DNA of 64,000 nt from Mucispirillum schaedleri ASF457 (GTDB lineage: Bacteria > Chrysiogenota > Deferribacteres > Deferribacterales > Mucispirillaceae), in the NCBI RefSeq assembly GCF_000487995.2, contig NZ_CP097562.1, positions 124,001-188,000 on the forward strand, given 5' to 3'. A model generated the notes under the pieces. That model was given only the letters and a program-made list of their open reading frames with translations. It made no database searches and was not told where the DNA came from. This document shows, piece after piece, positions 1-64,000 of the stretch. The position numbers and the translations under genes are program-made. Numbering within the stretch: position 1 is the stretch's first letter; each line of letters starts with the position of its first letter.

Positions 1-2361
1 AACCCTAGGGTATCACGCTCTTCTGCACTTGCTTCAAAAGCAACAGGTTTTCCTATTGCAAAAATTGCAGCATTACTGGCAGTTGGCTATACTCTTGATG
101 AATTAATTAATGATATAACAGGTGAAACACCAGCTTGTTTTGAGCCTGCTCTTGACTATATAGTTACAAAAATCCCACGATTTACCTTTGAAAAATTTCA
201 AAATGCAGATTCCACTCTTGGCACTCAAATGAAATCAGTTGGGGAGGCAATGGCTATTGGGAAGACTTTTAAACAGTCATTCCAAAAAGCACTTCGTTCA
301 CTTGAAATAGGCAGAAGTGGTTTTGGTGCAGATGGCAAAGATGATGTTTATGAAAATATGACAGATGAAGAATTAAATATTGCACTGCAAGTGCCTAAAG
401 CAGACAGAGTATTTGCAGTAAGGGCAGCATTTAAAAAAGGTTATTCTGTTGATACTGTATATGAATATTCTAAAATAGATAAATATTTTTTAAGGCATTT
501 ACAGGAAATAACAGCTTTTGAAGATGAAATAAAATCAGCTGGTAGTTTAGATGGTTTATCAAAAGATAAAGAGCTTTTTATTCAAACTAAAGAGTTTGGA
601 TTTTCTGATAAACAAATTGCATTTTTATTAAATGTAACAGAAAAGGCTGTTAGAGATAAAAGAAAAGAAATAAATATTGCACCAGGTTATGCAGCAGTTG
701 ATACATGTGCTGGTGAATTTTATGCAAAAACTCCATATTATTATTCATCTTACAGTGAATATTCTGAGCCTGCACGGCTTGAAAATAGTAGAGAATCTAT
801 TATGGTATTAGGGGGCGGTCCAAACAGGATTGGTCAGGGTATAGAATTTGATTACTGCTGTGTTCATGCTTCATTTGCTTTAAAAGCCTCAGGGTATGAT
901 TGTATTATGGTAAACTCTAACCCAGAAACAGTTTCAACAGATTATGATATTAGTGATAAACTTTATTTTGAGCCTTTAACTATTGAAGATGTTCTGCATA
1001 TTTATGAAAGAGAAAAATGTGCTGGTGTTATAGTGCAGTTTGGTGGTCAAACACCTTTAAACCTTGCAAGAGAGCTTGAAAACTGTGGTGTAAATATTAT
1101 TGGAACTAATCCAGACAGTATAGAATTTGCAGAAGACAGGGACAGATTTCAAAAACTTATTAATAAGCTTAATATAAAACAGCCGGAAAATGGTATTGCT
1201 TATAAAGAGCAGGAAGCATTAGATATTGCTGAAAGAATAGGTTATCCAGTTCTTGTGCGTCCATCATTTGTTTTAGGTGGCAGAGGTATGGTTATAGCTT
1301 ATACTCGTGAAACCCTTGAAAAATATATAAAATATGCAGTGCAGCTTTCTAATGATAATCCTATATTGATAGATAAATTCTTAAATGATGCAGTGGAAGT
1401 TGATGTAGACTGTATATCAGACGGAAAAACTACTGTTATTGGTAGTATTATGGAACATGTGGAGCCAGCTGGTATTCATTCAGGAGATTCTGCTGCTGTT
1501 ATTCCTACAATGACATTAAGCAAAGAAATACTTGATACTATCAGAAGCCATACATTTGCATTAGCAAAAGAATTAAATGTATGCGGTCTAATGAATATAC
1601 AATATGCAGTGCATAATAATCATGTATATATTATTGAGGCAAACCCTAGAGCATCAAGAACTGCACCTTTTGTAAGCAAATCTATTGGTGAACCCTTAGT
1701 TAAATATGCAGTTAGATGTATGCTTGGAGAAACATTGTCACAAATTGGCTTTACTGAAGAAATTATCCCACCATATACAACAGTGAAAGAAGCAGTATTT
1801 CCATTTTCTAAATTTATAGGGGCAGATATTTTTTTAAGCCCAGAAATGCACTCTACTGGTGAAGTTATGGGTATGGATACAAGCAAAGGGCTTGCATATC
1901 TTAAATCTCAAATAGCTGCAGGTGGCAAACTTCCAGAAAGTGGCAATATTTTTGTATCCCTTAATAATAAAGATAAAGAAAGGGCTGTGCCTTATTTAAA
2001 AGATTTAGCAGAGCTTGGGTTTAATATTTATGCAACAGAAGGCACTTCTACTATGCTTTATGATAATAATATTAAATCAAATGCAATATTTAAAATATCA
2101 AAAGGGCGTCCAAACCTTGTAGACCTTTTAAATGAAAATAAAATTCAGTGGATTATAATGACAAGAGAAGATGGGGAAGATGCAATTACTGATGAAATTA
2201 AAACACGCTCTATTGCATTATTAAAAGGTGTGCCTATGACATCTACTTTTTCAGGCATTGCAGCTGCTTGTGACGGTTTAAAAGAAAAGGCAGATTTTGG
2301 CAGATTTGAAGTATACTCTTTACAGGAATATCATAGAAAAATTAAATTAAAAAATAATTAA
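1..2361 (+). CDS. carB: Carbamoyl-phosphate synthase large subunit, 3' part (5' end outside window)
   Basis: CarB makes carbamoyl phosphate from bicarbonate, ammonia passed from CarA, and two ATP, feeding pyrimidine and arginine synthesis in the cytosol. The frame is open from base 1 and opens with NPRVSRSSALASKATGFP, a CarB signature, so the Met at 229 is internal and not the start. The 786 residues seen compare with about 1070 for the family, so some 290 N-terminal residues are missing. The second ATP-grasp half begins near the motif GGGPNRIGQGIEFDYC, and the C-terminal MGS-like allosteric domain carries ATEGTSTML. The reading frame is intact and ends just before a strong terminator at 2370. 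carA is not in the window. Confidence 0.97.
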   Translation, partial: NPRVSRSSALASKATGFPIAKIAALLAVGYTLDELINDITGETPACFEPALDYIVTKIPRFTFEKFQNADSTLGTQMKSVGEAMAIGKTFKQSFQKALRSLEIGRSGFGADGKDDVYENMTDEELNIALQVPKADRVFAVRAAFKKGYSVDTVYEYSKIDKYFLRHLQEITAFEDEIKSAGSLDGLSKDKELFIQTKEFGFSDKQIAFLLNVTEKAVRDKRKEINIAPGYAAVDTCAGEFYAKTPYYYSSYSEYSEPARLENSRESIMVLGGGPNRIGQGIEFDYCCVHASFALKASGYDCIMVNSNPETVSTDYDISDKLYFEPLTIEDVLHIYEREKCAGVIVQFGGQTPLNLARELENCGVNIIGTNPDSIEFAEDRDRFQKLINKLNIKQPENGIAYKEQEALDIAERIGYPVLVRPSFVLGGRGMVIAYTRETLEKYIKYAVQLSNDNPILIDKFLNDAVEVDVDCISDGKTTVIGSIMEHVEPAGIHSGDSAAVIPTMTLSKEILDTIRSHTFALAKELNVCGLMNIQYAVHNNHVYIIEANPRASRTAPFVSKSIGEPLVKYAVRCMLGETLSQIGFTEEIIPPYTTVKEAVFPFSKFIGADIFLSPEMHSTGEVMGMDTSKGLAYLKSQIAAGGKLPESGNIFVSLNNKDKERAVPYLKDLAELGFNIYATEGTSTMLYDNNIKSNAIFKISKGRPNLVDLLNENKIQWIIMTREDGEDAITDEIKTRSIALLKGVPMTSTFSGIAAACDGLKEKADFGRFEVYSLQEYHRKIKLKNN

Positions 2362-2369
2362 TATTTTTA

Positions 2370-2396
2370 GGGGCAGAATTAAAACTGCCCCTTTTT
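2370..2396 (+). terminator. Rho-independent terminator after carB
   Basis: GGGGCAG, an 8-nt loop and CTGCCCC form a perfect 7-bp GC-rich stem followed by five T. It sits 8 bases after the carB stop. The reverse strand lacks an equally good U tract, so it mainly serves carB. Confidence 0.93.
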
Positions 2397-2406
2397 ATAT
2401 ATTTTT

Positions 2407-3696
2407 TTAAAATGTTGCTCTTAACTGGGTAATAAGTATAAAAGATCCTAAATTTTCACTATTATTATCTACAATGCCAATTGTATCATACCAACCAGCT
2501 TGAGTGATAATTGAAAAGTTTTTACTTAATGTGAATGGTGCCTTTATAAATACTGAGTAGCTGTGTATATCTAAATTGTTTTACTCAGCAGAATCATTTT
2601 TTGTATATTGATAACCACCACCAGCAATTAATGAAAATGATGGAACTATTTTATATCCAAATTCTGCATAAGCAGATACCCTTGTTACATTACTTATTTT
2701 ACCATTTTCATCTACAATATAGGAATCTATACCGTTATATGTAATACTACCAATAGTCATAGAATTTAATTTTTGGTGCAGATAACCACCATTTGAATAT
2801 ACAGTTTTCTGCTCATTATAAAGGTCTGCATTCATACCATAAGATGCTAATACAGCAAAATGAAAATTTCCTATTATTTTTTTAACTGCACCGCCTATAT
2901 GAAAAGCATGAACAGTGCCGTAAGAAGAATTGGTATTTGCGGATTTTATATCAACTAATTCACCATTTAATATACCATAAGTTCCTGCAATTTTTGCATA
3001 TAAGCCGTCTTTTTTATATGTATATGATACTGCAACTCTTGGTATATATTCAGCTTTAGCAACTGTTTGCCTGCCATATACTAAATCATATTCAATAAGA
3101 GCAAAATCAAGTCCAAAAGGTGTTCTATACTGTATCTGAAATCTTCTAATGCCTGTGCCTATACCACCAAACCCATTACCACCACCATCAAGGTCTAATA
3201 TTTCACTGAAAAATGCTGATAATACTGATGGTGCATCCATTTTACCAGTTACTAATGAGCCATTATTATTAAATTGATAACCAGCATAAAAATGGCGAAT
3301 ACCTAAAATATTTTTAGCACTTGTTAAAAGAGTAGGCTCTTGAGCTCCAATCATAGCATCCACATCTTTATTAAATTCTGTATCTTTACCAAAAGCCATT
3401 AATTTATTATAACTGTCAGCAGCATCTTTTACTTTATTATAATCAAGTACAAAATATTTAGATAATTCTTCTAATGTATTAAATGTATATATTGTGCCAT
3501 TTAAGCCATTTTTACCCTCAAGACTTAATTGAAGATGCTGTTTATCATGGAAATTATTTATCCCTTGACTATCATAAATAATAACAGGTGATTTCCCGCC
3601 ATTTTCAGATTTTAATTTTAACACTGTTGAACCTATTACATTTCTAACATTTAGCTCATTGATAAATCTTTTATATGAGACTGTGTCAATCATCAT
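2407..3696 (-). pseudogene. Outer-membrane beta-barrel (porin-like) gene, 5'-truncated and interrupted by an in-frame stop
   Basis: The open part (3696 to 2581) encodes 371 residues of alternating polar and hydrophobic segments with aromatic girdles, such as RRFQIQYRTPFGLDFALIEYD, typical of a beta-barrel. It stops at TAA (2583-2581), but the same frame continues for 57 residues to a second TAA at 2409-2407. That tail holds further barrel-like strands and ends QLRATF, the C-terminal aromatic signature recognised by the BAM machinery. The first TAA is therefore a nonsense mutation in a longer barrel gene. At the other end no signal peptide is present and a stop lies directly upstream of the ATG at 3696, so the 5' end is lost too. 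The exact barrel family was not recognised. A truncated repressor abuts it on the other strand near 3700. Confidence 0.75.
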
Positions 3697-4267
3697 TTAG
3701 ATTAAACCATTATATTTCTGAAAAAATAGAAACACCATATTCATTAATAATTAATTTAAGTATTATTTTAGGCACTACAACAGATTATCTTTTAGGACTT
3801 GCAGATAGTGCAGGTAGTTTTTTATATAACAAGAATTTACATGTAAAGTATGGAGAAATGGATAATAAAACAAAAGACATATATATAAATATTCCAGTAT
3901 ATAAATCAGGGGAGATAAACCCATACAGATATGAAAAATGTGATGCATTATTAAAAAATATATATGATTTACCGTTTTTAATAGAAGCAGCAGATGACAG
4001 TATGGCACCATTAATTAATAATGGTGATATTTTTCTTGCAGCACCAGTATCATATATTAAGCCTGTTATTAATAACCTTGATATGAATATGCCTTATATT
4101 ACATTTCTTAATGATAAAAATAATGCAATGCATATAAGATACTGTCTTAAAAAGATGATGTAATATTTTTAAGACCTAATAATTTAAAATATGAAACAAA
4201 AGTATATTCTCAAAGTATACTTGAAAAACCCCTTGTAACTGGTGTAATAGTAAAAAAAATAAAATAA
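3675..4267 (+). pseudogene. Phage-type XRE/S24 repressor, N-terminally truncated and frameshifted
   Basis: The frame begins inside an XRE helix-turn-helix domain: YISEKIE...LGTTTDYLLG matches its last third, and the DNA-recognition part is missing. A LexA/CI-type S24 domain follows, with the serine motif in DDSMAPLINNGDIFLAAP. The first frame ends at TAA 4161-4163, yet shifting by one base at the run of five A (4149-4153) restores a typical S24 C-terminus starting DDVIFLRPNN and ending at TAA 4265-4267. Loss of one A explains the break. At the position of the S24 catalytic lysine the sequence reads IRYC, so Arg seems to replace Lys, and the intact ancestor may not have self-cleaved. No other phage gene is next to it. 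It converges on the chaperone gene that ends at 4271. Confidence 0.8.
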
Positions 4268-4270
4268 ATA

Positions 4271-4903
4271 TTATCCATAACTTTTAATAAAGTCATACTC
4301 TAAATATTTTTTTATAATACATGCAGTTTCAAAATAAAGCATACTTTTATCATATTTTTTTAAATCTAGAATGAAATAATGAATGAGAGGCAGTAGATGG
4401 TTTTTTATAAAAATATACTGCTCATTAATGTTATTATCAAGTAACTGCTGAATATAATTATCTTCTAATATTTCTTTATTTTTTATAGAAATATAAGAAA
4501 GTTCTGCAGCAATATGGTCTTCCTGTTCTTTAAATGTTTTTACAAGGCTTAATTTATTTTTTACATATATTTCAAAGACTGCATCTCTTTTTTCTCCCAT
4601 AATTTGTCCAGTATTATCAAGATAGAAAGATTCAACAGGGCATAGTATTTTTCCATATCCCCCAGAAACAAATAGAGAAGTATATATTCTATTTAGTTCT
4701 TCTTCATTATTTTTTTGTAAAAAATCTATAACAAATTCAAGACTGTTTTTTAAACTTTCATCCTGCATATGTCTGGCAAATATAATAAGATTATTAAACA
4801 AATTTATAATAACCTGTTTTGTATCACTATCAACTGGACCTGCAAATATTTTTGAAAAGACGGCATAGTCTCTATGCCGTCTTATATATAACTCTTTTTC
4901 CAT
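4271..4903 (-). CDS. TorD/DmsD-family molybdoenzyme maturation chaperone
   Basis: This 210-residue, mostly helical cytosolic protein carries the EDHIAAEL motif (residues 128-135) of the TorD/DmsD/NarJ chaperones. These bind the Tat signal of a molybdoenzyme and hold it until its cofactor is inserted. Its start codon overlaps the stop of the ferredoxin gene by one base (TAATG), so translation is probably coupled, and it is the last gene of the three-gene molybdoenzyme operon. Codons 8-16 contain a perfect 12-bp hairpin (see 4857-4883). Its client is very likely the Tat-exported catalytic subunit encoded at the head of the operon. Confidence 0.85.
   Translation of the reverse strand: MEKELYIRRHRDYAVFSKIFAGPVDSDTKQVIINLFNNLIIFARHMQDESLKNSLEFVIDFLQKNNEEELNRIYTSLFVSGGYGKILCPVESFYLDNTGQIMGEKRDAVFEIYVKNKLSLVKTFKEQEDHIAAELSYISIKNKEILEDNYIQQLLDNNINEQYIFIKNHLLPLIHYFILDLKKYDKSMLYFETACIIKKYLEYDFIKSYG
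4857..4883 (-). other. Perfect 12-bp hairpin inside the start of the chaperone gene
   Basis: AAGACGGCATAG, loop AGA and CTATGCCGTCTT form a 12-bp stem with six G-C pairs. On the coding strand it is followed by a short U run (four T). It spans codons 8-16 of the TorD-like gene, about 20 bases after the coupled TAATG junction. It could be a leaky terminator, an mRNA processing site or a modulator of re-initiation between ferredoxin and chaperone. The structure is seen directly; the role is inference. Confidence 0.6.
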
Positions 4904-5595
4904 TATTTTGTTGCATATTTAGCTGTTAATAACAGGTTTGGTTTATGCAGCTTGATTTTTTCTATATTATTAAAATTAGCTGTAGAAGTAACTGCATCTT
5001 TATATTTGATTTTCAGTTCTTCAATTGGTCCTGCATCTAATGCTCTAGCAGGGCATACAGCAACACATGCTGGTTTTAAGCCTTCTTTTATTCTGCCTAT
5101 ACATAAGTTGCATTTAGTCATACGCGGTCTTGCAGGGTCTTCTTCTGCATAATCTGCATAGTTTTTATCATAATATTGTGGTGCTTCCCAAGGACATTCT
5201 GCTTCGCAGCTGCCACAAGATATACATATACTTCTATCAGACTGCACAATACCATATTCACTGTCTTTACTGATAGCTTCAACAGGGCATGCAGGAATAC
5301 ATGCAGGATTTATGCAGTGGTTGCAGGATATTGAAAGATTTGTCATTTTTAATGCTGGAAAAGTGCCTTCTATTGTCTGCGATACCCTCCGCCAGTTTTC
5401 TTTCATATAATATTTGCTGCATTCATCTATAGATGGAATGTTTACTTTATTATCTTTTGTATAATCTGTATTAATATTATATTGGTGAATATTAATATCA
5501 CCCCTTAATTCTTCATTATTTTCTTTGCAGGCAATCATGCAGGCTTTGCAGCCAACACATCTTGTTTCATCAAAATAAAAACCCCATTGTTTCAT
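4903..5595 (-). CDS. DmsB-like four-cluster ferredoxin subunit
   Basis: This 230-residue electron-transfer subunit has four cysteine clusters: C13/C16/C19/C23 (CVGCKACMIAC), then CNHCINPACIPACP, CISCGSCEAECP, and CNLC with a distant CVAVCP. That is the DmsB/PhsB/NrfC pattern of four [4Fe-4S] clusters. It would pass electrons to the molybdopterin subunit encoded 9 bases upstream. It has no signal peptide, as expected for a partner that rides the Tat pathway with the catalytic subunit. The operon shows no DmsC- or NrfD-like membrane anchor, so the electron donor is unknown. Confidence 0.92.
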   Translation of the reverse strand: MKQWGFYFDETRCVGCKACMIACKENNEELRGDINIHQYNINTDYTKDNKVNIPSIDECSKYYMKENWRRVSQTIEGTFPALKMTNLSISCNHCINPACIPACPVEAISKDSEYGIVQSDRSICISCGSCEAECPWEAPQYYDKNYADYAEEDPARPRMTKCNLCIGRIKEGLKPACVAVCPARALDAGPIEELKIKYKDAVTSTANFNNIEKIKLHKPNLLLTAKYATK

Positions 5596-5604
5596 AATAT
5601 TCTC

Positions 5605-8268
5605 CTAATTTGGTTTTTTAATGCTTATTTCACATAAGTTACCACTGGCAGCAAATCCACCTGATTTATTTGTAAACTGATGAGTAACTGGGTCACCTGC
5701 ACCAGATTCCATATCAACAGTAAGGGTAGATACACATGCACCTAAATCAACAGGTGTAACTATTTCTTTATATTCACCTTTTCCAGTAACATCAAAATAA
5801 GCTGTATATGTTTCTTCGCTGCTTGGGTTATATATTCTTCCTTCATTAATAACAATAACACCAGGCATAGGGCGTGAGCTTACAAGTGCAGGAAGTTTTA
5901 TACATCCATAATCATTATAAACATAAACAATATTTCCTGTTTTTATTCCTCTTGTTTTTGCATCTGCATCAGATATTTCTACATAGTTATCGTATGTATC
6001 TTGCAGTAAAGGAACAGTATCAAAAGTAGAGTGTGCTCTGTGAATAACATGTGGAGTTATAAACTGTAAACCATAAGCAACGCCTTTACGGCTTTTTTCT
6101 TTTTTCTGGATTGTTTCATATCCTTCTTTTGAAGGTATATATCTAGGACCGTAAACTGGGTGCTGTGCTCTTTGTCTCATAGCCATATATGGAGAATAAA
6201 AGTTTATTCTGCCAGTATCAGTTGGAAATTCTCCTGGTTTATAGTTCATAGTATCAATATAAGTTTTATCAAGTGGAGTAGGCAGCTGGTATTCACCCAT
6301 TTGCATTATTGTATCAAAATCAGGCATAGTTCTTTTTGGATTTATCTCTGCATATCCTTTTGGAAACTCTGCTTTTTCCCATTGAGCTTTCATTATTTCT
6401 TCATCAGTATAGTTTTTAAGTTCAATACCAAGCTCTTTACAAATAAGCCTTGTTATTTCTCTATCAAGTTTACAGTCATAAAGTGGTTCTGAAACTTTAT
6501 GTGCCACATCAAGCTCACAATTCATCTGACCATAAGTAAAGAATGTCTGCTCTAAATTCATAGCAGCAGGAAGTATAATATCAGAATATTTTGCAGTAGT
6601 ACTCATTTGCTGTTCATAACATACAACATATTTCACTTTTTTAAATGCTTCTATTTTTCTGTTAATATTTGCTTTTTGAGTAAAGAAATCGCCAGAGCCT
6701 TCGCCTTTAATAACCATTTCTATATGAAGCCTTGGGTCGTTGCCTAAATCAATATTGTTTAATAATTTTACATCATCTCTAAGCTGCTCTGCAGTTCTTG
6801 CATCTCTGCCTGTTAAAATAACTTCTGGAAGTGAAAAAATAGAAAATTTAATAGAGCCGTATTTTTTAGCATCAGTTAGTGGCGGGTTAGAGCCTATTTT
6901 AATTTTATAACCATCACTTGGTGCAATCATACCAAAGCCGCCACCTCGTCTTGAAATATTTCCAGTCATTGCAGCAAGCGCTATTAAAAACCATGAATAA
7001 TATAATCCATTATTAGTTCTTTGTGCACCGCCTGTAGTCCAGCCACAGAAAAATGCTGCTGCTGATGCTTTACAATATTCTAATGCAAGGTTTTCAATTA
7101 TTTCTGCAGTTGTGCCTGTTAATGATGCTGCCCAGTTAAGCACCCCTTTATAATCTTTATACTGTTTTTCAAGGCTTTCAAGATATTCTGCAAAAGATTC
7201 TCCTGCTGGCACTGTAAAAGTCTGACCTTTATATAATGTTTTTGTAACAGGATTTTCTATATTAGAGTTGCTTGTAACTGTATCATTTGGAAAAAATCCA
7301 AAAGTATATTCTTTTAAAAATTTTTCATTATAAAGTTTTTTCTTATAAAGAACATAAGCCATAGCAGCAAGCATTGCACTGTCTGTTCCCGGTCTTACAG
7401 CAATAAACCCTGGAACTTTACCAATACCTGTGCTGTAAGTTGCAGCTGTATCTGTAAATCTGCTGTCTACTACAACAATAGGTATACCTGCTTCTTTTGC
7501 TTTAGTTAAAAAGAATGTTAAGTGTGGTTGTGTAGTTCTAGTATCTGTAGACCATATGATTATTAATTTAGAGTTTAATATATCAATAGCAGGATTACCT
7601 TGAACTTTTGGTCCAAGAGCGGCATACATTGCATCCATTTGGTTTCCTGCAGAGTGGTGGCCGTATATATCAAGAGTTGTGCCTAAATATTTTGCAGGAG
7701 AGTTACCAGTTGCAAAAATAGGAAGATATCCAAGCTCTTTTTGTCTTTCCTGCATTTCTTTTAAGTAAGATGCTACTGTTTTAGCAGCTTCTTCCCAGCT
7801 TATGCGGACAAACCCTGTTATATCGCCTCTTTCTTTTGTCTGCTTCATAGGATATTTTATTCTATTTGGAGCATACAAGCGTTTCTTTTCAGAAAGACCT
7901 CTAGGGCATGCTCTGCGTTGACGCATAAATAAATCTTCATCTTTTTCTTTTGAATTTTCTCTAGGAATATCACCCATAGATGTAAGGTTTACAAGCCTGC
8001 CGTTTTTTACATATGCTTTTAACATACATGATCCGTGGCAGTGTATTCTGTGGTGAGTATTAACCACTTTTAGTGAAGTATCAAATACTGCTTCAGGATT
8101 TTGGATAAGCGGCTGATTTTCAGTAATATTATCTACTGTTGTTTCCTTTGCTGCTGTTTCTTCTACTGCTTTTTTAGATGTGCAGGCAGTAAGCATAAGA
8201 GCTGCACTGCCTTTAAGCAGAGTTCTCCGGGTAATATTAAGTGTTTCTTTTCCTTGATTTTTTCCCAT
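5605..8268 (-). CDS. Tat-exported molybdopterin oxidoreductase, DMSO-reductase (DmsA-like) family
   Basis: This 887-residue bis-MGD enzyme is the first gene of the operon. I place the start at 8268, where GGGAG lies 7 bases upstream; an upstream ATG at 8328 would add 20 atypical residues. A Tat signal (TRRTLLKG, Arg14-Arg15) runs directly into a lipobox (LTAC, Cys29), suggesting an exported lipoprotein. The N-terminal [4Fe-4S] site is H73-x3-C77-x3-C81 and C121, with His in place of DmsA's first Cys as in NarG-type enzymes, followed by RLYAPNRIKYPM typical of DmsA. Ser in YGHHSAGNQ aligns with the serine molybdenum ligand of DmsA. The C-terminal pterin-binding domain is present. The substrate (DMSO, another S- or N-oxide, or something else) cannot be read from sequence. 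Confidence 0.88.
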   Translation of the reverse strand: MGKNQGKETLNITRRTLLKGSAALMLTACTSKKAVEETAAKETTVDNITENQPLIQNPEAVFDTSLKVVNTHHRIHCHGSCMLKAYVKNGRLVNLTSMGDIPRENSKEKDEDLFMRQRRACPRGLSEKKRLYAPNRIKYPMKQTKERGDITGFVRISWEEAAKTVASYLKEMQERQKELGYLPIFATGNSPAKYLGTTLDIYGHHSAGNQMDAMYAALGPKVQGNPAIDILNSKLIIIWSTDTRTTQPHLTFFLTKAKEAGIPIVVVDSRFTDTAATYSTGIGKVPGFIAVRPGTDSAMLAAMAYVLYKKKLYNEKFLKEYTFGFFPNDTVTSNSNIENPVTKTLYKGQTFTVPAGESFAEYLESLEKQYKDYKGVLNWAASLTGTTAEIIENLALEYCKASAAAFFCGWTTGGAQRTNNGLYYSWFLIALAAMTGNISRRGGGFGMIAPSDGYKIKIGSNPPLTDAKKYGSIKFSIFSLPEVILTGRDARTAEQLRDDVKLLNNIDLGNDPRLHIEMVIKGEGSGDFFTQKANINRKIEAFKKVKYVVCYEQQMSTTAKYSDIILPAAMNLEQTFFTYGQMNCELDVAHKVSEPLYDCKLDREITRLICKELGIELKNYTDEEIMKAQWEKAEFPKGYAEINPKRTMPDFDTIMQMGEYQLPTPLDKTYIDTMNYKPGEFPTDTGRINFYSPYMAMRQRAQHPVYGPRYIPSKEGYETIQKKEKSRKGVAYGLQFITPHVIHRAHSTFDTVPLLQDTYDNYVEISDADAKTRGIKTGNIVYVYNDYGCIKLPALVSSRPMPGVIVINEGRIYNPSSEETYTAYFDVTGKGEYKEIVTPVDLGACVSTLTVDMESGAGDPVTHQFTNKSGGFAASGNLCEISIKKPN

Positions 8269-8381
8269 ACTTTTACTCCCATAATGTAATTCTTTTATTA
8301 TTTCATAAATATTGTAAAAAATAAACATAAATTTATAGTAAGTAATGTAAAAGATTTCTTATAATTATTGATAAAAAATAC

Positions 8382-8410
8382 TTGTTATATTATGTGCTAG
8401 ATATTATATA
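8382..8410 (+). promoter_or_regulatory. Candidate sigma-70 promoter for the PHP gene
   Basis: TTGTTA and TATATA are separated by 17 bases, ending about 30 bases before the ATG at 8441. The surrounding sequence is extremely AT-rich, so chance matches are easy and the call is tentative. Confidence 0.4.
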
Positions 8411-8422
8411 ATATTATATAAT
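8403..8422. repeat. Two tandem copies of a 10-bp palindrome
   Basis: ATTATATAAT, a perfect palindrome, occurs twice in direct succession and overlaps the candidate -10 region of the downstream gene. It could be an operator or only low-complexity AT sequence. Confidence 0.5.
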
Positions 8423-8440
8423 TTATATAAGGAATATAGT

Positions 8441-9274
8441 ATGATAGATTTACACTGCCATTCATCAGCATCTGATGGCTCATATAGTCCAAAAGAGCTT
8501 ATTAATATGGCTGAAAAATTAAATATTACTCATCTTGCTTTAACAGACCATGATACTACTGCAGGAATAAGTGAATTTATGGCTCAAAAAAGCATAGTAA
8601 ACAGAATACCCGGTATAGAAATAAGTGTGGAAGTAGAAAAGGGAGAGCTGCATATTGTAGGGCTTTTTATAGATATAAATAATAAAACCTTGCAGGAAAT
8701 GGAAGAAGAAGTGCAGTATTATAGAAGAAAAAGAAATGAGAAAATGATTGCAGCTTTATCTAAACTTGTGAAAAAAAATGTAAAAATAGGAGATTTAATA
8801 GATAACCCTGACTCTCAGCTTGGCAGACCGCATGTGGCAAAATATTTATTAAGAAACAATATTGTCACTTCTATACAGGAAGCGTTTGATTTATATTTAA
8901 AAGATAATAGCAGCCTTGCATTTAAAAAGCAGCAGGTGTCAGTAGATAGAGCATTAAATGTAATAAAAAATGCAGGTGGAATATCTATTATTGCTCATCC
9001 TTATACATTAAAACTTGAAAATGATAAACTTGATGATGTAGTAAAAGAATATAAAAAACTTGGGCTTGATGGTTTGGAAGCATATTCAAGCCATAACCCT
9101 TTTGATAAAAAAGATGTATTTGCAGAGATTGCTAGAAAAAATGGGCTTATAATTTCATGTGGGAGTGATTTCCATGGAGCAAATGGGAAAGTGGCTTCTC
9201 TTGGTGCAGATATATGCAGTTTATCAGATGATGATATATTAAAACCAATTTATGATATAGTAAATAACAGGTAA
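8441..9274 (+). CDS. PHP-domain phosphoesterase (RNase AM / YciV-TrpH family)
   Basis: This 277-residue cytosolic metal-dependent phosphoesterase has the full PHP set: DLHCHSSASDG (residues 3-13), TDHD (35-38), a Glu in GIEISVE, GRPHVAKYL, IIAHP near residue 187 and SDFHG near the C-terminus. Members such as E. coli YciV hydrolyse 3',5'-nucleoside bisphosphates and trim RNA 5' ends. AAGGA precedes the ATG. It heads a plus-strand gene series and is 7 bases from the recombinase gene. The family is certain; the exact substrate is inferred. Confidence 0.9.
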   Translation: MIDLHCHSSASDGSYSPKELINMAEKLNITHLALTDHDTTAGISEFMAQKSIVNRIPGIEISVEVEKGELHIVGLFIDINNKTLQEMEEEVQYYRRKRNEKMIAALSKLVKKNVKIGDLIDNPDSQLGRPHVAKYLLRNNIVTSIQEAFDLYLKDNSSLAFKKQQVSVDRALNVIKNAGGISIIAHPYTLKLENDKLDDVVKEYKKLGLDGLEAYSSHNPFDKKDVFAEIARKNGLIISCGSDFHGANGKVASLGADICSLSDDDILKPIYDIVNNR

Positions 9275-9281
9275 TATTTAT

Positions 9282-10181
9282 ATGAATATAGAAACTAAAC
9301 CTTATAAGTATAACGAATTTAAACAGTTTTTACGGTTTGAGCTTGGAATGAGTGATAATTCTGTTATATCATATCTTTCTGATTTAGAAACTTTATATAA
9401 ATTTTATAAAAAGGATATTAAAGAGATTACACCAGAAGATATTGTTGCCTTTATGTCATATATGCGTAAAAATCAGCAGTCATTAGAAACTATACTTCGC
9501 AGACTTTCAGGCATAAGTCAGTATTTTGATTTTTTAATAGTAGAAAAAGAGATAAAAGTAAACCCAGTAGAGTTTATTGCAAAACCTAGACAGTGGCATA
9601 AACTGCCTGATTTTCTTGATTTTGATGAAGTAGAAAAATTAATATCAAGGAATGACTTATCTACACCTGTAAAAGAAAGAAATTATTTGATAATGGAAAC
9701 GCTTTATGCAACAGGTATGCGTGTAAGTGAGTTAACAGCTGTTAAAATCAGGGATATTGATTTTAAAAGGGGTATAATAAAAGTAACAGGTAAAGGCTCA
9801 AAACAAAGAATTGTGCCACTTTACCCATCATTATTAAAAAGTTTAGAAGATTATCTTGCTTTAAGACAGGAATATTTTATAAAGGATATAGATAGTGGTT
9901 ATTTATTTTTAAATCAGCATGGAAATATGCTTACAAGGCAGCATATATGGAATATTGTAAAAGAAAAATGTAAACAGAATAATATTACAAAACATGTTTC
10001 ACCCCATACTTTACGCCATTCTTTTGCAACTCATATGCTTTCAAATGGTGCTGATTTAAGAACTTTGCAGATATTTTTAGGACACTCAAATATTTCTACA
10101 ACAGAAATATATACACATGTTACTGATGATGATAAAAGAAAAACAATAATGAACTTTCATCCGAGATTTGCAAGAAAATGA
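9282..10181 (+). CDS. xerD: Tyrosine recombinase, XerC/XerD type
   Basis: The protein has 299 residues, the usual Xer length. An N-terminal SAM-like core-binding domain (residues about 8-90) precedes the catalytic domain with Arg147 (TGMRVSEL), Lys171, His242 and Arg245 (PHTLRHSFATH), His268 (LGHSNISTTEIYTHV) and the nucleophile Tyr277. It would resolve chromosome dimers at dif with FtsK. It overlaps the next gene by 4 bases and sits among housekeeping genes, so it is not a mobile-element integrase. Assignment to XerC rather than XerD is uncertain, and no dif site was recognised. Confidence 0.88.
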   Translation: MNIETKPYKYNEFKQFLRFELGMSDNSVISYLSDLETLYKFYKKDIKEITPEDIVAFMSYMRKNQQSLETILRRLSGISQYFDFLIVEKEIKVNPVEFIAKPRQWHKLPDFLDFDEVEKLISRNDLSTPVKERNYLIMETLYATGMRVSELTAVKIRDIDFKRGIIKVTGKGSKQRIVPLYPSLLKSLEDYLALRQEYFIKDIDSGYLFLNQHGNMLTRQHIWNIVKEKCKQNNITKHVSPHTLRHSFATHMLSNGADLRTLQIFLGHSNISTTEIYTHVTDDDKRKTIMNFHPRFARK

Positions 10182-12802
10182 AAATAGTTATAACTCATAT
10201 TAACCCGGATTTTGATGCAGTAGCAAGTGCTTATGCCGCATATAAATTATATAACTGCGACCATATAGCTATGTGTACAAATATGGAAAATAATGTATAT
10301 AATTTTATTAAAGACAGTAAATTTAATATTAATATTAAGCAGTATAATGATAAACTTTTAAGTGAATTAAAAAGTATTGATATGTTAATTATTACAGACT
10401 GCAACCAAAGACAAAGGCTTGGCAGGCTTGCAGCATTAATAGATATTGCAAAAGAAATTATTATTTATGACCATCATGCTGGTATAAGCTGTGATATATC
10501 AGCAGATAAAAAAAATATTTTAGAAATAGGTGCTGCAACTTCTATATTTTGTTTAAAAATGCAGGAAGAAAGTATAGCTTTATCATCTCTTGAAGCTACA
10601 TTTTTAGCACTTGGAATATATGAAGATACAGGGCTGTTCACTTTCAGTAAAACTTCATCAAATGATGCATTAGCTTTATCATATTTAATATCACAAAAGG
10701 CAGATACAACAGCGGCAAATGATTATGTGCAGAGAGAGTTAAGCAATATTCAGGTTATGCTTTTAAATGAACTGCTTTTAAATCTGTCAATTATAACAGT
10801 AGGCGGTGTAGATATAGCTTATTCATGTGCAACAGTAGATGAATATGTAGATGAAGCAGCTTTTATTGTTCATAAGCTTATGATAATAGAAGGTTTAAGT
10901 TCTCTTTTTATTCTGCTTTCAACAGGTGGCAGGCTTGTTCTTATAGGAAGAAGCAATGATATAAGAGTTAATGTTTTAAGTATAGTTTCTCAATTTGGCG
11001 GCGGTGGTCATAGTGTTGCAGGCAGTGCTATTATTAAAGATAAAATGATTGCTGAAACATTAGAAATGCTTAAATATGTTATTAGAGAAACAGTAAAACC
11101 TGTTAAATCTGTTCAAGAGATTATGACTACTCATGTTAAATCAGTTCAAAGCCATTCTATATTAAAAGATGCTATGGATTTAACTATGAAATATAATTTA
11201 AACTATCTTCCTGTTGTGGAAAATAATAAAACTATAGGTATTATTTCAAGAAAAGATATTCTTCATGGTGTGAAACATGGTCTTGAATATGACAGCATTA
11301 ATAATATTATGCAGACAGAGTTTGAAATAGTATGTCCTGATACTTTATTTTATGAAGCGGAAGCTATTATGGTTTATCAAAATCAAAAACTTCTTCCTGT
11401 TGAAACAAATAAAGGGCTTGTGGGAGTTATTACAAGAACAGACCTTTTAAGACTTATGCATGAAAATATGATTTTACAGTCAAAATATGCTGAAAATAAG
11501 AGAAAAAATCTGGGTATATTAAAAAATAGAAATGTATTATCTAAAATGCAGGAAAATCTTAATAAAAAAATATTATCATTATTAAAGAATATTGGTGCAG
11601 CAGCAGAAGAAATGCATTATAAAGCTTATGTAGTAGGTGGTTTTGTCCGCGATTTACTTATGGAGAAAGATAATTATGATATAGATATTGTTATAGAAGG
11701 TGATGGAGCAAAATTTGCAGTTAATTATGCAAAAAAACATAATGCAAAAGTTTTTGTTCATAAAAAATTTAAAACTGCTGTTGTTTCTTTTGATGATGGA
11801 TTTAAAATAGATTTTGCAACTGCTAGAACAGAATATTATGTAACACCTGCCGCTGCACCAGAAGTTGTAGAATCATCAGTTAAAAGTGACCTTTTCCGAA
11901 GAGATTTTACAATAAATGCAATGGCTGTTCGTTTAGACGGAGCTCAGTTTGGGCTGTTACTTGATTTCTTTATGGGTCAGAAAGATATTCTTGATAAAAA
12001 AATCAGAGTTTTACACTCATTAAGTTTTGTTGATGACCCGTCAAGAGCATATAGAGCTATACGGTTTGCTGTCCGTTTTGGGTTTGAGATAGGCAGCCAT
12101 ACAGACAGACTTATAAAACATGCCGAAAGTCTTGATTTATTCAGCAGAATAATAGGTCAAAGACAGTTTTTAGAGCTTAAATATATTTTAGCAGAAGATG
12201 GTTATTTATTTGCTTTACAGTTAATGAATAAATATAATATGCTTAGATTTTACAGCACTAAAATAAAATATGATGATGAATTAATAAATAAATTTAAGCG
12301 TTCAGAACATCTTTTAAACTGGTATAAAATACAATTTGAAGAAGATATTGAAGTATGGAGAATGCGGTTTAATATATTATTTTTTCCAGAAAAAGGAGAA
12401 AATTTTATATCTTTAATAGATAAATTTGAGCTTTCATCAAAAGAAGCATCTATCTTAAAAGATGACCATAAGTATATGGAGTATGCTGTAAGTTTATTTA
12501 AAAGATATAAAGACCACAAACCTTCTTTTATATATGGAGTATGTTCTAATTTATCAGTAGAAAGTGCACTTGCTCTTGCTGCTGTTATGGGGGAAAGTAA
12601 GCAGGATATTATAAAAGATTATCTTACAGAATATAAAAATGTAAAAATTGATTTATCTGGGCAGGATTTAATTGAAGCAGGTATACCAAAAGGGCCTGAA
12701 ATAAAAAAAGCACTAGATGTGTTGTTAAAAGCAAAGTTAGATGGTATAGTTAATACAAAAGAAGATGAATTATTATTCATAAAAAATGAATTTGGAGTAT
12801 AA
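10178..12802 (+). CDS. DHH phosphoesterase / CBS pair / CCA-adding (poly(A) polymerase family) fusion protein
   Basis: This 874-residue protein has three parts. Residues 1 to about 305 are a DHH-DHHA1 module like nanoRNases and c-di-AMP hydrolases (HINPDFDAVASA, TDCNQ, YDHHAG and the glycine-rich FGGGGHSVAGSA). Two CBS domains follow (about 310-430). From about residue 475 a class II nucleotidyltransferase begins, with VVGGFVRDLL and DNYDIDIVIEGDG giving the metal-binding aspartates, then the RRDFTINAMA and FVDDPSRAYRAIRFA motifs of tRNA CCA-adding or A-adding enzymes. It probably matures tRNA 3' ends, with CBS sensing adenylates and DHH degrading short RNA. The architecture is known from related phyla. 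It overlaps xer by 4 bases. Confidence 0.88.
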   Translation: MKIVITHINPDFDAVASAYAAYKLYNCDHIAMCTNMENNVYNFIKDSKFNINIKQYNDKLLSELKSIDMLIITDCNQRQRLGRLAALIDIAKEIIIYDHHAGISCDISADKKNILEIGAATSIFCLKMQEESIALSSLEATFLALGIYEDTGLFTFSKTSSNDALALSYLISQKADTTAANDYVQRELSNIQVMLLNELLLNLSIITVGGVDIAYSCATVDEYVDEAAFIVHKLMIIEGLSSLFILLSTGGRLVLIGRSNDIRVNVLSIVSQFGGGGHSVAGSAIIKDKMIAETLEMLKYVIRETVKPVKSVQEIMTTHVKSVQSHSILKDAMDLTMKYNLNYLPVVENNKTIGIISRKDILHGVKHGLEYDSINNIMQTEFEIVCPDTLFYEAEAIMVYQNQKLLPVETNKGLVGVITRTDLLRLMHENMILQSKYAENKRKNLGILKNRNVLSKMQENLNKKILSLLKNIGAAAEEMHYKAYVVGGFVRDLLMEKDNYDIDIVIEGDGAKFAVNYAKKHNAKVFVHKKFKTAVVSFDDGFKIDFATARTEYYVTPAAAPEVVESSVKSDLFRRDFTINAMAVRLDGAQFGLLLDFFMGQKDILDKKIRVLHSLSFVDDPSRAYRAIRFAVRFGFEIGSHTDRLIKHAESLDLFSRIIGQRQFLELKYILAEDGYLFALQLMNKYNMLRFYSTKIKYDDELINKFKRSEHLLNWYKIQFEEDIEVWRMRFNILFFPEKGENFISLIDKFELSSKEASILKDDHKYMEYAVSLFKRYKDHKPSFIYGVCSNLSVESALALAAVMGESKQDIIKDYLTEYKNVKIDLSGQDLIEAGIPKGPEIKKALDVLLKAKLDGIVNTKEDELLFIKNEFGV

Positions 12803-12805
12803 ATT

Positions 12806-13762
12806 TTGAGCATTACAAAAGAAATTATAGTGCCTTCTGTTATTCAGCCTTATATTTTTGGCAGACAGGACAGCAATATTAAAGTAATTGAAAATAATAT
12901 GAATGTTAAATTGTCAGCACTTGGCGATAATGTTACAATAGAAGCAGAAAATGAAAATAATGCTGTAAAAGCATATAGATTATTTGAAGAATTAATGAAA
13001 ACTGCAGAAAAAAGAGAGCTTACATCTGAAGATGTTGTTTATGCTGTTAAAATGATTAACAAAGATAATAATGTTGATGTAAGTGGTGTATTAACTGAAA
13101 AAATAAAAGTAGGTGGCTGGGCAAAAATTGTAACCGCAAAATCTCCATCACAAAGAGAATATATTAAAGCTATGAGCACAAGCGATATGATTTTTGGTAT
13201 AGGACCTGCAGGAACTGGTAAAACTTATCTTGCTATGGCAATGGCTGTAAATCAGTTTTTATCTAAAAAAGCTGCCCGTATTATTTTAACCCGTCCTGCT
13301 GTAGAAGCTGGGGAAAAACTAGGGTTTTTACCCGGAGATATTGCTGATAAAATAAACCCATATCTTAGACCACTTTATGATGCACTTTATACTATGATGG
13401 ATATTGATTATGTTACTAAATTAATAGAAAAAGGAGTTATAGAAGTTGCACCGCTTGCATTTATGAGAGGAAGAACATTAAATGATTCTTTTGTTATACT
13501 TGATGAGGCTCAAAACACAACAGAAGAACAGATGAAAATGTTTTTAACACGCCTTGGGTTTAATTCAAAAGCTGTTATTACTGGTGATGTTACTCAGATT
13601 GATTTACCAAGTGATAAAAGAAGTGGACTTATAACAGCTATGCATGTATTAAATAATATTTCAGAAATTAAATTTATACAATTCAGTGATAAAGATGTTG
13701 TGCGTCATCCACTTGTATCAAAAATAGTAAGAGCTTATGATGCAGCTATGAAAAAGGATTAA
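12806..13762 (+). CDS. phoH: PhoH-like ATPase
   Basis: The 318-residue P-loop protein has an N-terminal KH-like region (residues about 1-80), Walker A GPAGTGKT (133-140) and Walker B VILDEAQ (230-236), the standard PhoH layout. Members are linked to RNA metabolism and ribosome maturation beside YbeY. The start is TTG at 12806 with GGAG 8 bases before it, and no ATG fits better. It lies 3 bases after the fusion gene and 4 before ybeY. The pgpH-type 7TM-HD gene often found between phoH and ybeY is absent here. Confidence 0.93.
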   Translation: MSITKEIIVPSVIQPYIFGRQDSNIKVIENNMNVKLSALGDNVTIEAENENNAVKAYRLFEELMKTAEKRELTSEDVVYAVKMINKDNNVDVSGVLTEKIKVGGWAKIVTAKSPSQREYIKAMSTSDMIFGIGPAGTGKTYLAMAMAVNQFLSKKAARIILTRPAVEAGEKLGFLPGDIADKINPYLRPLYDALYTMMDIDYVTKLIEKGVIEVAPLAFMRGRTLNDSFVILDEAQNTTEEQMKMFLTRLGFNSKAVITGDVTQIDLPSDKRSGLITAMHVLNNISEIKFIQFSDKDVVRHPLVSKIVRAYDAAMKKD

Positions 13763-13766
13763 TAAT

Positions 13767-14201
13767 ATGAAAATTTTATATACTGATGAAATGAACTGCT
13801 GTTTAAGCTATGAATTTTTTACTCTTGTTGCTGAATCTGTATTTAATGAGCTTGATATGAGCAGTAATGAATATGAAATATCATTACTTATAACTGATGA
13901 TGAAACAATAAGAAAGTATAATAAAGAATATAGAAATAAAGACAGAGCAACAGATGTGTTATCTTTTCCTATGGAAGATGATATTATTCTTGGAGATGTT
14001 GCTATATCTTTTGAAACTGCAAAAAGGCAGTCAGAAGAAGCAGAAATAAATATAGACAGGGAAGTGGCATTTCTTTTTATACATGGCTTACTGCATCTTT
14101 TAGGATATGACCATGAAACAAGTCAGGAAGATGAAGAAGAAATGTTTGCATTACAGGAAAAAATATTAAAAAAACTTGTTGACTATGGCACGGTTTCATA
14201 G
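13767..14201 (+). CDS. ybeY: Endoribonuclease YbeY (16S rRNA 3'-end maturation)
   Basis: The 144-residue protein carries the UPF0054 zinc motif HGLLHLLGYDHE, with His106, His110 and His116 as ligands, and the upstream RATDVLSFP motif. YbeY processes the 16S rRNA 3' end and takes part in 70S ribosome quality control. It is directly downstream of phoH, the most common neighbour in bacteria. Confidence 0.96.
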   Translation: MKILYTDEMNCCLSYEFFTLVAESVFNELDMSSNEYEISLLITDDETIRKYNKEYRNKDRATDVLSFPMEDDIILGDVAISFETAKRQSEEAEINIDREVAFLFIHGLLHLLGYDHETSQEDEEEMFALQEKILKKLVDYGTVS

Positions 14202-14240
14202 TTAATATATAATATTACTTAGTATTGGTGATATTTTTAT

Positions 14241-14351
14241 ATGGATTATTATTGTAGAAGTTTACTTTTTTCATTCAAAACTATTCTATTCTTTTTATCA
14301 TGTATTTTAGCAAACAAAATTTTATGTATGGAGTTTAGCCGTGGATATTAG
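14241..14351 (+). CDS. Possible 36-residue small hydrophobic protein
   Basis: An ATG at 14241 opens 36 codons with one hydrophobic stretch (ILFFLSCILANKIL) and ends at TAG 14349-14351, overlapping the GTG start of the next gene by 11 bases. It fills a 139-base gap in an otherwise tight operon. A ribosome site is weak (GGTG 10 bases upstream) and no family is recognised. It may be a real coupled micro-protein or chance. Confidence 0.2.
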   Translation: MDYYCRSLLFSFKTILFFLSCILANKILCMEFSRGY

Positions 14352-15627
14352 TATCTGGTGGGAGATTGCATTTTTAGTAATTTCTTTATTTTTATCTGCT
14401 TATTTTTCAACAATGGAAACAGCAGCAGCTTATCTTAGTGAAGTAAAAACAAAGCAGCTTTTTACAAAAGATGACGAAAACAATCTTTCTGCATGGATTA
14501 CTCAGCGAAATAAAGTATTAAATACTATATTTTTAGGTAATACATTATTTAATGTAATTAATGTATTTTTAATAATAGATATAATCAGCAAGTATATTTC
14601 ATCATATACTCTTTTAATTTCTGCAGCTGCTGCATTTATTTTAATATTGATGTTTGGAGAAACTATACCAAAAACTCTTGCCCGCTATGAAGTGATTAGT
14701 ATTTCTTCCAGGCATGTTAAAATTTTAAGTAAATTTTATATTCTTTTTTTTCCTGTTATATTTATATCGGATATATTAACAGCTTTTTCTTTAAAGCTTT
14801 TTGGCAAAAATTTGAAAAAAGACCCTAAATTTTCTGAAGATGAATTGGAATTTTTAATAAATGTTGGTGAAAAGGAAGGTAAACTGCAGCCAGATAAAGG
14901 CGAAATGATTACTAATATTTTTGATATTTCAGATATTGATGTAAAGGAAATTATGGTTCCAAGAATTGATGTTACAGCAGTGCCTGAAAATATTTCTACT
15001 GAGGAAATAAAAGAAATAATTAGAGAGACTGAATATTCAAGAATACCTGTTTATAGAAACTCACTTGATAATATAATAGGTATATTATATGTAAAAGATT
15101 TGATACGCCTTAAAGGAACAGATTACAAAATGGAAGATTTATTAAAACTTTTACGCAAGCCTTTATTTGTGCCTGAAACTAAAAAAATAGACTTAATGCT
15201 TAAAGAATTCCAAAAAAATAAACTGCATATAGCGGTTGTTGTTGATGAATATGGCGGCACAGCAGGTATTATCACGATGGAAGATATTTTAGAAGAAATA
15301 GTTGGTGATATTTTAGATGAATACGATATAGATAGTGAAGAAATTAAACAAATCTCTGAAAATAAGTATATTATAAATGGCAGAATGAGTGTTAATGATT
15401 TCTGTGATTATTTTAATATAGAAGAATTTGATGAAGATGATGACTATGATACTGTTGCAGGTCTTGTGTTTGATATAGCTGGTGAAGTTCCAAAAATAGG
15501 AGATGAGTTTATATGGAATAATTTTAAATTTATTATTAAGCGGTTAGAAAATAGAAGAATAGACTTAATGGAAGTAGAAATTTTAGGCGGCAGATATGAA
15601 TATCAAGAGGAAGCAGGCAATGAATAG
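14341..15627 (+). CDS. CNNM/CorC (HlyC)-family membrane protein with CBS domains
   Basis: The 428 residues form a DUF21/CNNM transmembrane domain (hydrophobic segments in residues about 5-160), a CBS pair starting near IKEIMVPRIDVTAV (about 200-320), and a C-terminal CorC_HlyC domain. The family acts in Mg/Co transport at the inner membrane. The start is GTG at 14341 with GGAG 7 bases upstream. The gene ends 8 bases inside era. The old hemolysin label is misleading. Confidence 0.9.
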   Translation: MDISIWWEIAFLVISLFLSAYFSTMETAAAYLSEVKTKQLFTKDDENNLSAWITQRNKVLNTIFLGNTLFNVINVFLIIDIISKYISSYTLLISAAAAFILILMFGETIPKTLARYEVISISSRHVKILSKFYILFFPVIFISDILTAFSLKLFGKNLKKDPKFSEDELEFLINVGEKEGKLQPDKGEMITNIFDISDIDVKEIMVPRIDVTAVPENISTEEIKEIIRETEYSRIPVYRNSLDNIIGILYVKDLIRLKGTDYKMEDLLKLLRKPLFVPETKKIDLMLKEFQKNKLHIAVVVDEYGGTAGIITMEDILEEIVGDILDEYDIDSEEIKQISENKYIINGRMSVNDFCDYFNIEEFDEDDDYDTVAGLVFDIAGEVPKIGDEFIWNNFKFIIKRLENRRIDLMEVEILGGRYEYQEEAGNE

Positions 15628-16516
15628 CGAAGAAAATAAACCTTTTCATGCAGGGCTTATTGCTTTAGCTGGGCTTCCAAATGCTGGAAAATCTACATTA
15701 TTAAATACAATTATTGGTGAAAAAATAGCTATTGTATCCCATACGCCACAGACTACAAGAAATGCAATATACGGCATAAAAACTACAAAAGAGTATCAGG
15801 CAGTTTTTGTTGATACTCCGGGCTTTCATTCACCAAAAAATACTCTTAATAAAGCAATAGTTCAGCAGGCTGTAGACAGCCTTTCTATTGTTGATGTAAT
15901 ATGTTTATTAGTTGAAGCAGGCGCTAAGAGAGGTAAAGATTTTAATAACCTAGTATCTCTTATAAAAGAAGCTCCACAGGAAAAAATATTAATTATAACA
16001 AAAATAGATACAGCTCCAAAAGAAATGGTTTATAAAACAGCAGAAGAAATCTTCCCACTCTGTAAGTTTAAACATGTTCTGCCTGTTTCTGCTGTTAAAA
16101 ATATAAATGTAGATACACTTATGAATTTGCTTTATGATGAACTGCCAGAAAATATTATGCAGTATGATGAAGATTTAATTACCACCCAGCCAGAAAAGTT
16201 TTTGATTTCTGAATATATTAGAGAGCAGATATTTATGCGGCTGCGTAATGAAGTGCCACATGATACATTAGTATATGTGGAAGATTATTCAGATAAGCTA
16301 AAATCAATGGAAGTTAATGCTATTATTTATGTAAACAGAGAATCACAAAAAGGAATAGTTATAGGAGAGAGTGGCTCTATGCTTAAAACGATAGGCACAG
16401 CAGCCAGAAAAAATTTAGAATCTTTTTTTGAGAAAAAAGTAAGATTAAATCTTTGGGTTAAAGTTAAAGAAAACTGGGTAGCAAGACAAGAATATTTAGA
16501 TATGCAGGGGCTTTAA
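15620..16516 (+). CDS. era: GTPase Era
   Basis: Era binds the 3' end of 16S rRNA and helps 30S assembly. The protein is 298 residues: G1 GLPNAGKS (18-25), G2 TPQTTRN, G3 DTPG (65-68), G4 TKID (127-130), G5 SAVK, then a KH domain with IVIGESGSMLKTIG. G4 reads TKID instead of the usual NKxD. I start at ATG 15620, with AGAGG 9 bases upstream; it overlaps the preceding gene by 8 bases. The stop codon overlaps the stop of the convergent MutS-like gene, so no terminator separates them. The ybeY-corC-era order is a common ribosome-maturation cluster. Confidence 0.95.
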   Translation: MNSEENKPFHAGLIALAGLPNAGKSTLLNTIIGEKIAIVSHTPQTTRNAIYGIKTTKEYQAVFVDTPGFHSPKNTLNKAIVQQAVDSLSIVDVICLLVEAGAKRGKDFNNLVSLIKEAPQEKILIITKIDTAPKEMVYKTAEEIFPLCKFKHVLPVSAVKNINVDTLMNLLYDELPENIMQYDEDLITTQPEKFLISEYIREQIFMRLRNEVPHDTLVYVEDYSDKLKSMEVNAIIYVNRESQKGIVIGESGSMLKTIGTAARKNLESFFEKKVRLNLWVKVKENWVARQEYLDMQGL

Positions 16517-18282
16517 TCATTTAACACATTTTTTAAAAGGATAGATGCATTCATATTATTTGATATACCTTTTTTAAGTTTATAATCAAAATGCATCTCT
16601 CCGATTTCATCTATATCAAAGTCAAAAAAGTAGTTTTCAAAATTTTCTATATATTCTTCAGATAAACTTCCAAGAGCTGTATCATGAGTGGCTAAAATCC
16701 CTGTAATATTTAGTTTGATAAATTTTAACAATACAAGTTTTGAGCCTTGAAGCTTATCTTGAGAATTTGTTCCCTTTAATATTTCATCAAGCAGCACAAG
16801 CATTTTTTCACTTTTTTCTGCCTTTTCTTTTAATAGTTTCAGTCTTTGCAGTTCTGCATGAAAATAAGATGAGCTGTCCATTAATTTATCACTTGTCCGC
16901 ATACTTGAAAAAATATCTACACTTGAAAATTCAAATGATGATGCACACACTGGAGCACCCATAGAAGCAAGTATTAAATTTACACCAATACTTCTTATAA
17001 ATGTGCTTTTCCCTGCCATATTAGCACCAGTAATAATTAAAAACTTATGAGTTTTATTTATTTCAATATTATTTCCAACTCGTTTTAAGCTGTCTATTAA
17101 AGGATGGGACATATTCTCTGCTTTAATAATAGTGCTGCTGTTTATTACTGGAAAAATAAAATCGCTGTTATTATATCCAAAAACTGATATACTGTTTATT
17201 ACATCAATATATGCAGCTGCCTTATTCCATACTGGAATATTATAAATATTTTCTTTTATCCATTTATTTATTTTATAAGATAAAATAATATCTCTTAAAA
17301 ACAGCCCATTAGATATTAAATAATAAAGTCCGCTGTTTCTTTGGTCAAACTCACTGTTTATCTTTTGAAGTTCTTTTACTTTACTGCTGACTGCACACAT
17401 ATCATCTTTTATAGATTTCAGCATTTCTGATTGAAAATTATTGTCTTTAATTGTTTCGCTTATCAAAAGGTATATTTTTGCAGCATTATTTGCTTTATTT
17501 AGTTTTGAATATTCATCATTTGTTTTTTTAGCAAATAATGAAGCAGTGGTAAACTGATAAATAAAAAGCCCAAGAGGAATAAATGAGGGGATTAAACCAA
17601 ACCCGTATGCAATAAATGATAATATGGTAGCAGATGCTGAAATATATACATAAATTACAGCTATTTTTTTAGGCGGAGTAATATCCCTGCTTACTGTTTT
17701 AATAAAGTTATCCAAAGATACTGGGTTTTTATAAGAAATAGATGATATATTATGGCTTACTTCTCTTAAAGGCATCATTTCTTTAACAGAATCCTGCATT
17801 TTTATTATATCTTCACTACTTCTCTTAGGGTTTAAAAGCAGTTGTTGTAGTAATTCTTCACCATCAGCTGTTGTACATCTGTTTATAGAGTGATATAAGG
17901 CACCTTTTTCAAATATATCTAAGTCATAAGCATAATTATGGGTATATTCTATAAAATGGATATTAGGGCGAAAAACATCATAATTTTTATTTAAAAAAGA
18001 TATTTCATCACTAATAAGTTCATAAAGGTTTTTATTTTTTGTATATAAGTCAATATATTTCTGTCCAAAAATAATTAAAAATATATATACAAGAAAAGGT
18101 ATTGTAAGAAATAATATATTAAATATACTGTTAAAATACCAAAATATAAAAAGTCCAACAGCAAAAATGAATGATGCAAGTTTTCCAACTGCTGTATATT
18201 TATTTATATTGTTGTATTTATTTACTTCTTTTGATAAGGAATTAAGTTTATTTTTATAAAATAATAAGACTCTGTTATCCAT
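16513..18282 (-). CDS. Membrane-anchored MutS-like ATPase
   Basis: This 589-residue protein ends in a MutS ATPase domain: Walker A GANMAGKS (residues 419-426), the DIFSSMRTSDKL motif, Walker B MLVLLDEI and ILATHD. It lacks the mismatch-binding domain of MutS and the Smr domain of MutS2. The N-terminal half holds two hydrophobic pairs (about 33-72 and 207-247) that look transmembrane. Such membrane MutS-related proteins are known from Bacteroidetes and others, but their function is not established. Its start overlaps the HU stop by one base (TAATG), so it is co-translated with a DNA-binding protein. Do not label it as mismatch repair. Confidence 0.85.
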   Translation of the reverse strand: MDNRVLLFYKNKLNSLSKEVNKYNNINKYTAVGKLASFIFAVGLFIFWYFNSIFNILFLTIPFLVYIFLIIFGQKYIDLYTKNKNLYELISDEISFLNKNYDVFRPNIHFIEYTHNYAYDLDIFEKGALYHSINRCTTADGEELLQQLLLNPKRSSEDIIKMQDSVKEMMPLREVSHNISSISYKNPVSLDNFIKTVSRDITPPKKIAVIYVYISASATILSFIAYGFGLIPSFIPLGLFIYQFTTASLFAKKTNDEYSKLNKANNAAKIYLLISETIKDNNFQSEMLKSIKDDMCAVSSKVKELQKINSEFDQRNSGLYYLISNGLFLRDIILSYKINKWIKENIYNIPVWNKAAAYIDVINSISVFGYNNSDFIFPVINSSTIIKAENMSHPLIDSLKRVGNNIEINKTHKFLIITGANMAGKSTFIRSIGVNLILASMGAPVCASSFEFSSVDIFSSMRTSDKLMDSSSYFHAELQRLKLLKEKAEKSEKMLVLLDEILKGTNSQDKLQGSKLVLLKFIKLNITGILATHDTALGSLSEEYIENFENYFFDFDIDEIGEMHFDYKLKKGISNNMNASILLKNVLND

Positions 18283-18563
18283 TATTTTTTAATAAGTATT
18301 TCTTTTATTTCTTTACCTGGTTTAAAGTAAGGTACTTTTTTATCAGGAACAGTTACTTTTGTGCCTGTTTTAGGGTTTCTTCCAATTTTTGAAGTTTTTT
18401 CTCTTATTTTAAAACTTCCAAAGCCTCTAATTTCTACTTTTTCACCTTTTTGTAGAGATTCTTTAATGGAAGCAAATACAGAATTAATAATAAATTCAAT
18501 ATGTTTCTTAGTGATATTAGGATGCTCAGCAACAATATTTTCAATTAATTCAGATTTTGTCAT
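18282..18563 (-). CDS. HU/IHF-family DNA-binding protein
   Basis: The 93 residues match the family length. KVEIRGFGSFKIR, RNPKTGTKV and PYFKPGKE are the conserved beta-arm and core motifs; RNPKTG carries the intercalating Pro. It bends DNA as a dimer and shapes the nucleoid. Distinguishing HU from an IHF beta-like subunit is not possible here. GGGG lies upstream of the ATG, and the leader contains one arm of a 13-bp inverted repeat shared with divergent murJ. Confidence 0.93.
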   Translation of the reverse strand: MTKSELIENIVAEHPNITKKHIEFIINSVFASIKESLQKGEKVEIRGFGSFKIREKTSKIGRNPKTGTKVTVPDKKVPYFKPGKEIKEILIKK

Positions 18564-18577
18564 AATAATACCCCATT

Positions 18578-18635
18578 TTACTTTACTTTTATTTCTAATT
18601 CAAATATAACTGACAGATTAAGAAAAGTAAAGTAA
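18578..18635. promoter_or_regulatory. 13-bp inverted repeat between HU and murJ
   Basis: TTACTTTACTTTT (18578-18590) and its perfect reverse complement (18623-18635) are 32 bases apart in the 87-base divergent region. Each gene therefore has AAAAGTAAAGTAA 14 to 16 bases before its start codon. The arrangement suggests a shared operator or paired leader elements. A weak promoter for murJ (CTGACA, 17 bases, TAATAT) overlaps the right arm. Confidence 0.55.
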
Positions 18636-18650
18636 TATTAAAGGATTTTT

Positions 18651-20165
18651 ATGACAAATTTTATATTTAGCTTTATCCGCTCAGGAGCAGGTGTATTAAT
18701 AAGCCGTGTTTTTGGTCTTATACGAGATGTGGCAATAGGTGTTGTATTTGGTGCAACAGCAGTGACAGATGTTTTTTTTGTAGCCTTGGCAATACCAAAT
18801 TTATTTAGAGAATTTTTTGTTGAAGGTGCAATGTCATCTGCATTTATGCCTTTTTTAGCAGAAAAATATAAAAATGGTGGTAAAACTGCTCAGAATTTAT
18901 ACCTTACTCAAATAGTTATTATGCAGACATTTTTTGTCACAGTTATAAGCATAATAATAATGGTATTTGCAGATTATGTTTTAAGGATTTTTTTAAGGGG
19001 AAAAGATTATCTTTCTGATACAGCCTTAATGTCTATGGGTGCAGACCTTATTCATATTATGATGCCTTTTCTTATATTAATATGTATTATAGGTATGTTT
19101 TCTGGTTTTTTAAATATAAATAGAAGCTATTTTATATCTTATGCATCTAGTGCACTTTTTAATATATGTATGATACTTGGTGCATGGGCTGCATACCACA
19201 ACTCAAAAGATATTACATATCTTGCTTATGGTGTCATTGCTGGTGGTGTTTTGCAGCTTGTAATAGTATATCTTGTAGCTGTTTATTATGGTTATAAACC
19301 AAAATTTTCTAAAACTTTTGATGAAGATGTGAAAAAGACTTATTTTTTACTTGTGCCTTCTTTAGCAGGTGTAAGTATAAGCCAGCTGAACTTTGTAATA
19401 GGCAGAATATTAACATCATATCTTGCTCAAGGTTCTATTTCATGGCTTTTTTATGCAAGCAGACTTTTCCAGTTTCCACTTGGTGTATTTTCTGTAACAC
19501 TTGGCGTAGTGAGTCTTACAGAGCTTTCAAAAGCAAGAGCTGATAATGATATTGTAAGGCGTAATCAAATAATAAATAAAGCATTTTTATCTCTTTTTAT
19601 TATAATTATTCCTGCAACTATCGGTTTAATAGGACTTTCCACAGAGCTTATAAGGTTTGTTTTTCAGGATTTATCATCATTTTTCCTGCACAGAACAAGT
19701 GCTTTTTCTAATGAATCAGTTATTAAAACATCTATTGCTTTAAAAATGTATGCATCAGGGCTTATATTCTTTTCTCTTGCTAATCTATTAACAAGGGTTT
19801 TCCATTCTGAGAAGAATACAAAAACACCAGTAAAATGTGCTTTTTTTGCATTTTTAGCAAATGTAATGTTAAGCCTTATTTTAATGCAGTTTTTAGCTCA
19901 TGCAGGTATTGCTTTGGCAGGTGCATTATCTGCTGTTGTTAATTCATTACTATTGCTTTATCATATAAAAGATTTTAAATTTGATTTAAAAAATAATGCT
20001 CAAATATTAGTAAAAGTATTATTTGCTAATATATTAATGTGTATTGTATTAGTTTTATGTCAATATGCAGGAATATATGTGCTTATAAATATTCTATTAT
20101 GTATTATAGTTTATTTTATGGTTTTAAAAATAATGAAAATAAATATATTAAGGTTATTAAGATGA
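18651..20165 (+). CDS. murJ: Lipid II flippase MurJ (MviN)
   Basis: The 504-residue protein is a polytopic membrane protein with about 14 hydrophobic segments. It opens with the family signature SRVFGLIRDVAIGVVFGA, and has NLFREFFVEGAMSSAFMP next. MurJ moves lipid II across the inner membrane for peptidoglycan synthesis. AAAGGA precedes the ATG. Its TGA overlaps the dtd ATG by 4 bases (ATGA). Confidence 0.95.
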   Translation: MTNFIFSFIRSGAGVLISRVFGLIRDVAIGVVFGATAVTDVFFVALAIPNLFREFFVEGAMSSAFMPFLAEKYKNGGKTAQNLYLTQIVIMQTFFVTVISIIIMVFADYVLRIFLRGKDYLSDTALMSMGADLIHIMMPFLILICIIGMFSGFLNINRSYFISYASSALFNICMILGAWAAYHNSKDITYLAYGVIAGGVLQLVIVYLVAVYYGYKPKFSKTFDEDVKKTYFLLVPSLAGVSISQLNFVIGRILTSYLAQGSISWLFYASRLFQFPLGVFSVTLGVVSLTELSKARADNDIVRRNQIINKAFLSLFIIIIPATIGLIGLSTELIRFVFQDLSSFFLHRTSAFSNESVIKTSIALKMYASGLIFFSLANLLTRVFHSEKNTKTPVKCAFFAFLANVMLSLILMQFLAHAGIALAGALSAVVNSLLLLYHIKDFKFDLKNNAQILVKVLFANILMCIVLVLCQYAGIYVLINILLCIIVYFMVLKIMKINILRLLR

Positions 20166-20602
20166 TAGCAGTAGTTCAAAGAGTGTATGAAGCATCAGTT
20201 AAAGTTGATGGTGAAATAATTGGAAGTATTGGCAATGGTTTGTTAGTATTTTTATGTGTAGAAAATAGAGATACTGATGATAAAGTTACATATATGTCTG
20301 AAAAAATACTTAATTTAAGAATTTTTGAGGACAATAATGGAAAAATGAGTAAAAGTTTGCAGGATATAAATGGGGATATGCTTATCATAAGCCAGTTTAC
20401 TCTTGCAGGTGACTGCTCAAAAGGAAGACGGCCTGATTTTACAGAAGCAGCAAAGCCAGATGCTGCAAAAGAAACATATAATAAATTTATAGAAGATGTG
20501 TCTTCTAAAATTAATGGCAATACAGCCATAGGCATTTTTGGAGCAGATATGAAAGTGTCTTTAATAAATGATGGTCCAGTTACAATGATTATAAAGAGGT
20601 AA
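20162..20602 (+). CDS. dtd: D-aminoacyl-tRNA deacylase
   Basis: DTD removes D-amino acids from mischarged tRNA. The 146 residues start MIAVVQRV, and the SQFTL motif, KGRRPDF and NDGPVT (cross-subunit Gly-cisPro) are present; SQFTLAGD replaces the commoner SQFTLYAD. I start at ATG 20162, which overlaps the murJ stop by 4 bases; longer upstream reading adds unrelated sequence. Confidence 0.95.
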   Translation: MIAVVQRVYEASVKVDGEIIGSIGNGLLVFLCVENRDTDDKVTYMSEKILNLRIFEDNNGKMSKSLQDINGDMLIISQFTLAGDCSKGRRPDFTEAAKPDAAKETYNKFIEDVSSKINGNTAIGIFGADMKVSLINDGPVTMIIKR

Positions 20603-20604
20603 TA

Positions 20605-21228
20605 ATGCAAATAGAAAGACTTACATTAAAACTTTTAGCAGAAAACTGCTATATTTATCATAATGAGAAAGAATGTGTTGTATTTGACCCAGGTAGTGAT
20701 TATGAGTATATAAAAGCACATATTGAAAAGAAAAATTTATCAGTAAAAATGATACTTTTAACACACTGTCATTTTGACCATGTAGGAGCTGTAAGTGATT
20801 TAAAAGAATATTATAATGCTAAAGTTATGTGCCATAAAGATGATTTATTAATGCTTAAATCGGCAAATAAAAGTGCTGCAAGTTATGGACTTATGCCTGT
20901 AAAAATCCCAGTAATTGATGAATTTTTTAATGATAATGATATAATTTATTTTAATGAAACAGAATTAAAAGTTATTCATACACCAGGCCATTCAGCAGGC
21001 AGTGTATGTTTTTATGCGGAAAATGATAAATTTTTAATCAGTGGCGATACATTATTTTTAGAATCTGTTGGTAGAACAGATTTTCCATCAGGCTCACAAG
21101 TTGAATTAGAAAAATCTATTATGAATAAACTTTATATTCTGCCTGATGATACTATGGTGCTGCCAGGTCATGGTTTTCATACAACCATTAAACATGAAAA
21201 AGAATATAACCCATTTATTCATGTATAA
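20605..21228 (+). CDS. Metallo-beta-lactamase-fold hydrolase, glyoxalase II-like
   Basis: The 207 residues have the binuclear zinc set: THCHFDH (residues 53-59), HTPGHSAGS, SGDTLF and LPGHG. Short stand-alone members like this hydrolyse thioesters such as S-lactoyl conjugates or act on persulfides. AGAGG sits just before the ATG. It follows dtd by 2 bases, so it is in the same transcript. The substrate cannot be assigned. Confidence 0.88.
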   Translation: MQIERLTLKLLAENCYIYHNEKECVVFDPGSDYEYIKAHIEKKNLSVKMILLTHCHFDHVGAVSDLKEYYNAKVMCHKDDLLMLKSANKSAASYGLMPVKIPVIDEFFNDNDIIYFNETELKVIHTPGHSAGSVCFYAENDKFLISGDTLFLESVGRTDFPSGSQVELEKSIMNKLYILPDDTMVLPGHGFHTTIKHEKEYNPFIHV

Positions 21229-21245
21229 AAATATAATTATCAATC

Positions 21246-21273
21246 TTGACTTATTGAAACAAAGTGGTATATA
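21246..21273 (+). promoter_or_regulatory. Sigma-70 promoter with extended -10, placing the start at the tsaB ATG
   Basis: TTGACT and TATATA are 16 bases apart, and TGG directly before the -10 gives an extended -10 element. A transcription start 6-8 bases after the -10 falls at about 21280-21282, the tsaB ATG itself, so the mRNA may be leaderless. Confidence 0.55.
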
Positions 21274-21281
21274 TTGAAAGT

Positions 21282-21869
21282 ATGACACGATTGTTAGTAG
21301 ATACATCCAGTGATTACCTTGTTATAGTGGTTGCAAATGATAATAGTATTCTTGCAAGTCAGCTTATATATGCAGGTAAAAAAATGAGTGAATTACTGTT
21401 GGAGCAGGTCAATAATATTTTAAAATCAATATCTTTATCCATTGATGATATTGATGAATTTTATGCAGGAATTGGTCCTGGCTCTTTTACTGGTGTAAGA
21501 ATTGGGGTGGCATTAATATTGGGATTATCATCTGGCTCAAATAAAAAAGCCTATGGTATATCTTCCCTTGATGTGGAAGCCATTGTTTCAGGCAGAAATG
21601 TTTTAAAGACAGCATCACTTTTAAAAGGTGAATGTTATGCAGTTAGGAATTATGATTTTACTAATAATGTGTTTTCTCCATATTACTTAGAAGAAATCAT
21701 TGATAATGTTAATGATTATACTCTTATAAATAATGGTAAATCATACTTCCCCAACTTATTATTTGCAGTCCAGAGCGGTAAATTGTGGGATTTTCGTGCA
21801 GAGTGTTTGCCAATATACTTGAGAAAATCTGAAGCAGAGATTAATCTTGATAAGAAAAGCATCTCTTGA
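21282..21869 (+). CDS. tsaB: tRNA threonylcarbamoyladenosine biosynthesis protein TsaB
   Basis: TsaB is the scaffold partner of TsaD in making t6A37 in ANN-decoding tRNAs. The 195 residues show LLVDTSSDYLVIVV and the hallmark GIGPGSFTGVRIG. I choose ATG 21282, giving the typical MTRLLVDTS opening; a GTG at 21264 would lie inside the promoter. No clear ribosome site precedes it, in keeping with a leaderless message. It overlaps rimI by 23 bases, the usual partner. Confidence 0.92.
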   Translation: MTRLLVDTSSDYLVIVVANDNSILASQLIYAGKKMSELLLEQVNNILKSISLSIDDIDEFYAGIGPGSFTGVRIGVALILGLSSGSNKKAYGISSLDVEAIVSGRNVLKTASLLKGECYAVRNYDFTNNVFSPYYLEEIIDNVNDYTLINNGKSYFPNLLFAVQSGKLWDFRAECLPIYLRKSEAEINLDKKSIS

Positions 21870-22272
21870 AGATTTAAATGATATATATAATATAGAAGTA
21901 TCATCTTTTGACACTCCATGGGAAAAGGTTTCAATAGAGGTAGAGTTTTATAAAGATTATGCCAGTATTTATGTATATGAAGTGGATAAAAAGGTTGTAG
22001 CATATATTATTACATGGCTTATTGGTCTTGAAGCAGAATTAATTACTATTGCAGTTGATGAAGGCTTTCGCAGACAGGGGATAGGTAGAGTCCTTTTTGC
22101 TTACATAAAAGAGCTTTATGGCAAAAATATTTTATGGCACTTAGAAGTTGCATGTAAAAATAATAGTGCAATACAAATGTATAAAAGCTTTGGTTTTGAA
22201 ATTACTTCAACCATAACAAATTACTATGGAGATGGTAAAAATGCTTTTAGGATGATTTTATCTCCAAAATAA
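21847..22272 (+). CDS. rimI: Ribosomal-protein-alanine N-acetyltransferase RimI
   Basis: The 141-residue GNAT enzyme has the acetyl-CoA loop RRQGIGRVL and the C-terminal NNSAIQMYKSFGFE typical of RimI. It acetylates the N-terminus of ribosomal protein S18. The start is TTG 21847, giving MIRKASLEDL; an in-frame stop at 21820 excludes a much longer form. The tsaB-rimI pairing supports the name. Confidence 0.9.
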   Translation: MIRKASLEDLNDIYNIEVSSFDTPWEKVSIEVEFYKDYASIYVYEVDKKVVAYIITWLIGLEAELITIAVDEGFRRQGIGRVLFAYIKELYGKNILWHLEVACKNNSAIQMYKSFGFEITSTITNYYGDGKNAFRMILSPK

Positions 22273-22294
22273 CTAAATTATAGGAGCTGCAAAT

Positions 22295-22513
22295 ATGACT
22301 GAAGATAAGTTTGAGCTGTATGAGCGTATTAGCAAAGAAAATATGGAATTTAAAAAACTTTTTGATGAACATATCCGTTTTGAGCAGGATTTAGAAGCTT
22401 TATACAGCTTAAAATATTTTCCACCCGAAGTTGAAACAAAAATCAAAGAGATTAAGCGAAGAAAATTACTTGGTAAAGATAGAATGGAGCAGATTATTGC
22501 TGCTTATCATTAA
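22295..22513 (+). CDS. YdcH/DUF465-like small helical protein
   Basis: The 72 residues form two helices with the family pattern FKKLFDEHIRFEQDLEAL, then FPPEVETKIKEIKRRKLLGKD. YdcH-like proteins are widespread and of unknown function. AGGAG precedes the ATG. It lies between rimI and metK. Confidence 0.85.
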   Translation: MTEDKFELYERISKENMEFKKLFDEHIRFEQDLEALYSLKYFPPEVETKIKEIKRRKLLGKDRMEQIIAAYH

Positions 22514-22546
22514 AGATATAACACTATAAAGGAGTGTGTAAGATTA

Positions 22547-24962
<2,416 letters not shown>

Positions 24963-24963
<1 letters not shown>

Positions 24964-26327
24964 TGGTTAAATCAACAGATTATATTATTATTGGTGCAGG
25001 CCCTGCAGGGGTCTGTGCCGCTAATATTCTTTCAAAAAGTGGTAAAAAGATTGTTATAGTTGGCAAAATTTTAGGTGGCTCATACTGCTCTACTAATAGT
25101 ATTGTTTCAGAATCCCTTGTTGGGCTTTCTAAAATGTTTGAAAAGTTTAGAATTATAAAAGATTCTTTCATTGAAGATGATGTTGACAATGTTGCTCTTG
25201 ATTTTAAACGAGTAAAAAAAATTGTAGACAGCAACTTAAATAAGGCTAAAAAGCAGTTTTTAGAAATAATAGAAGATGCTCAGGCAGAATATATTGAAGG
25301 CACTGCTGTTTTTACTGACAGTAATATGCTTGATATTACCCTGCCAGATAATTCAGTGGTTTCTTACAAATTTAAAAAGTGCTTAATTGCAACTGGTGCT
25401 GCTGTTCCTAAATCAAACCTTTATCCAAGCAGGAAAAATTTAGATATTTCTACATTTATTAATATGGAAAGTATTCCTGATAGTGTGGCAATTATTGGAG
25501 GTGGAGCTTTAGGGGTGGAAGTTGCATCTTTTTTTAGTCGTTTTGGCTCAAAAGTAACACTTGTTGAAAAAAGTGACAGACTTCTTCCTATTGTAGATGC
25601 TCAAATTTCAAAAAAATTAGAAGATACTTTAAAAAAACGGGGTATTAATTTAGTTACATCTCATAATATTACAAAGATAGAGCGTGTTGGTCAGAAATAT
25701 ATAGCTTTATCAGAAGCAGGTCCTGTAGAAAGTGAAGAAGTTTTTATATGCACAGGCAGAGTTCCTGCAATTCAGGAATTAAAGCTTGAAAATGCAGGTG
25801 TAAATATAGATGAAAATGGTTTTATGATATACAGTAATAATCTGCAGACATGTAATAAAAATATATATATTGCTGGTGATGTTTCTCATATTATGATGAA
25901 TCTCAGCTGGGCATATTATTCTGCAACAGTGGCTGCTAGAAATATGCTTGGAGAAAATATTGAATATACTCCAGAAATACTTCCTGTATATATTGATACA
26001 GACCCAGAAATAGCCTTGATTGGTCTTTCGGAAGAAGCAGCAAAAGCACGAGGTTTAGATTATGGTGTATTTAAATATGTTTTTGGGGATATTTATGGCA
26101 TATATAATAATGCAGGTGGACAGCAGACTGTAATTAAAACAATTTATGATAAAAGCAGCAAAACATTTCTAGGAATACAGGCTATGGGGCGTGAGGTAAA
26201 TGGTTTGATTGCTACTTTTGCGATTATTATGAAACTTAAAATAACAATAGAGCAGATTCCTGATTTTGTATATATTAATCCTGTGTTTAATGAATTTTTT
26301 AAAGAGGTATCAGAAAAACTGTTATGA
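24963..26327 (+). CDS. FAD/NAD(P) flavoprotein of the disulfide-reductase family, lacking the redox disulfide
   Basis: The 454-residue protein has the FAD site IIIGAGPAGVCAANIL, the NAD(P) site AIIGGGALGVEVASFF, the second FAD motif NIYIAGDV and a C-terminal dimerisation domain, as in dihydrolipoamide dehydrogenase. The redox-active motif (GG-C-x4-C-IPSK) reads GGSYCSTNSIVSESL: the two cysteine positions hold Tyr41 and Ser46, and Cys42 is out of register. The C-terminal catalytic His (HxHPT) is Asn439 in YINPV. The E. coli soluble transhydrogenase SthA also lacks the second Cys and the His, so a transhydrogenase or NADH-oxidase role is possible. I start at ATG 24963 (TAATG overlap with ahcY). 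Confidence 0.8.
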
Positions 26328-27037
26328 AAAAAATAGGTGGAATTTTAAGATTTCTTAAAGCTGTCATATTTGTATTAAATTATGCAATAGCAACATATAT
26401 TGTAAATATATTTGGCAACGGTGAAAAATTTTTAAAACAGAGAACAAGTTCAGGTGCTAAAAAAGTTATGGATATTACAGGAGCATCAATTACTGTATCA
26501 GGAACAGAAAATATAGATACAAATAAGCATTATATTTTTGTAGGCAATCATAGAAGTTATACTGATATTTTAGTTATATTTGCAGCAGGTGGGATTGCTG
26601 GCTGTCATTTTACTTTTATGGCTAAAAAAGAGCTTTTCCATATACCATTTCTTGGTAAAGCAATGCAGTTTCTTCATGTAATAAGTGTGGAAAGAGGTTC
26701 TACATCAAAAGCTATGAAAAGCCTTTTAGAAGCAATAGAAGTTATTAAAACAGGCAGAAATGTTGTGATTTTTCCTGAAGGCACAAGAAGTAATGATGGT
26801 CACACATTAAGTCCTTTTAAAAAAGGAGCATTTACTATAGCTAAGAGAGCAGAAGTTGATGTTATACCTTTTGTTATTGAAGGAACAGAAAAATATATGC
26901 CTAAAAAAGGTTTTGGAATGTATAAAGCTGATGTAAGTATAAAATTTTATCCGCCAATTTATACACATGATAAAACAGATGCAGAAATTATGAATGAAGC
27001 TGAAAATGTAATAAAAGAAGCTTTATGTCAAAAGTAA
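26324..27037 (+). CDS. plsC: 1-acyl-sn-glycerol-3-phosphate acyltransferase
   Basis: The 237-residue enzyme makes phosphatidic acid at the inner membrane. It has an N-terminal hydrophobic segment (FLKAVIFVLNYAIATYIV), the catalytic HX4D motif in GNHRSYTD, and FPEGTRS. Its ATG overlaps the preceding stop by 4 bases, and folK starts 13 bases before its end, so the genes are tightly coupled. Confidence 0.92.
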   Translation: MKKIGGILRFLKAVIFVLNYAIATYIVNIFGNGEKFLKQRTSSGAKKVMDITGASITVSGTENIDTNKHYIFVGNHRSYTDILVIFAAGGIAGCHFTFMAKKELFHIPFLGKAMQFLHVISVERGSTSKAMKSLLEAIEVIKTGRNVVIFPEGTRSNDGHTLSPFKKGAFTIAKRAEVDVIPFVIEGTEKYMPKKGFGMYKADVSIKFYPPIYTHDKTDAEIMNEAENVIKEALCQK

Positions 27038-27522
27038 TTTTTGGTTTAGGCTCAAATCTTGATAACCCAGTTATACAGTTACAGACTGCCGTTGAGAATT
27101 TAGGCAGATTTTTTACACTACACAGAGTTTCAAATATATATAAATCACAATCACTTTTAAAAGATGAACAGGAAGATTATTATAATATTGCTGTTCTTGC
27201 AGAAACAGATAAGCTGCCGCAGAAAATTTTATCTATTACTCAAAAAATAGAAAAAGATATGGGACGGATAAAACTTAAAAAGTGGGGTGAAAGAGTTATA
27301 GATATTGATATTATAGACTATAACAGAGAAATTATTAAACTTTATAATTTAGAAATACCACATAATAATATGATTTATAGAAGTTTTGTTTTAAATCCAT
27401 TAAAAGATATTATGCCTGAATATATCCACCCAGTATTAAATATATCTGTTCAAGATATGATAAATAGTTTAGAAGATGATTATAATATTACAATTTGCCA
27501 AAATAAATTTATTTTTTTATAA
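27025..27522 (+). CDS. folK: 6-hydroxymethyl-7,8-dihydropterin pyrophosphokinase
   Basis: HPPK activates the pterin for folate synthesis. The 165 residues carry FGLGSNLDNP, the phosphate region KDMGRIKLKKWGERVIDIDII, and IPHNNMIYRSFVLNPL, as expected. The partner folP lies 12 kb downstream in another operon. It overlaps plsC by 13 bases and ends the run before the hisS promoter. Confidence 0.93.
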   Translation: MSKVIFGLGSNLDNPVIQLQTAVENLGRFFTLHRVSNIYKSQSLLKDEQEDYYNIAVLAETDKLPQKILSITQKIEKDMGRIKLKKWGERVIDIDIIDYNREIIKLYNLEIPHNNMIYRSFVLNPLKDIMPEYIHPVLNISVQDMINSLEDDYNITICQNKFIFL

Positions 27523-27549
27523 AAAATACATATAAATAGAAAATTTTTA

Positions 27550-27578
27550 TTGATAGAAAAAAAATATTGTTTTATATA
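27550..27578 (+). promoter_or_regulatory. Sigma-70 promoter for hisS-aspS
   Basis: TTGATA and TATATA are separated by exactly 17 bases. The predicted transcription start near 27585 leaves a leader of about 33 bases before the TTG start of hisS, with AAGGA in it. Confidence 0.6.
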
Positions 27579-27617
27579 TATTTTCTAGTGTTTAATTTTA
27601 AATTAAGGATAAATATA

Positions 27618-28871
27618 TTGTTACAGAAAGTAAAAGGTTTTAGAGATATTTTTGGTAAGGATATTGAATACTGGCACAAAGTAGAAACAGATATTCAAAG
27701 ATTTTTTAAAAGCTGCGGGTTTAGCGAATTTCGTCTTCCTGTTTTAGAAAAAACAGCTGTTTTTAAACGCGGTATTGGAGAAACAACAGATATTGTTGAA
27801 AAAGAAATGTTTACTTTTATTGACAGTCAAGAGCATGTAAGCCTTAGACCAGAAGGAACAGCAGCTTTAATGCGTGCTTATATTGAAAATAATCTTTATA
27901 ACCCACCAGGTATAAAAAAATATTATTATTTAGGCAATATGTTTCGCAGAGAGCGTCCACAAAAGGGCAGGTTTCGTCAGTTTACTCAAATTGGTGTAGA
28001 AGTTCTTGAATGCGATGCACCACTTTTAGATGCTGAAATTATAGGAATGTTATATAAAACTTCTGAAATTTTAGGGTTTAGTAATTATGTTTCTATAGAA
28101 ATAAACTCTATAGGCTGCCCAGTATGCAGACCAAAATATAAAGAAGATTTAGTTAGATATTTTGATAAAGAAAAGGATAAACTTTGTGACGACTGTAAAA
28201 GGCGACTTTCAACAAATCCATTAAGAATATTAGACTGTAAAATTGAAAGCTGTAAAAATACAGCAAAAGATGCACCAAGTATTTTAAATTATTTATGCGA
28301 TACATGCAGCAGTCATTTTGAAGATGTAAAAGAATATCTTATAATGATGAATATTCCTTTTAAAATAAATGAAAGAATGGTGCGTGGTCTTGATTATTAT
28401 ATAAGAACAGCTTTTGAACTTGTAACAGATAAGCTTGGAGCAGCAAGTGCAGTTGGAGCAGGCGGCAGATATGACGGGCTTGTAAAAAGTTTAGGTGGTA
28501 AAGATACTGCAGGTATTGGGTTTGCAATAGGACTTGATAGAGTTGTTGAGCTTTTAAAAGAAGTAAATCCATTAAATTATCATTATACAGATGTATTTAT
28601 ACTTGTATTTGATAAAGAAAATCTTACATATACATTTAATCTGGTTGACAATCTGCGTAATGCAGGGTATGTGGCAGAATACGATTATAATACTGCATCA
28701 ATGAAAAGCCAGATGAAAAAAGCAGATAAATCACAAGCCAGATATGCTGTTATATTAGGCAGTAATGAAGTAAAAGAAAATAAAGCAGCCGTTAAAGATT
28801 TGATTAGTGGTGAGCAGTTTTTAATAGAGCTTGAAAATGTATTTGAATATTTAAAAAATAAATTAATCTAA
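27618..28871 (+). CDS. hisS: Histidyl-tRNA synthetase
   Basis: The class II synthetase has KVKGFRDI near its start, motif 2 (MFRRERPQKGRFRQFTQ), and the His-binding RGLDYYIRTAFE and GAGGRYDGL. A four-cysteine segment (CPVC...CDDC, DCK) lies in the insertion, as in many bacterial HisRS. I start at TTG 27618 (417 residues), with AAGGA 8 bases before it; reading further upstream adds a non-homologous hydrophobic tail overlapping the promoter. Confidence 0.95.
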   Translation: MLQKVKGFRDIFGKDIEYWHKVETDIQRFFKSCGFSEFRLPVLEKTAVFKRGIGETTDIVEKEMFTFIDSQEHVSLRPEGTAALMRAYIENNLYNPPGIKKYYYLGNMFRRERPQKGRFRQFTQIGVEVLECDAPLLDAEIIGMLYKTSEILGFSNYVSIEINSIGCPVCRPKYKEDLVRYFDKEKDKLCDDCKRRLSTNPLRILDCKIESCKNTAKDAPSILNYLCDTCSSHFEDVKEYLIMMNIPFKINERMVRGLDYYIRTAFELVTDKLGAASAVGAGGRYDGLVKSLGGKDTAGIGFAIGLDRVVELLKEVNPLNYHYTDVFILVFDKENLTYTFNLVDNLRNAGYVAEYDYNTASMKSQMKKADKSQARYAVILGSNEVKENKAAVKDLISGEQFLIELENVFEYLKNKLI

Positions 28872-28890
28872 ATATAAGTTGGAGAATATT

Positions 28891-30687
28891 ATGTTAACAA
28901 ATATGGCAGATTGGAGAAGAACACATAGTTGTGGTGTTTTAACTGATAAAAATATTGATGAAGAAGTTTTATTAATGGGATGGGTTCAGCGTAGACGCGA
29001 TCATGGTGGTGTTATATTTATAGATTTACGAGATAGAGAAGGGATTACTCAAATTGTTTTAAATGAATCAGCCCCAGTTGCAAGAGAAACTGGTGAATCT
29101 GTTAGAAATGAATATGTTATAGCTGTAAAAGGTAAAGTTGCTGCCCGTCCTGATGGCATGGTAAACCTTAATATAAAAACAGGTATGATAGATGTTATTG
29201 TTAGTGAAATTAAAATATTGAATAATGCTTTAACTCCGCCATTTATGATAGATGAACATACTGATGCAGCAGAAGATGTGCGTTTAAAATACAGATATCT
29301 TGATTTAAGACGCCCACAGCTTCAAAAAAATATTATGATGCGTAATAATATAACTAAGTCTATTAGAGAATATATGTGGGCTAATGGATTTATTGATATT
29401 GAAACACCATTTTTAGGCAAAAGCACACCAGAAGGTGCAAGAGATTATCTTGTTCCAAGCCGTGTAAATGCAGGTAAATTTTATGCTTTGCCACAATCTC
29501 CACAGCAGTTTAAACAGTTATTAATGGTTGGTGGCTTTGAGCGTTATTTCCAAATTGTAAAATGTTTTAGAGATGAAGATTTAAGAGCAGACAGACAGCC
29601 TGAATTTACTCAGCTTGATATTGAAATGTCATTTATTGATAGAAATGATATTATAGATATGATAGAAGGCTTAATTGCTAAATTATTTAAAGATATTTTA
29701 GATAAAGATGTTCAAAGACCATTTCCAACAATTATGTATAAAGATGCTATGGAACTTTATGGACATGATGCTCCTGATACTCGTTTTGGACTTCATTTAA
29801 AAACAATTAATAATATGGTTGAAAACTGTCAGTTTAAAGTATTTTCAGATACTGTTAAAAATGGTGGTATAGTGAAAGCTGTAAATGCAAAAGGTGCAGG
29901 TAAAGCATTTTCTAGAAAAGTTCTTGATGAACTTGGAGAATATGTAGTAAGTCTTGGTGCAAAAGGTTTAGCATATATTAAAATTAATGATGATGGGATA
30001 CAGTCTCCACTTGTTAAAAATTTAGGTGAAGAACTAACTTATGAAATTATAAAAGTTATGGAAGGTCAGTCTGGAGATATTATATTCTTTGGTGCAGGAG
30101 ATGAAAACCTTGTTAACCTTACAATGTCTAAACTTCGTCTTAAACTTGGAAATCTTTTAGGTTTAATTAATCCAAAACAGTATAATCTTGTATGGGTATT
30201 AGAATTTCCACTTTTAGAATGGTCACCAGAAGATAAGCGATATGCAGCAGTTCACCACCCATTTACTGCTCCAATGGATGAAGATATTGCAAATATTGAC
30301 AGCAATCCAAAATCTGTTAGAGCAAAAGCCTATGATCTTGTATTAAATGGCTCAGAAATAGGCGGTGGAAGTATAAGAATACACAGAAGTGATATTCAGC
30401 AGAAAATGTTTGAACGCTTAGGTTTAGGTGAAGAAGAAATTAAAGAAAAATTTGGATATTTTGTAGATGCTTTAAAATATGGCACTCCACCTCATGGCGG
30501 TATTGCTTTTGGTATAGATAGAATTGCATCAATTTTTGCTGGAACTGAATCTATTAGAGATGTTATAGCATTTCCAAAAACACAAAAAGCAACTGACTTA
30601 ATGAGCGGTGCTCCAGATTATGTTGAGCCAAAACAGCTTAAAGAATTGTATATAAAAAGTGATATTTCAGCAAATAAACCTGTGTAA
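28891..30687 (+). CDS. aspS: Aspartyl-tRNA synthetase
   Basis: The 598-residue bacterial-type enzyme has an N-terminal OB-fold anticodon domain (WVQRRRDHGGVIFIDLRD), motif 2 FRDEDLRADRQPEFTQLD, a GAD insertion domain in the middle, and motif 3 in PHGGIAFGIDRI. I start at ATG 28891, because the TTG at 28879 is part of the ribosome site (TTGGAG). It is co-transcribed with hisS. Whether it is discriminating or also charges tRNA-Asn cannot be told here. Confidence 0.97.
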   Translation: MLTNMADWRRTHSCGVLTDKNIDEEVLLMGWVQRRRDHGGVIFIDLRDREGITQIVLNESAPVARETGESVRNEYVIAVKGKVAARPDGMVNLNIKTGMIDVIVSEIKILNNALTPPFMIDEHTDAAEDVRLKYRYLDLRRPQLQKNIMMRNNITKSIREYMWANGFIDIETPFLGKSTPEGARDYLVPSRVNAGKFYALPQSPQQFKQLLMVGGFERYFQIVKCFRDEDLRADRQPEFTQLDIEMSFIDRNDIIDMIEGLIAKLFKDILDKDVQRPFPTIMYKDAMELYGHDAPDTRFGLHLKTINNMVENCQFKVFSDTVKNGGIVKAVNAKGAGKAFSRKVLDELGEYVVSLGAKGLAYIKINDDGIQSPLVKNLGEELTYEIIKVMEGQSGDIIFFGAGDENLVNLTMSKLRLKLGNLLGLINPKQYNLVWVLEFPLLEWSPEDKRYAAVHHPFTAPMDEDIANIDSNPKSVRAKAYDLVLNGSEIGGGSIRIHRSDIQQKMFERLGLGEEEIKEKFGYFVDALKYGTPPHGGIAFGIDRIASIFAGTESIRDVIAFPKTQKATDLMSGAPDYVEPKQLKELYIKSDISANKPV

Positions 30688-30763
30688 TTATGATTTTACT
30701 TGACAAAAGTATGAAAATGAATCACTATAGTATAATATATCATAATTCACAAGGAGGTTTGTT

Positions 30764-31540
30764 GTGAGAAAGAGTATAATTTTTATTAGTGCAGTAACCT
30801 TATTATTGGTATCTTGTGGAGGAAAAGCTACTACTGATAGTATGACTCCAGAAGAAATTGTTAGACAGACTTTAGGAAGTCCAAATAAAGCTTGTGTTGA
30901 TAAGTATTTACCAAAAACTAAATCAAAGATGGCAGAAGCTGATAAATTAAAAGCATCTGGCAACGAAGAGAGAAGTAAAAAAGCAGAAAGTGAAGCTGTT
31001 GAAATTTTTAAAACAGAAGAAAGCTCTTATAACCAGCAGGTTGATTCTGTGAATGCTCAAAATTCCAGATATGAAGAAACTGTTACTAGAAAAAATAATA
31101 TATCATCTCATCCGGGTGCTGCTAAGTCAAGTAAATGGAAACAGATTCAGACAAAAGTTGATAACCATTTATCTAAATCCAAAGCAGCTATGAGTGAATG
31201 CGACGCTGCAAAAGCTAAATCAGAACTTGATGCGGCTAATGTTTTGCTTGCTGAAATGGAACAGCTTTTAGGTATTGGTGGAAGTAAACCTTCTGCAAAC
31301 AGCTCTGTTTATATAGTTAAAAAAGGTGATAATCTTTGGTATATTGCTGGCAAACAGTATTCTAACCCATTTATGTGGCCTATAATTTACTGGACAAATC
31401 AGCAGCAGATTAAAGACCCTGATTTAATATTCCCTAAACAAGAGTTTACAATAGTGCATGATTCTACTGCTGATGAAAAGACAAAAGCAGAAAGACTTGC
31501 TAAAACAAGAGGTCCTTGGTCCTTATACGATAACAAATAA
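30764..31540 (+). CDS. LysM-domain lipoprotein
   Basis: A 258-residue exported protein begins with a signal peptide and lipobox LLVSC (Cys18). A helical, charged, Lys/Glu/Ala-rich middle (about 40-175) with coiled-coil character follows, then a LysM near residues 183-232 (YIVKKGDNLWYIAGKQYSNPFMWPIIYW). It probably links the envelope to peptidoglycan. The start is GTG 30764 with a strong AAGGAGG. TTGACA at 30700 and TATAAT at 30731 lie upstream, but their spacing (25) is too long for one promoter. A terminator follows. Confidence 0.85.
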   Translation: MRKSIIFISAVTLLLVSCGGKATTDSMTPEEIVRQTLGSPNKACVDKYLPKTKSKMAEADKLKASGNEERSKKAESEAVEIFKTEESSYNQQVDSVNAQNSRYEETVTRKNNISSHPGAAKSSKWKQIQTKVDNHLSKSKAAMSECDAAKAKSELDAANVLLAEMEQLLGIGGSKPSANSSVYIVKKGDNLWYIAGKQYSNPFMWPIIYWTNQQQIKDPDLIFPKQEFTIVHDSTADEKTKAERLAKTRGPWSLYDNK

Positions 31541-31560
31541 TTATTGTTATAAAAAAATAT

Positions 31561-31590
31561 AAGCGACTGCATTTTGTGGTCGCTTTTTTT
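31561..31590 (+). terminator. Rho-independent terminator after the LysM lipoprotein gene
   Basis: AAGCGAC, an 11-base loop and GTCGCTT form a 7-bp stem that runs directly into a seven-T tract. It ends 10 bases before the next ATG, so the LOG-family gene has either readthrough transcription or a promoter inside this region. Confidence 0.92.
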
Positions 31591-31600
31591 GTGAGACAAT

Positions 31601-32248
31601 ATGTATAGTGATGATGTAGTTTATAAAACTCCTGAAAATTTTGATATTATTTCATATATGGATATTGTAGCAGATGAATTAAAGTCTGGTATTTCTTTAT
31701 TTAAAAGTAAAAATGAGAAAATTGTAGCAGTTTTTGGCTCAGCACGCACAAAAAGTAATGATAAAGAGTATTTAATTGCAGAAGAAACTGGTAAAAAGTT
31801 AGTAGAAAATGGTTTTTCTGTTATTACGGGCGGTGGTCCTGGAATTATGGAGGCAGCTCTTAAAGGTGCTTTGTTAAATCATGGTGATACATACGGAGTA
31901 AATGTAGTGCTTCCACATGAACAGGAAAGTAATAAATATATAAAAAATGGATATGTATGTAAGCATCTTTTTACAAGAAAAGTCCTGCTTACTAGAAATG
32001 TATGCGGTTATATTGTGCTGCCTGGTGGGTTTGGAACTCTTGATGAGCTTTTTGATGTGCTTACTTTAATGAATACCAAAATACAAAATCAGCTTCCACT
32101 TGTTCTTTTAGGTATAGATTTCTGGTCTGGGCTTATTGAGTGGATGAAAGACAAGCTTTTATCAAAACACTATATTAGAGAAGATGAGTTAGAGTGTATA
32201 TCATTAACAGACAGTGTAGATGAAGCTGTCAATATTATAAAAGGCTGA
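31601..32248 (+). CDS. LOG-family nucleotide 5'-monophosphate phosphoribohydrolase
   Basis: The 215-residue Rossmann protein has FGSARTKSNDKEY, GGGPGIMEAA (residues 78-87) and PGGFGTLDEL (141-150), the LOG motif with the catalytic Glu. Such proteins split the N-glycosidic bond of nucleoside monophosphates; bacterial relatives include YgdH/PpnN. Its stop is one base from the convergent mobB stop. Substrate preference is unknown. Confidence 0.88.
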   Translation: MYSDDVVYKTPENFDIISYMDIVADELKSGISLFKSKNEKIVAVFGSARTKSNDKEYLIAEETGKKLVENGFSVITGGGPGIMEAALKGALLNHGDTYGVNVVLPHEQESNKYIKNGYVCKHLFTRKVLLTRNVCGYIVLPGGFGTLDELFDVLTLMNTKIQNQLPLVLLGIDFWSGLIEWMKDKLLSKHYIREDELECISLTDSVDEAVNIIKG

Positions 32249-32249
32249 T

Positions 32250-32747
32250 TTATTTTTTCATATAATTGATAAGAAAATCACATATTTTTTCATAATCATT
32301 TATATGAAAAACATTTTTTATATCTTTAAATTCTTCAAAATTATCTGTTGCTGCTGCAATAATATTTTTTTCTATATTATATAAATTTGGTTTATTAATT
32401 TCTTTTCTATAAACTAATATTTTTGGAATATCTTCATCCTTAAATCCTTCACCAATAATAATATCCATACCGTGTGGTATTTTTTCCATTAACTCATAAA
32501 AAGTAAGTCTGTGGCTGCTGTCAGAAATAACTGCATATTTACTGCTTGAAGCAATAGCAATACAATCTGCACCTGCTTTTTTCATATTGTAAGTATCTTT
32601 TCCTTCCTTATCCATTTCAAAATCATGTCCATCATGTTTTAATGCGGCTATTTTATAACCTTTTTCTTTTAAATAAGTTATTACTTTAAGTAATAGTGTT
32701 GTTTTTCCACTGCCAGAATATCCTGCAAAAGTTATATAAGGTGTCAT
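32250..32747 (-). CDS. mobB: Molybdopterin-guanine dinucleotide biosynthesis adaptor MobB
   Basis: This 165-residue P-loop protein has Walker A AGYSGSGKTTLL (residues 8-19), KHDGHDFEMDKEGKDTY and GEGFKDEDIPKI, typical MobB motifs. MobB assists MobA in making the bis-MGD cofactor, which the molybdoenzyme at 5605-8268 needs. AGGA precedes the ATG. It stands alone between a convergent LOG gene and a divergent helicase. Confidence 0.92.
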   Translation of the reverse strand: MTPYITFAGYSGSGKTTLLLKVITYLKEKGYKIAALKHDGHDFEMDKEGKDTYNMKKAGADCIAIASSSKYAVISDSSHRLTFYELMEKIPHGMDIIIGEGFKDEDIPKILVYRKEINKPNLYNIEKNIIAAATDNFEEFKDIKNVFHINDYEKICDFLINYMKK

Positions 32748-32840
32748 AAAATATCCTATTAATTTATTAAATTTGTATAATCGCTGTATACATCTTTCAA
32801 TTATTATATTATAACATTAAAAGAAAATAAAGGGGACATT

Positions 32841-34649
32841 ATGTCAGTATCACAATTTTTTTTGGAAGATAAATATTTAAAGTCAATAATATCTGGATAT
32901 ATTTACCGTTCTACTCAGGTAGAAATGGCAGAAATAATTGAAAATGCTTTTTCATCTTATATAAATACTTGTATAGAGGCACCTACTGGTTCAGGTAAAA
33001 CTATGGCTTATTTAATACCATCTCTTTCAAGCAGCAACAGAATAATTATTTCTACAAAAACAAAACAGCTTATGAATCAGTTATTATATAAGGATATTCC
33101 AGTTGTGCAGAAAATTGTTGGCAGAAATAAAAGTATACGCTCTTTAAAAGGTAGAAAAAATTATTTCTGTCCATATAGATATTTTAGGTTTATTAACCCA
33201 AAAGCAGCCTTTTACATAGATGCTGTTTCATGGTTTGAAGAAAACAGCAAGTATGGAATTATTATAGAAGCACCATGGGGCAGGCTTGATAATGATATAT
33301 GTTCTTTAATGACAGCTGACAGATACCAGTGTGTAAGCAATAAATGTCCATACTATGAAGATTGTGCATTTTATATGCAGAAAAGGGAAGCAAATGCTGC
33401 AGATATTATTATCACAAACCATTTTCTGCTGCTTTCAGATATTGCTATGAAAAGTAAAGATTCTTTTGGCTCTATTTTTGAATACAGAGATAATATTATA
33501 TTTGATGAAGCACATTCTGTTCCTGATATATTTTCTCAGTATGCAGGAGTGGAGTTTGCATTATCTTCTTTAATGATATTAGTTTATGAAAATAAAGATA
33601 TTATAACTATTAATAATGTTGATAAGATATATAGAGAGTTCTTAAAAATAATTGATAAAATAAAAGAGCCAAAAGAGCTTTTTGAACCATTAAGGCATGA
33701 TTTTGATAATTTCATCAATTTTATATCAGATGTAATATTATCACTTGATAATGAAGAAATAAAAGAAGAATATAATACATACCTGCAGCTTTATAAGGAA
33801 TTTAACAGTGATAAAGAAGGTATAAGAATAGTGGAAAAAACAATGCAGAAAAATAATACTGTATTAACATTAAAATTTATACCTTTTGAAGCTGGTGCAG
33901 ATTTTGTATCAGGATTAAAAGAGGCTGCATTATCAAGTATTTTTGTTAGTGCAACATTAAGTTCTGGTGGCAATTTTGAATATTTTTTAAAAGAAACTGG
34001 GTTAGATGGTTTATGTGAGACTCATATATTAGAAAATGTATTTGATTTTCACCAGCAGGGCAGGCTTTTTGTGCCTAATATATCATCGTTTAAAGAAAAA
34101 GATAAGGTATATAAAGAGCTTATAAGTAATATGTCAGGCTCTGCATTAATAATATGTAATAGTTTAGAAAGAATGCAGTATATAGAGCAGTTTTTAAGAA
34201 GATTAAAAATTAACAAAAAAATATATACCCAATCAGATGTAAATATTGGAGAACTTGATTTTTGTAATGAAGATATGGTATTAATAGGCAGTGCAACACT
34301 CAGGGAAGGGATAGATATTTCAGGCGGCGGTTTTAAAGCTGTTATTTTAGACCAGCTTCCTTTTGAATATCATAAAGATATAATTCTTCAAAGCAAAGCT
34401 GAACAAATTTCTGAAAATAGTGCAAAGTCTTTTATTGATTTTTTCCTGCCTCGTGCTGTATTATATTTTAAACAGGCAGTAGGAAGACTTATTCGCCATG
34501 AAGATGATTATGGATTATGGGTAGTGCTTGATAATAGAATTTTAAATAAAAATTATGGAAAGTATTTTCTAGATGTGATATATAATGTAGAGATAATAGA
34601 AGATATAGAGAAGGCTCTCTATTTTATAAAGGAGGAAAAGCATGGCTAA
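32841..34649 (+). CDS. DinG/XPD-type iron-sulfur DNA helicase
   Basis: The 602-residue superfamily 2 helicase has Walker A EAPTGSGKT (residues 46-54) and DEAH (222-225). Cys110, Cys164, Cys169 and Cys175 fit the [4Fe-4S] site between motifs Ia and II, as in DinG/YoaA/XPD. The C-terminal QAVGRLIRHEDD motif VI is intact. It unwinds 5'-3' and probably helps resolve damage-stalled or R-loop DNA. It overlaps pgi by 8 bases. Confidence 0.9.
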   Translation: MSVSQFFLEDKYLKSIISGYIYRSTQVEMAEIIENAFSSYINTCIEAPTGSGKTMAYLIPSLSSSNRIIISTKTKQLMNQLLYKDIPVVQKIVGRNKSIRSLKGRKNYFCPYRYFRFINPKAAFYIDAVSWFEENSKYGIIIEAPWGRLDNDICSLMTADRYQCVSNKCPYYEDCAFYMQKREANAADIIITNHFLLLSDIAMKSKDSFGSIFEYRDNIIFDEAHSVPDIFSQYAGVEFALSSLMILVYENKDIITINNVDKIYREFLKIIDKIKEPKELFEPLRHDFDNFINFISDVILSLDNEEIKEEYNTYLQLYKEFNSDKEGIRIVEKTMQKNNTVLTLKFIPFEAGADFVSGLKEAALSSIFVSATLSSGGNFEYFLKETGLDGLCETHILENVFDFHQQGRLFVPNISSFKEKDKVYKELISNMSGSALIICNSLERMQYIEQFLRRLKINKKIYTQSDVNIGELDFCNEDMVLIGSATLREGIDISGGGFKAVILDQLPFEYHKDIILQSKAEQISENSAKSFIDFFLPRAVLYFKQAVGRLIRHEDDYGLWVVLDNRILNKNYGKYFLDVIYNVEIIEDIEKALYFIKEEKHG

Positions 34650-36003
34650 ACTGACTTGTGACTACAATTTTGCCGCTTCCAAAAATCTGCTTGGAGGTAT
34701 TTCAGAAGAAGACTTGCAGGCATACAAAAAAAAGGCAGCTCTAGGATATGAGCGTCTTCAAGCGATGGTTAATGATGGAAAAGTAGGTTTTCCACATTTG
34801 CCAAAATATGACACAACTGAGTTAAAAGAGTTTGCAAAAGATGTTAAAACAAACTTTAATGACTTAATAGTTGTTGGGATTGGTGGTTCTGCTTTAGGGA
34901 TTGAAGCTGTTGTAAATGCAGTATTACCTTATGGTTACAATGCCATGAGCTATACTGACAGAGGCTGTCTTCCAAGGGTATGGGTAGCAGATAATGTAGA
35001 CCCATCTAAAATACAATCTATATTAAAAATATGCACTCCTGAAGACACTTTTGCAGTTGTTATTTCAAAATCAGGTAATACTGTAGAAACTGCTGAAAAC
35101 TATTCTTTAATTCATGAATGGTTTAAATCAAATGTGCAGGATTTAAAAAAACATATTGTTGTTGTAACAGACCCAAATAAAGGTCCTTTAAGAGAATATG
35201 CTACTCAGAATAATCTAAAAACTTTTCCAATAGAAGCATCTATTGGCGGCAGATTTTCTGTTATGAGTCCTGTTGGTCTTGTTCCTGCAGCATTTTTAGG
35301 AATAGATATTGATAAAATGTTAGCAGGTGCTGCAAGCATTACTGATGAAGGTATTGAACAGGTTATGACACTTGCTGCAATATATTTATATTTTATGGAT
35401 AAAGGCAAAAGTATAAATGTTCTTATGCCATACAGTTCAAGACTTGATAAATTTGCAGAATGGTTCTGCCAGCTGTGGGGTGAAAGTCTTGGCAAAAAAT
35501 ATACAATGGACGGTAAAGAAATCACTTTTGGAACAACACCAGTAAGAACTGTTGGTGCAATAGACCAGCATTCACAAATACAGCTTTTTAGAGAAGGTCC
35601 GCTTGATAAAGTTGTAACTTTTATTGGTCTTGAAACTCATGATAATGATGTTAGTGTTAAAGGCGATTTTTATGAAGCATTCAGCTACTTAAATGGACTT
35701 CATTTAGGAAAACTTTTAAATTCTGAATTAAAAGCTACAGAAGCAGCATTACTTACATCTAAAGTTCCTTCATTAAAAATAGGTCTTAATATTCTTGATG
35801 AATACAGCTTAGGTCAATTATTTATGCTGTTTCAGTATATTGTTCCTATTATTGGCTTATCAGTTAATATTAATCCTTTTGACCAGCCAGGTGTTGAAGA
35901 AGCAAAAGAATATGCTTATGGTATGATGAATAGAACAGGTTTTGAAGCCAAAAAAACACAATTTGAAGAAATATATAAAAAAGATGATGCATTCATTATA
36001 TAA
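34642..36003 (+). CDS. pgi: Glucose-6-phosphate isomerase
   Basis: The enzyme interconverts glucose-6-P and fructose-6-P. At 453 residues it matches the shorter Bacillus-type form. VVGIGGSALGIEAVV, SKSGNTVETAE and GAIDQHSQIQLFREGP are the substrate and catalytic segments. AAGGAGG within the helicase 3' end is its ribosome site. Fructose-6-P feeds GlmM's pathway further down the run. Confidence 0.97.
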   Translation: MAKLTCDYNFAASKNLLGGISEEDLQAYKKKAALGYERLQAMVNDGKVGFPHLPKYDTTELKEFAKDVKTNFNDLIVVGIGGSALGIEAVVNAVLPYGYNAMSYTDRGCLPRVWVADNVDPSKIQSILKICTPEDTFAVVISKSGNTVETAENYSLIHEWFKSNVQDLKKHIVVVTDPNKGPLREYATQNNLKTFPIEASIGGRFSVMSPVGLVPAAFLGIDIDKMLAGAASITDEGIEQVMTLAAIYLYFMDKGKSINVLMPYSSRLDKFAEWFCQLWGESLGKKYTMDGKEITFGTTPVRTVGAIDQHSQIQLFREGPLDKVVTFIGLETHDNDVSVKGDFYEAFSYLNGLHLGKLLNSELKATEAALLTSKVPSLKIGLNILDEYSLGQLFMLFQYIVPIIGLSVNINPFDQPGVEEAKEYAYGMMNRTGFEAKKTQFEEIYKKDDAFII

Positions 36004-37216
36004 TGATATATTGATTCAAGAATTAAAAAAATATAGAGATAAAAAAATCCTTGTCGCTTTTTCTGGCGGTAAGGATTCTCTTATGTTACTCGACTTTATT
36101 AATAAACAAAAAGAAAGTTTAAATATTTATGCAGGAGCATGTCATATAAACCATGGTTTAAGGCATACAGCAAAGAGAGATGAAGATTTCTGCCGATTAT
36201 ACTGCATAAAAAACAATATAGATTTTTATACATATAATATTTCAGAAGAATTAAAAAAAGATAACAGCGGAGGTATAGAAGCATCTGCTAGGAAATATAG
36301 ATATAAATTTCTTTTACATACAGTAAAAGAAAATAATTATGATTTTTTATTTACAGGACACACATATTCTGATGATATAGAAAGTTTTTTTGTTGATTTA
36401 TATACTGGAGCATCTTTATTTACATTAGGTGGTATAATGTATGAGAATGATAAGATTATTCGTCCTATGCTGAATATTACTACTGAAATGGTTAATGAAT
36501 ATATTATTAAAAATAATTTAGAGCCTGTTTTTGATGAAACAAATAATGATATAAAATATGTCCGTAATAGAATAAGGCATAAATTAATACCTGTTTTATA
36601 TGACTGTGGTAATGAATTTGAAAAATCTGTTATTAAACTGCAGAAAGAATCAAACAGACTTAATGAATATTTATATAAAAAGGTAAAACATGTTATTTTA
36701 AAGCAAGATAGCATTGTTATTTTAAAAAGATATAGTTTCATAGAACTTGAAGATATAGAAAAAGAATATCTGCTTGGTAAAATTTTTTCTTTATTTTTCA
36801 GGGTTTCAAAAAATATTTTACATGCAGCTTTATCTTTTTTAAATAATGATGATTCAAAAAGACTTGATTTGCCAAATGGTTATATGATAGAACAGTCATA
36901 TCATTCTATAAAGATATTTAAAAAAATACTTATTAGTGACTATGTTTATAATAAGCCTGCAGGTATTTCTTTATTTAAAACTGATGATTTTCAGATAGAA
37001 TTTTTTAATGAATTAAAAGATAAAACTATAATTATTAGAAATAGAAATAAAGGTGATAAATTTGGCAGAAAGAAACTGAAAGATTTATTTATTGATAAGC
37101 AGGTAGAGCTTTTTGAAAGAGACAGAGCTGTTATAATTGAAGAAAATAATGTTATTATTTGGGCTGAGTATATTAGTAAAAATAATAATATAATATTTAA
37201 AAGGTATGGTATATAA
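35984..37216 (+). CDS. tilS: tRNA(Ile)-lysidine synthetase
   Basis: TilS puts lysidine at C34 of the CAU tRNA-Ile. The PP-loop SGGKDS (residues 27-32), HINHGLR, the EASARKYRYKFL motif and TGHTYSDDIE are present, with a C-terminal domain. I place the start at ATG 35984 (or the adjacent ATG 35987), overlapping pgi by about 20 bases; the ATG at 35942 would add residues read out of frame over pgi. It has about 410 residues. Confidence 0.93.
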   Translation: MMHSLYNDILIQELKKYRDKKILVAFSGGKDSLMLLDFINKQKESLNIYAGACHINHGLRHTAKRDEDFCRLYCIKNNIDFYTYNISEELKKDNSGGIEASARKYRYKFLLHTVKENNYDFLFTGHTYSDDIESFFVDLYTGASLFTLGGIMYENDKIIRPMLNITTEMVNEYIIKNNLEPVFDETNNDIKYVRNRIRHKLIPVLYDCGNEFEKSVIKLQKESNRLNEYLYKKVKHVILKQDSIVILKRYSFIELEDIEKEYLLGKIFSLFFRVSKNILHAALSFLNNDDSKRLDLPNGYMIEQSYHSIKIFKKILISDYVYNKPAGISLFKTDDFQIEFFNELKDKTIIIRNRNKGDKFGRKKLKDLFIDKQVELFERDRAVIIEENNVIIWAEYISKNNNIIFKRYGI

Positions 37217-37217
37217 T

Positions 37218-37736
37218 ATGCATAAAATGGAAGAATTAATATCTGAAAAAGATATTGCAGAAAAAGTTTCTAATATGGCAGCATTGATTTCCCGTGATTT
37301 TAAAGAACAGGATTTAACAGTTGTATCAGTATTAAAGGGCAGTTTTATTTTTACTGCTGATTTAGTCCGCAGTATTAATATTCCCTTAGAAGTGGCTTTT
37401 CTTGCAGCTTCTAGTTATGGTGCTTCTACACAATCAAGCGGTGAATTAAAAATAAGATATGATATTGATATACCTGTGGAAAATAAAACAGTTCTGCTTG
37501 TAGAAGATATAGTAGATACAGGGCTTACAATAAGCCGTTTAAAAGATTATTTATATGAGAAAGGGGCAAAATGTGTAAAAATTTGCACAATATTTGATAA
37601 ACCAGATAGACGGAAAATACAAGTAGATGTAGACTATTGTGGCTTTGTTATTCCTAATGAGTTTGTTGTTGGATATGGGCTTGATTATAATAACAAATAT
37701 AGAAATTTAAAAAATCTTTGTAAAATTACCATATAA
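37218..37736 (+). CDS. hpt: Hypoxanthine phosphoribosyltransferase
   Basis: This purine salvage enzyme of about 172 residues has the PRPP motif LLVEDIVDTGLT and the base region KPDRRKIQVDVDYCGFVIPNEFVVGYG. The start is chosen at ATG 37218, just after the tilS stop; ATG 37206 or 37227 are possible. The tilS-hpt-ftsH order is very widely conserved. Confidence 0.94.
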   Translation: MHKMEELISEKDIAEKVSNMAALISRDFKEQDLTVVSVLKGSFIFTADLVRSINIPLEVAFLAASSYGASTQSSGELKIRYDIDIPVENKTVLLVEDIVDTGLTISRLKDYLYEKGAKCVKICTIFDKPDRRKIQVDVDYCGFVIPNEFVVGYGLDYNNKYRNLKNLCKITI

Positions 37737-37751
37737 TATTTTGGAGGATAA

Positions 37752-39626
37752 ATGAATAGTGGTATTTATAAAAATCTTGCACTTTGGCTTGTAATAGCTT
37801 TAATGATGGTGCTTGTATTTAACCTTTTTAATACTAATACACAGACAAACCAAAAAGTTACTTATACTGAGTTTTTAGATAGTGTTACTAAAGAGCAGGT
37901 TAAAAAAGTAACTATAAAAGAAAATAAGATAACTGGTGAGTATAAAGATAATAACACTCGTTTTGAAACTTATGCACCTAGTGATAATAATTTAATTTCA
38001 GAGCTGAGAGATTATAATGTGGGTATTGAAGCAACTCCGCCAGATACTACACCTTGGTATATGCAGCTGCTTATTTCATGGCTTCCAATTATTCTGCTTA
38101 TAGCTATATGGATATTCTTTATGAGACAGATGCAGGGTGGCAGCGGCTCAAAGGCTTTTTCTTTTGGTAAAAGCAGAGCTAAACTTTTAAATCAGGATAA
38201 TTTAAAAGTAACTTTTAAAGATGTTGCAGGTATTGAAGAAGCAAAAGAAGAATTGACTGAAGTTGTAGAATTTTTAAAAGACCCTGCAAAATTTCAAAAA
38301 TTAGGAGGCAGAATTCCAAAAGGTGTGCTTTTAGTTGGTCCTCCGGGAACTGGTAAAACTCTGCTTGCAAAGGCTGTAGCTGGAGAAGCTGGTGTTCCAT
38401 TTTATTCCATAAGCGGCTCAGATTTTGTGGAAATGTTTGTTGGTGTTGGTGCTGCTCGTATTAGAGATTTATTTGAACAGGGCAAAAAAAATGCTCCTTG
38501 TATTATTTTTATGGATGAGATAGATGCTGTTGGACGCCACAGGGGTGCTGGTCTTGGTGGTGGACATGATGAAAGAGAGCAGACATTAAATGCACTGCTT
38601 GTTGAAATGGATGGATTTGATTCAAATGAAGGTGTTATTTTAATAGCTGCTACAAACAGACCTGATGTATTAGACCCTGCATTACTTCGTCCTGGTCGTT
38701 TTGACAGACAGGTAGTTGTGCCGCGTCCAGATTTAAAAGGAAGGCTGCAGATATTGAAAGTGCATGCTGCTAAAATTAAAATGGCATCATCTGTAGATTT
38801 AGAAATTATTGCAAAAGGCACTCCGGGTTTTTCTGGTGCAGATTTAGCAAACCTTATGAACGAATCTGCTTTACTTGCTGCAAGAGCAAATAAAGATGAA
38901 GTTGATACTTCAGATATAGAATCTGCAAAAGATAGAGTAATAATGGGAGCTGAAAGACGCAGTATGGTAATACCTGAAAAAGATAAAAAAGTTACAGCAT
39001 TCCATGAAGCAGGTCATACAATAGTTGCTATTATGACAAAAGGTGCAGACCCTGTGCACAAAGTTTCTATAATACCTAGGGGGATGGCATTAGGTGTTAC
39101 TATGCAGCTGCCAAGTGATGACAGGTATAATGAAACAAAAGACCATCTTTTAGGTATGATTAGAGTTATGCTTGGGGGAAGAATTGCTGAAGAAGTTACT
39201 TTTAACTCTATGTCAACAGGAGCAAGTAATGATATAGAAAGGCTTACATCTATTGCAAGAAAAATGGTTATGAGCTGGGGTATGAGTGATAAACTTGGCA
39301 CTATATCTTTTGGAAAAAGAGATGAAGCTATATTTTTAGGCAAAGAAATTTCAAGCCAGAAAGATTATAGTGAAAAAACAGCAGAATTAATAGATGATGA
39401 AGTAGAGCATATTATTAATACATGTTATAATGAAGCAAGAAAAATAATAGAAGATAACAGACTTCTTTTAGCTAAAACTGCGGAAGCCCTGCTTGAAAAA
39501 GAAACTATTGAAACTTCAGAATTAAAAGAACTTGTAAAAGAATATGCTGCTGAAGGATATAAAGATAATATGTTTTCAGAAAAAGAGCAGGAAGAAAAAG
39601 AAGAAACTAAAAATGAAAATAACTAA
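37752..39626 (+). CDS. ftsH: ATP-dependent zinc metalloprotease FtsH
   Basis: FtsH degrades misfolded membrane proteins and regulators at the inner membrane. The 624 residues have two transmembrane helices (about 9-28 and 103-124) around a periplasmic loop, Walker A GPPGTGKT (196-203), Walker [15 protein letters not shown], the SRH arginines and the zinc site HEAGH (418-422). The C-terminus is Glu/Lys-rich. GGAGG lies 5 bases before the ATG. In enterics FtsH controls LPS synthesis, relevant to the Kdo/lpt genes downstream. Confidence 0.98.
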
Positions 39627-39641
39627 TTTGGAAGAGTTTGT

Positions 39642-40829
39642 ATGAAATTTTATAAACTGACACCTGATTATGATAGAATAAAGCATGAATTAGCTCGCAT
39701 TGGTGTAGATAGTTATGCATTAAATATGGTAAAAAAGGGTGTCAGTTTAAATATTTTAGTGCGGGATATAAAAGCGCCTGCTGCTAATATATTAAAACAG
39801 GAATCTATTGCTTCAGGAATGGATGCTGCAGTAAAAAAAGGTGCTGTTTCCTGCTCAATAGATAAAACAGATGTGCTTTTAATGGGTAATACAGCTACAT
39901 TTGAAAGGCTTATTAAAAGACTTTCAATGCAGGTTTTTGGTTTAAAAGAATTAGGAAAAGAATTAAGTCTTTTTTTAAAAAGTAAAGAGTTTAAAAATAT
40001 TACATATAATAAAGGTGTAATAGATGTATCAAAGCCATTATGTATGGGTATTTTAAACACTACACCAGATTCATTCAGCGATGGCAGCTTATATGTTACA
40101 GAAGAAGCCATTGCTGCAAGAATTGATGAAATGGTAGAACTTGGTATAGATATTGTTGATATTGGTGGTATGTCATCAAGGCCTTTTTCTGAAAGTATAA
40201 GTAGTGATGAAGAGATAAAAAGAATAAAATTTGCTCTTGATTACATTAAACAATATGATATGATAGTATCAGTAGATACTAATAATTATAAAACAGCAGA
40301 ATATGCATTAAATAATGGAGCAGATATTATCAATGATATATCAGGTATGACAGATGATAATATGGTTTTTTTATGCGGACAGTCAAAATGTGCAGTATGT
40401 ATTATGCATATGCAGGGCAGTCCAAAAAATATGCAGAATAATGCTAATACAGAATATAATAATATAATATACGATATTCATGATTTTTTTACAAAAAGTA
40501 TAGATAAATGTCTTAATGCAGGTATTGGTTATTCATCACTTATACTTGATGTGGGCTTTGGTTTTGGAAAAACTGTTGAGCAGAATTATATTTTATTAAA
40601 ATATTTGAATGAGTTTAAATCTTTTAATATTCCACTGCTTGCAGGGATTTCCCGTAAGTCTATGATTGGTGCTGTTATAGATAAAGATGTTAATAACAGG
40701 CTTGCAGGCACAGTTTGTGCAAATACAGCTGCTATTTTAAATGGTGCTGATATTATAAGGGTGCATGATATAAAAGAAGGTATTGATACAGTTAAAATTG
40801 CTGATTATATTTTAAAGGCGTATATATGA
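39642..40829 (+). CDS. folP: Dihydropteroate synthase with N-terminal extension
   Basis: DHPS joins pABA to the activated pterin. The catalytic part starts near residue 130, with NTTPDSFSDG, VDTNNYKTAEYALNNGADIINDISG, CIMHMQGSP, GFGFGKT and AGISRKS. About 125 residues precede it (with AANILKQE and DVLLMGNTATFERLIKRL), a domain also seen in clostridial and delta-proteobacterial enzymes of about 400 residues but not in E. coli FolP; its role is not established. The usual GGxSTRPG loop reads GGMSSRPFSE. It overlaps cdaA by 4 bases. Confidence 0.93.
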   Translation: MKFYKLTPDYDRIKHELARIGVDSYALNMVKKGVSLNILVRDIKAPAANILKQESIASGMDAAVKKGAVSCSIDKTDVLLMGNTATFERLIKRLSMQVFGLKELGKELSLFLKSKEFKNITYNKGVIDVSKPLCMGILNTTPDSFSDGSLYVTEEAIAARIDEMVELGIDIVDIGGMSSRPFSESISSDEEIKRIKFALDYIKQYDMIVSVDTNNYKTAEYALNNGADIINDISGMTDDNMVFLCGQSKCAVCIMHMQGSPKNMQNNANTEYNNIIYDIHDFFTKSIDKCLNAGIGYSSLILDVGFGFGKTVEQNYILLKYLNEFKSFNIPLLAGISRKSMIGAVIDKDVNNRLAGTVCANTAAILNGADIIRVHDIKEGIDTVKIADYILKAYI

Positions 40830-41608
40830 TTACTACTATTTTTGAATTTATTAAAAGTTATGTTAGTATTATAGATGTAATAGATATTGCATTTATAAGT
40901 TATATTATTTACAGAATTCTGCTTCTTTTAAGAGGAACAAGAGCTATATATATGTTAGTATCAATTATGATACTTTTAGTGCTTCTTGGTCTTTCTGACT
41001 TTTTAGGAATGAGAGTAACTAGATGGGTATTAAGTAATATGTCAGGTTACTTATTTTTAGCCTTGATTATTGTTTTTCAGCCTGAAATAAGAAGAGCACT
41101 GGCATTTATTGGTGAATCAAAATTTTTTGAACGCTCTATTACTTTAAATTCTCAAATAGTAGATGAGCTTGTTAGAACTGCAACTATTTTAGCAAACAGA
41201 CAGCTTGGTGCATTAATTATTATTCAAAGAAATACAGATATTACACACTATGTAACTCTTGGGCAGAAAATAGATTCAGTTGTTAGTAAAGATTTACTGC
41301 TTAGTATATTTATTCCATATTCACCATTACACGACGGAGCAGTATTGCTTGAAGGCTCAAGGCTTACTTATGCTGGCTGCATTCTGCCGCTTACAAAGAG
41401 AGAAGATATTGCTCAGCAGTATGGAACAAGGCACAGGGCAGCTATAGGCATAACAGAGGAAACTGATGCAGTAGCTATTGTTGTTAGTGAGGAAAGAGGT
41501 GAAATTTCTGTAACAGAAGGTGGAAATATTATTCCAAATTTAGATGCAAATGCTTTACGGGAAACTTTAAGTAAGCTTATTAAAATAAAAAAATCAACGG
41601 AAGATTAA
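40826..41608 (+). CDS. cdaA: Diadenylate cyclase CdaA (c-di-AMP synthase)
   Basis: The 260-residue membrane enzyme joins two ATP into c-di-AMP. Three hydrophobic helices (residues about 17-75) precede the DAC domain with DGA (170-172) and RHR (202-204), both catalytic motifs intact. cdaA-cdaR-glmM is the canonical trio: CdaR and GlmM modulate CdaA. c-di-AMP controls potassium and osmotic balance. No GdpP or PgpH hydrolase is in the window. Confidence 0.96.
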   Translation: MITTIFEFIKSYVSIIDVIDIAFISYIIYRILLLLRGTRAIYMLVSIMILLVLLGLSDFLGMRVTRWVLSNMSGYLFLALIIVFQPEIRRALAFIGESKFFERSITLNSQIVDELVRTATILANRQLGALIIIQRNTDITHYVTLGQKIDSVVSKDLLLSIFIPYSPLHDGAVLLEGSRLTYAGCILPLTKREDIAQQYGTRHRAAIGITEETDAVAIVVSEERGEISVTEGGNIIPNLDANALRETLSKLIKIKKSTED

Positions 41609-41609
41609 T

Positions 41610-42512
41610 ATGTTAAATAATAAAACTTTATTAAAAATTCTTAGTATATTAATTGCTCTTGGTATGTGGATAATGGTTGTATCTGGTCATGAAGAAACAA
41701 AAGAGATGACTGTTCCTGTTAAGCTTATTAATGTATCAGGTGGTAAAGTTGCAATTTCAGATTATCCAAATGTATCAATAACAATAAAAGGTGCTGCACG
41801 CCTTATGCAGTCGCTTGCTAATTCTGATGTTCTGCTTGATATTGATGTGACTGTATTTCCTAATGGTCAGTCTATTAGAAGAATACTGCCTGCAGACTTT
41901 AAAACACCACTTGGGCTTGAAGTGATTGATGTAAAACCATCAGAGCTGCGTATTACTCTTGATAATATTACAGCAAAAGAAGTGCGTGTTCTTCCATCTA
42001 CAATTGGTGAAGTAAAGCAGGGATATATGCTGGAAAGCATTACATTAAAGCCAAATTCTGTTAGTGTAACTGGTGCTAAAAGTATATTATCTAAACTTGA
42101 AAATATTTCAACAATCCCTATAAACCTATCTGAAAGAAATGAAAATTTTGTTCAGAATGTTTTATTAAAAGATTATGATGGTGTTACTAAAATCCAGCCC
42201 TCATCAGTTGAAGTGCGTGTTAAATTAAAAGAAAATATGGTAGAGCATGAATTTATAAATGTTCCTGTAGAATGTATGAATTTAAAAGGTAATTTAATGG
42301 TAGCAAATACTCCGTCACTTTCTTATGTAAAAGTAAGGGGACGAGAAGATATTATAGATACTTTTTTAGATACAGTAACTTTTGTTACAGACTGTAGTAA
42401 CATAAATGGTCCTGGAAGTTACACTGGTTCAGTTGCATATAGAACAAATTTAGTGATTGATATATTAAACTTAGAGCCGCAGACAATAAATATAGAGATA
42501 AAAGAAAGATGA
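41610..42512 (+). CDS. cdaR: YbbR-domain protein, CdaA regulator
   Basis: The 300 residues have one N-terminal membrane helix (about 7-24) followed by extracytoplasmic YbbR repeats with the recurring pattern KPSELRITLDN and PSSVEVRVKLKE. It would sit in the periplasm and regulate CdaA across the membrane. It starts one base after cdaA and overlaps glmM by 4 bases. Confidence 0.88.
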   Translation: MLNNKTLLKILSILIALGMWIMVVSGHEETKEMTVPVKLINVSGGKVAISDYPNVSITIKGAARLMQSLANSDVLLDIDVTVFPNGQSIRRILPADFKTPLGLEVIDVKPSELRITLDNITAKEVRVLPSTIGEVKQGYMLESITLKPNSVSVTGAKSILSKLENISTIPINLSERNENFVQNVLLKDYDGVTKIQPSSVEVRVKLKENMVEHEFINVPVECMNLKGNLMVANTPSLSYVKVRGREDIIDTFLDTVTFVTDCSNINGPGSYTGSVAYRTNLVIDILNLEPQTINIEIKER

Positions 42513-43855
42513 GAAAATATTTTGGAACAGATGGTGTTAGAGGCAGGGCTAATATTGAGCCATTAACTGCTGATTTCGCATTAAAACTGGGCAGAGCAGC
42601 TGCTGGTTTATTTAAAAATAATGATACTCACAGGAAAATTATTATAGGTAAAGATACACGGCTGTCCTGTTATATGTTTGAGAATGCATTGGTATCAGGT
42701 ATTTGTTCTGCAGGTATTGATGCTGTCATGGTTGGTGTCATTCCAACACCTGCTATTGCATTTTTAACAAAATCAATTAGAGCAGATGCTGGTGTAGTAA
42801 TTAGTGCATCACATAATCCGTATTATGATAATGGTATTAAGTTTTTTAATGCTAATGGTTATAAACTTGCAGATATTACAGAGCATGAAATTGAAAGGAT
42901 GATAGATAATAATGAACCTGCATTAGACCCATATTCAATAGGTAAAGCATACAGAATAGAAGGTATAGGCAGATATGTGGAATTTGTAAAAAATACATTT
43001 CCTAAAAATATTGATTTAAAAGGGCTTAAAATTGTTGTTGATTGTGCAAATGGTGCATCATATAAAGCAGCACCACTTGCTTTAAGGGAGCTTGGTGCAG
43101 AGCTTATTTTAACTAATGTTGAACCAAATGGCACAAATATTAATGATAACTGTGGTGCTGTATATCCTGAAAATATGGCAAAAGCTGTTTTAGAGCATGG
43201 AGCAGATGTAGGTATATCTTTTGACGGCGATGCAGACAGGGTAGTTTTTTCAGACGAAAAAGGCAATATAGTTGACGGTGATAAAATTATGGGTATTTGT
43301 GCTATTGATATGATGGAGCAGGGCACATTAAAAAATAATACTATTGTTGCAACTGTTATGAGCAACCTTGGCTTTGAATACTCTATGAATAAAAAAGGCA
43401 TTAAACTTATCCGCTCGCAAGTTGGGGACAGGTATGTTATGGAAGATATGCTGAAATATAACTGTAATCTTGGTGGGGAGCAGTCAGGTCATTTAATATT
43501 TTCAGATTTTAATACTACTGGTGATGGCTTAATAAGTGCTATGCAGGTGCTTGGTTTACTTATAAAAAAAGGCAAATCTTTATCAGAGCTTTGCAGTTTT
43601 ATAGAAACATACCCACAGGTATTAAATAATGTTTTAGTTGATAAAAAAGTTTCACTTGATGAATTAAGTAATACTTCAGCATTAATCTTAAAAATAGAAA
43701 AAGAGCTTGGAACTTCTGGCAGACTGCTTGTAAGGTATTCTGGAACAGAAAATAAATTAAGAATTATGCTTGAAGGTAAAGATGAAAAAATAATTACTGC
43801 CTATGCAGAAGAAATTGCAGAGATGGCAGTAAATGAAATACAAGGTAAAAAGTAA
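42509..43855 (+). CDS. glmM: Phosphoglucosamine mutase
   Basis: GlmM converts GlcN-6-P to GlcN-1-P for UDP-GlcNAc, the precursor of peptidoglycan and LPS. The 448 residues contain [11 protein letters not shown], the active-site Ser101 in [16 protein letters not shown], the metal loop DGDADRV and [12 protein letters not shown]. It overlaps cdaR by 4 bases and pdxJ by 1. Confidence 0.98.
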
Positions 43856-44568
43856 TGATAAAACTTGGAGTAAATATTGACCATGTGGCTACTCTGCGGC
43901 AGGCAAGAATGAATATAGAGCCTGAGCCTGTTACAGCTGCCAGAATTGCAGAAAAAGCAGGTGCTGATGGTATTACAATACATTTAAGAGAAGATAGAAG
44001 GCATATACAGGATAAGGATGTATATGATATTAAAAAAGCTGTTTCTATTCCATTAAATTTAGAAATGGCATGCAGTGATGATATTATTAATATTGCAATA
44101 GATGTGCATCCAAATACATGTACAATAGTTCCAGAAAAGCGTCAGGAAATAACAACAGAAGGTGGGCTTGATGCTGCTGGCCAGTATCATTTAGTTGCAG
44201 ACACTGTTGCTAAGCTGCAGGAAAAGGGGATAAAAGTAAGTCTTTTTATAGAGCCAGATAAAATGCAGATTGAAGCTGCAAAGAAAATAGGTGCAGAATA
44301 TATTGAAATCCATACAGGGTTATATGCAAATACTGAAAGTGAAGCACAAAAGCGGGAATTAAACCGTATAAAAGAAGCTGCTGTTTATGCTCATAGTCTT
44401 GGTTTGATTGTTAATGCAGGTCATGGGTTAAATTATACTAATACACAAAGTATAGCGGCAGTTCCTTATATGCATGAATTTAATATAGGACATTCAATAA
44501 TTTCAAGAGCTGTTTTTACAGGTCTTGAAGAAGCAGTTAAAGAAATGATAAAAATAGTTAAAAAGTAG
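43855..44568 (+). CDS. pdxJ: Pyridoxine 5'-phosphate synthase
   Basis: PdxJ closes the pyridoxine ring from 1-deoxyxylulose-5-P and 3-amino-2-oxopropyl phosphate. The 237 residues begin [14 protein letters not shown] and carry [11 protein letters not shown] and [10 protein letters not shown], all characteristic. It lies between glmM and acpS, a widely conserved order. Confidence 0.97.
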
Positions 44569-44570
44569 TT

Positions 44571-44921
44571 ATGCTTGGTTGTGATATTATAGAAATAGAA
44601 AGAATAGAAAAATCTATTTTAAAATTTGGGGATAATTTTTTAAAACATATACTTTCAGATAATGAGATAGTATTATATAATAAACGGGGTAAAAAGGCTG
44701 AGTTTGCAGCAGGCAGATTTGCGGCAAAAGAAGCTGTTTCAAAAGCATTAGGCACAGGTATAGGCATAGACTACAGATTTACAGATATAGAGATACTGCC
44801 AAATGAACATGGCAAACCTTATGTTTATTTAAAAAGTCAAAAAAAAGAAAATATTGAAATATCTATATCACATTCCCGTATGAATGCTGTTGCGGTATGT
44901 ATTATTAAAGAGGCAGAATGA
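44571..44921 (+). CDS. acpS: Holo-[acyl-carrier-protein] synthase
   Basis: AcpS transfers 4'-phosphopantetheine to ACP. The 116 residues show GCDIIEIERIEK (metal Asp) and FAAGRFAAKEAVSKALGTG, plus ISHS near the end. It overlaps kdsB by 4 bases. Confidence 0.96.
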   Translation: MLGCDIIEIERIEKSILKFGDNFLKHILSDNEIVLYNKRGKKAEFAAGRFAAKEAVSKALGTGIGIDYRFTDIEILPNEHGKPYVYLKSQKKENIEISISHSRMNAVAVCIIKEAE

Positions 44922-45649
44922 GTGCAGTAATAATTCCAGCCAGATATGGCTCAACAAGATTTCCAGGTAAAGTTCTTGCAGATATTGATGGTAAGCCAAT
45001 GATTGTAAGGGTGGCAGAGCAGGCAGTGCAGACTTCTGCTGATAAAGTAATTGTTGTTACAGATAATGAAAAAGTATATGAAGTATGCTCTAATATAAAA
45101 AAAGTTTCTGTTATGATGAGCCCTTCAGATTTATCTACAGGAACAGACAGAGTAGCGTATGCTGCAAAAAATATTGATGATGATATTATTATTAATGTGC
45201 AGGGAGATGAGCCTTTTATTCCTCCAGTATTAATTGAGCAGTTAATACAAGGGTTAAAAAATGATAAGTCTCTTAAAATGATAACAGCATGTGTGCCTTT
45301 TGCAGATATTAATAATTCTGAAAATCCATCAGCAGTAAAAGTTATTCTTGATAAAAATGATTATGCTGTTTATTTTTCAAGATATCCTGTTCCATATAAC
45401 AGAGATAATATTGAGGGTGTGGTTAGATACCGTCATATAGGTATTTATGGTTTCAGGCATGATTATTTATTTGAATTTGCTTCACAGGAACGGACTTACT
45501 TAGAAAAATGCGAAAATTTAGAGCAGCTTAGAGCTTTAGAAAATGGTGTTAAAATAAAAGTAGTAAAAACAGATTACAACCCGTTATCTGTTGATACTCT
45601 TGAAGATTTGCAAAATATTTTAAAAATTTTAAGTATGAGGAATAAATAA
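44918..45649 (+). CDS. kdsB: CMP-Kdo synthetase
   Basis: KdsB activates Kdo with CTP for the LPS inner core. The 243 residues show PARYGSTRFPGKVL, NVQGDEPFI and YRHIGIYGFR. It overlaps the ATG of pyrG by one base, so the CTP supplier is translated directly after the CTP user. Confidence 0.95.
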   Translation: MSAVIIPARYGSTRFPGKVLADIDGKPMIVRVAEQAVQTSADKVIVVTDNEKVYEVCSNIKKVSVMMSPSDLSTGTDRVAYAAKNIDDDIIINVQGDEPFIPPVLIEQLIQGLKNDKSLKMITACVPFADINNSENPSAVKVILDKNDYAVYFSRYPVPYNRDNIEGVVRYRHIGIYGFRHDYLFEFASQERTYLEKCENLEQLRALENGVKIKVVKTDYNPLSVDTLEDLQNILKILSMRNK

Positions 45650-47274
45650 TGGCAAAGTATATTTTTGTAACCGGTGGTGTATTATCATCATTAGGTAAGG
45701 GGATTACAGCAGCTTCCCTTGGGGCTCTACTTGAATCAAGAGGGTATAAAGTTGCTTTAAGAAAGTTTGACCCATATTTAAACTATGGTCCTGGCACAAT
45801 GAGCCCTTTGCAGCATGGTGAAATATTTGTTACAGCAGATGGCTGTGAAGGTGATTTAGATTTAGGTCATTACGAAAGATTTACCAAAACAAATACTGAC
45901 AAACATTCAGACATTACATCTGGTAAAATATACTATACTGTTATTGAAAGAGAACGCAAAGGTGAATATCTTGGTGCAACGGTGCAGGTTATTCCTCATA
46001 TAACTGATGAAATAAAAGGCTGTATAACAGCTGGTGCAGAAGATTATGATATAGTAATTGTAGAAATTGGAGGCACAGTTGGAGATATTGAAAGTCTGCC
46101 ATTTTTAGAAACAATCAGGCAGATGAAATTTGATTTAAAAGAAAATGATGTATTATTTTTACATGTTACTCTGGTGCCTTATATTAAAAGTGCAGGAGAG
46201 CTTAAAACAAAACCAACTCAACATTCAGTGCGTCAGTTACATGAGATAGGTATCAGCCCTGATATTTTAGTGTGCAGAAGTGAATATCCACTTAGCGAAG
46301 GCGTTAGAAACAAACTTGCATTATTCTGTAATGTGGGAAAATCATCAGTGATTAACTGTATGGATGCTGCTACAATTTATCAAGTTCCACTTGTATTAAA
46401 TGAAGAAGGTTTAGACAGTGAAGTTATAAAAAAACTGGGACTTGAAGAAAGGGAATATGATTTATCAAAATGGCAGGATATTGTAAAGCGCATAAAACAG
46501 CCAAAAGATACAGTTTCTGTTGCAGTTGTTGGTAAATATCTTGAAACAAAAGATGCGTATTTAAGCCTAACAGAAGCATTGCTTCATGGAGCAGTTGCAA
46601 ACTATTTAAAAGTAGATATAAAATGGATAGATGCTGAAAAACTGGAAGAAAAAATGGCTAGTGAGTATTTAAGCAGTGTTGATTGTATATTAATTCCTGC
46701 AGGCTTTGGTGAGCGTGGGATGGAAGGCAAAATAAATGCTGTAAATTTTGCTAGAACAAAAGATATTCCATTTTTAGGTATATCTATGGGTTTGCAGGCA
46801 GCAGTAATTGAATATGCAAGAAATGTATTAAAATTAGAAGATGCAAGAAGTGCTGAGATGACAAAACCAGAACATTCCCAAAATCTTGTTATTGATTATA
46901 AGCATGATGAACATTATAATGAAGAAATGGGTGCATCTATGCGTCTTGGCTCTTATGTAACTTCTTTAATGGAAGGCAGCCTTGTAAAAGAAATTTATAA
47001 TACTGATACTGTAACAGAAAGACACAGACACAGGCTTGAAATAAATAATAAATATAGAAATGCATTAGAAAGTGCTGGTATGGTAATATCTGGAAATAAT
47101 GAAGAAAGTGGCTTTGCAGATATTATTGAGTTAAGTTCTCATAGGTGGTTTATAGCTACTCAATTCTGCCCAGAATTTCAGTCAAAACCATTTAATCCAC
47201 ATCCGCTTTATAATGCTTTTATTCAGGCTGCTTATAAATATAAACAGGATAAAAATAACTTATCCGGTGATTAA
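45649..47274 (+). CDS. pyrG: CTP synthase with an inactivated glutaminase domain
   Basis: CTP synthase aminates UTP. The 541 residues cover the full family length. The synthetase half keeps GGVLSSLGKGITAASLG, the DLDLGHYERF region, EIGGTVGDIES and KTKPTQHSVRQL; one family Asp in NVDPGTMSP is Gly here (NYGPGTMSP). The glutaminase half is fully present but its catalytic residues are changed: the nucleophile Cys of GICLGMQ is Ser379 (GISMGLQ), the catalytic His of QFHPE is Cys507 (QFCPE), and the first Gly of PGGFG is Ala351 (PAGFG). Loss of Cys379 in E. coli CTP synthase abolishes glutamine use but not ammonia use, so this enzyme should be ammonia-dependent. The frame is intact and it lies between kdsB and kdsD, so it is expected to be functional. 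Confidence 0.95.
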   Translation: MAKYIFVTGGVLSSLGKGITAASLGALLESRGYKVALRKFDPYLNYGPGTMSPLQHGEIFVTADGCEGDLDLGHYERFTKTNTDKHSDITSGKIYYTVIERERKGEYLGATVQVIPHITDEIKGCITAGAEDYDIVIVEIGGTVGDIESLPFLETIRQMKFDLKENDVLFLHVTLVPYIKSAGELKTKPTQHSVRQLHEIGISPDILVCRSEYPLSEGVRNKLALFCNVGKSSVINCMDAATIYQVPLVLNEEGLDSEVIKKLGLEEREYDLSKWQDIVKRIKQPKDTVSVAVVGKYLETKDAYLSLTEALLHGAVANYLKVDIKWIDAEKLEEKMASEYLSSVDCILIPAGFGERGMEGKINAVNFARTKDIPFLGISMGLQAAVIEYARNVLKLEDARSAEMTKPEHSQNLVIDYKHDEHYNEEMGASMRLGSYVTSLMEGSLVKEIYNTDTVTERHRHRLEINNKYRNALESAGMVISGNNEESGFADIIELSSHRWFIATQFCPEFQSKPFNPHPLYNAFIQAAYKYKQDKNNLSGD

Positions 47275-47285
47275 TAGGGTGTGTT

Positions 47286-48257
47286 ATGGATAACAAAGAT
47301 ATAATTAATTTTGGAATAAATACTTTTCAAATAGAAATAGAAGCTATGAAAAAAGCTATGAACAGCTTATCAGAAAGTTTCGCTCAGGCTGTTAATATAA
47401 TTTTAGGCTGTAAAGGCAGAGTTGTGGTTATTGGAATGGGAAAATCAGGTATTATTGGTAAAAAAATAGCTGCAACATTAGCAAGCACAGGAACACCTGC
47501 TTTTTTTATGCATCCAGCAGAGGGTATGCATGGTGATTTAGGTATGCTTGTAAAAGGTGATGTGGTAATAGGTATCTCTAACAGTGGGGAAACTGACGAA
47601 ATGAAAGTGCTTTTGCCATTAATTAAAAGACTTGGTTCAAAATTAATTTCAATAGTTGGTAAGGCTGATTCTACATTAGGCAGAGAAAGCGACTGTATTC
47701 TTGATGCATCAGTTGGAAAAGAAGCATGTCCTTTAAACCTTGCACCCACTGCAAGTACGACTGTAGCTTTAGCAATAGGTGATGCTTTAGCTGTTGCTCT
47801 TGTTGAATGTCGTGGATTTAAAGCAGAAGATTTTGCAATGTTTCACCCATCAGGCTCACTTGGTAAAAGACTGCTTACTACAGTAGGTGACTTAATGCAC
47901 ACATGTGATGCTGTGCCTGTTGTAAATGAAAATGATACTGTAGAAAATGCTGTCAAAGAAATAAATGAGAAAAAATTTGGCTGCACTGCTGTTGTAGATA
48001 ATAATAATAAACTTACAGGTATTATAACTGATGGTGATTTAAGACGGGCTATATCTAAATATTCATCAGTTCATCAGTTAAAAGTTCCTGAAATTATGAC
48101 ACGCAGTCCTAAAATGATTGTAAAATATGAGCTTGCTGCAAAAGCTCTTCATATTATGGAAGAATATAAAATATCTTCATTATTTATTATTGATAAAGAG
48201 CAGCATCCTGAGGGTATAATTCATTTTCAGGATTTATTAAAGTTTGGATTAGTATAA
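47286..48257 (+). CDS. kdsD: D-arabinose 5-phosphate isomerase (KdsD/KpsF family)
   Basis: The enzyme makes arabinose-5-P, the Kdo precursor. The 323 residues have a SIS domain (GMGKSGIIGKKIAATLASTG, HGDLGML, ISNSGET) and a CBS pair in the C-terminal 120 residues. kdsA and kdsC, which often sit next to it, are not in this window. It lies 11 bases after pyrG and 3 before lptC. Confidence 0.94.
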   Translation: MDNKDIINFGINTFQIEIEAMKKAMNSLSESFAQAVNIILGCKGRVVVIGMGKSGIIGKKIAATLASTGTPAFFMHPAEGMHGDLGMLVKGDVVIGISNSGETDEMKVLLPLIKRLGSKLISIVGKADSTLGRESDCILDASVGKEACPLNLAPTASTTVALAIGDALAVALVECRGFKAEDFAMFHPSGSLGKRLLTTVGDLMHTCDAVPVVNENDTVENAVKEINEKKFGCTAVVDNNNKLTGIITDGDLRRAISKYSSVHQLKVPEIMTRSPKMIVKYELAAKALHIMEEYKISSLFIIDKEQHPEGIIHFQDLLKFGLV

Positions 48258-48260
48258 TCT

Positions 48261-48830
48261 ATGTTAACTTTTAAAGGCAGACGAAGAATAATTAATGTTT
48301 TTTTGGTTATTTCTCTGCTGATATTTGCTGTTGTTATAGTAGTTATCATTATAAGAGAAGATGAAGATATGGTTCCATATCAATCTGACCTTTTAAAAAA
48401 TATTGTTAAAATGAAAGAAATTGATTTATTATATGTTATTGATAATAATACATATGTAAAATTAAAATCTAAGCATGGTAATGTAAATATTATTGACTAC
48501 AATCTTGATTTAATTAACCTTGATTTACTTTATACCAGCAAAGATTTTGCAATTGATGCGAAGGCTTCACGAGGTGAATATCTTTCTCAAAGATTCTTAA
48601 AAGTTTATGATAATATAACTGGGCATATGGATAATATGACATTTACAACAGGTCCCTCTGGTATATTAGAATATGATTATACAGAAGGCAAAGGTATTGT
48701 TAAAAATGGTGTAACAATTTATCAGGATAATAATGCTATATCATCAAAAATTGTTGAATTTGATGCAAATAATAACTTTATTATCTTTAAAGATAATGTT
48801 ACAGTAGAATATAAACCATCTCAAGAATAA
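48261..48830 (+). CDS. lptC: LPS export protein LptC
   Basis: The 189-residue bitopic protein has one N-terminal helix (residues about 12-32) and a beta-rich periplasmic LptC fold with the pattern SKDFAIDAKASRGEYLS and LEYDYTEGKGIVKNGV. It passes LPS from LptBFG to LptA. Identity rests mainly on fold pattern and position before lptA and lptB. Confidence 0.85.
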   Translation: MLTFKGRRRIINVFLVISLLIFAVVIVVIIIREDEDMVPYQSDLLKNIVKMKEIDLLYVIDNNTYVKLKSKHGNVNIIDYNLDLINLDLLYTSKDFAIDAKASRGEYLSQRFLKVYDNITGHMDNMTFTTGPSGILEYDYTEGKGIVKNGVTIYQDNNAISSKIVEFDANNNFIIFKDNVTVEYKPSQE

Positions 48831-48836
48831 TGTAAT

Positions 48837-49346
48837 ATGGTGAATAATATGTATTATAACCATAAGTATTTTATAATATTAATACTTATTTTATCAGCAC
48901 CATTTTTTATGGGAGCAGATATAAAAAATAAAACTATCAAACCAACATCGCCTGTTAAAATACAGGCAAATGAGATGCGGTATTATGGAACTGAACGCAA
49001 ATCAACTTTTCATGGTAATGTGGTAGCTGTCAGTGATAACTATACACTTACTTCTGATGATATAGTAGTATTTCTTAATAAAGATATGGATGTTTCTAAA
49101 ATACAATGCACTGGAAATGTAAACTTTAAAAGTGATGATATTGTTTCTATTTCAAAAAGAGCAGATTTAGACCATAATAAAAAAGTTGCAGTTATTACTG
49201 GTGATGTAAAAGTATGGCAGGGTGAAAATTATCTTGAAGGTGAAAAAGTTTTTATATATTATGAAGAAGAACGCATTGTAGTTGATAAAGGAACAGAAAA
49301 ACGGGTAACAATAATATTTAAACCTGAAAATGAGGGTAAAAAATAG
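48837..49346 (+). CDS. lptA: LPS export periplasmic bridge protein LptA
   Basis: The 169-residue protein has a signal peptide (hydrophobic core FIILILILSAPFFM) and an OstA/LptA beta-jellyroll: PVKIQANEMRYYGTERKSTF, HGNVVAVSDNYTLTSDDI and AVITGDVKVWQGENYLEGEK. It forms the periplasmic LPS bridge. An internal ATG at 48849, with GGTGA 5 bases before it, is an alternative start. Its stop overlaps the lptB GTG. Confidence 0.9.
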   Translation: MVNNMYYNHKYFIILILILSAPFFMGADIKNKTIKPTSPVKIQANEMRYYGTERKSTFHGNVVAVSDNYTLTSDDIVVFLNKDMDVSKIQCTGNVNFKSDDIVSISKRADLDHNKKVAVITGDVKVWQGENYLEGEKVFIYYEEERIVVDKGTEKRVTIIFKPENEGKK

Positions 49347-50065
49347 TGGCTTTAGAAGTAAAAGACCTTAAAAAATCTTTTAAGAAAAGAACTGTTGTAA
49401 ATAGTGTTTCTTTAAATATAAGCAAAGGTGAAATTGTTGGGCTTCTTGGCCCAAATGGTGCAGGTAAAAGCACATCATTTTATATGATTGTAGGGCTTTT
49501 AAAACCAGAAAAAGGCTCTATCATATTAGATGGTGAAGATATTACTAAACTTCCAATGTATAAAAGATGTAAAGCTGGTATTGGTTATCTTCCACAGGAA
49601 GCATCAGTATTTAGAAAAATGACAGTGTATGATAATATTATGGCTGCATTAGAATTTACTTATGATAATAATAAAGTCAGGAAAGAAAGAGCAGATGTGC
49701 TTATAAGTGAATTTCACTTAAATCATGTTGCAAAGAGTTATGGATATGCTTTATCAGGTGGTGAGAGAAGGCGTGTAGAAATTGCCAGATGTTTAGCAAC
49801 TGAGCCTGATTTTATTCTGCTTGATGAACCTTTTGCAGGTATTGACCCTATCTCTGTTGCAGATATTCAAGAAATGGTATATTCTTTAAAAGACAGAGAT
49901 ATAGGTGTTTTAATTACTGACCATAATGTCCGTGATACATTAAAAATAACTGATAGAGGGTATATTATTACAGAAGGAAGTGTGCTTACACAGGGCTCAC
50001 CAAATGATATACTTTCAAATAAAGATGTAATTGATAAATATTTAGGAAAAGGATTTTCTATTTAA
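49346..50065 (+). CDS. lptB: LPS export ABC transporter ATPase LptB
   Basis: The 239 residues have Walker A GPNGAGKS (35-42), the YLPQEASVFRKMTVYDNI Q-loop region, signature LSGGERRRVEIARCL, Walker B LLDEPFAGIDP and the H-loop TDHNVRDTL; this wording is specific to LptB. The start is GTG at 49346 within TAGTG. LptF and LptG are not here. rpoN follows with a 1-base overlap, as in many Gram-negatives. Confidence 0.97.
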   Translation: MALEVKDLKKSFKKRTVVNSVSLNISKGEIVGLLGPNGAGKSTSFYMIVGLLKPEKGSIILDGEDITKLPMYKRCKAGIGYLPQEASVFRKMTVYDNIMAALEFTYDNNKVRKERADVLISEFHLNHVAKSYGYALSGGERRRVEIARCLATEPDFILLDEPFAGIDPISVADIQEMVYSLKDRDIGVLITDHNVRDTLKITDRGYIITEGSVLTQGSPNDILSNKDVIDKYLGKGFSI

Positions 50066-51537
50066 TGAATAATTTAAATCAGAATCTTGATATAAAAAAT
50101 ACACTGCAGACTACTGTTTTTATTACACCACAAATGAAACAGTCTCTTGCTATTCTGCAAATGCCAATAGTGGAGCTTGAGCAGGAGCTTTCTAATATTT
50201 TAGAAGAAAACCCTGTATTAGAAGCTGTTGAAGATGATGGCAGTGATGATTTATATGATTTTGATAATAATGAAAGTAATAATTTATCTGAAGATATAGA
50301 AGATACTCAGGATAAAGATAAAAATCTTGATAATCTTGTTGAAAAAGTTACTGGTGATGACTGGGAAGAATATATAGGATATGAAAAACTTGATGATATA
50401 AGTTATAAATCTACAAATGATGAAAATAGTTTTGATATAGAGCAGGTCATTGGTGCAAAAGAATCTCTTTATGAGCATTTAATGTATCAGTTAAATATTA
50501 ATATTATTGATAAAGAAGAAAGACTTATTGGTGAGTATATTATTGGTAATCTTTCAGAAGATGGATATTTTAGAATAGATATAAAAGATGCTTGCAGCGA
50601 ACTTAGTGTGGAAGAAAGTTTATTTGAAAAAGTTTTAGATATAATAAAAACTTTTACTCCATCAGGTATTGCATCATCCAGCCTGCAGGAATGTGTTATT
50701 GTTCAAATCAAAGATATGAACTGTGATGCTGTATATGTTGATTTAGCTGAAGAATTATTAGCTGGCTATTCTGCAGAACTTGCAGCTTTTAAATATGATG
50801 ATATATTAAAAGGTATGAGTATTGAAAGAGATACTTTTGATTATTTACTGCAGTTGATTAAAAAAACTGACCCGCGTCCCGGGCTTAATTTTTCAGGCAG
50901 TGATACAAAATTTATTACACCAGATGTTTTTATAGTGCCAAATGAAGAAAGTTTTGATATAATAGTTAATGAAAAAGGTATTCCTAATATAAGGCTTAAT
51001 AATTACTACATAAAAATGCTGCAGGGTAGTAATTTAGACAGCGAAGCAAAAACTTATATTAAGGATAAAGTAAAAAATGCTGTATGGGTAATTGAAAGCC
51101 TGCAAAAAAGGCAGAAAGCTATATATAAAGTTGTCAAATCTATTGTAGGTTTTCAGGGAGAATTTTTGCAGTATGGTATAAGTATGCTGAAACCTTTAAA
51201 ATTAAAAGATATTGCAGAATCTACAGGGCTTCATGAGTCAACAGTCAGCCGTGTAACTTCTGGTAAGTATGCTATGACAAAACATGGCTTGATAGAGCTT
51301 AAATCATTTTTTTCTAAAAGCCTTGAAAGTCAAGATGGCGATATGTCAATAGGTGTTATAAAACAAAAAATAAAAGAGCTGATTGACGAAGAAGATAAAG
51401 AAGTCTGTCTTTCCGACCAGCGAATAGTAGAGTTAATGGAAGAAAAAGGTATAAAAATTGCAAGACGCACTGTTGCGAAATATAGAGATGAGATGAATAT
51501 TCCAACAATGTCGCAAAGAAGAAGGCTAAGGAGGTAA
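50065..51537 (+). CDS. rpoN: RNA polymerase sigma-54 factor
   Basis: Sigma-54 directs enhancer-dependent transcription. The 490 residues have region I (TPQMKQSLAILQMPIVELEQEL), an acidic region II (about 60-110), a core-binding domain, an HTH (LKDIAESTGLHESTVSRV) and the RpoN box ARRTVAKYRD (466-475). It shares a transcript with lptB and hpf. A target -24/-12 promoter was not found in the window. Confidence 0.97.
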   Translation: MNNLNQNLDIKNTLQTTVFITPQMKQSLAILQMPIVELEQELSNILEENPVLEAVEDDGSDDLYDFDNNESNNLSEDIEDTQDKDKNLDNLVEKVTGDDWEEYIGYEKLDDISYKSTNDENSFDIEQVIGAKESLYEHLMYQLNINIIDKEERLIGEYIIGNLSEDGYFRIDIKDACSELSVEESLFEKVLDIIKTFTPSGIASSSLQECVIVQIKDMNCDAVYVDLAEELLAGYSAELAAFKYDDILKGMSIERDTFDYLLQLIKKTDPRPGLNFSGSDTKFITPDVFIVPNEESFDIIVNEKGIPNIRLNNYYIKMLQGSNLDSEAKTYIKDKVKNAVWVIESLQKRQKAIYKVVKSIVGFQGEFLQYGISMLKPLKLKDIAESTGLHESTVSRVTSGKYAMTKHGLIELKSFFSKSLESQDGDMSIGVIKQKIKELIDEEDKEVCLSDQRIVELMEEKGIKIARRTVAKYRDEMNIPTMSQRRRLRR

Positions 51538-51541
51538 TATT

Positions 51542-52081
51542 ATGAATATTACAGTTAATGCAAAACACATTACTCTTACAGATGCTATCAGAGATTATTC
51601 TGAAAAGAAAATCCAAAGAATAGCAAAATATTTTGATGATAAGATGGATATTCATGTTAATCTGAATGTTGAAAAAAATATGCATATTGCAGAAATATTT
51701 GTAAATGTAAAAGGAATGTTTTTAAAAGGGATAGAAAAATCTGAAGATATGTATGCTTCTATTGATATGGCTGTTGATAAAATAGAAAGGCAGGTTGTCA
51801 AATATAAAGAAAAACTTATATCTCGTAAAAATATAGAAAACAGAGAATCTATGGAAGATTTAAAACTTAGTGTTTATGACTATAATGAAGAACATGCCAT
51901 AGAAGAACCAACTGTTGTTATTTCTAAACAAATACCAGCAAAACCAATGGATATTGAAGAAGCTATTATGCAGATGGATTTAATGAATAAAAACTTTTTT
52001 GTTTTCCGCAATGCAGAAAATTCTGAAATTAATGTTGTCTATAAAAGAGACGACGGTAAAGTTGGTATTATTGAACCATAA
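51542..52081 (+). CDS. hpf: Ribosome hibernation promoting factor, long form
   Basis: The 179 residues have the N-terminal RaiA/HPF domain (VNAKHITLTDAIRDYSEKKI) and a C-terminal dimerisation domain (KPMDIEEAIMQMDLMNKNFFVF), the long form that pairs 70S into 100S ribosomes. A strong AAGGAGG at the end of rpoN precedes the ATG. A terminator follows. Confidence 0.95.
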   Translation: MNITVNAKHITLTDAIRDYSEKKIQRIAKYFDDKMDIHVNLNVEKNMHIAEIFVNVKGMFLKGIEKSEDMYASIDMAVDKIERQVVKYKEKLISRKNIENRESMEDLKLSVYDYNEEHAIEEPTVVISKQIPAKPMDIEEAIMQMDLMNKNFFVFRNAENSEINVVYKRDDGKVGIIEP

Positions 52082-52096
52082 TAATATGAATGATAT

Positions 52097-52126
52097 AAGT
52101 GTGGCTGAAAATCAGTCACACTTTTT
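52097..52126 (+). terminator. Rho-independent terminator after hpf
   Basis: AAGTGTGGCTGA, loop AAA and TCAGTCACACTT pair over 12 positions with one G-U, followed by a T run. It ends the long 32841-52081 gene run and splits rapZ from rpoN-hpf. Confidence 0.93.
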
Positions 52127-52163
52127 ATAATATTTATTTAATCCTTGATTTACAGGAATTTTT

Positions 52164-53009
52164 ATGAATAACCTTTCCATAATAATCATAACAGGTCTTT
52201 CTGGTGCAGGTAAATCTCATGCTGCAAAAGTATTTGAAGATTTAGGATATTATACTATTGATAATGTGCCGCTGCCTATTCTTGAAAAAGTAGTAGAACT
52301 TTTTTATAGTCTAGATAATGGTATTACAAAGGTAGCTTTTGTTATAGATTCAAGAGCAAAAGATATCAATTTAGTTTATCAGTTTATTAAGATGCTTAAA
52401 GACAAATACAATGCAACATCTATTTTTATGGATGCATCAAGTGAAACTTTAATTAAAAGGTATAAAGAAACAAGACGCAAACATCCATTAGGAAGTGATG
52501 TTTCAGAATCTATTAAAAAAGAAATTACATTGATGGGTAATGTAAAAGATATTTCTGATATTGTTTTAAATACTGATAATAAAAGTATTCATGATTTAAC
52601 AAAAGAAATAATCAGTATTTTTGCTATACATGCAAATGATTTTATAGTTACACTGCAGTCTTTTGGGTTTAAAAATGGTGTGCCTACTGATGCAGATATG
52701 ATGTTTGATGTCCGTTTTATGCGTAACCCGCATTTTGACGATGGTCTTAGAACTATGACAGGCTTAAATGAGGAAGTGCAGGAGTATGTGAAAGCTGATG
52801 AAAGTTATCATAAATTTATGGAAAAGCTTACAGATATGGTGAATATGCTTATTCCTTTATATGTTATAGAGGGTAAAAAATATTTTAATATATCTATTGG
52901 CTGCACAGGTGGAAAACACAGGTCTGTAACTGTTGTTGAAAATTTAGCAGCTGCATTATCTAATAATTCATGTAATATAAGGATTAAACACAGAGATATT
53001 GATAAATAA
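52164..53009 (+). CDS. rapZ: RNase adapter / nucleotide-binding protein RapZ
   Basis: The 281 residues have Walker A GLSGAGKS (11-18), DNVPLPIL, the DVRFMRNPHF motif and the C-terminal GCTGGKHRSV. In enterics RapZ directs RNase E to small RNAs controlling GlcN-6-P synthesis; here its partner is unknown. It follows rpoN-hpf as in many genomes, but no hprK or ptsN lies between them. Confidence 0.95.
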   Translation: MNNLSIIIITGLSGAGKSHAAKVFEDLGYYTIDNVPLPILEKVVELFYSLDNGITKVAFVIDSRAKDINLVYQFIKMLKDKYNATSIFMDASSETLIKRYKETRRKHPLGSDVSESIKKEITLMGNVKDISDIVLNTDNKSIHDLTKEIISIFAIHANDFIVTLQSFGFKNGVPTDADMMFDVRFMRNPHFDDGLRTMTGLNEEVQEYVKADESYHKFMEKLTDMVNMLIPLYVIEGKKYFNISIGCTGGKHRSVTVVENLAAALSNNSCNIRIKHRDIDK

Positions 53010-53026
53010 AGATTAAAGGGTTTGAT

Positions 53027-53428
53027 ATGGTAATTGTTATATTAACACATGGAATGTTTGGTGAGGAGCTTCTTCATGCTGCTGAAATGATTATTGGAAG
53101 GCAGGATAAAGTAGAAGTTATATCTATACAAGGTGGAGTATCAATGAATGATGCTTCTTTAAAATTAGAGGATATTTTAAAGCAGTATAAAATGGAATGC
53201 TGTCTTGTATTTACAGATATGTTTGGAGGAAGTCCTTCTAATATCTCAATGGCATATTTAGATAAAGATATGGTTGAAGTTATATCTGGCGTTAATCTGC
53301 CAATGCTTTTAAAAGCATTCACTATGCGTATGGATAGTTCTAACACTCTTGACCAAATAGCTAAAGAATCAGCAGCAGCTGGACGAAATAGTATAAAAGT
53401 TGCAGGAGAATTACTTAATACAAAATGA
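53027..53428 (+). CDS. PTS mannose-class EIIA
   Basis: The 133-residue EIIA-Man fold protein has the phospho-acceptor His8 in LTHGMFGEELL and FTDMFGGSPSN. It accepts phosphate from HPr. It overlaps the EIIB start by 4 bases. Together with the next five genes it forms a full phosphorelay. Confidence 0.93.
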   Translation: MVIVILTHGMFGEELLHAAEMIIGRQDKVEVISIQGGVSMNDASLKLEDILKQYKMECCLVFTDMFGGSPSNISMAYLDKDMVEVISGVNLPMLLKAFTMRMDSSNTLDQIAKESAAAGRNSIKVAGELLNTK

Positions 53429-53901
53429 AACATATAATATACAGAGTAGATGATAGATTTATACATGGTCAGGTATTAGAGGGCTGGGTAAATTATCTGC
53501 ATATTAAAGATATTATGATTGTTAATGATATTATAGCTAATGATAGTATTCGTGCATCTATTTATCAAAGCACTCTTCCTTCTGGCTCAAAATTCTCTGT
53601 ATATACTGTAAATGATTTTTGTGAGAAGAAACCTTATCTTAAAAACAAGAAAAAATTTACATTAATTTTGCTTGGCTCTGTTGATGATTTATTAAAAATA
53701 AAAGAAACTTTTTCATCAAATATATATTTTAATATAGGCTGTGTTGCAGATATCACTCATGAGGTTTGTATTAATGACAGTGTATTTTTATCATTAAATG
53801 ATTTTCAAAAATTACAAATTTTATCTGAAAATTATGATATTTACTTCCATAAAGTGCCGTGGGAAAAGCCTGTAATTTTTTCCAATCATAAAAGAGCGTA
53901 G
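53425..53901 (+). CDS. PTS mannose/sorbose-class EIIB
   Basis: The 158 residues carry RVDDRFIHGQVLEGWV with the phosphorylated His14, the family's active site. It passes phosphate to sugar bound by the IIC-IID complex. Sugar specificity cannot be read. Confidence 0.93.
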   Translation: MKHIIYRVDDRFIHGQVLEGWVNYLHIKDIMIVNDIIANDSIRASIYQSTLPSGSKFSVYTVNDFCEKKPYLKNKKKFTLILLGSVDDLLKIKETFSSNIYFNIGCVADITHEVCINDSVFLSLNDFQKLQILSENYDIYFHKVPWEKPVIFSNHKRA

Positions 53902-53908
53902 GTGCTGT

Positions 53909-54592
53909 ATGGGAGAAATATCTATTTGGCAGATAATATTTCTTATTATTTTTTCAGGGTTTATTTCAGTAGACAGGTTTGCAGGTTTAAACATAATGAT
54001 TTCCCGACCTATTATAGTTTCTGGAATTATTGGTATAGTATTTAATGATATTTATGCAGCACTGATGATAGGGCTTATATTTGAATTTATTGGCATGCTT
54101 GAAGTGCCTGTTGGGACAACTATTGTTCATGATGATTCATTTGGAGGTTATGCTGGAGCATCTGCTGTTCTTATTGGATATGTAAGCCCTGATGCTTTTA
54201 ATATTTTGACTGTCATTTTTATTGTTTCTCTTTTAATATATCCTGTTACTTTATCAGATAAATGGTTTAGAGAAATAAACAGATACCTTGTCCAAAAAAG
54301 TGTTGTTAATAATAAAGCAGGCAATGAAAATGAACTGATTGCTTTAGGAATTTTTTTAGCTTTTGTTCGTGGTGTTATAGTTTATAATGCAGGACTTATT
54401 ATTGTTTTAATATTTATCAATATTATGAATAATTTTGAGATTTATTTTACTGATCTTTATAAGCCAGTTGTTGCTCTGATAATTATAGCTGCTTTTATGT
54501 CTGGTTATTTATTAAGGTTTTTGATTATTAATAGAATATATAAAGTATTGCTGCTGGCATTAGGTATAGCTGCAGGCTGGTGGATAATATGA
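53909..54592 (+). CDS. PTS mannose/sorbose-class EIIC
   Basis: The 227-residue polytopic protein has about six hydrophobic segments, with SVDRFAGLNIMISRPIIVSG and FEFIGMLEVPVGTT typical of IIC-Man. It forms the substrate channel with IID. Its TGA overlaps the IID ATG by 4 bases. Confidence 0.88.
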   Translation: MGEISIWQIIFLIIFSGFISVDRFAGLNIMISRPIIVSGIIGIVFNDIYAALMIGLIFEFIGMLEVPVGTTIVHDDSFGGYAGASAVLIGYVSPDAFNILTVIFIVSLLIYPVTLSDKWFREINRYLVQKSVVNNKAGNENELIALGIFLAFVRGVIVYNAGLIIVLIFINIMNNFEIYFTDLYKPVVALIIIAAFMSGYLLRFLIINRIYKVLLLALGIAAGWWII

Positions 54593-55293
54593 GAAAATTA
54601 ATTATATTTCCAACGCTTTTAAAAAGTTTGTTTTATCAGGGCAACTGGAATATTACAAATATGCAGGGAACTGGTTTCAGATGGCTTTTAAAAGATTTTT
54701 TTAGAAATAATAAAACAGAACTGCCGTCAGATTTTGATTCTTCACCACTTTATTATTTTAATACAAACCCTTATTTAGTGACTTTTATTTTAGGTCTTTT
54801 ATTAAAAGAAACTCAGGAAAAAAGTAAAATAGGGGATTATGATAAAATTTATTCATCAGCTTTGGCAGCATTAGGTGATACTTTTTTTTGGCATTCATTA
54901 AGACCTTTTGCTTTTTTTGTTTCAATATGGGCAATAGTAGTAAATCCTGTATTATTAATAATTTTATACCTTGTTGTTTTTAATTTATTTAACATAGTTT
55001 TTAGAGTGCTTGGTTTTTATTATGGATATACATTTGGTGCAAATGTAATATTTTTATTTAATAAAATAGGCTTTAACAGGTGGAGCACTGTTTTTGATGC
55101 AATGACTACATTTATGGCAGGAATTGTAATAGCTTATTTGATTAAATATCAATATTACGAAGGATTTATACATTTTGTTAAATTAGTTTTATTATTTATT
55201 GTAGGCATAATAATTTCTAAATGGGTGAGAGGACCACTTGAATTAATAATTGTAACTACAATACTTGGAGTGCTGTTATTGTTTGGAGTGTAA
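54589..55293 (+). CDS. PTS mannose-class EIID
   Basis: The 234 residues include the IID-like SLFYQGNWNITNMQGTGFRW N-terminus and GDTFFWHSLRPF, with C-terminal hydrophobic helices. I start at ATG 54589, overlapping the IIC stop (ATGA). It is shorter than E. coli ManZ (about 280) in its soluble part. Confidence 0.85.
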   Translation: MRKLIIFPTLLKSLFYQGNWNITNMQGTGFRWLLKDFFRNNKTELPSDFDSSPLYYFNTNPYLVTFILGLLLKETQEKSKIGDYDKIYSSALAALGDTFFWHSLRPFAFFVSIWAIVVNPVLLIILYLVVFNLFNIVFRVLGFYYGYTFGANVIFLFNKIGFNRWSTVFDAMTTFMAGIVIAYLIKYQYYEGFIHFVKLVLLFIVGIIISKWVRGPLELIIVTTILGVLLLFGV

Positions 55294-55294
55294 T

Positions 55295-55567
55295 ATGAGC
55301 TATACATTTGAAGCAGTTATTAAAAATAAATTAGGAATACATGCACGCATTGCTGCATTATTGGTAAAAACTGTTAATAAATATGATGCAGAAGCATATA
55401 TAGTTTTTCATGGTGATAAAGTGAATATAAAGCATTTAATAGATGTTATATCTTTATCTATTACTCAGAACTCTGTAGTAGAAATAAATATTTATGGAAA
55501 AGAAGCTGCTCAGTGCAGTGAAGAATTGCAGCAATTAATAGAGAATAGTTTTGGAGAAATGTCTTGA
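55295..55567 (+). CDS. PTS phosphocarrier HPr
   Basis: The 90 residues have the phospho-His16 site LGIHARIA; the usual Pro after Arg is Ile. The regulatory Ser46 position, in the K-S-L/I segment, is His47 here (VNIKHLIDV), so serine phosphorylation by HPr kinase is not possible there. I start at ATG 55295 directly after the IID stop; an earlier frame start would overlap IID. It overlaps ptsI by 4 bases. Confidence 0.92.
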   Translation: MSYTFEAVIKNKLGIHARIAALLVKTVNKYDAEAYIVFHGDKVNIKHLIDVISLSITQNSVVEINIYGKEAAQCSEELQQLIENSFGEMS

Positions 55568-57276
55568 TTATTAAAAAGGGAGCAGTAATATCAAATGGTA
55601 TTGCTATTGGTAAAGCATTAGTTATATGCCGTGATAAAATCAGTGTTAAAGGATATAGAACACAGGATACTGATACTGAAATAGAAAAACTGTATACTGC
55701 TGTTTCTCATACATCAAAACTTTTAGACCAGATGCAGCTTTTAAGTAAAAGATATAAAGAGCTTTATGATGTTTATAAACTTCTTTTAACTGATGAATCA
55801 TTTATTGGAAAAGCTGTATCAATGATTAAAGAAGAAAAAGTTAATGCAGAGTATGCTTTAAAAAAAATAACTGATAATTTAATGAATAAGCTTTCCATTT
55901 CAGATAATGAGTATTTTCAGGCAAGAATGCATGATATAAAAGATATATATATGTATCTTGTTCGTTATATGTCAAATATTGTTGTAGAAAATATTGAAGA
56001 AGCAGATGAAAATTCTATTTTAATATTTAATGATTTTACTGTTTCAGATATTGATGCAATGATAAAAAAGAAAGTAAAAGGGTTTGTTTCTTCATCAGGC
56101 AATAAAATGAACCATAAAAGTATAATTGTAAGAGAATCAGGTATCGTTGCAGTTTCTAATATTAAACATACAGATACAGTCATAAAAACTGGTGATACAG
56201 TTATTGTTGATGGCTTTTTAGGTTATGTTTCTATTAATCCAGATGAAACAACATTACAAAAATATAAAAAGAAAAAAGATGACTATGATAATTTCTTATA
56301 TTCAGTAAAATATGAGCATGATACAACTTGTAAAACAAAAGACGGCAGCATAGTTTCATTATATGCAAATATTAACAGTAATGATGAATTAACCTATATT
56401 AATGTGCATGGATTAAATGGAGTAGGGCTTTACAGAACTGAATTTTTATATATAAATAATGGACTTTTATCAGAAGAAGAACAGTATAATATATATAAAA
56501 CAGCACTACATGTTTTACATAATAAACCACTTGTAATAAGAACTTTTGATTTAGGCGGAGATAAAATAAGCAGGTTTATGCCAAATTCTATAGAAGAAAA
56601 CCCAGCACTTGGTCTTAGAGCTGTAAGATACAGTATGAAATACAGAGATTTTTTTGCTGCACAAATAAGGGCTGTTTTAAGAGCCGGCACTTCTGGTGAT
56701 ATACGACTGCTGCTGCCTATGATATCATCAGTTGATGAACTGCTGGAAGTAAAATCTATTATTGAAAATGAAAAAAAACGATTACAGGAAATGAATATTC
56801 CATACAGGGATAATATACCTGTTGGAATAATGATTGAAGTGCCATCTACTGCTGCTGCAATTGACAGATTTATTAAATATGCAGATTTTTTTAGTGTAGG
56901 AACAAATGACCTGATTCAATATATGATTTGTGTAGATAGAAATAATGAAGATGTAAGCAGCCTTTATTCGCCTGTGCATCCTGCAATTCTTTGCACTTTA
57001 AAAAATATTTATGATAAAGTTTCTGAATCAGGTAAAACAATATCAATATGCGGAGAACTGGCAGGTGATGGCAGGTATATTGCAGTATTAATTGGGCTTG
57101 GATACCGCTCATTTAGTATGAATCCTCGCTCTTCTTATATGATAAGAAAAATGCTTTCAACTTTTAGTGCTGATGACTGTAAAAGTTTTGTAAATATATT
57201 ATTAAGCTGTGATACAATAGATGAAATTGAAGCATTAATTACTGATTTTAATGGGAAACAAATTTTGTCTGATTAA
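55564..57276 (+). CDS. ptsI: PTS enzyme I
   Basis: Enzyme I moves phosphate from PEP to HPr. The 570 residues have His184 in GNKMNHKSI (usually GGRTSHTAI), GVGLYRTEFLYI, NPALGLRAVR, SVGTNDLIQYM and the catalytic Cys in SICGELAGD. The start is TTG 55564, overlapping the HPr stop (TTGA). It is the last gene of the rapZ-PTS operon. Confidence 0.95.
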   Translation: MIIKKGAVISNGIAIGKALVICRDKISVKGYRTQDTDTEIEKLYTAVSHTSKLLDQMQLLSKRYKELYDVYKLLLTDESFIGKAVSMIKEEKVNAEYALKKITDNLMNKLSISDNEYFQARMHDIKDIYMYLVRYMSNIVVENIEEADENSILIFNDFTVSDIDAMIKKKVKGFVSSSGNKMNHKSIIVRESGIVAVSNIKHTDTVIKTGDTVIVDGFLGYVSINPDETTLQKYKKKKDDYDNFLYSVKYEHDTTCKTKDGSIVSLYANINSNDELTYINVHGLNGVGLYRTEFLYINNGLLSEEEQYNIYKTALHVLHNKPLVIRTFDLGGDKISRFMPNSIEENPALGLRAVRYSMKYRDFFAAQIRAVLRAGTSGDIRLLLPMISSVDELLEVKSIIENEKKRLQEMNIPYRDNIPVGIMIEVPSTAAAIDRFIKYADFFSVGTNDLIQYMICVDRNNEDVSSLYSPVHPAILCTLKNIYDKVSESGKTISICGELAGDGRYIAVLIGLGYRSFSMNPRSSYMIRKMLSTFSADDCKSFVNILLSCDTIDEIEALITDFNGKQILSD

Positions 57277-57287
57277 TAAATATATAT

Positions 57288-57316
57288 TTGACAAATAATA
57301 TAATTCTATTTATAAT
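57288..57316 (+). promoter_or_regulatory. Consensus sigma-70 promoter of the YbhGFSR-like operon
   Basis: TTGACA and TATAAT, both perfect, are separated by exactly 17 bases. The expected start near 57323 gives a leader of about 50 bases before the ATG at 57374. It is the best match to consensus in the window. Confidence 0.85.
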
Positions 57317-57373
57317 AAAGGTTGAAATATATAGTATTTAGTAATAATAATATATTTTATGTTTAGGTGAATT

Positions 57374-58159
57374 ATGAAAAAAGTGATTATTTTACTTATT
57401 GTTATTGCAGTATTGGCAATAGGATTTTTTGCTGGATATAGATATTTATATAAAAAAGCTGATAGTGTTTTTAAACTTTCTGGCGAAATACAGATGACAC
57501 AGGTTGATGTTGCTTTTAAAGTATCTGGCACTATTTCTCACCGATATTTTTCAGAAGGTATGTCTGTTAAAAAAGACCAGCTTCTTGCAGAATTAAATAA
57601 TGAAACATATTTAACACAGCAAAAAATGGCACAAGCTAATGAAGAAGCAGCTAAATGGGGATTAGAAGAATTAAAAGCCACTTTAAAAAAATCAGGCACA
57701 ACTAATAATAATTTATTAGAGAAAACTCAGGCTCAGTTAGATGCTGCTTCTGCAAACAGAGAGTTGGCTAATTATCAGTTATCATATACTAAACTTAATT
57801 CACCATTAGATGGTATAATTTTAGCTGCTTATAAAGAAGAAGGGGAAGTTATTGCAGCAGGAGCACCTGTATTTTCTATTGGAGATCCAAATAAACTGTG
57901 GCTTAGAACATATCTTCCTGAAACAAAAACTGACACTGTTAAATTAGGTCAAAAAATGATAATAAAAATTGACAGTATGCCAAATGAAAAATTTGAAGGC
58001 AAAGTTGTTTTCATTTCTGATAAAGCAGAGTTTACTCCAAAACAGATTTATACTACAGAAGAAAGAGTAAAACTTGTTTATAAAGTTAAAATAGAAATTG
58101 CAGATACAAAAGGTATCTTAAAACCAGGTATTCCAGCAGATGCATTTTTAGAGGAATAA
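57374..58159 (+). CDS. HlyD-family membrane fusion protein (YbhG-like)
   Basis: The 261 residues have one N-terminal membrane helix (about 3-22), the biotinyl-lipoyl-like segment QVDVAFKVSGTISHRYFSEG, a short helical hairpin (about 75-130) and a beta-barrel region (SPLDGIILAAYKEEGEVIAAG, VFSIGDPNKLWLRTYLPE). It links the inner-membrane ABC transporter to the periplasm. No outer-membrane channel gene is nearby. The operon order matches E. coli ybhGFSR. Confidence 0.9.
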   Translation: MKKVIILLIVIAVLAIGFFAGYRYLYKKADSVFKLSGEIQMTQVDVAFKVSGTISHRYFSEGMSVKKDQLLAELNNETYLTQQKMAQANEEAAKWGLEELKATLKKSGTTNNNLLEKTQAQLDAASANRELANYQLSYTKLNSPLDGIILAAYKEEGEVIAAGAPVFSIGDPNKLWLRTYLPETKTDTVKLGQKMIIKIDSMPNEKFEGKVVFISDKAEFTPKQIYTTEERVKLVYKVKIEIADTKGILKPGIPADAFLEE

Positions 58160-58163
58160 TCTA

Positions 58164-59084
58164 ATGCCTAAATCAGAATTGATTATTTCTGAAAACTTAT
58201 CAAAATCTTTTGGAGATAACCATGCGTTAGTAGATTTTTCTCTATCAGTTAAGCAGGGAGAAATTTCTGGTATTGTAGGTCCTGATGGTGCAGGCAAAAC
58301 TACAGCTATGCGTATATTATCTACTGTCTCACTTCCTGACAGTGGCACATTATTCATTAATGGTGTAAATGCCTTAACTGATTACCGCGGAGCAAGAAAA
58401 AGTATTGGTTATATGAGCCAGAAATTTGGTTTGTATATTGATATGAGTGTAGAAGAAAATATTAATTTCTTTGCAGATTTGCAGGGTGTTCCTAAATCGG
58501 AAATAGATGATAGAAAAAAAATGCTTTTAACAGCAAGTGGAATGTATCAGTTTCGTTCAAGGCTTGCAGGCAGGCTTTCAGGTGGTATGAAACAGAAGCT
58601 TGCATTGTGCTGTGCCTTAATCCATGAACCAAAAGTATTAATTTTAGATGAGCCTACAAATGGTGTAGACCCTGTATCTCGCAGAGAATTCTGGCAGATA
58701 TTAAACAGGTTTGCTTCAGACGGCACAGCTATTGTATATGCTACAAGTTATCTTGACGAGGCAGAAAGATGCAATACTATTAACTTAATGAATAAAGGAT
58801 GTGTTATTGCAGGCGGTCATTTAGAATATCTTCAGTCACTTCCTGAAATTGATGTTATAGAAATAAAAGGGGAAACAGTCCGCAACATAATAGATATGAT
58901 ACCTGCAAAATATGGTCAAATATGGTCTTTTGGCTCAGCTTTACATATACATGCTCCAAAGGGCAGAAATTATGCAGAAAGTCTTAAAACATTATTAAAT
59001 AACAATTATGAAATATCAGTAATATATCCTTCGTTAGAAGACATTTTTACATACCTTACATATAAAGGTGATATAAATGGATAA
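58164..59084 (+). CDS. ABC transporter ATPase, YbhF N-terminal-half-like
   Basis: The 306 residues have Walker A GPDGAGKTT, signature LSGGMKQKLAL and Walker B LILDEPTNGVDP. The H-loop His is replaced: ATSYLDEAE has Ser195 where the His should be. The first half of E. coli YbhF has the same loss (ATAYMEEAE), so this is the degenerate-site partner of an asymmetric ATPase pair. It overlaps the second ATPase gene by 8 bases. Confidence 0.9.
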   Translation: MPKSELIISENLSKSFGDNHALVDFSLSVKQGEISGIVGPDGAGKTTAMRILSTVSLPDSGTLFINGVNALTDYRGARKSIGYMSQKFGLYIDMSVEENINFFADLQGVPKSEIDDRKKMLLTASGMYQFRSRLAGRLSGGMKQKLALCCALIHEPKVLILDEPTNGVDPVSRREFWQILNRFASDGTAIVYATSYLDEAERCNTINLMNKGCVIAGGHLEYLQSLPEIDVIEIKGETVRNIIDMIPAKYGQIWSFGSALHIHAPKGRNYAESLKTLLNNNYEISVIYPSLEDIFTYLTYKGDING

Positions 59085-60000
59085 TATTGCTGTTTCTGTT
59101 AAAAATCTAACAAAAAAATTTGGTGATTTTACTGCTGTATCAGATGTTACTTTTGATGTGAATAAAGGTGAAATTTTTGGTTTTTTAGGTGCAAATGGTG
59201 CAGGTAAGTCTACTACTATTAGAATGTTATGCGGTATTTTACCGCCCACATCAGGCACAGGCATTATTGCAGGATATGATGTTTTAAAAAATCCCGGAAT
59301 GGTCAGGCAGAATATTGGCTATATGAGTCAAAAATTTTCTTTATATGGTGAGCTTACAGTTTATGAAAATATGAAATTTTTTGCAAAATTATATTCTGTT
59401 GCAGGTAAAAATATAAATGATGCAGTAAATGAAGCTGTTGAGCAGGTAAAATTAAATGGCTATGAGCATGTGAAAACTAAAAGTCTTTCATCTGGTATAA
59501 AGCAAAGGCTTTCTTTAGCATGTGCTATTATTCATAAACCACAGATTATTTTTCTGGATGAACCTACATCAGGTGTTGACCCTGTATCAAGACGCAATTT
59601 TTGGGATTTAATTTATAATTTTGCATCAATTGGTGTTACAATATTTGTAACAACTCACTATATGGATGAAGCCGAATATTGTGATAGAATAGCAATGATT
59701 AGTTCTGGAACATTAAAAGAAATAGGCACACCAGAAGAGCTTAAAACAACTAAAATGATATGGAATGTTTATAAAATTAAAGGGTTTGGGTTATATGATG
59801 TAGCTCAAGCTATACTAAGAATGGAAAATGTTTTTGATGTTGGGCTGCTTTCTGATTCTATTCGTATTTTATCATCTAATTTAACACCTGATGATATAAT
59901 GAAATATTTAGATAAAAATGGCTATAAAGGCTATATTGTTGAACAGGCAGAAGCTGTATTAGAAGATGTGTTTGTTAGCTTTGCAAGAGGTCAAAACTAA
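59077..60000 (+). CDS. ABC transporter ATPase, YbhF C-terminal-half-like
   Basis: The 307 residues have Walker A GANGAGKST, signature LSSGIKQRLSL, Walker B FLDEPTSGVDP and an intact H-loop His194 (VTTHYMDEAE). It pairs with the preceding ATPase. In E. coli the two are fused in YbhF; here they are separate genes with an 8-base overlap. Confidence 0.9.
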   Translation: MDNIAVSVKNLTKKFGDFTAVSDVTFDVNKGEIFGFLGANGAGKSTTIRMLCGILPPTSGTGIIAGYDVLKNPGMVRQNIGYMSQKFSLYGELTVYENMKFFAKLYSVAGKNINDAVNEAVEQVKLNGYEHVKTKSLSSGIKQRLSLACAIIHKPQIIFLDEPTSGVDPVSRRNFWDLIYNFASIGVTIFVTTHYMDEAEYCDRIAMISSGTLKEIGTPEELKTTKMIWNVYKIKGFGLYDVAQAILRMENVFDVGLLSDSIRILSSNLTPDDIMKYLDKNGYKGYIVEQAEAVLEDVFVSFARGQN

Positions 60001-61130
60001 TGAGTATAAGAAGAATAAAAGCTATCAGCTATAAAGAATTTATTCATCTGTTCCGTGATATTAGAAGTCTTATGGTTATAATCCTTGTGCCTGTCATACT
60101 TCTTATACTTTTTGGATATGCGTTAAAGCTTGATGTGGAAAATGTAAGTATAGGTGTTCTTGATTTTTCTAACAGTGAAAAAAGCAGAGAATATACTGCA
60201 AATTTTAATGCAACCAGTGCATTTAATGTGAACTATCATTTATCTACTTACAAAGAAGCAGAATATCTGCTTGATACAAATAAAATCAAAATGATACTTG
60301 TAATTAAAAGTGATTTTGAAAAAGAGCTGAATACAAATTATAATACAAAAGTTCAGGTAATTATTGATGGCAGTGATATTACAACAGCGTCATCCATTAT
60401 GAATTATGTGGCAGGTATTACTGCTCAGTATAATAAGTCATTTATAGAATATATTTTAAGAAATAATCAGATAAATGTTTCTTTTGGAAAAGTTATTCCT
60501 GAGATTAGATACTGGTTTAATGAAGATATGAGAAGTGTAAACTATCTTTTTCCTGGTCTAGTTGCTATTATTATGTCAGTTGTTGCTGGTTTTTTAACAT
60601 CTTTAACTATTTCTCGTGAATGGGAAACAGGCACAATGGAGCAGCTTATCCCTACACCTGTTACAGAAGGGGAAGTAATAACAGGGAAACTTTTAACTTA
60701 TTTTTTAATAGGCTTAATAGATGTTATTATATATATATTTATGGGAGAGTTTCTTTTCCATGTTCCTTTAATGGGAAATACATTATTAGTATTTTTATTT
60801 GCAACAATATTTTTAATGTGTATGCTTTCTTTTGGTATTTTTGTAAGTATTGTTATGAAAAGCCAGTTAGCATCAAGTCAGGTAACAACAACAACAACAA
60901 TGCTTCCAGCATTTTTACTTTCAGGATTTGTTTTTGATATTAATAATATGCCTGTAGTTATTCAATGGATAACATATCTTTTCCCAGCAAGATATTTTGT
61001 AGATATTTTAAGGGGACTTTATTTAAAAGGTGTTGGAATAGAATATTTATATGTTAATGCAGGCTTTTTAATATTTTATTCTGTCATACTGCTTGTGCTG
61101 TGCAGACTGTTATTTAAATTGAGAGCATAA
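60000..61130 (+). CDS. ABC-2 type permease (YbhS-like)
   Basis: The 376 residues have one N-terminal helix (LMVIILVPVILLILFGYALKL), a large extracytoplasmic domain (about 45-180) and five C-terminal helices, with WETGTMEQLIPTPVTEGEVI and the LFPARYFVDILRGLYLKG motif of YhhJ/YbhS/YbhR permeases. It starts on the last base of the ATPase gene. Substrates are probably cationic or amphiphilic compounds, by analogy. Confidence 0.9.
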   Translation: MSIRRIKAISYKEFIHLFRDIRSLMVIILVPVILLILFGYALKLDVENVSIGVLDFSNSEKSREYTANFNATSAFNVNYHLSTYKEAEYLLDTNKIKMILVIKSDFEKELNTNYNTKVQVIIDGSDITTASSIMNYVAGITAQYNKSFIEYILRNNQINVSFGKVIPEIRYWFNEDMRSVNYLFPGLVAIIMSVVAGFLTSLTISREWETGTMEQLIPTPVTEGEVITGKLLTYFLIGLIDVIIYIFMGEFLFHVPLMGNTLLVFLFATIFLMCMLSFGIFVSIVMKSQLASSQVTTTTTMLPAFLLSGFVFDINNMPVVIQWITYLFPARYFVDILRGLYLKGVGIEYLYVNAGFLIFYSVILLVLCRLLFKLRA

Positions 61131-61132
61131 TT

Positions 61133-62254
61133 ATGAAAAATATAATGAACCGATTAATAGCGATGCTTTATAAAGAGTTTATTTACCTTATTCGCGATAA
61201 AAAAATGCGTATAATAATTATTGCTGTGCCAATAATACAGGCTGTTTTACTTGGTTATGCAGTTAATATGGATTTGAAGGAAGTAAAAACAGCAGTTGTT
61301 AATATGGATAATTCTATAGAAAGTAATGAATTTATTGATTCTTTTTTTTCAAGCAATATATTTACACCAGTTTCAGCTGCTAATATGCATCAGGCAGAAG
61401 AACTTGTGCTTGGTGGCAAAGCATTAATGATAATAGTTATTCCAAAAGGATTTTCTGTGCAGCTTAAAAATGACAAAACAGCACCTGTGCAGGTGATTTT
61501 AGATGCTACCAACTCTGTTAATGCAGGTATGGCTTCAGGATATATTGTGAACCTTATTACAAAATATAATACAGAATATATTGAAAGTAAAACTGGTTAT
61601 AAAAACAGTATGGGAGTAGATGTAGAGTATAGAACATGGTTTAATAATAATTTTGAAAGTAAAAATTTCTTTGTGCCATCTATGCTTGCTATGCTTTTAA
61701 TTATTGTTACAGTAATGCTTTCAGGTATGGCTATAGTGCAGGAAAAGGAATCTGGCACATTAGAGCAGCTTACAGTAAGCCCTATAACTGCATGGGAGTT
61801 TATTATAGGTAAAAGTATACCATTTGCTATAGTGAGTTTTATTGATGTATTATTAATCATTGCTATTTCTGTATTTTGGTTTGGTATAAAAGTAACAGGC
61901 AGTTTTTCACTGCTGCTTTTTGCATCAGTTTTATATATAATGTGTACATTAGGTATTGGTCTTTTAATTTCTGCAATCAGTGCTACTCAGCAGCAGGCAA
62001 CAATGAGTATGTTTATGATAATATTCCCAGTAATACTTCTTTCTGGCTTTGCATTTCCAATAGTAAATATGCCAGAAGTAATACAGTGGGTAACATATAT
62101 TAACCCAATGCGGTATTATCTTGATATAATTGTAGGTGTATTTTTAAAAGGTCTTTATTTTGACAGGCTTCAAGACCCTGTATTTGCATTATTTATATTA
62201 AGTGTGTTATATATTGGTCTTGCAGCTTTATATTTAAGAAAAAAATTAAATTAG
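61133..62254 (+). CDS. ABC-2 type permease (YbhR-like)
   Basis: The 373 residues are a paralogue of the preceding permease with the same layout: first helix VPIIQAVLLGYAVNMDL, external domain, QEKESGTLEQLTVSPITAWE and YINPMRYYLDIIVGVFLKG. The two form the heterodimeric transmembrane part of the exporter. Confidence 0.9.
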   Translation: MKNIMNRLIAMLYKEFIYLIRDKKMRIIIIAVPIIQAVLLGYAVNMDLKEVKTAVVNMDNSIESNEFIDSFFSSNIFTPVSAANMHQAEELVLGGKALMIIVIPKGFSVQLKNDKTAPVQVILDATNSVNAGMASGYIVNLITKYNTEYIESKTGYKNSMGVDVEYRTWFNNNFESKNFFVPSMLAMLLIIVTVMLSGMAIVQEKESGTLEQLTVSPITAWEFIIGKSIPFAIVSFIDVLLIIAISVFWFGIKVTGSFSLLLFASVLYIMCTLGIGLLISAISATQQQATMSMFMIIFPVILLSGFAFPIVNMPEVIQWVTYINPMRYYLDIIVGVFLKGLYFDRLQDPVFALFILSVLYIGLAALYLRKKLN

Positions 62255-62263
62255 AGAGATTTT

Positions 62264-62578
62264 ATGTCTTCATCAAAAGAATATCTTAATTTTATTTTAG
62301 ACTGTTTATCAAATTTAGATAATATAACATATAAATCTATGATGGGTGAGTATCTTATATATTATGAAGGTAAAAATATTGCAGGTATTTATGATAACAG
62401 ACTTCTTCTAAAAAATACTGATAATCTTTCATCTATTATGGATGAATTTATTCTTGAAAAACCTTATCCAAATGCAAAAGATATGGTAGTGGCTGATAAT
62501 TTAGAAGATAGTGAATATTTAGCAAATATATTTAATTTTTTATATGACAGACTGCCATTTCCAAAAAAGAAAAAATAG
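62264..62578 (+). CDS. TfoX N-terminal-domain protein
   Basis: The 104 residues match a stand-alone TfoX_N domain (YKSMMGEYLIYYEGKNIAGIYDNRLLLK). TfoX/Sxy proteins regulate competence genes in gamma-proteobacteria, but single-domain forms are widespread and uncharacterised. It is 9 bases after the permease and ends before a terminator. Confidence 0.8.
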   Translation: MSSSKEYLNFILDCLSNLDNITYKSMMGEYLIYYEGKNIAGIYDNRLLLKNTDNLSSIMDEFILEKPYPNAKDMVVADNLEDSEYLANIFNFLYDRLPFPKKKK

Positions 62579-62593
62579 TTAAAAAGTAAACAT

Positions 62594-62627
62594 AAACCTT
62601 ATAAATTAATTAAAATTTATAAGGTTT
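62594..62627. terminator. Long-stem terminator, probably bidirectional
   Basis: AAACCTTATAAATT and its exact complement form a 14-bp stem with a 6-base loop. A T-rich tail follows on the plus strand, and an AT-rich run on the other. It lies between convergent genes. Confidence 0.75.
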
Positions 62628-62634
62628 AAAATTT

Positions 62635-63453
62635 TTATATATAACTAATATTATTAGGTTTTCTTGATGTTATCTGGCGTGTTTTATATACAGGGTTACC
62701 AAAAAGCTGTGCACCAGCAATATATTCATCATCTTTAATACCTAAAGCATCTCTTAATGGTTTATATACTCTTGCAACACTTGTAAAATAACCAGCCCAG
62801 ACACAGCCAATATTGTGAGCATGGGTAGAAAGCTCAAAATATGCAAGTGCTGTGCTGCCATCTTCAGCTTTCCATTCATATTTATCTGGAAGAACTGCAA
62901 CAATAATATGCGGTGCATCTCTCATAATAACATCTTTTCCACTTTGATATGCTCTGCATAAAAGTTTATAATGCAGTGCATGTTCTTCTGGCATTTCTAA
63001 TATATGTTCCTGCATATATTTAACAACTAAATCACCAAGTTTAACAGTTTCTTCTCTTGATTTAGTAATAATCCACCTGTTATTATGTGTATTTTTTGCA
63101 GAAGGAGCATATCTTACATTATCCATAATTTTATTAAGTGTTTCATCATCTACAGCATTTTTTCTAAAAATACGCACACTTCTTCTTGTTTTTATAAAAG
63201 TATCCAGCTGTTCAGATGAAGCAAGTGTATCTTTATTTACTTTACTGAATTGTGCAGGGTCTAAATTTTCTACATAACATGCTTCATGTGGGCAGAAAGC
63301 TACGCACAGACCGCAGGAAATACATTTATAAGCATTTTTTTCATTAATATATGGGGAATGATTATCATCATTTTTAATAATTCCTGTTACACATACTGCT
63401 GAACATATTCCATCTTTTTTGCATTTCTCTTTATCAAGGTGAAAAAATGGCAT
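62635..63453 (-). CDS. Ferredoxin-nitroreductase fusion protein
   Basis: The 272-residue protein has an N-terminal ferredoxin domain and a nitroreductase domain (TRRSVRIF near residue 88, YAPSAKNTHNNRW). Cluster 2 is canonical (C44, C47, C50, C54); cluster 1 has C11, C17, C21, with Asp where the second Cys would be, plus C59. The flavin domain would bind FMN and reduce an unknown substrate with ferredoxin-type electrons. I start at ATG 63453, with GGGAGG 4 bases before it, in preference to the ATG at 63474. Confidence 0.9.
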   Translation of the reverse strand: MPFFHLDKEKCKKDGICSAVCVTGIIKNDDNHSPYINEKNAYKCISCGLCVAFCPHEACYVENLDPAQFSKVNKDTLASSEQLDTFIKTRRSVRIFRKNAVDDETLNKIMDNVRYAPSAKNTHNNRWIITKSREETVKLGDLVVKYMQEHILEMPEEHALHYKLLCRAYQSGKDVIMRDAPHIIVAVLPDKYEWKAEDGSTALAYFELSTHAHNIGCVWAGYFTSVARVYKPLRDALGIKDDEYIAGAQLFGNPVYKTRQITSRKPNNISYI

Positions 63454-63484
63454 AATTCCTCCCAAATGATACATATTTTTATCT

Positions 63485-63513
63485 TTTATATATAAAAAAT
63501 TAGTTTATTACAA
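63485..63513 (-). promoter_or_regulatory. Sigma-70 promoter for the ferredoxin-nitroreductase gene
   Basis: On the minus strand TTGTAA (63513-63508) and TATAAA (63490-63485) are 17 bases apart. The start would fall near 63478, giving a leader of about 25 bases with the GGGAGG site. Confidence 0.6.
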
Positions 63514-63520
63514 TAAAAAA

Positions 63521-64000
63521 TTATAAAAACGCAAAAAATAAACCTGTATTTCTTAAAAATCCAGACTTATAAAAGCTATTTTTTATAACACTATTAATAA
63601 AATATAAGTTTCTTTTATTTTTAAGGTTGATAAATTCATTTAATATTTTTTTGTTATTACTGTTTAATATGTTTTCATACTGGTTTAAAAAACTTTCTGC
63701 CTGAATAATATTGTTAAAAACAGCCTGCTGCATATTTTTTCTGCCTTCTTTTATTTTTTTAAAAGCATATTTCATTGAATATGTTTTTGCACCAAAAGTG
63801 TTATTATCATGCTGTCTGTAATACATCGTTGGTTTATCTATATAACTGATATGCCCAAAGGAAGCGGCAGTTAAAGCAAGCCAGTAATCATGCATAATTG
63901 CATTTTTATTAATATGACCGCATATTTTTTTTAATGATTTATTTATCATAACAGTGCAGCCTGAAACAACATTTCCCATTAAAAGCCTGCTAAAAGAAAT
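63521..64000 (-). CDS. Family 2 glycosyltransferase, C-terminal part (5' end outside window)
   Basis: The frame is open through base 64000, so the Met at 63979 is internal. The visible 159 residues include GNVVSGCTVMINKSL, AIMHDYWLALTAASFGHISY and TMYYRQHDNNTFGA, the acceptor-side motifs of rhamnosyl- or glucosyltransferase-like GT2 enzymes (MHDYW holds the ED/HD motif). The last 80 residues are helical and Lys/Asn-rich. It probably extends LPS or surface glycan. Its promoter lies outside the window. Confidence 0.85.
   Translation of the reverse strand: MSFSRLLMGNVVSGCTVMINKSLKKICGHINKNAIMHDYWLALTAASFGHISYIDKPTMYYRQHDNNTFGAKTYSMKYAFKKIKEGRKNMQQAVFNNIIQAESFLNQYENILNSNNKKILNEFINLKNKRNLYFINSVIKNSFYKSGFLRNTGLFFAFL

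Follow-up and report, generated by a model that had tools for sequence, protein, structure and literature searches.

A CTP synthase without its glutaminase nucleophile in Mucispirillum schaedleri: a candidate ammonia-dependent isozyme beside a glutamine-dependent paralogue

Introduction

The locus described here raises the question of what a CTP synthase does, and why it is kept, once the residues with which it should hydrolyze glutamine have been replaced. The gene, designated pyrG-A, lies in a 64,000-nucleotide window of the Mucispirillum schaedleri ASF457 chromosome (NZ_CP097562.1, positions 124,001 to 188,000). A first-pass annotation of this window, made from the letters alone, noted that the glutaminase site of the encoded protein is mutated and proposed that the organism makes CTP from free ammonia. 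We have compared PyrG-A with CTP synthases of the same genome, of other Deferribacterota, and of 68 intact relatives of a second enzyme, PyrG-B, through which the comparison reached other phyla.

Results

Glutaminase and synthetase sites of PyrG-A

PyrG-A has the two-domain architecture of a CTP synthase, with Pfam matches to PF06418 (CTP_synth_N, 409 bits) and PF00117 (GATase, 112 bits), and it scores 763.8 bits against the NCBIfam PyrG model (cut-off 462.75) and 799 bits against NF003792. The three glutaminase replacements reported at first pass in an otherwise full-length reading frame are correct: the codons GCA, TCT and TGC and the alignment to E. coli PyrG agree on G351A, C379S and H515C (Cys507 in PyrG-A). 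The glutamate of the Cys-His-Glu triad (E. coli E517) is still present, whereas the nucleophile motif GxCxGxQ reads GISMGLQ, in which the Leu380 and Met382 positions are altered too. With triad and oxyanion-hole residues gone, glutamine hydrolysis has very probably been lost, as had been proposed. The match to TIGR00337, whose name is 'glutamine hydrolyzing CTP synthase', lies far over the cut-off; since the nucleophile is absent, this name should not apply despite the score, and automatic annotation thus hides the loss.

The P-loop, phosphoryl-transfer and UTP-binding residues considered are all identical to those of E. coli, including K18, K40, D72, E140 and G143 of the phosphoryl-transfer and catalytic set as well as D42, Q114, T144, D147, E149 and K187-K189 of the UTP set (roles assigned in PMC8325340), in agreement with the earlier statement that the synthetase half keeps its motifs. 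In addition, residues of the GTP cleft and tunnel (K297, Y298, F353, R356, R468, R470, P54 and H57) are largely retained. The AlphaFold model has a mean pLDDT of 86 with a confident GATase domain, and it gives a TM score of 0.94 against E. coli CTPS (8i9o).

Table 1. Features of the pyrG-A locus (positions in the window; residue numbers in E. coli PyrG in brackets)
Feature	Position	Strand	Basis or remark
pdxJ and acpS, upstream in conserved block	43855..44921	+	ORF, neighbourhood comparison
kdsB, CMP-Kdo synthetase (CTP consumer)	44918..45649	+	one-base overlap with pyrG-A start
pyrG-A, CTP synthase with predicted dead glutaminase site, 541 aa	45649..47274	+	ORF, NCBIfam, Pfam, predicted fold
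Synthetase (amidoligase) domain, residues 3-265	45655..46443	+	ATP, UTP and phosphoryl-transfer residues all kept
Gly47 replacing Asp (D48), loop into ammonia tunnel	45787..45789	+	conservation comparison with intact set
Gly68 replacing Thr (T69), Gly in every Cys-less copy	45850..45852	+	alignment
Glutamine amidotransferase domain, residues 301-526	46549..47226	+	active site eroded, predicted fold intact
GCA, Ala351 replacing oxyanion-hole Gly (G351)	46699..46701	+	codon read, alignment
TCT, Ser379 replacing catalytic Cys (C379)	46783..46785	+	codon read, alignment to E. coli PyrG
TGC, Cys507 replacing catalytic His (H515)	47167..47169	+	codon read, alignment
kdsD/kpsF, arabinose-5-phosphate isomerase	47286..48257	+	ORF, neighbourhood comparison

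The placement of an intact pyrG in a Kdo/LPS operon was borne out by its kdsB and kdsD neighbours. PyrG-A copies sit at a pdxJ-acpS-kdsB-pyrG-kdsD locus that is common to relatives in the order with intact pyrG; this is the ancestral pyrG locus, which PyrG-A has kept. No glutaminase gene was found in the pyrG-A operon. Elsewhere in the window, a tandem membrane-fusion protein, two ATPases and two ABC-2 permeases (57374-62254) resemble a multidrug-type exporter operon.

A second CTP synthase in the genome

The ASF457 genome (a single contig of 2.35 Mb) was searched for a second pyrG, and a full-length one was found on the same chromosome (C1:1694689-1696251, minus strand). Its product, PyrG-B, is 48% identical to PyrG-A and has an intact triad (GICLGMQ, PGGYG and QFHPE). 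The claim that the organism makes its CTP from free ammonia therefore does not hold as it stood, the first-pass annotation having itself named a second intact pyrG as contrary evidence. Its prediction of resistance to DON at the CTP synthase step is weakened, since PyrG-B would be expected to respond to DON in the ordinary way. CarA, GuaA and HisH, the further class I amidotransferases detected in this genome, have retained their Cys, which argues that the cell is not ammonia-only; a genome-wide loss of glutaminases or a general switch to ammonia was rejected on this ground.

The pyrG-B gene adjoins glmS and is divergent from guaA. In the corresponding locus (L032:7318-12469), glmS and pyrG-B form an apparent operon, and the products of all three genes are glutamine-dependent enzymes. 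An IS3-like two-ORF transposase lies nearby (L032:14189-15579), and a short repeat beside it (about 13832-13930) recurs at many contig ends in the assemblies G003 and G004.

PyrG-B is 61-63% identical to PyrG of termite-gut Elusimicrobiota and groups with these proteins in the PyrG tree (support 100/100), apart from the native copies of Deferribacterota. PyrG-B and the Elusimicrobiota enzymes are CTP synthases like PyrG-A, but differ from it in their intact triad and in not belonging to the Deferribacterota line of descent. This grouping points to horizontal transfer with another phylum, in a direction that the tree does not set.

Fifteen genomes of the family of Mucispirillum (f1) were compared; 14 of them yielded the native Cys-less PyrG-A, and 13 the intact PyrG-B. 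Neither was seen in G005, a genome that is 57% complete. The absence of PyrG-B from G004, a Mucispirillum genome, is not taken as a true loss: the contig (C40) ends 73 bases past the guaA match and glmS is absent too, indicating an assembly gap. Both enzymes occur together in every f1 genome in which both regions are assembled.

Distribution and origin of the cysteine loss

An alignment of PyrG from Deferribacterota had been suggested at first pass to see whether Ser379 and Cys507 are conserved across a clade. Within Mucispirillum they are, since all nine PyrG-A copies have S379, C515 and A351 (E. coli numbering), and this concordance also disposes of the suggestion that the three sites might be sequencing errors. 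Beyond the genus, the residues at these sites vary. One related genus (g3) has Ser379 with His383, another (g2) has Gly379 with Cys or Ser at 383, and Gln383 is gone in both; two genomes of a sister family (f4), G017 and G032, have Ser379 beside a one-residue insertion, together with Leu515. In total, the catalytic Cys is missing in 16/16 native copies from the two sister families (14 genomes of f1 and two of f4), whereas the native PyrG of 31 other Deferribacterota genomes keeps Cys379 and His515 (Cys/His/Glu) without exception.

The Cys-less copies form one clade inside the native Deferribacterota sequences of the PyrG tree (100/97), and a tree of AspRS and FtsH places the two families as sisters (97/99). 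A tree of the synthetase domain only, with odd columns removed, does not group them. A single loss of the cysteine before the two families split is thus likely but not certain: independent losses are disfavoured by the full-length PyrG tree and the species tree, although the synthetase-only tree leaves room for convergence. Since the cysteine has also been lost in f4, in copies without PyrG-B at their side, the loss is probably older than the arrival of PyrG-B.

Selective constraint on the two enzymes

Pairwise dN/dS within Mucispirillum is 0.060 for PyrG-A and 0.065 for PyrG-B, at dS near 0.9. By domain, the values are 0.037 (synthetase) and 0.076 (GATase) for PyrG-A, and 0.046 and 0.082 for PyrG-B, so constraint on the apparently dead glutaminase domain is no weaker than on its live counterpart, in keeping with the first-pass view that it has been retained. 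Over longer times, the ratio of GATase to synthetase divergence is somewhat raised in f1 (1.6-1.75) compared to intact relatives (1.43) and is not raised in f4 (1.40). The reading that PyrG-A is a redundant gene decaying after a takeover by PyrG-B, or a sequencing error, has in its favour the second intact copy, but is almost negligible given this low dN/dS, the absence of stops, the same operon and residues in nine genomes of the genus and the loss of the cysteine in f4, which lacks PyrG-B, selection on the operon transcript alone being the remaining loophole.

Positions conserved in at least 95% of 115 intact sequences were taken as invariant. PyrG-A departs from these at 8-9 of 52 positions in the GATase domain and at one of 91 in the synthetase domain, while intact native copies depart at none or one. 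The single synthetase change, which had escaped the first pass, concerns Asp48: present in 115/115 intact sequences, it is Gly in Mucispirillum and g3, Ala in g2, and Ser or Asn in f4. The loop that carries it leads to the GTP contact and the tunnel (M52, P54 and H57). From this pattern we infer that Asp48 serves the coupling of glutamine use rather than amination and that the constraint on it was released in the clade with the dead site, which would make the Cys-less enzymes a natural experiment on coupling residues.

The sister family

No second PyrG was found in G017 (95% complete) or G032 (87%) with E values up to 10, the Cys-less copy being the only one detected. From these completeness values, the chance of having missed a second copy in both is about 0.7% if gaps are independent, a rough figure for fragmented assemblies. 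CTP synthesis in these organisms may thus be obligately ammonia-driven. A further-reaching scenario, which is conceivable but which we hold only tentatively, is that this part of f4 has no CTP synthase besides the Cys-less enzyme and depends on free ammonia for its entire de novo CTP synthesis, and that Mucispirillum descends from such an ancestor and regained glutamine use by importing PyrG-B. The f4 tree is also compatible with a past coexistence of both copies.

Three other f4 genomes (G024, G030 and G031) have a different, intact PyrG that is 48-50% identical to PyrG-A and, in G024, lies near murI and lgt; the native kdsB-linked PyrG was not found in these three. The loci in question (L137 in G024, L138 in G031 and L139 in G030) look like the outcome of another replacement of this enzyme, independent of the first.

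Discussion

Function of PyrG-A

Considering that the glutaminase site has been lost, that the synthetase half is preserved and that the protein is under purifying selection, PyrG-A is best read as an NH3-dependent enzyme. We regard it as rather probable that PyrG-A is an NH3-dependent CTP synthase isozyme at the ancestral locus and that PyrG-B covers glutamine-dependent synthesis; two isozymes dividing labour in this way is the simplest reading of the comparative data. On this view, PyrG-A is the vertically inherited CTP synthase of Deferribacterota, which would have lost its nucleophile, and glutamine hydrolysis with it, in the common ancestor of the two families. Its synthetase half would still phosphorylate UTP with ATP, and free NH3 entering via the GTP cleft and tunnel would aminate the product. 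In f1, the Elusimicrobiota-related PyrG-B would have been acquired next to glmS, most likely from another phylum, both enzymes now being maintained. The enzyme would be catalytic with ammonia as sole nitrogen donor and important at high ammonium.

Chemistry known from E. coli suggests that such an enzyme should be NH3-dependent: CTPS G352P forms no CTP from glutamine and is almost fully active with NH4Cl (PMC9138612), and the DON-modified enzyme still uses NH4+ via a solvent opening by F353 (PMC11211670). M. schaedleri itself reduces nitrate to ammonium in culture and has glutamate dehydrogenase and glutamine synthetase (PMC5285517). Several points count against this reading. GATase-dead E. 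coli CTPS needs high NH4+ in vitro, and the loss of the strictly conserved Asp48 could impair synthesis by PyrG-A. With PyrG-B present, the cell would not need PyrG-A activity, and the selection data are also compatible with a role other than catalysis. In addition, GTP inhibits NH3 use by CTPS (PMC9138612), and ammonium alone gave M. schaedleri no gain in growth (PMC5285517).

The main rival, which we consider unlikely yet worth serious attention, is that PyrG-A is a pseudoenzyme that makes no CTP, binding nucleotides and either regulating PyrG-B, perhaps in mixed tetramers or filaments, or sensing CTP for the Kdo/LPS operon. Selection as strong on both domains as in PyrG-B, replacement of Cys by Ser or Gly plus loss of Asp48 in every Cys-less copy, and the constant company of an intact paralogue in adequately assembled f1 genomes speak for it. 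A mere scaffold, however, would not require that all ATP, UTP and phosphoryl-transfer residues be kept in Cys-less copies, and in G017 and G032, where no second PyrG was found, the Cys-less copy should be catalytic.

It is very unlikely that PyrG-A is fed ammonia by a glutaminase acting as a separate partner, or that its nitrogen comes from some other donor; the largely kept cleft and tunnel would be compatible with partner feeding, but the operon lacks a glutaminase gene and the docking place would be taken by the predicted GATase fold. A residual or re-invented glutaminase with Ser379 or Cys507 as nucleophile is extremely unlikely. The formal Ser-His-Glu set of g3 and the Cys at the His position in Mucispirillum could be read in its favour, but the Mucispirillum enzyme lacks a base at 515, position 379 is Gly in g2, the f4 copies combine Leu515 with an inserted residue next to the nucleophile, and neither g2 nor g3 retains Gln383. 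Human CPS1, in which Cys has likewise been exchanged for Ser, is unable to use glutamine (PMC4655335).

Comparison with known systems

As an ammonia-dependent isozyme, PyrG-A would couple the supply of nucleotides to ammonium in a genus that is common in gut mucus, and the probably imported PyrG-B illustrates how an acquired gene can supply a lost half-reaction. The literature searched contained no report of a natural CTP synthase that lacks a working glutaminase throughout a clade. Compared to bacterial PyrG (EC 6.3.4.2; TIGR00337/NF003792; PDB 8i9o, 1s1m and 9kao), PyrG-A is alike in its full two-domain length, complete synthetase site and fold, but differs in lacking the catalytic Cys and His, in its altered oxyanion Gly and in the loss of Asp48, so that glutamine hydrolysis is not expected. 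The G352P and DON-modified E. coli enzymes resemble the proposed state of PyrG-A in having lost glutamine use while retaining NH4+ use, although they are engineered or inhibited forms rather than a natural lineage. The established parallel is human CPS1. In this class I amidotransferase, Ser294 stands in place of the catalytic Cys, the dead domain has been retained, and the enzyme draws its ammonia from outside (PMC4655335). PyrG-A likewise combines a replaced Cys and an intact synthetase with a retained glutaminase domain that is under selection, whereas CPS1 catalyzes another reaction with another synthetase fold and has a measured ammonia activity where that of PyrG-A is inferred. If the ammonia-dependent reading is true, PyrG-A represents a CPS1-type switch of nitrogen donor in another essential enzyme.
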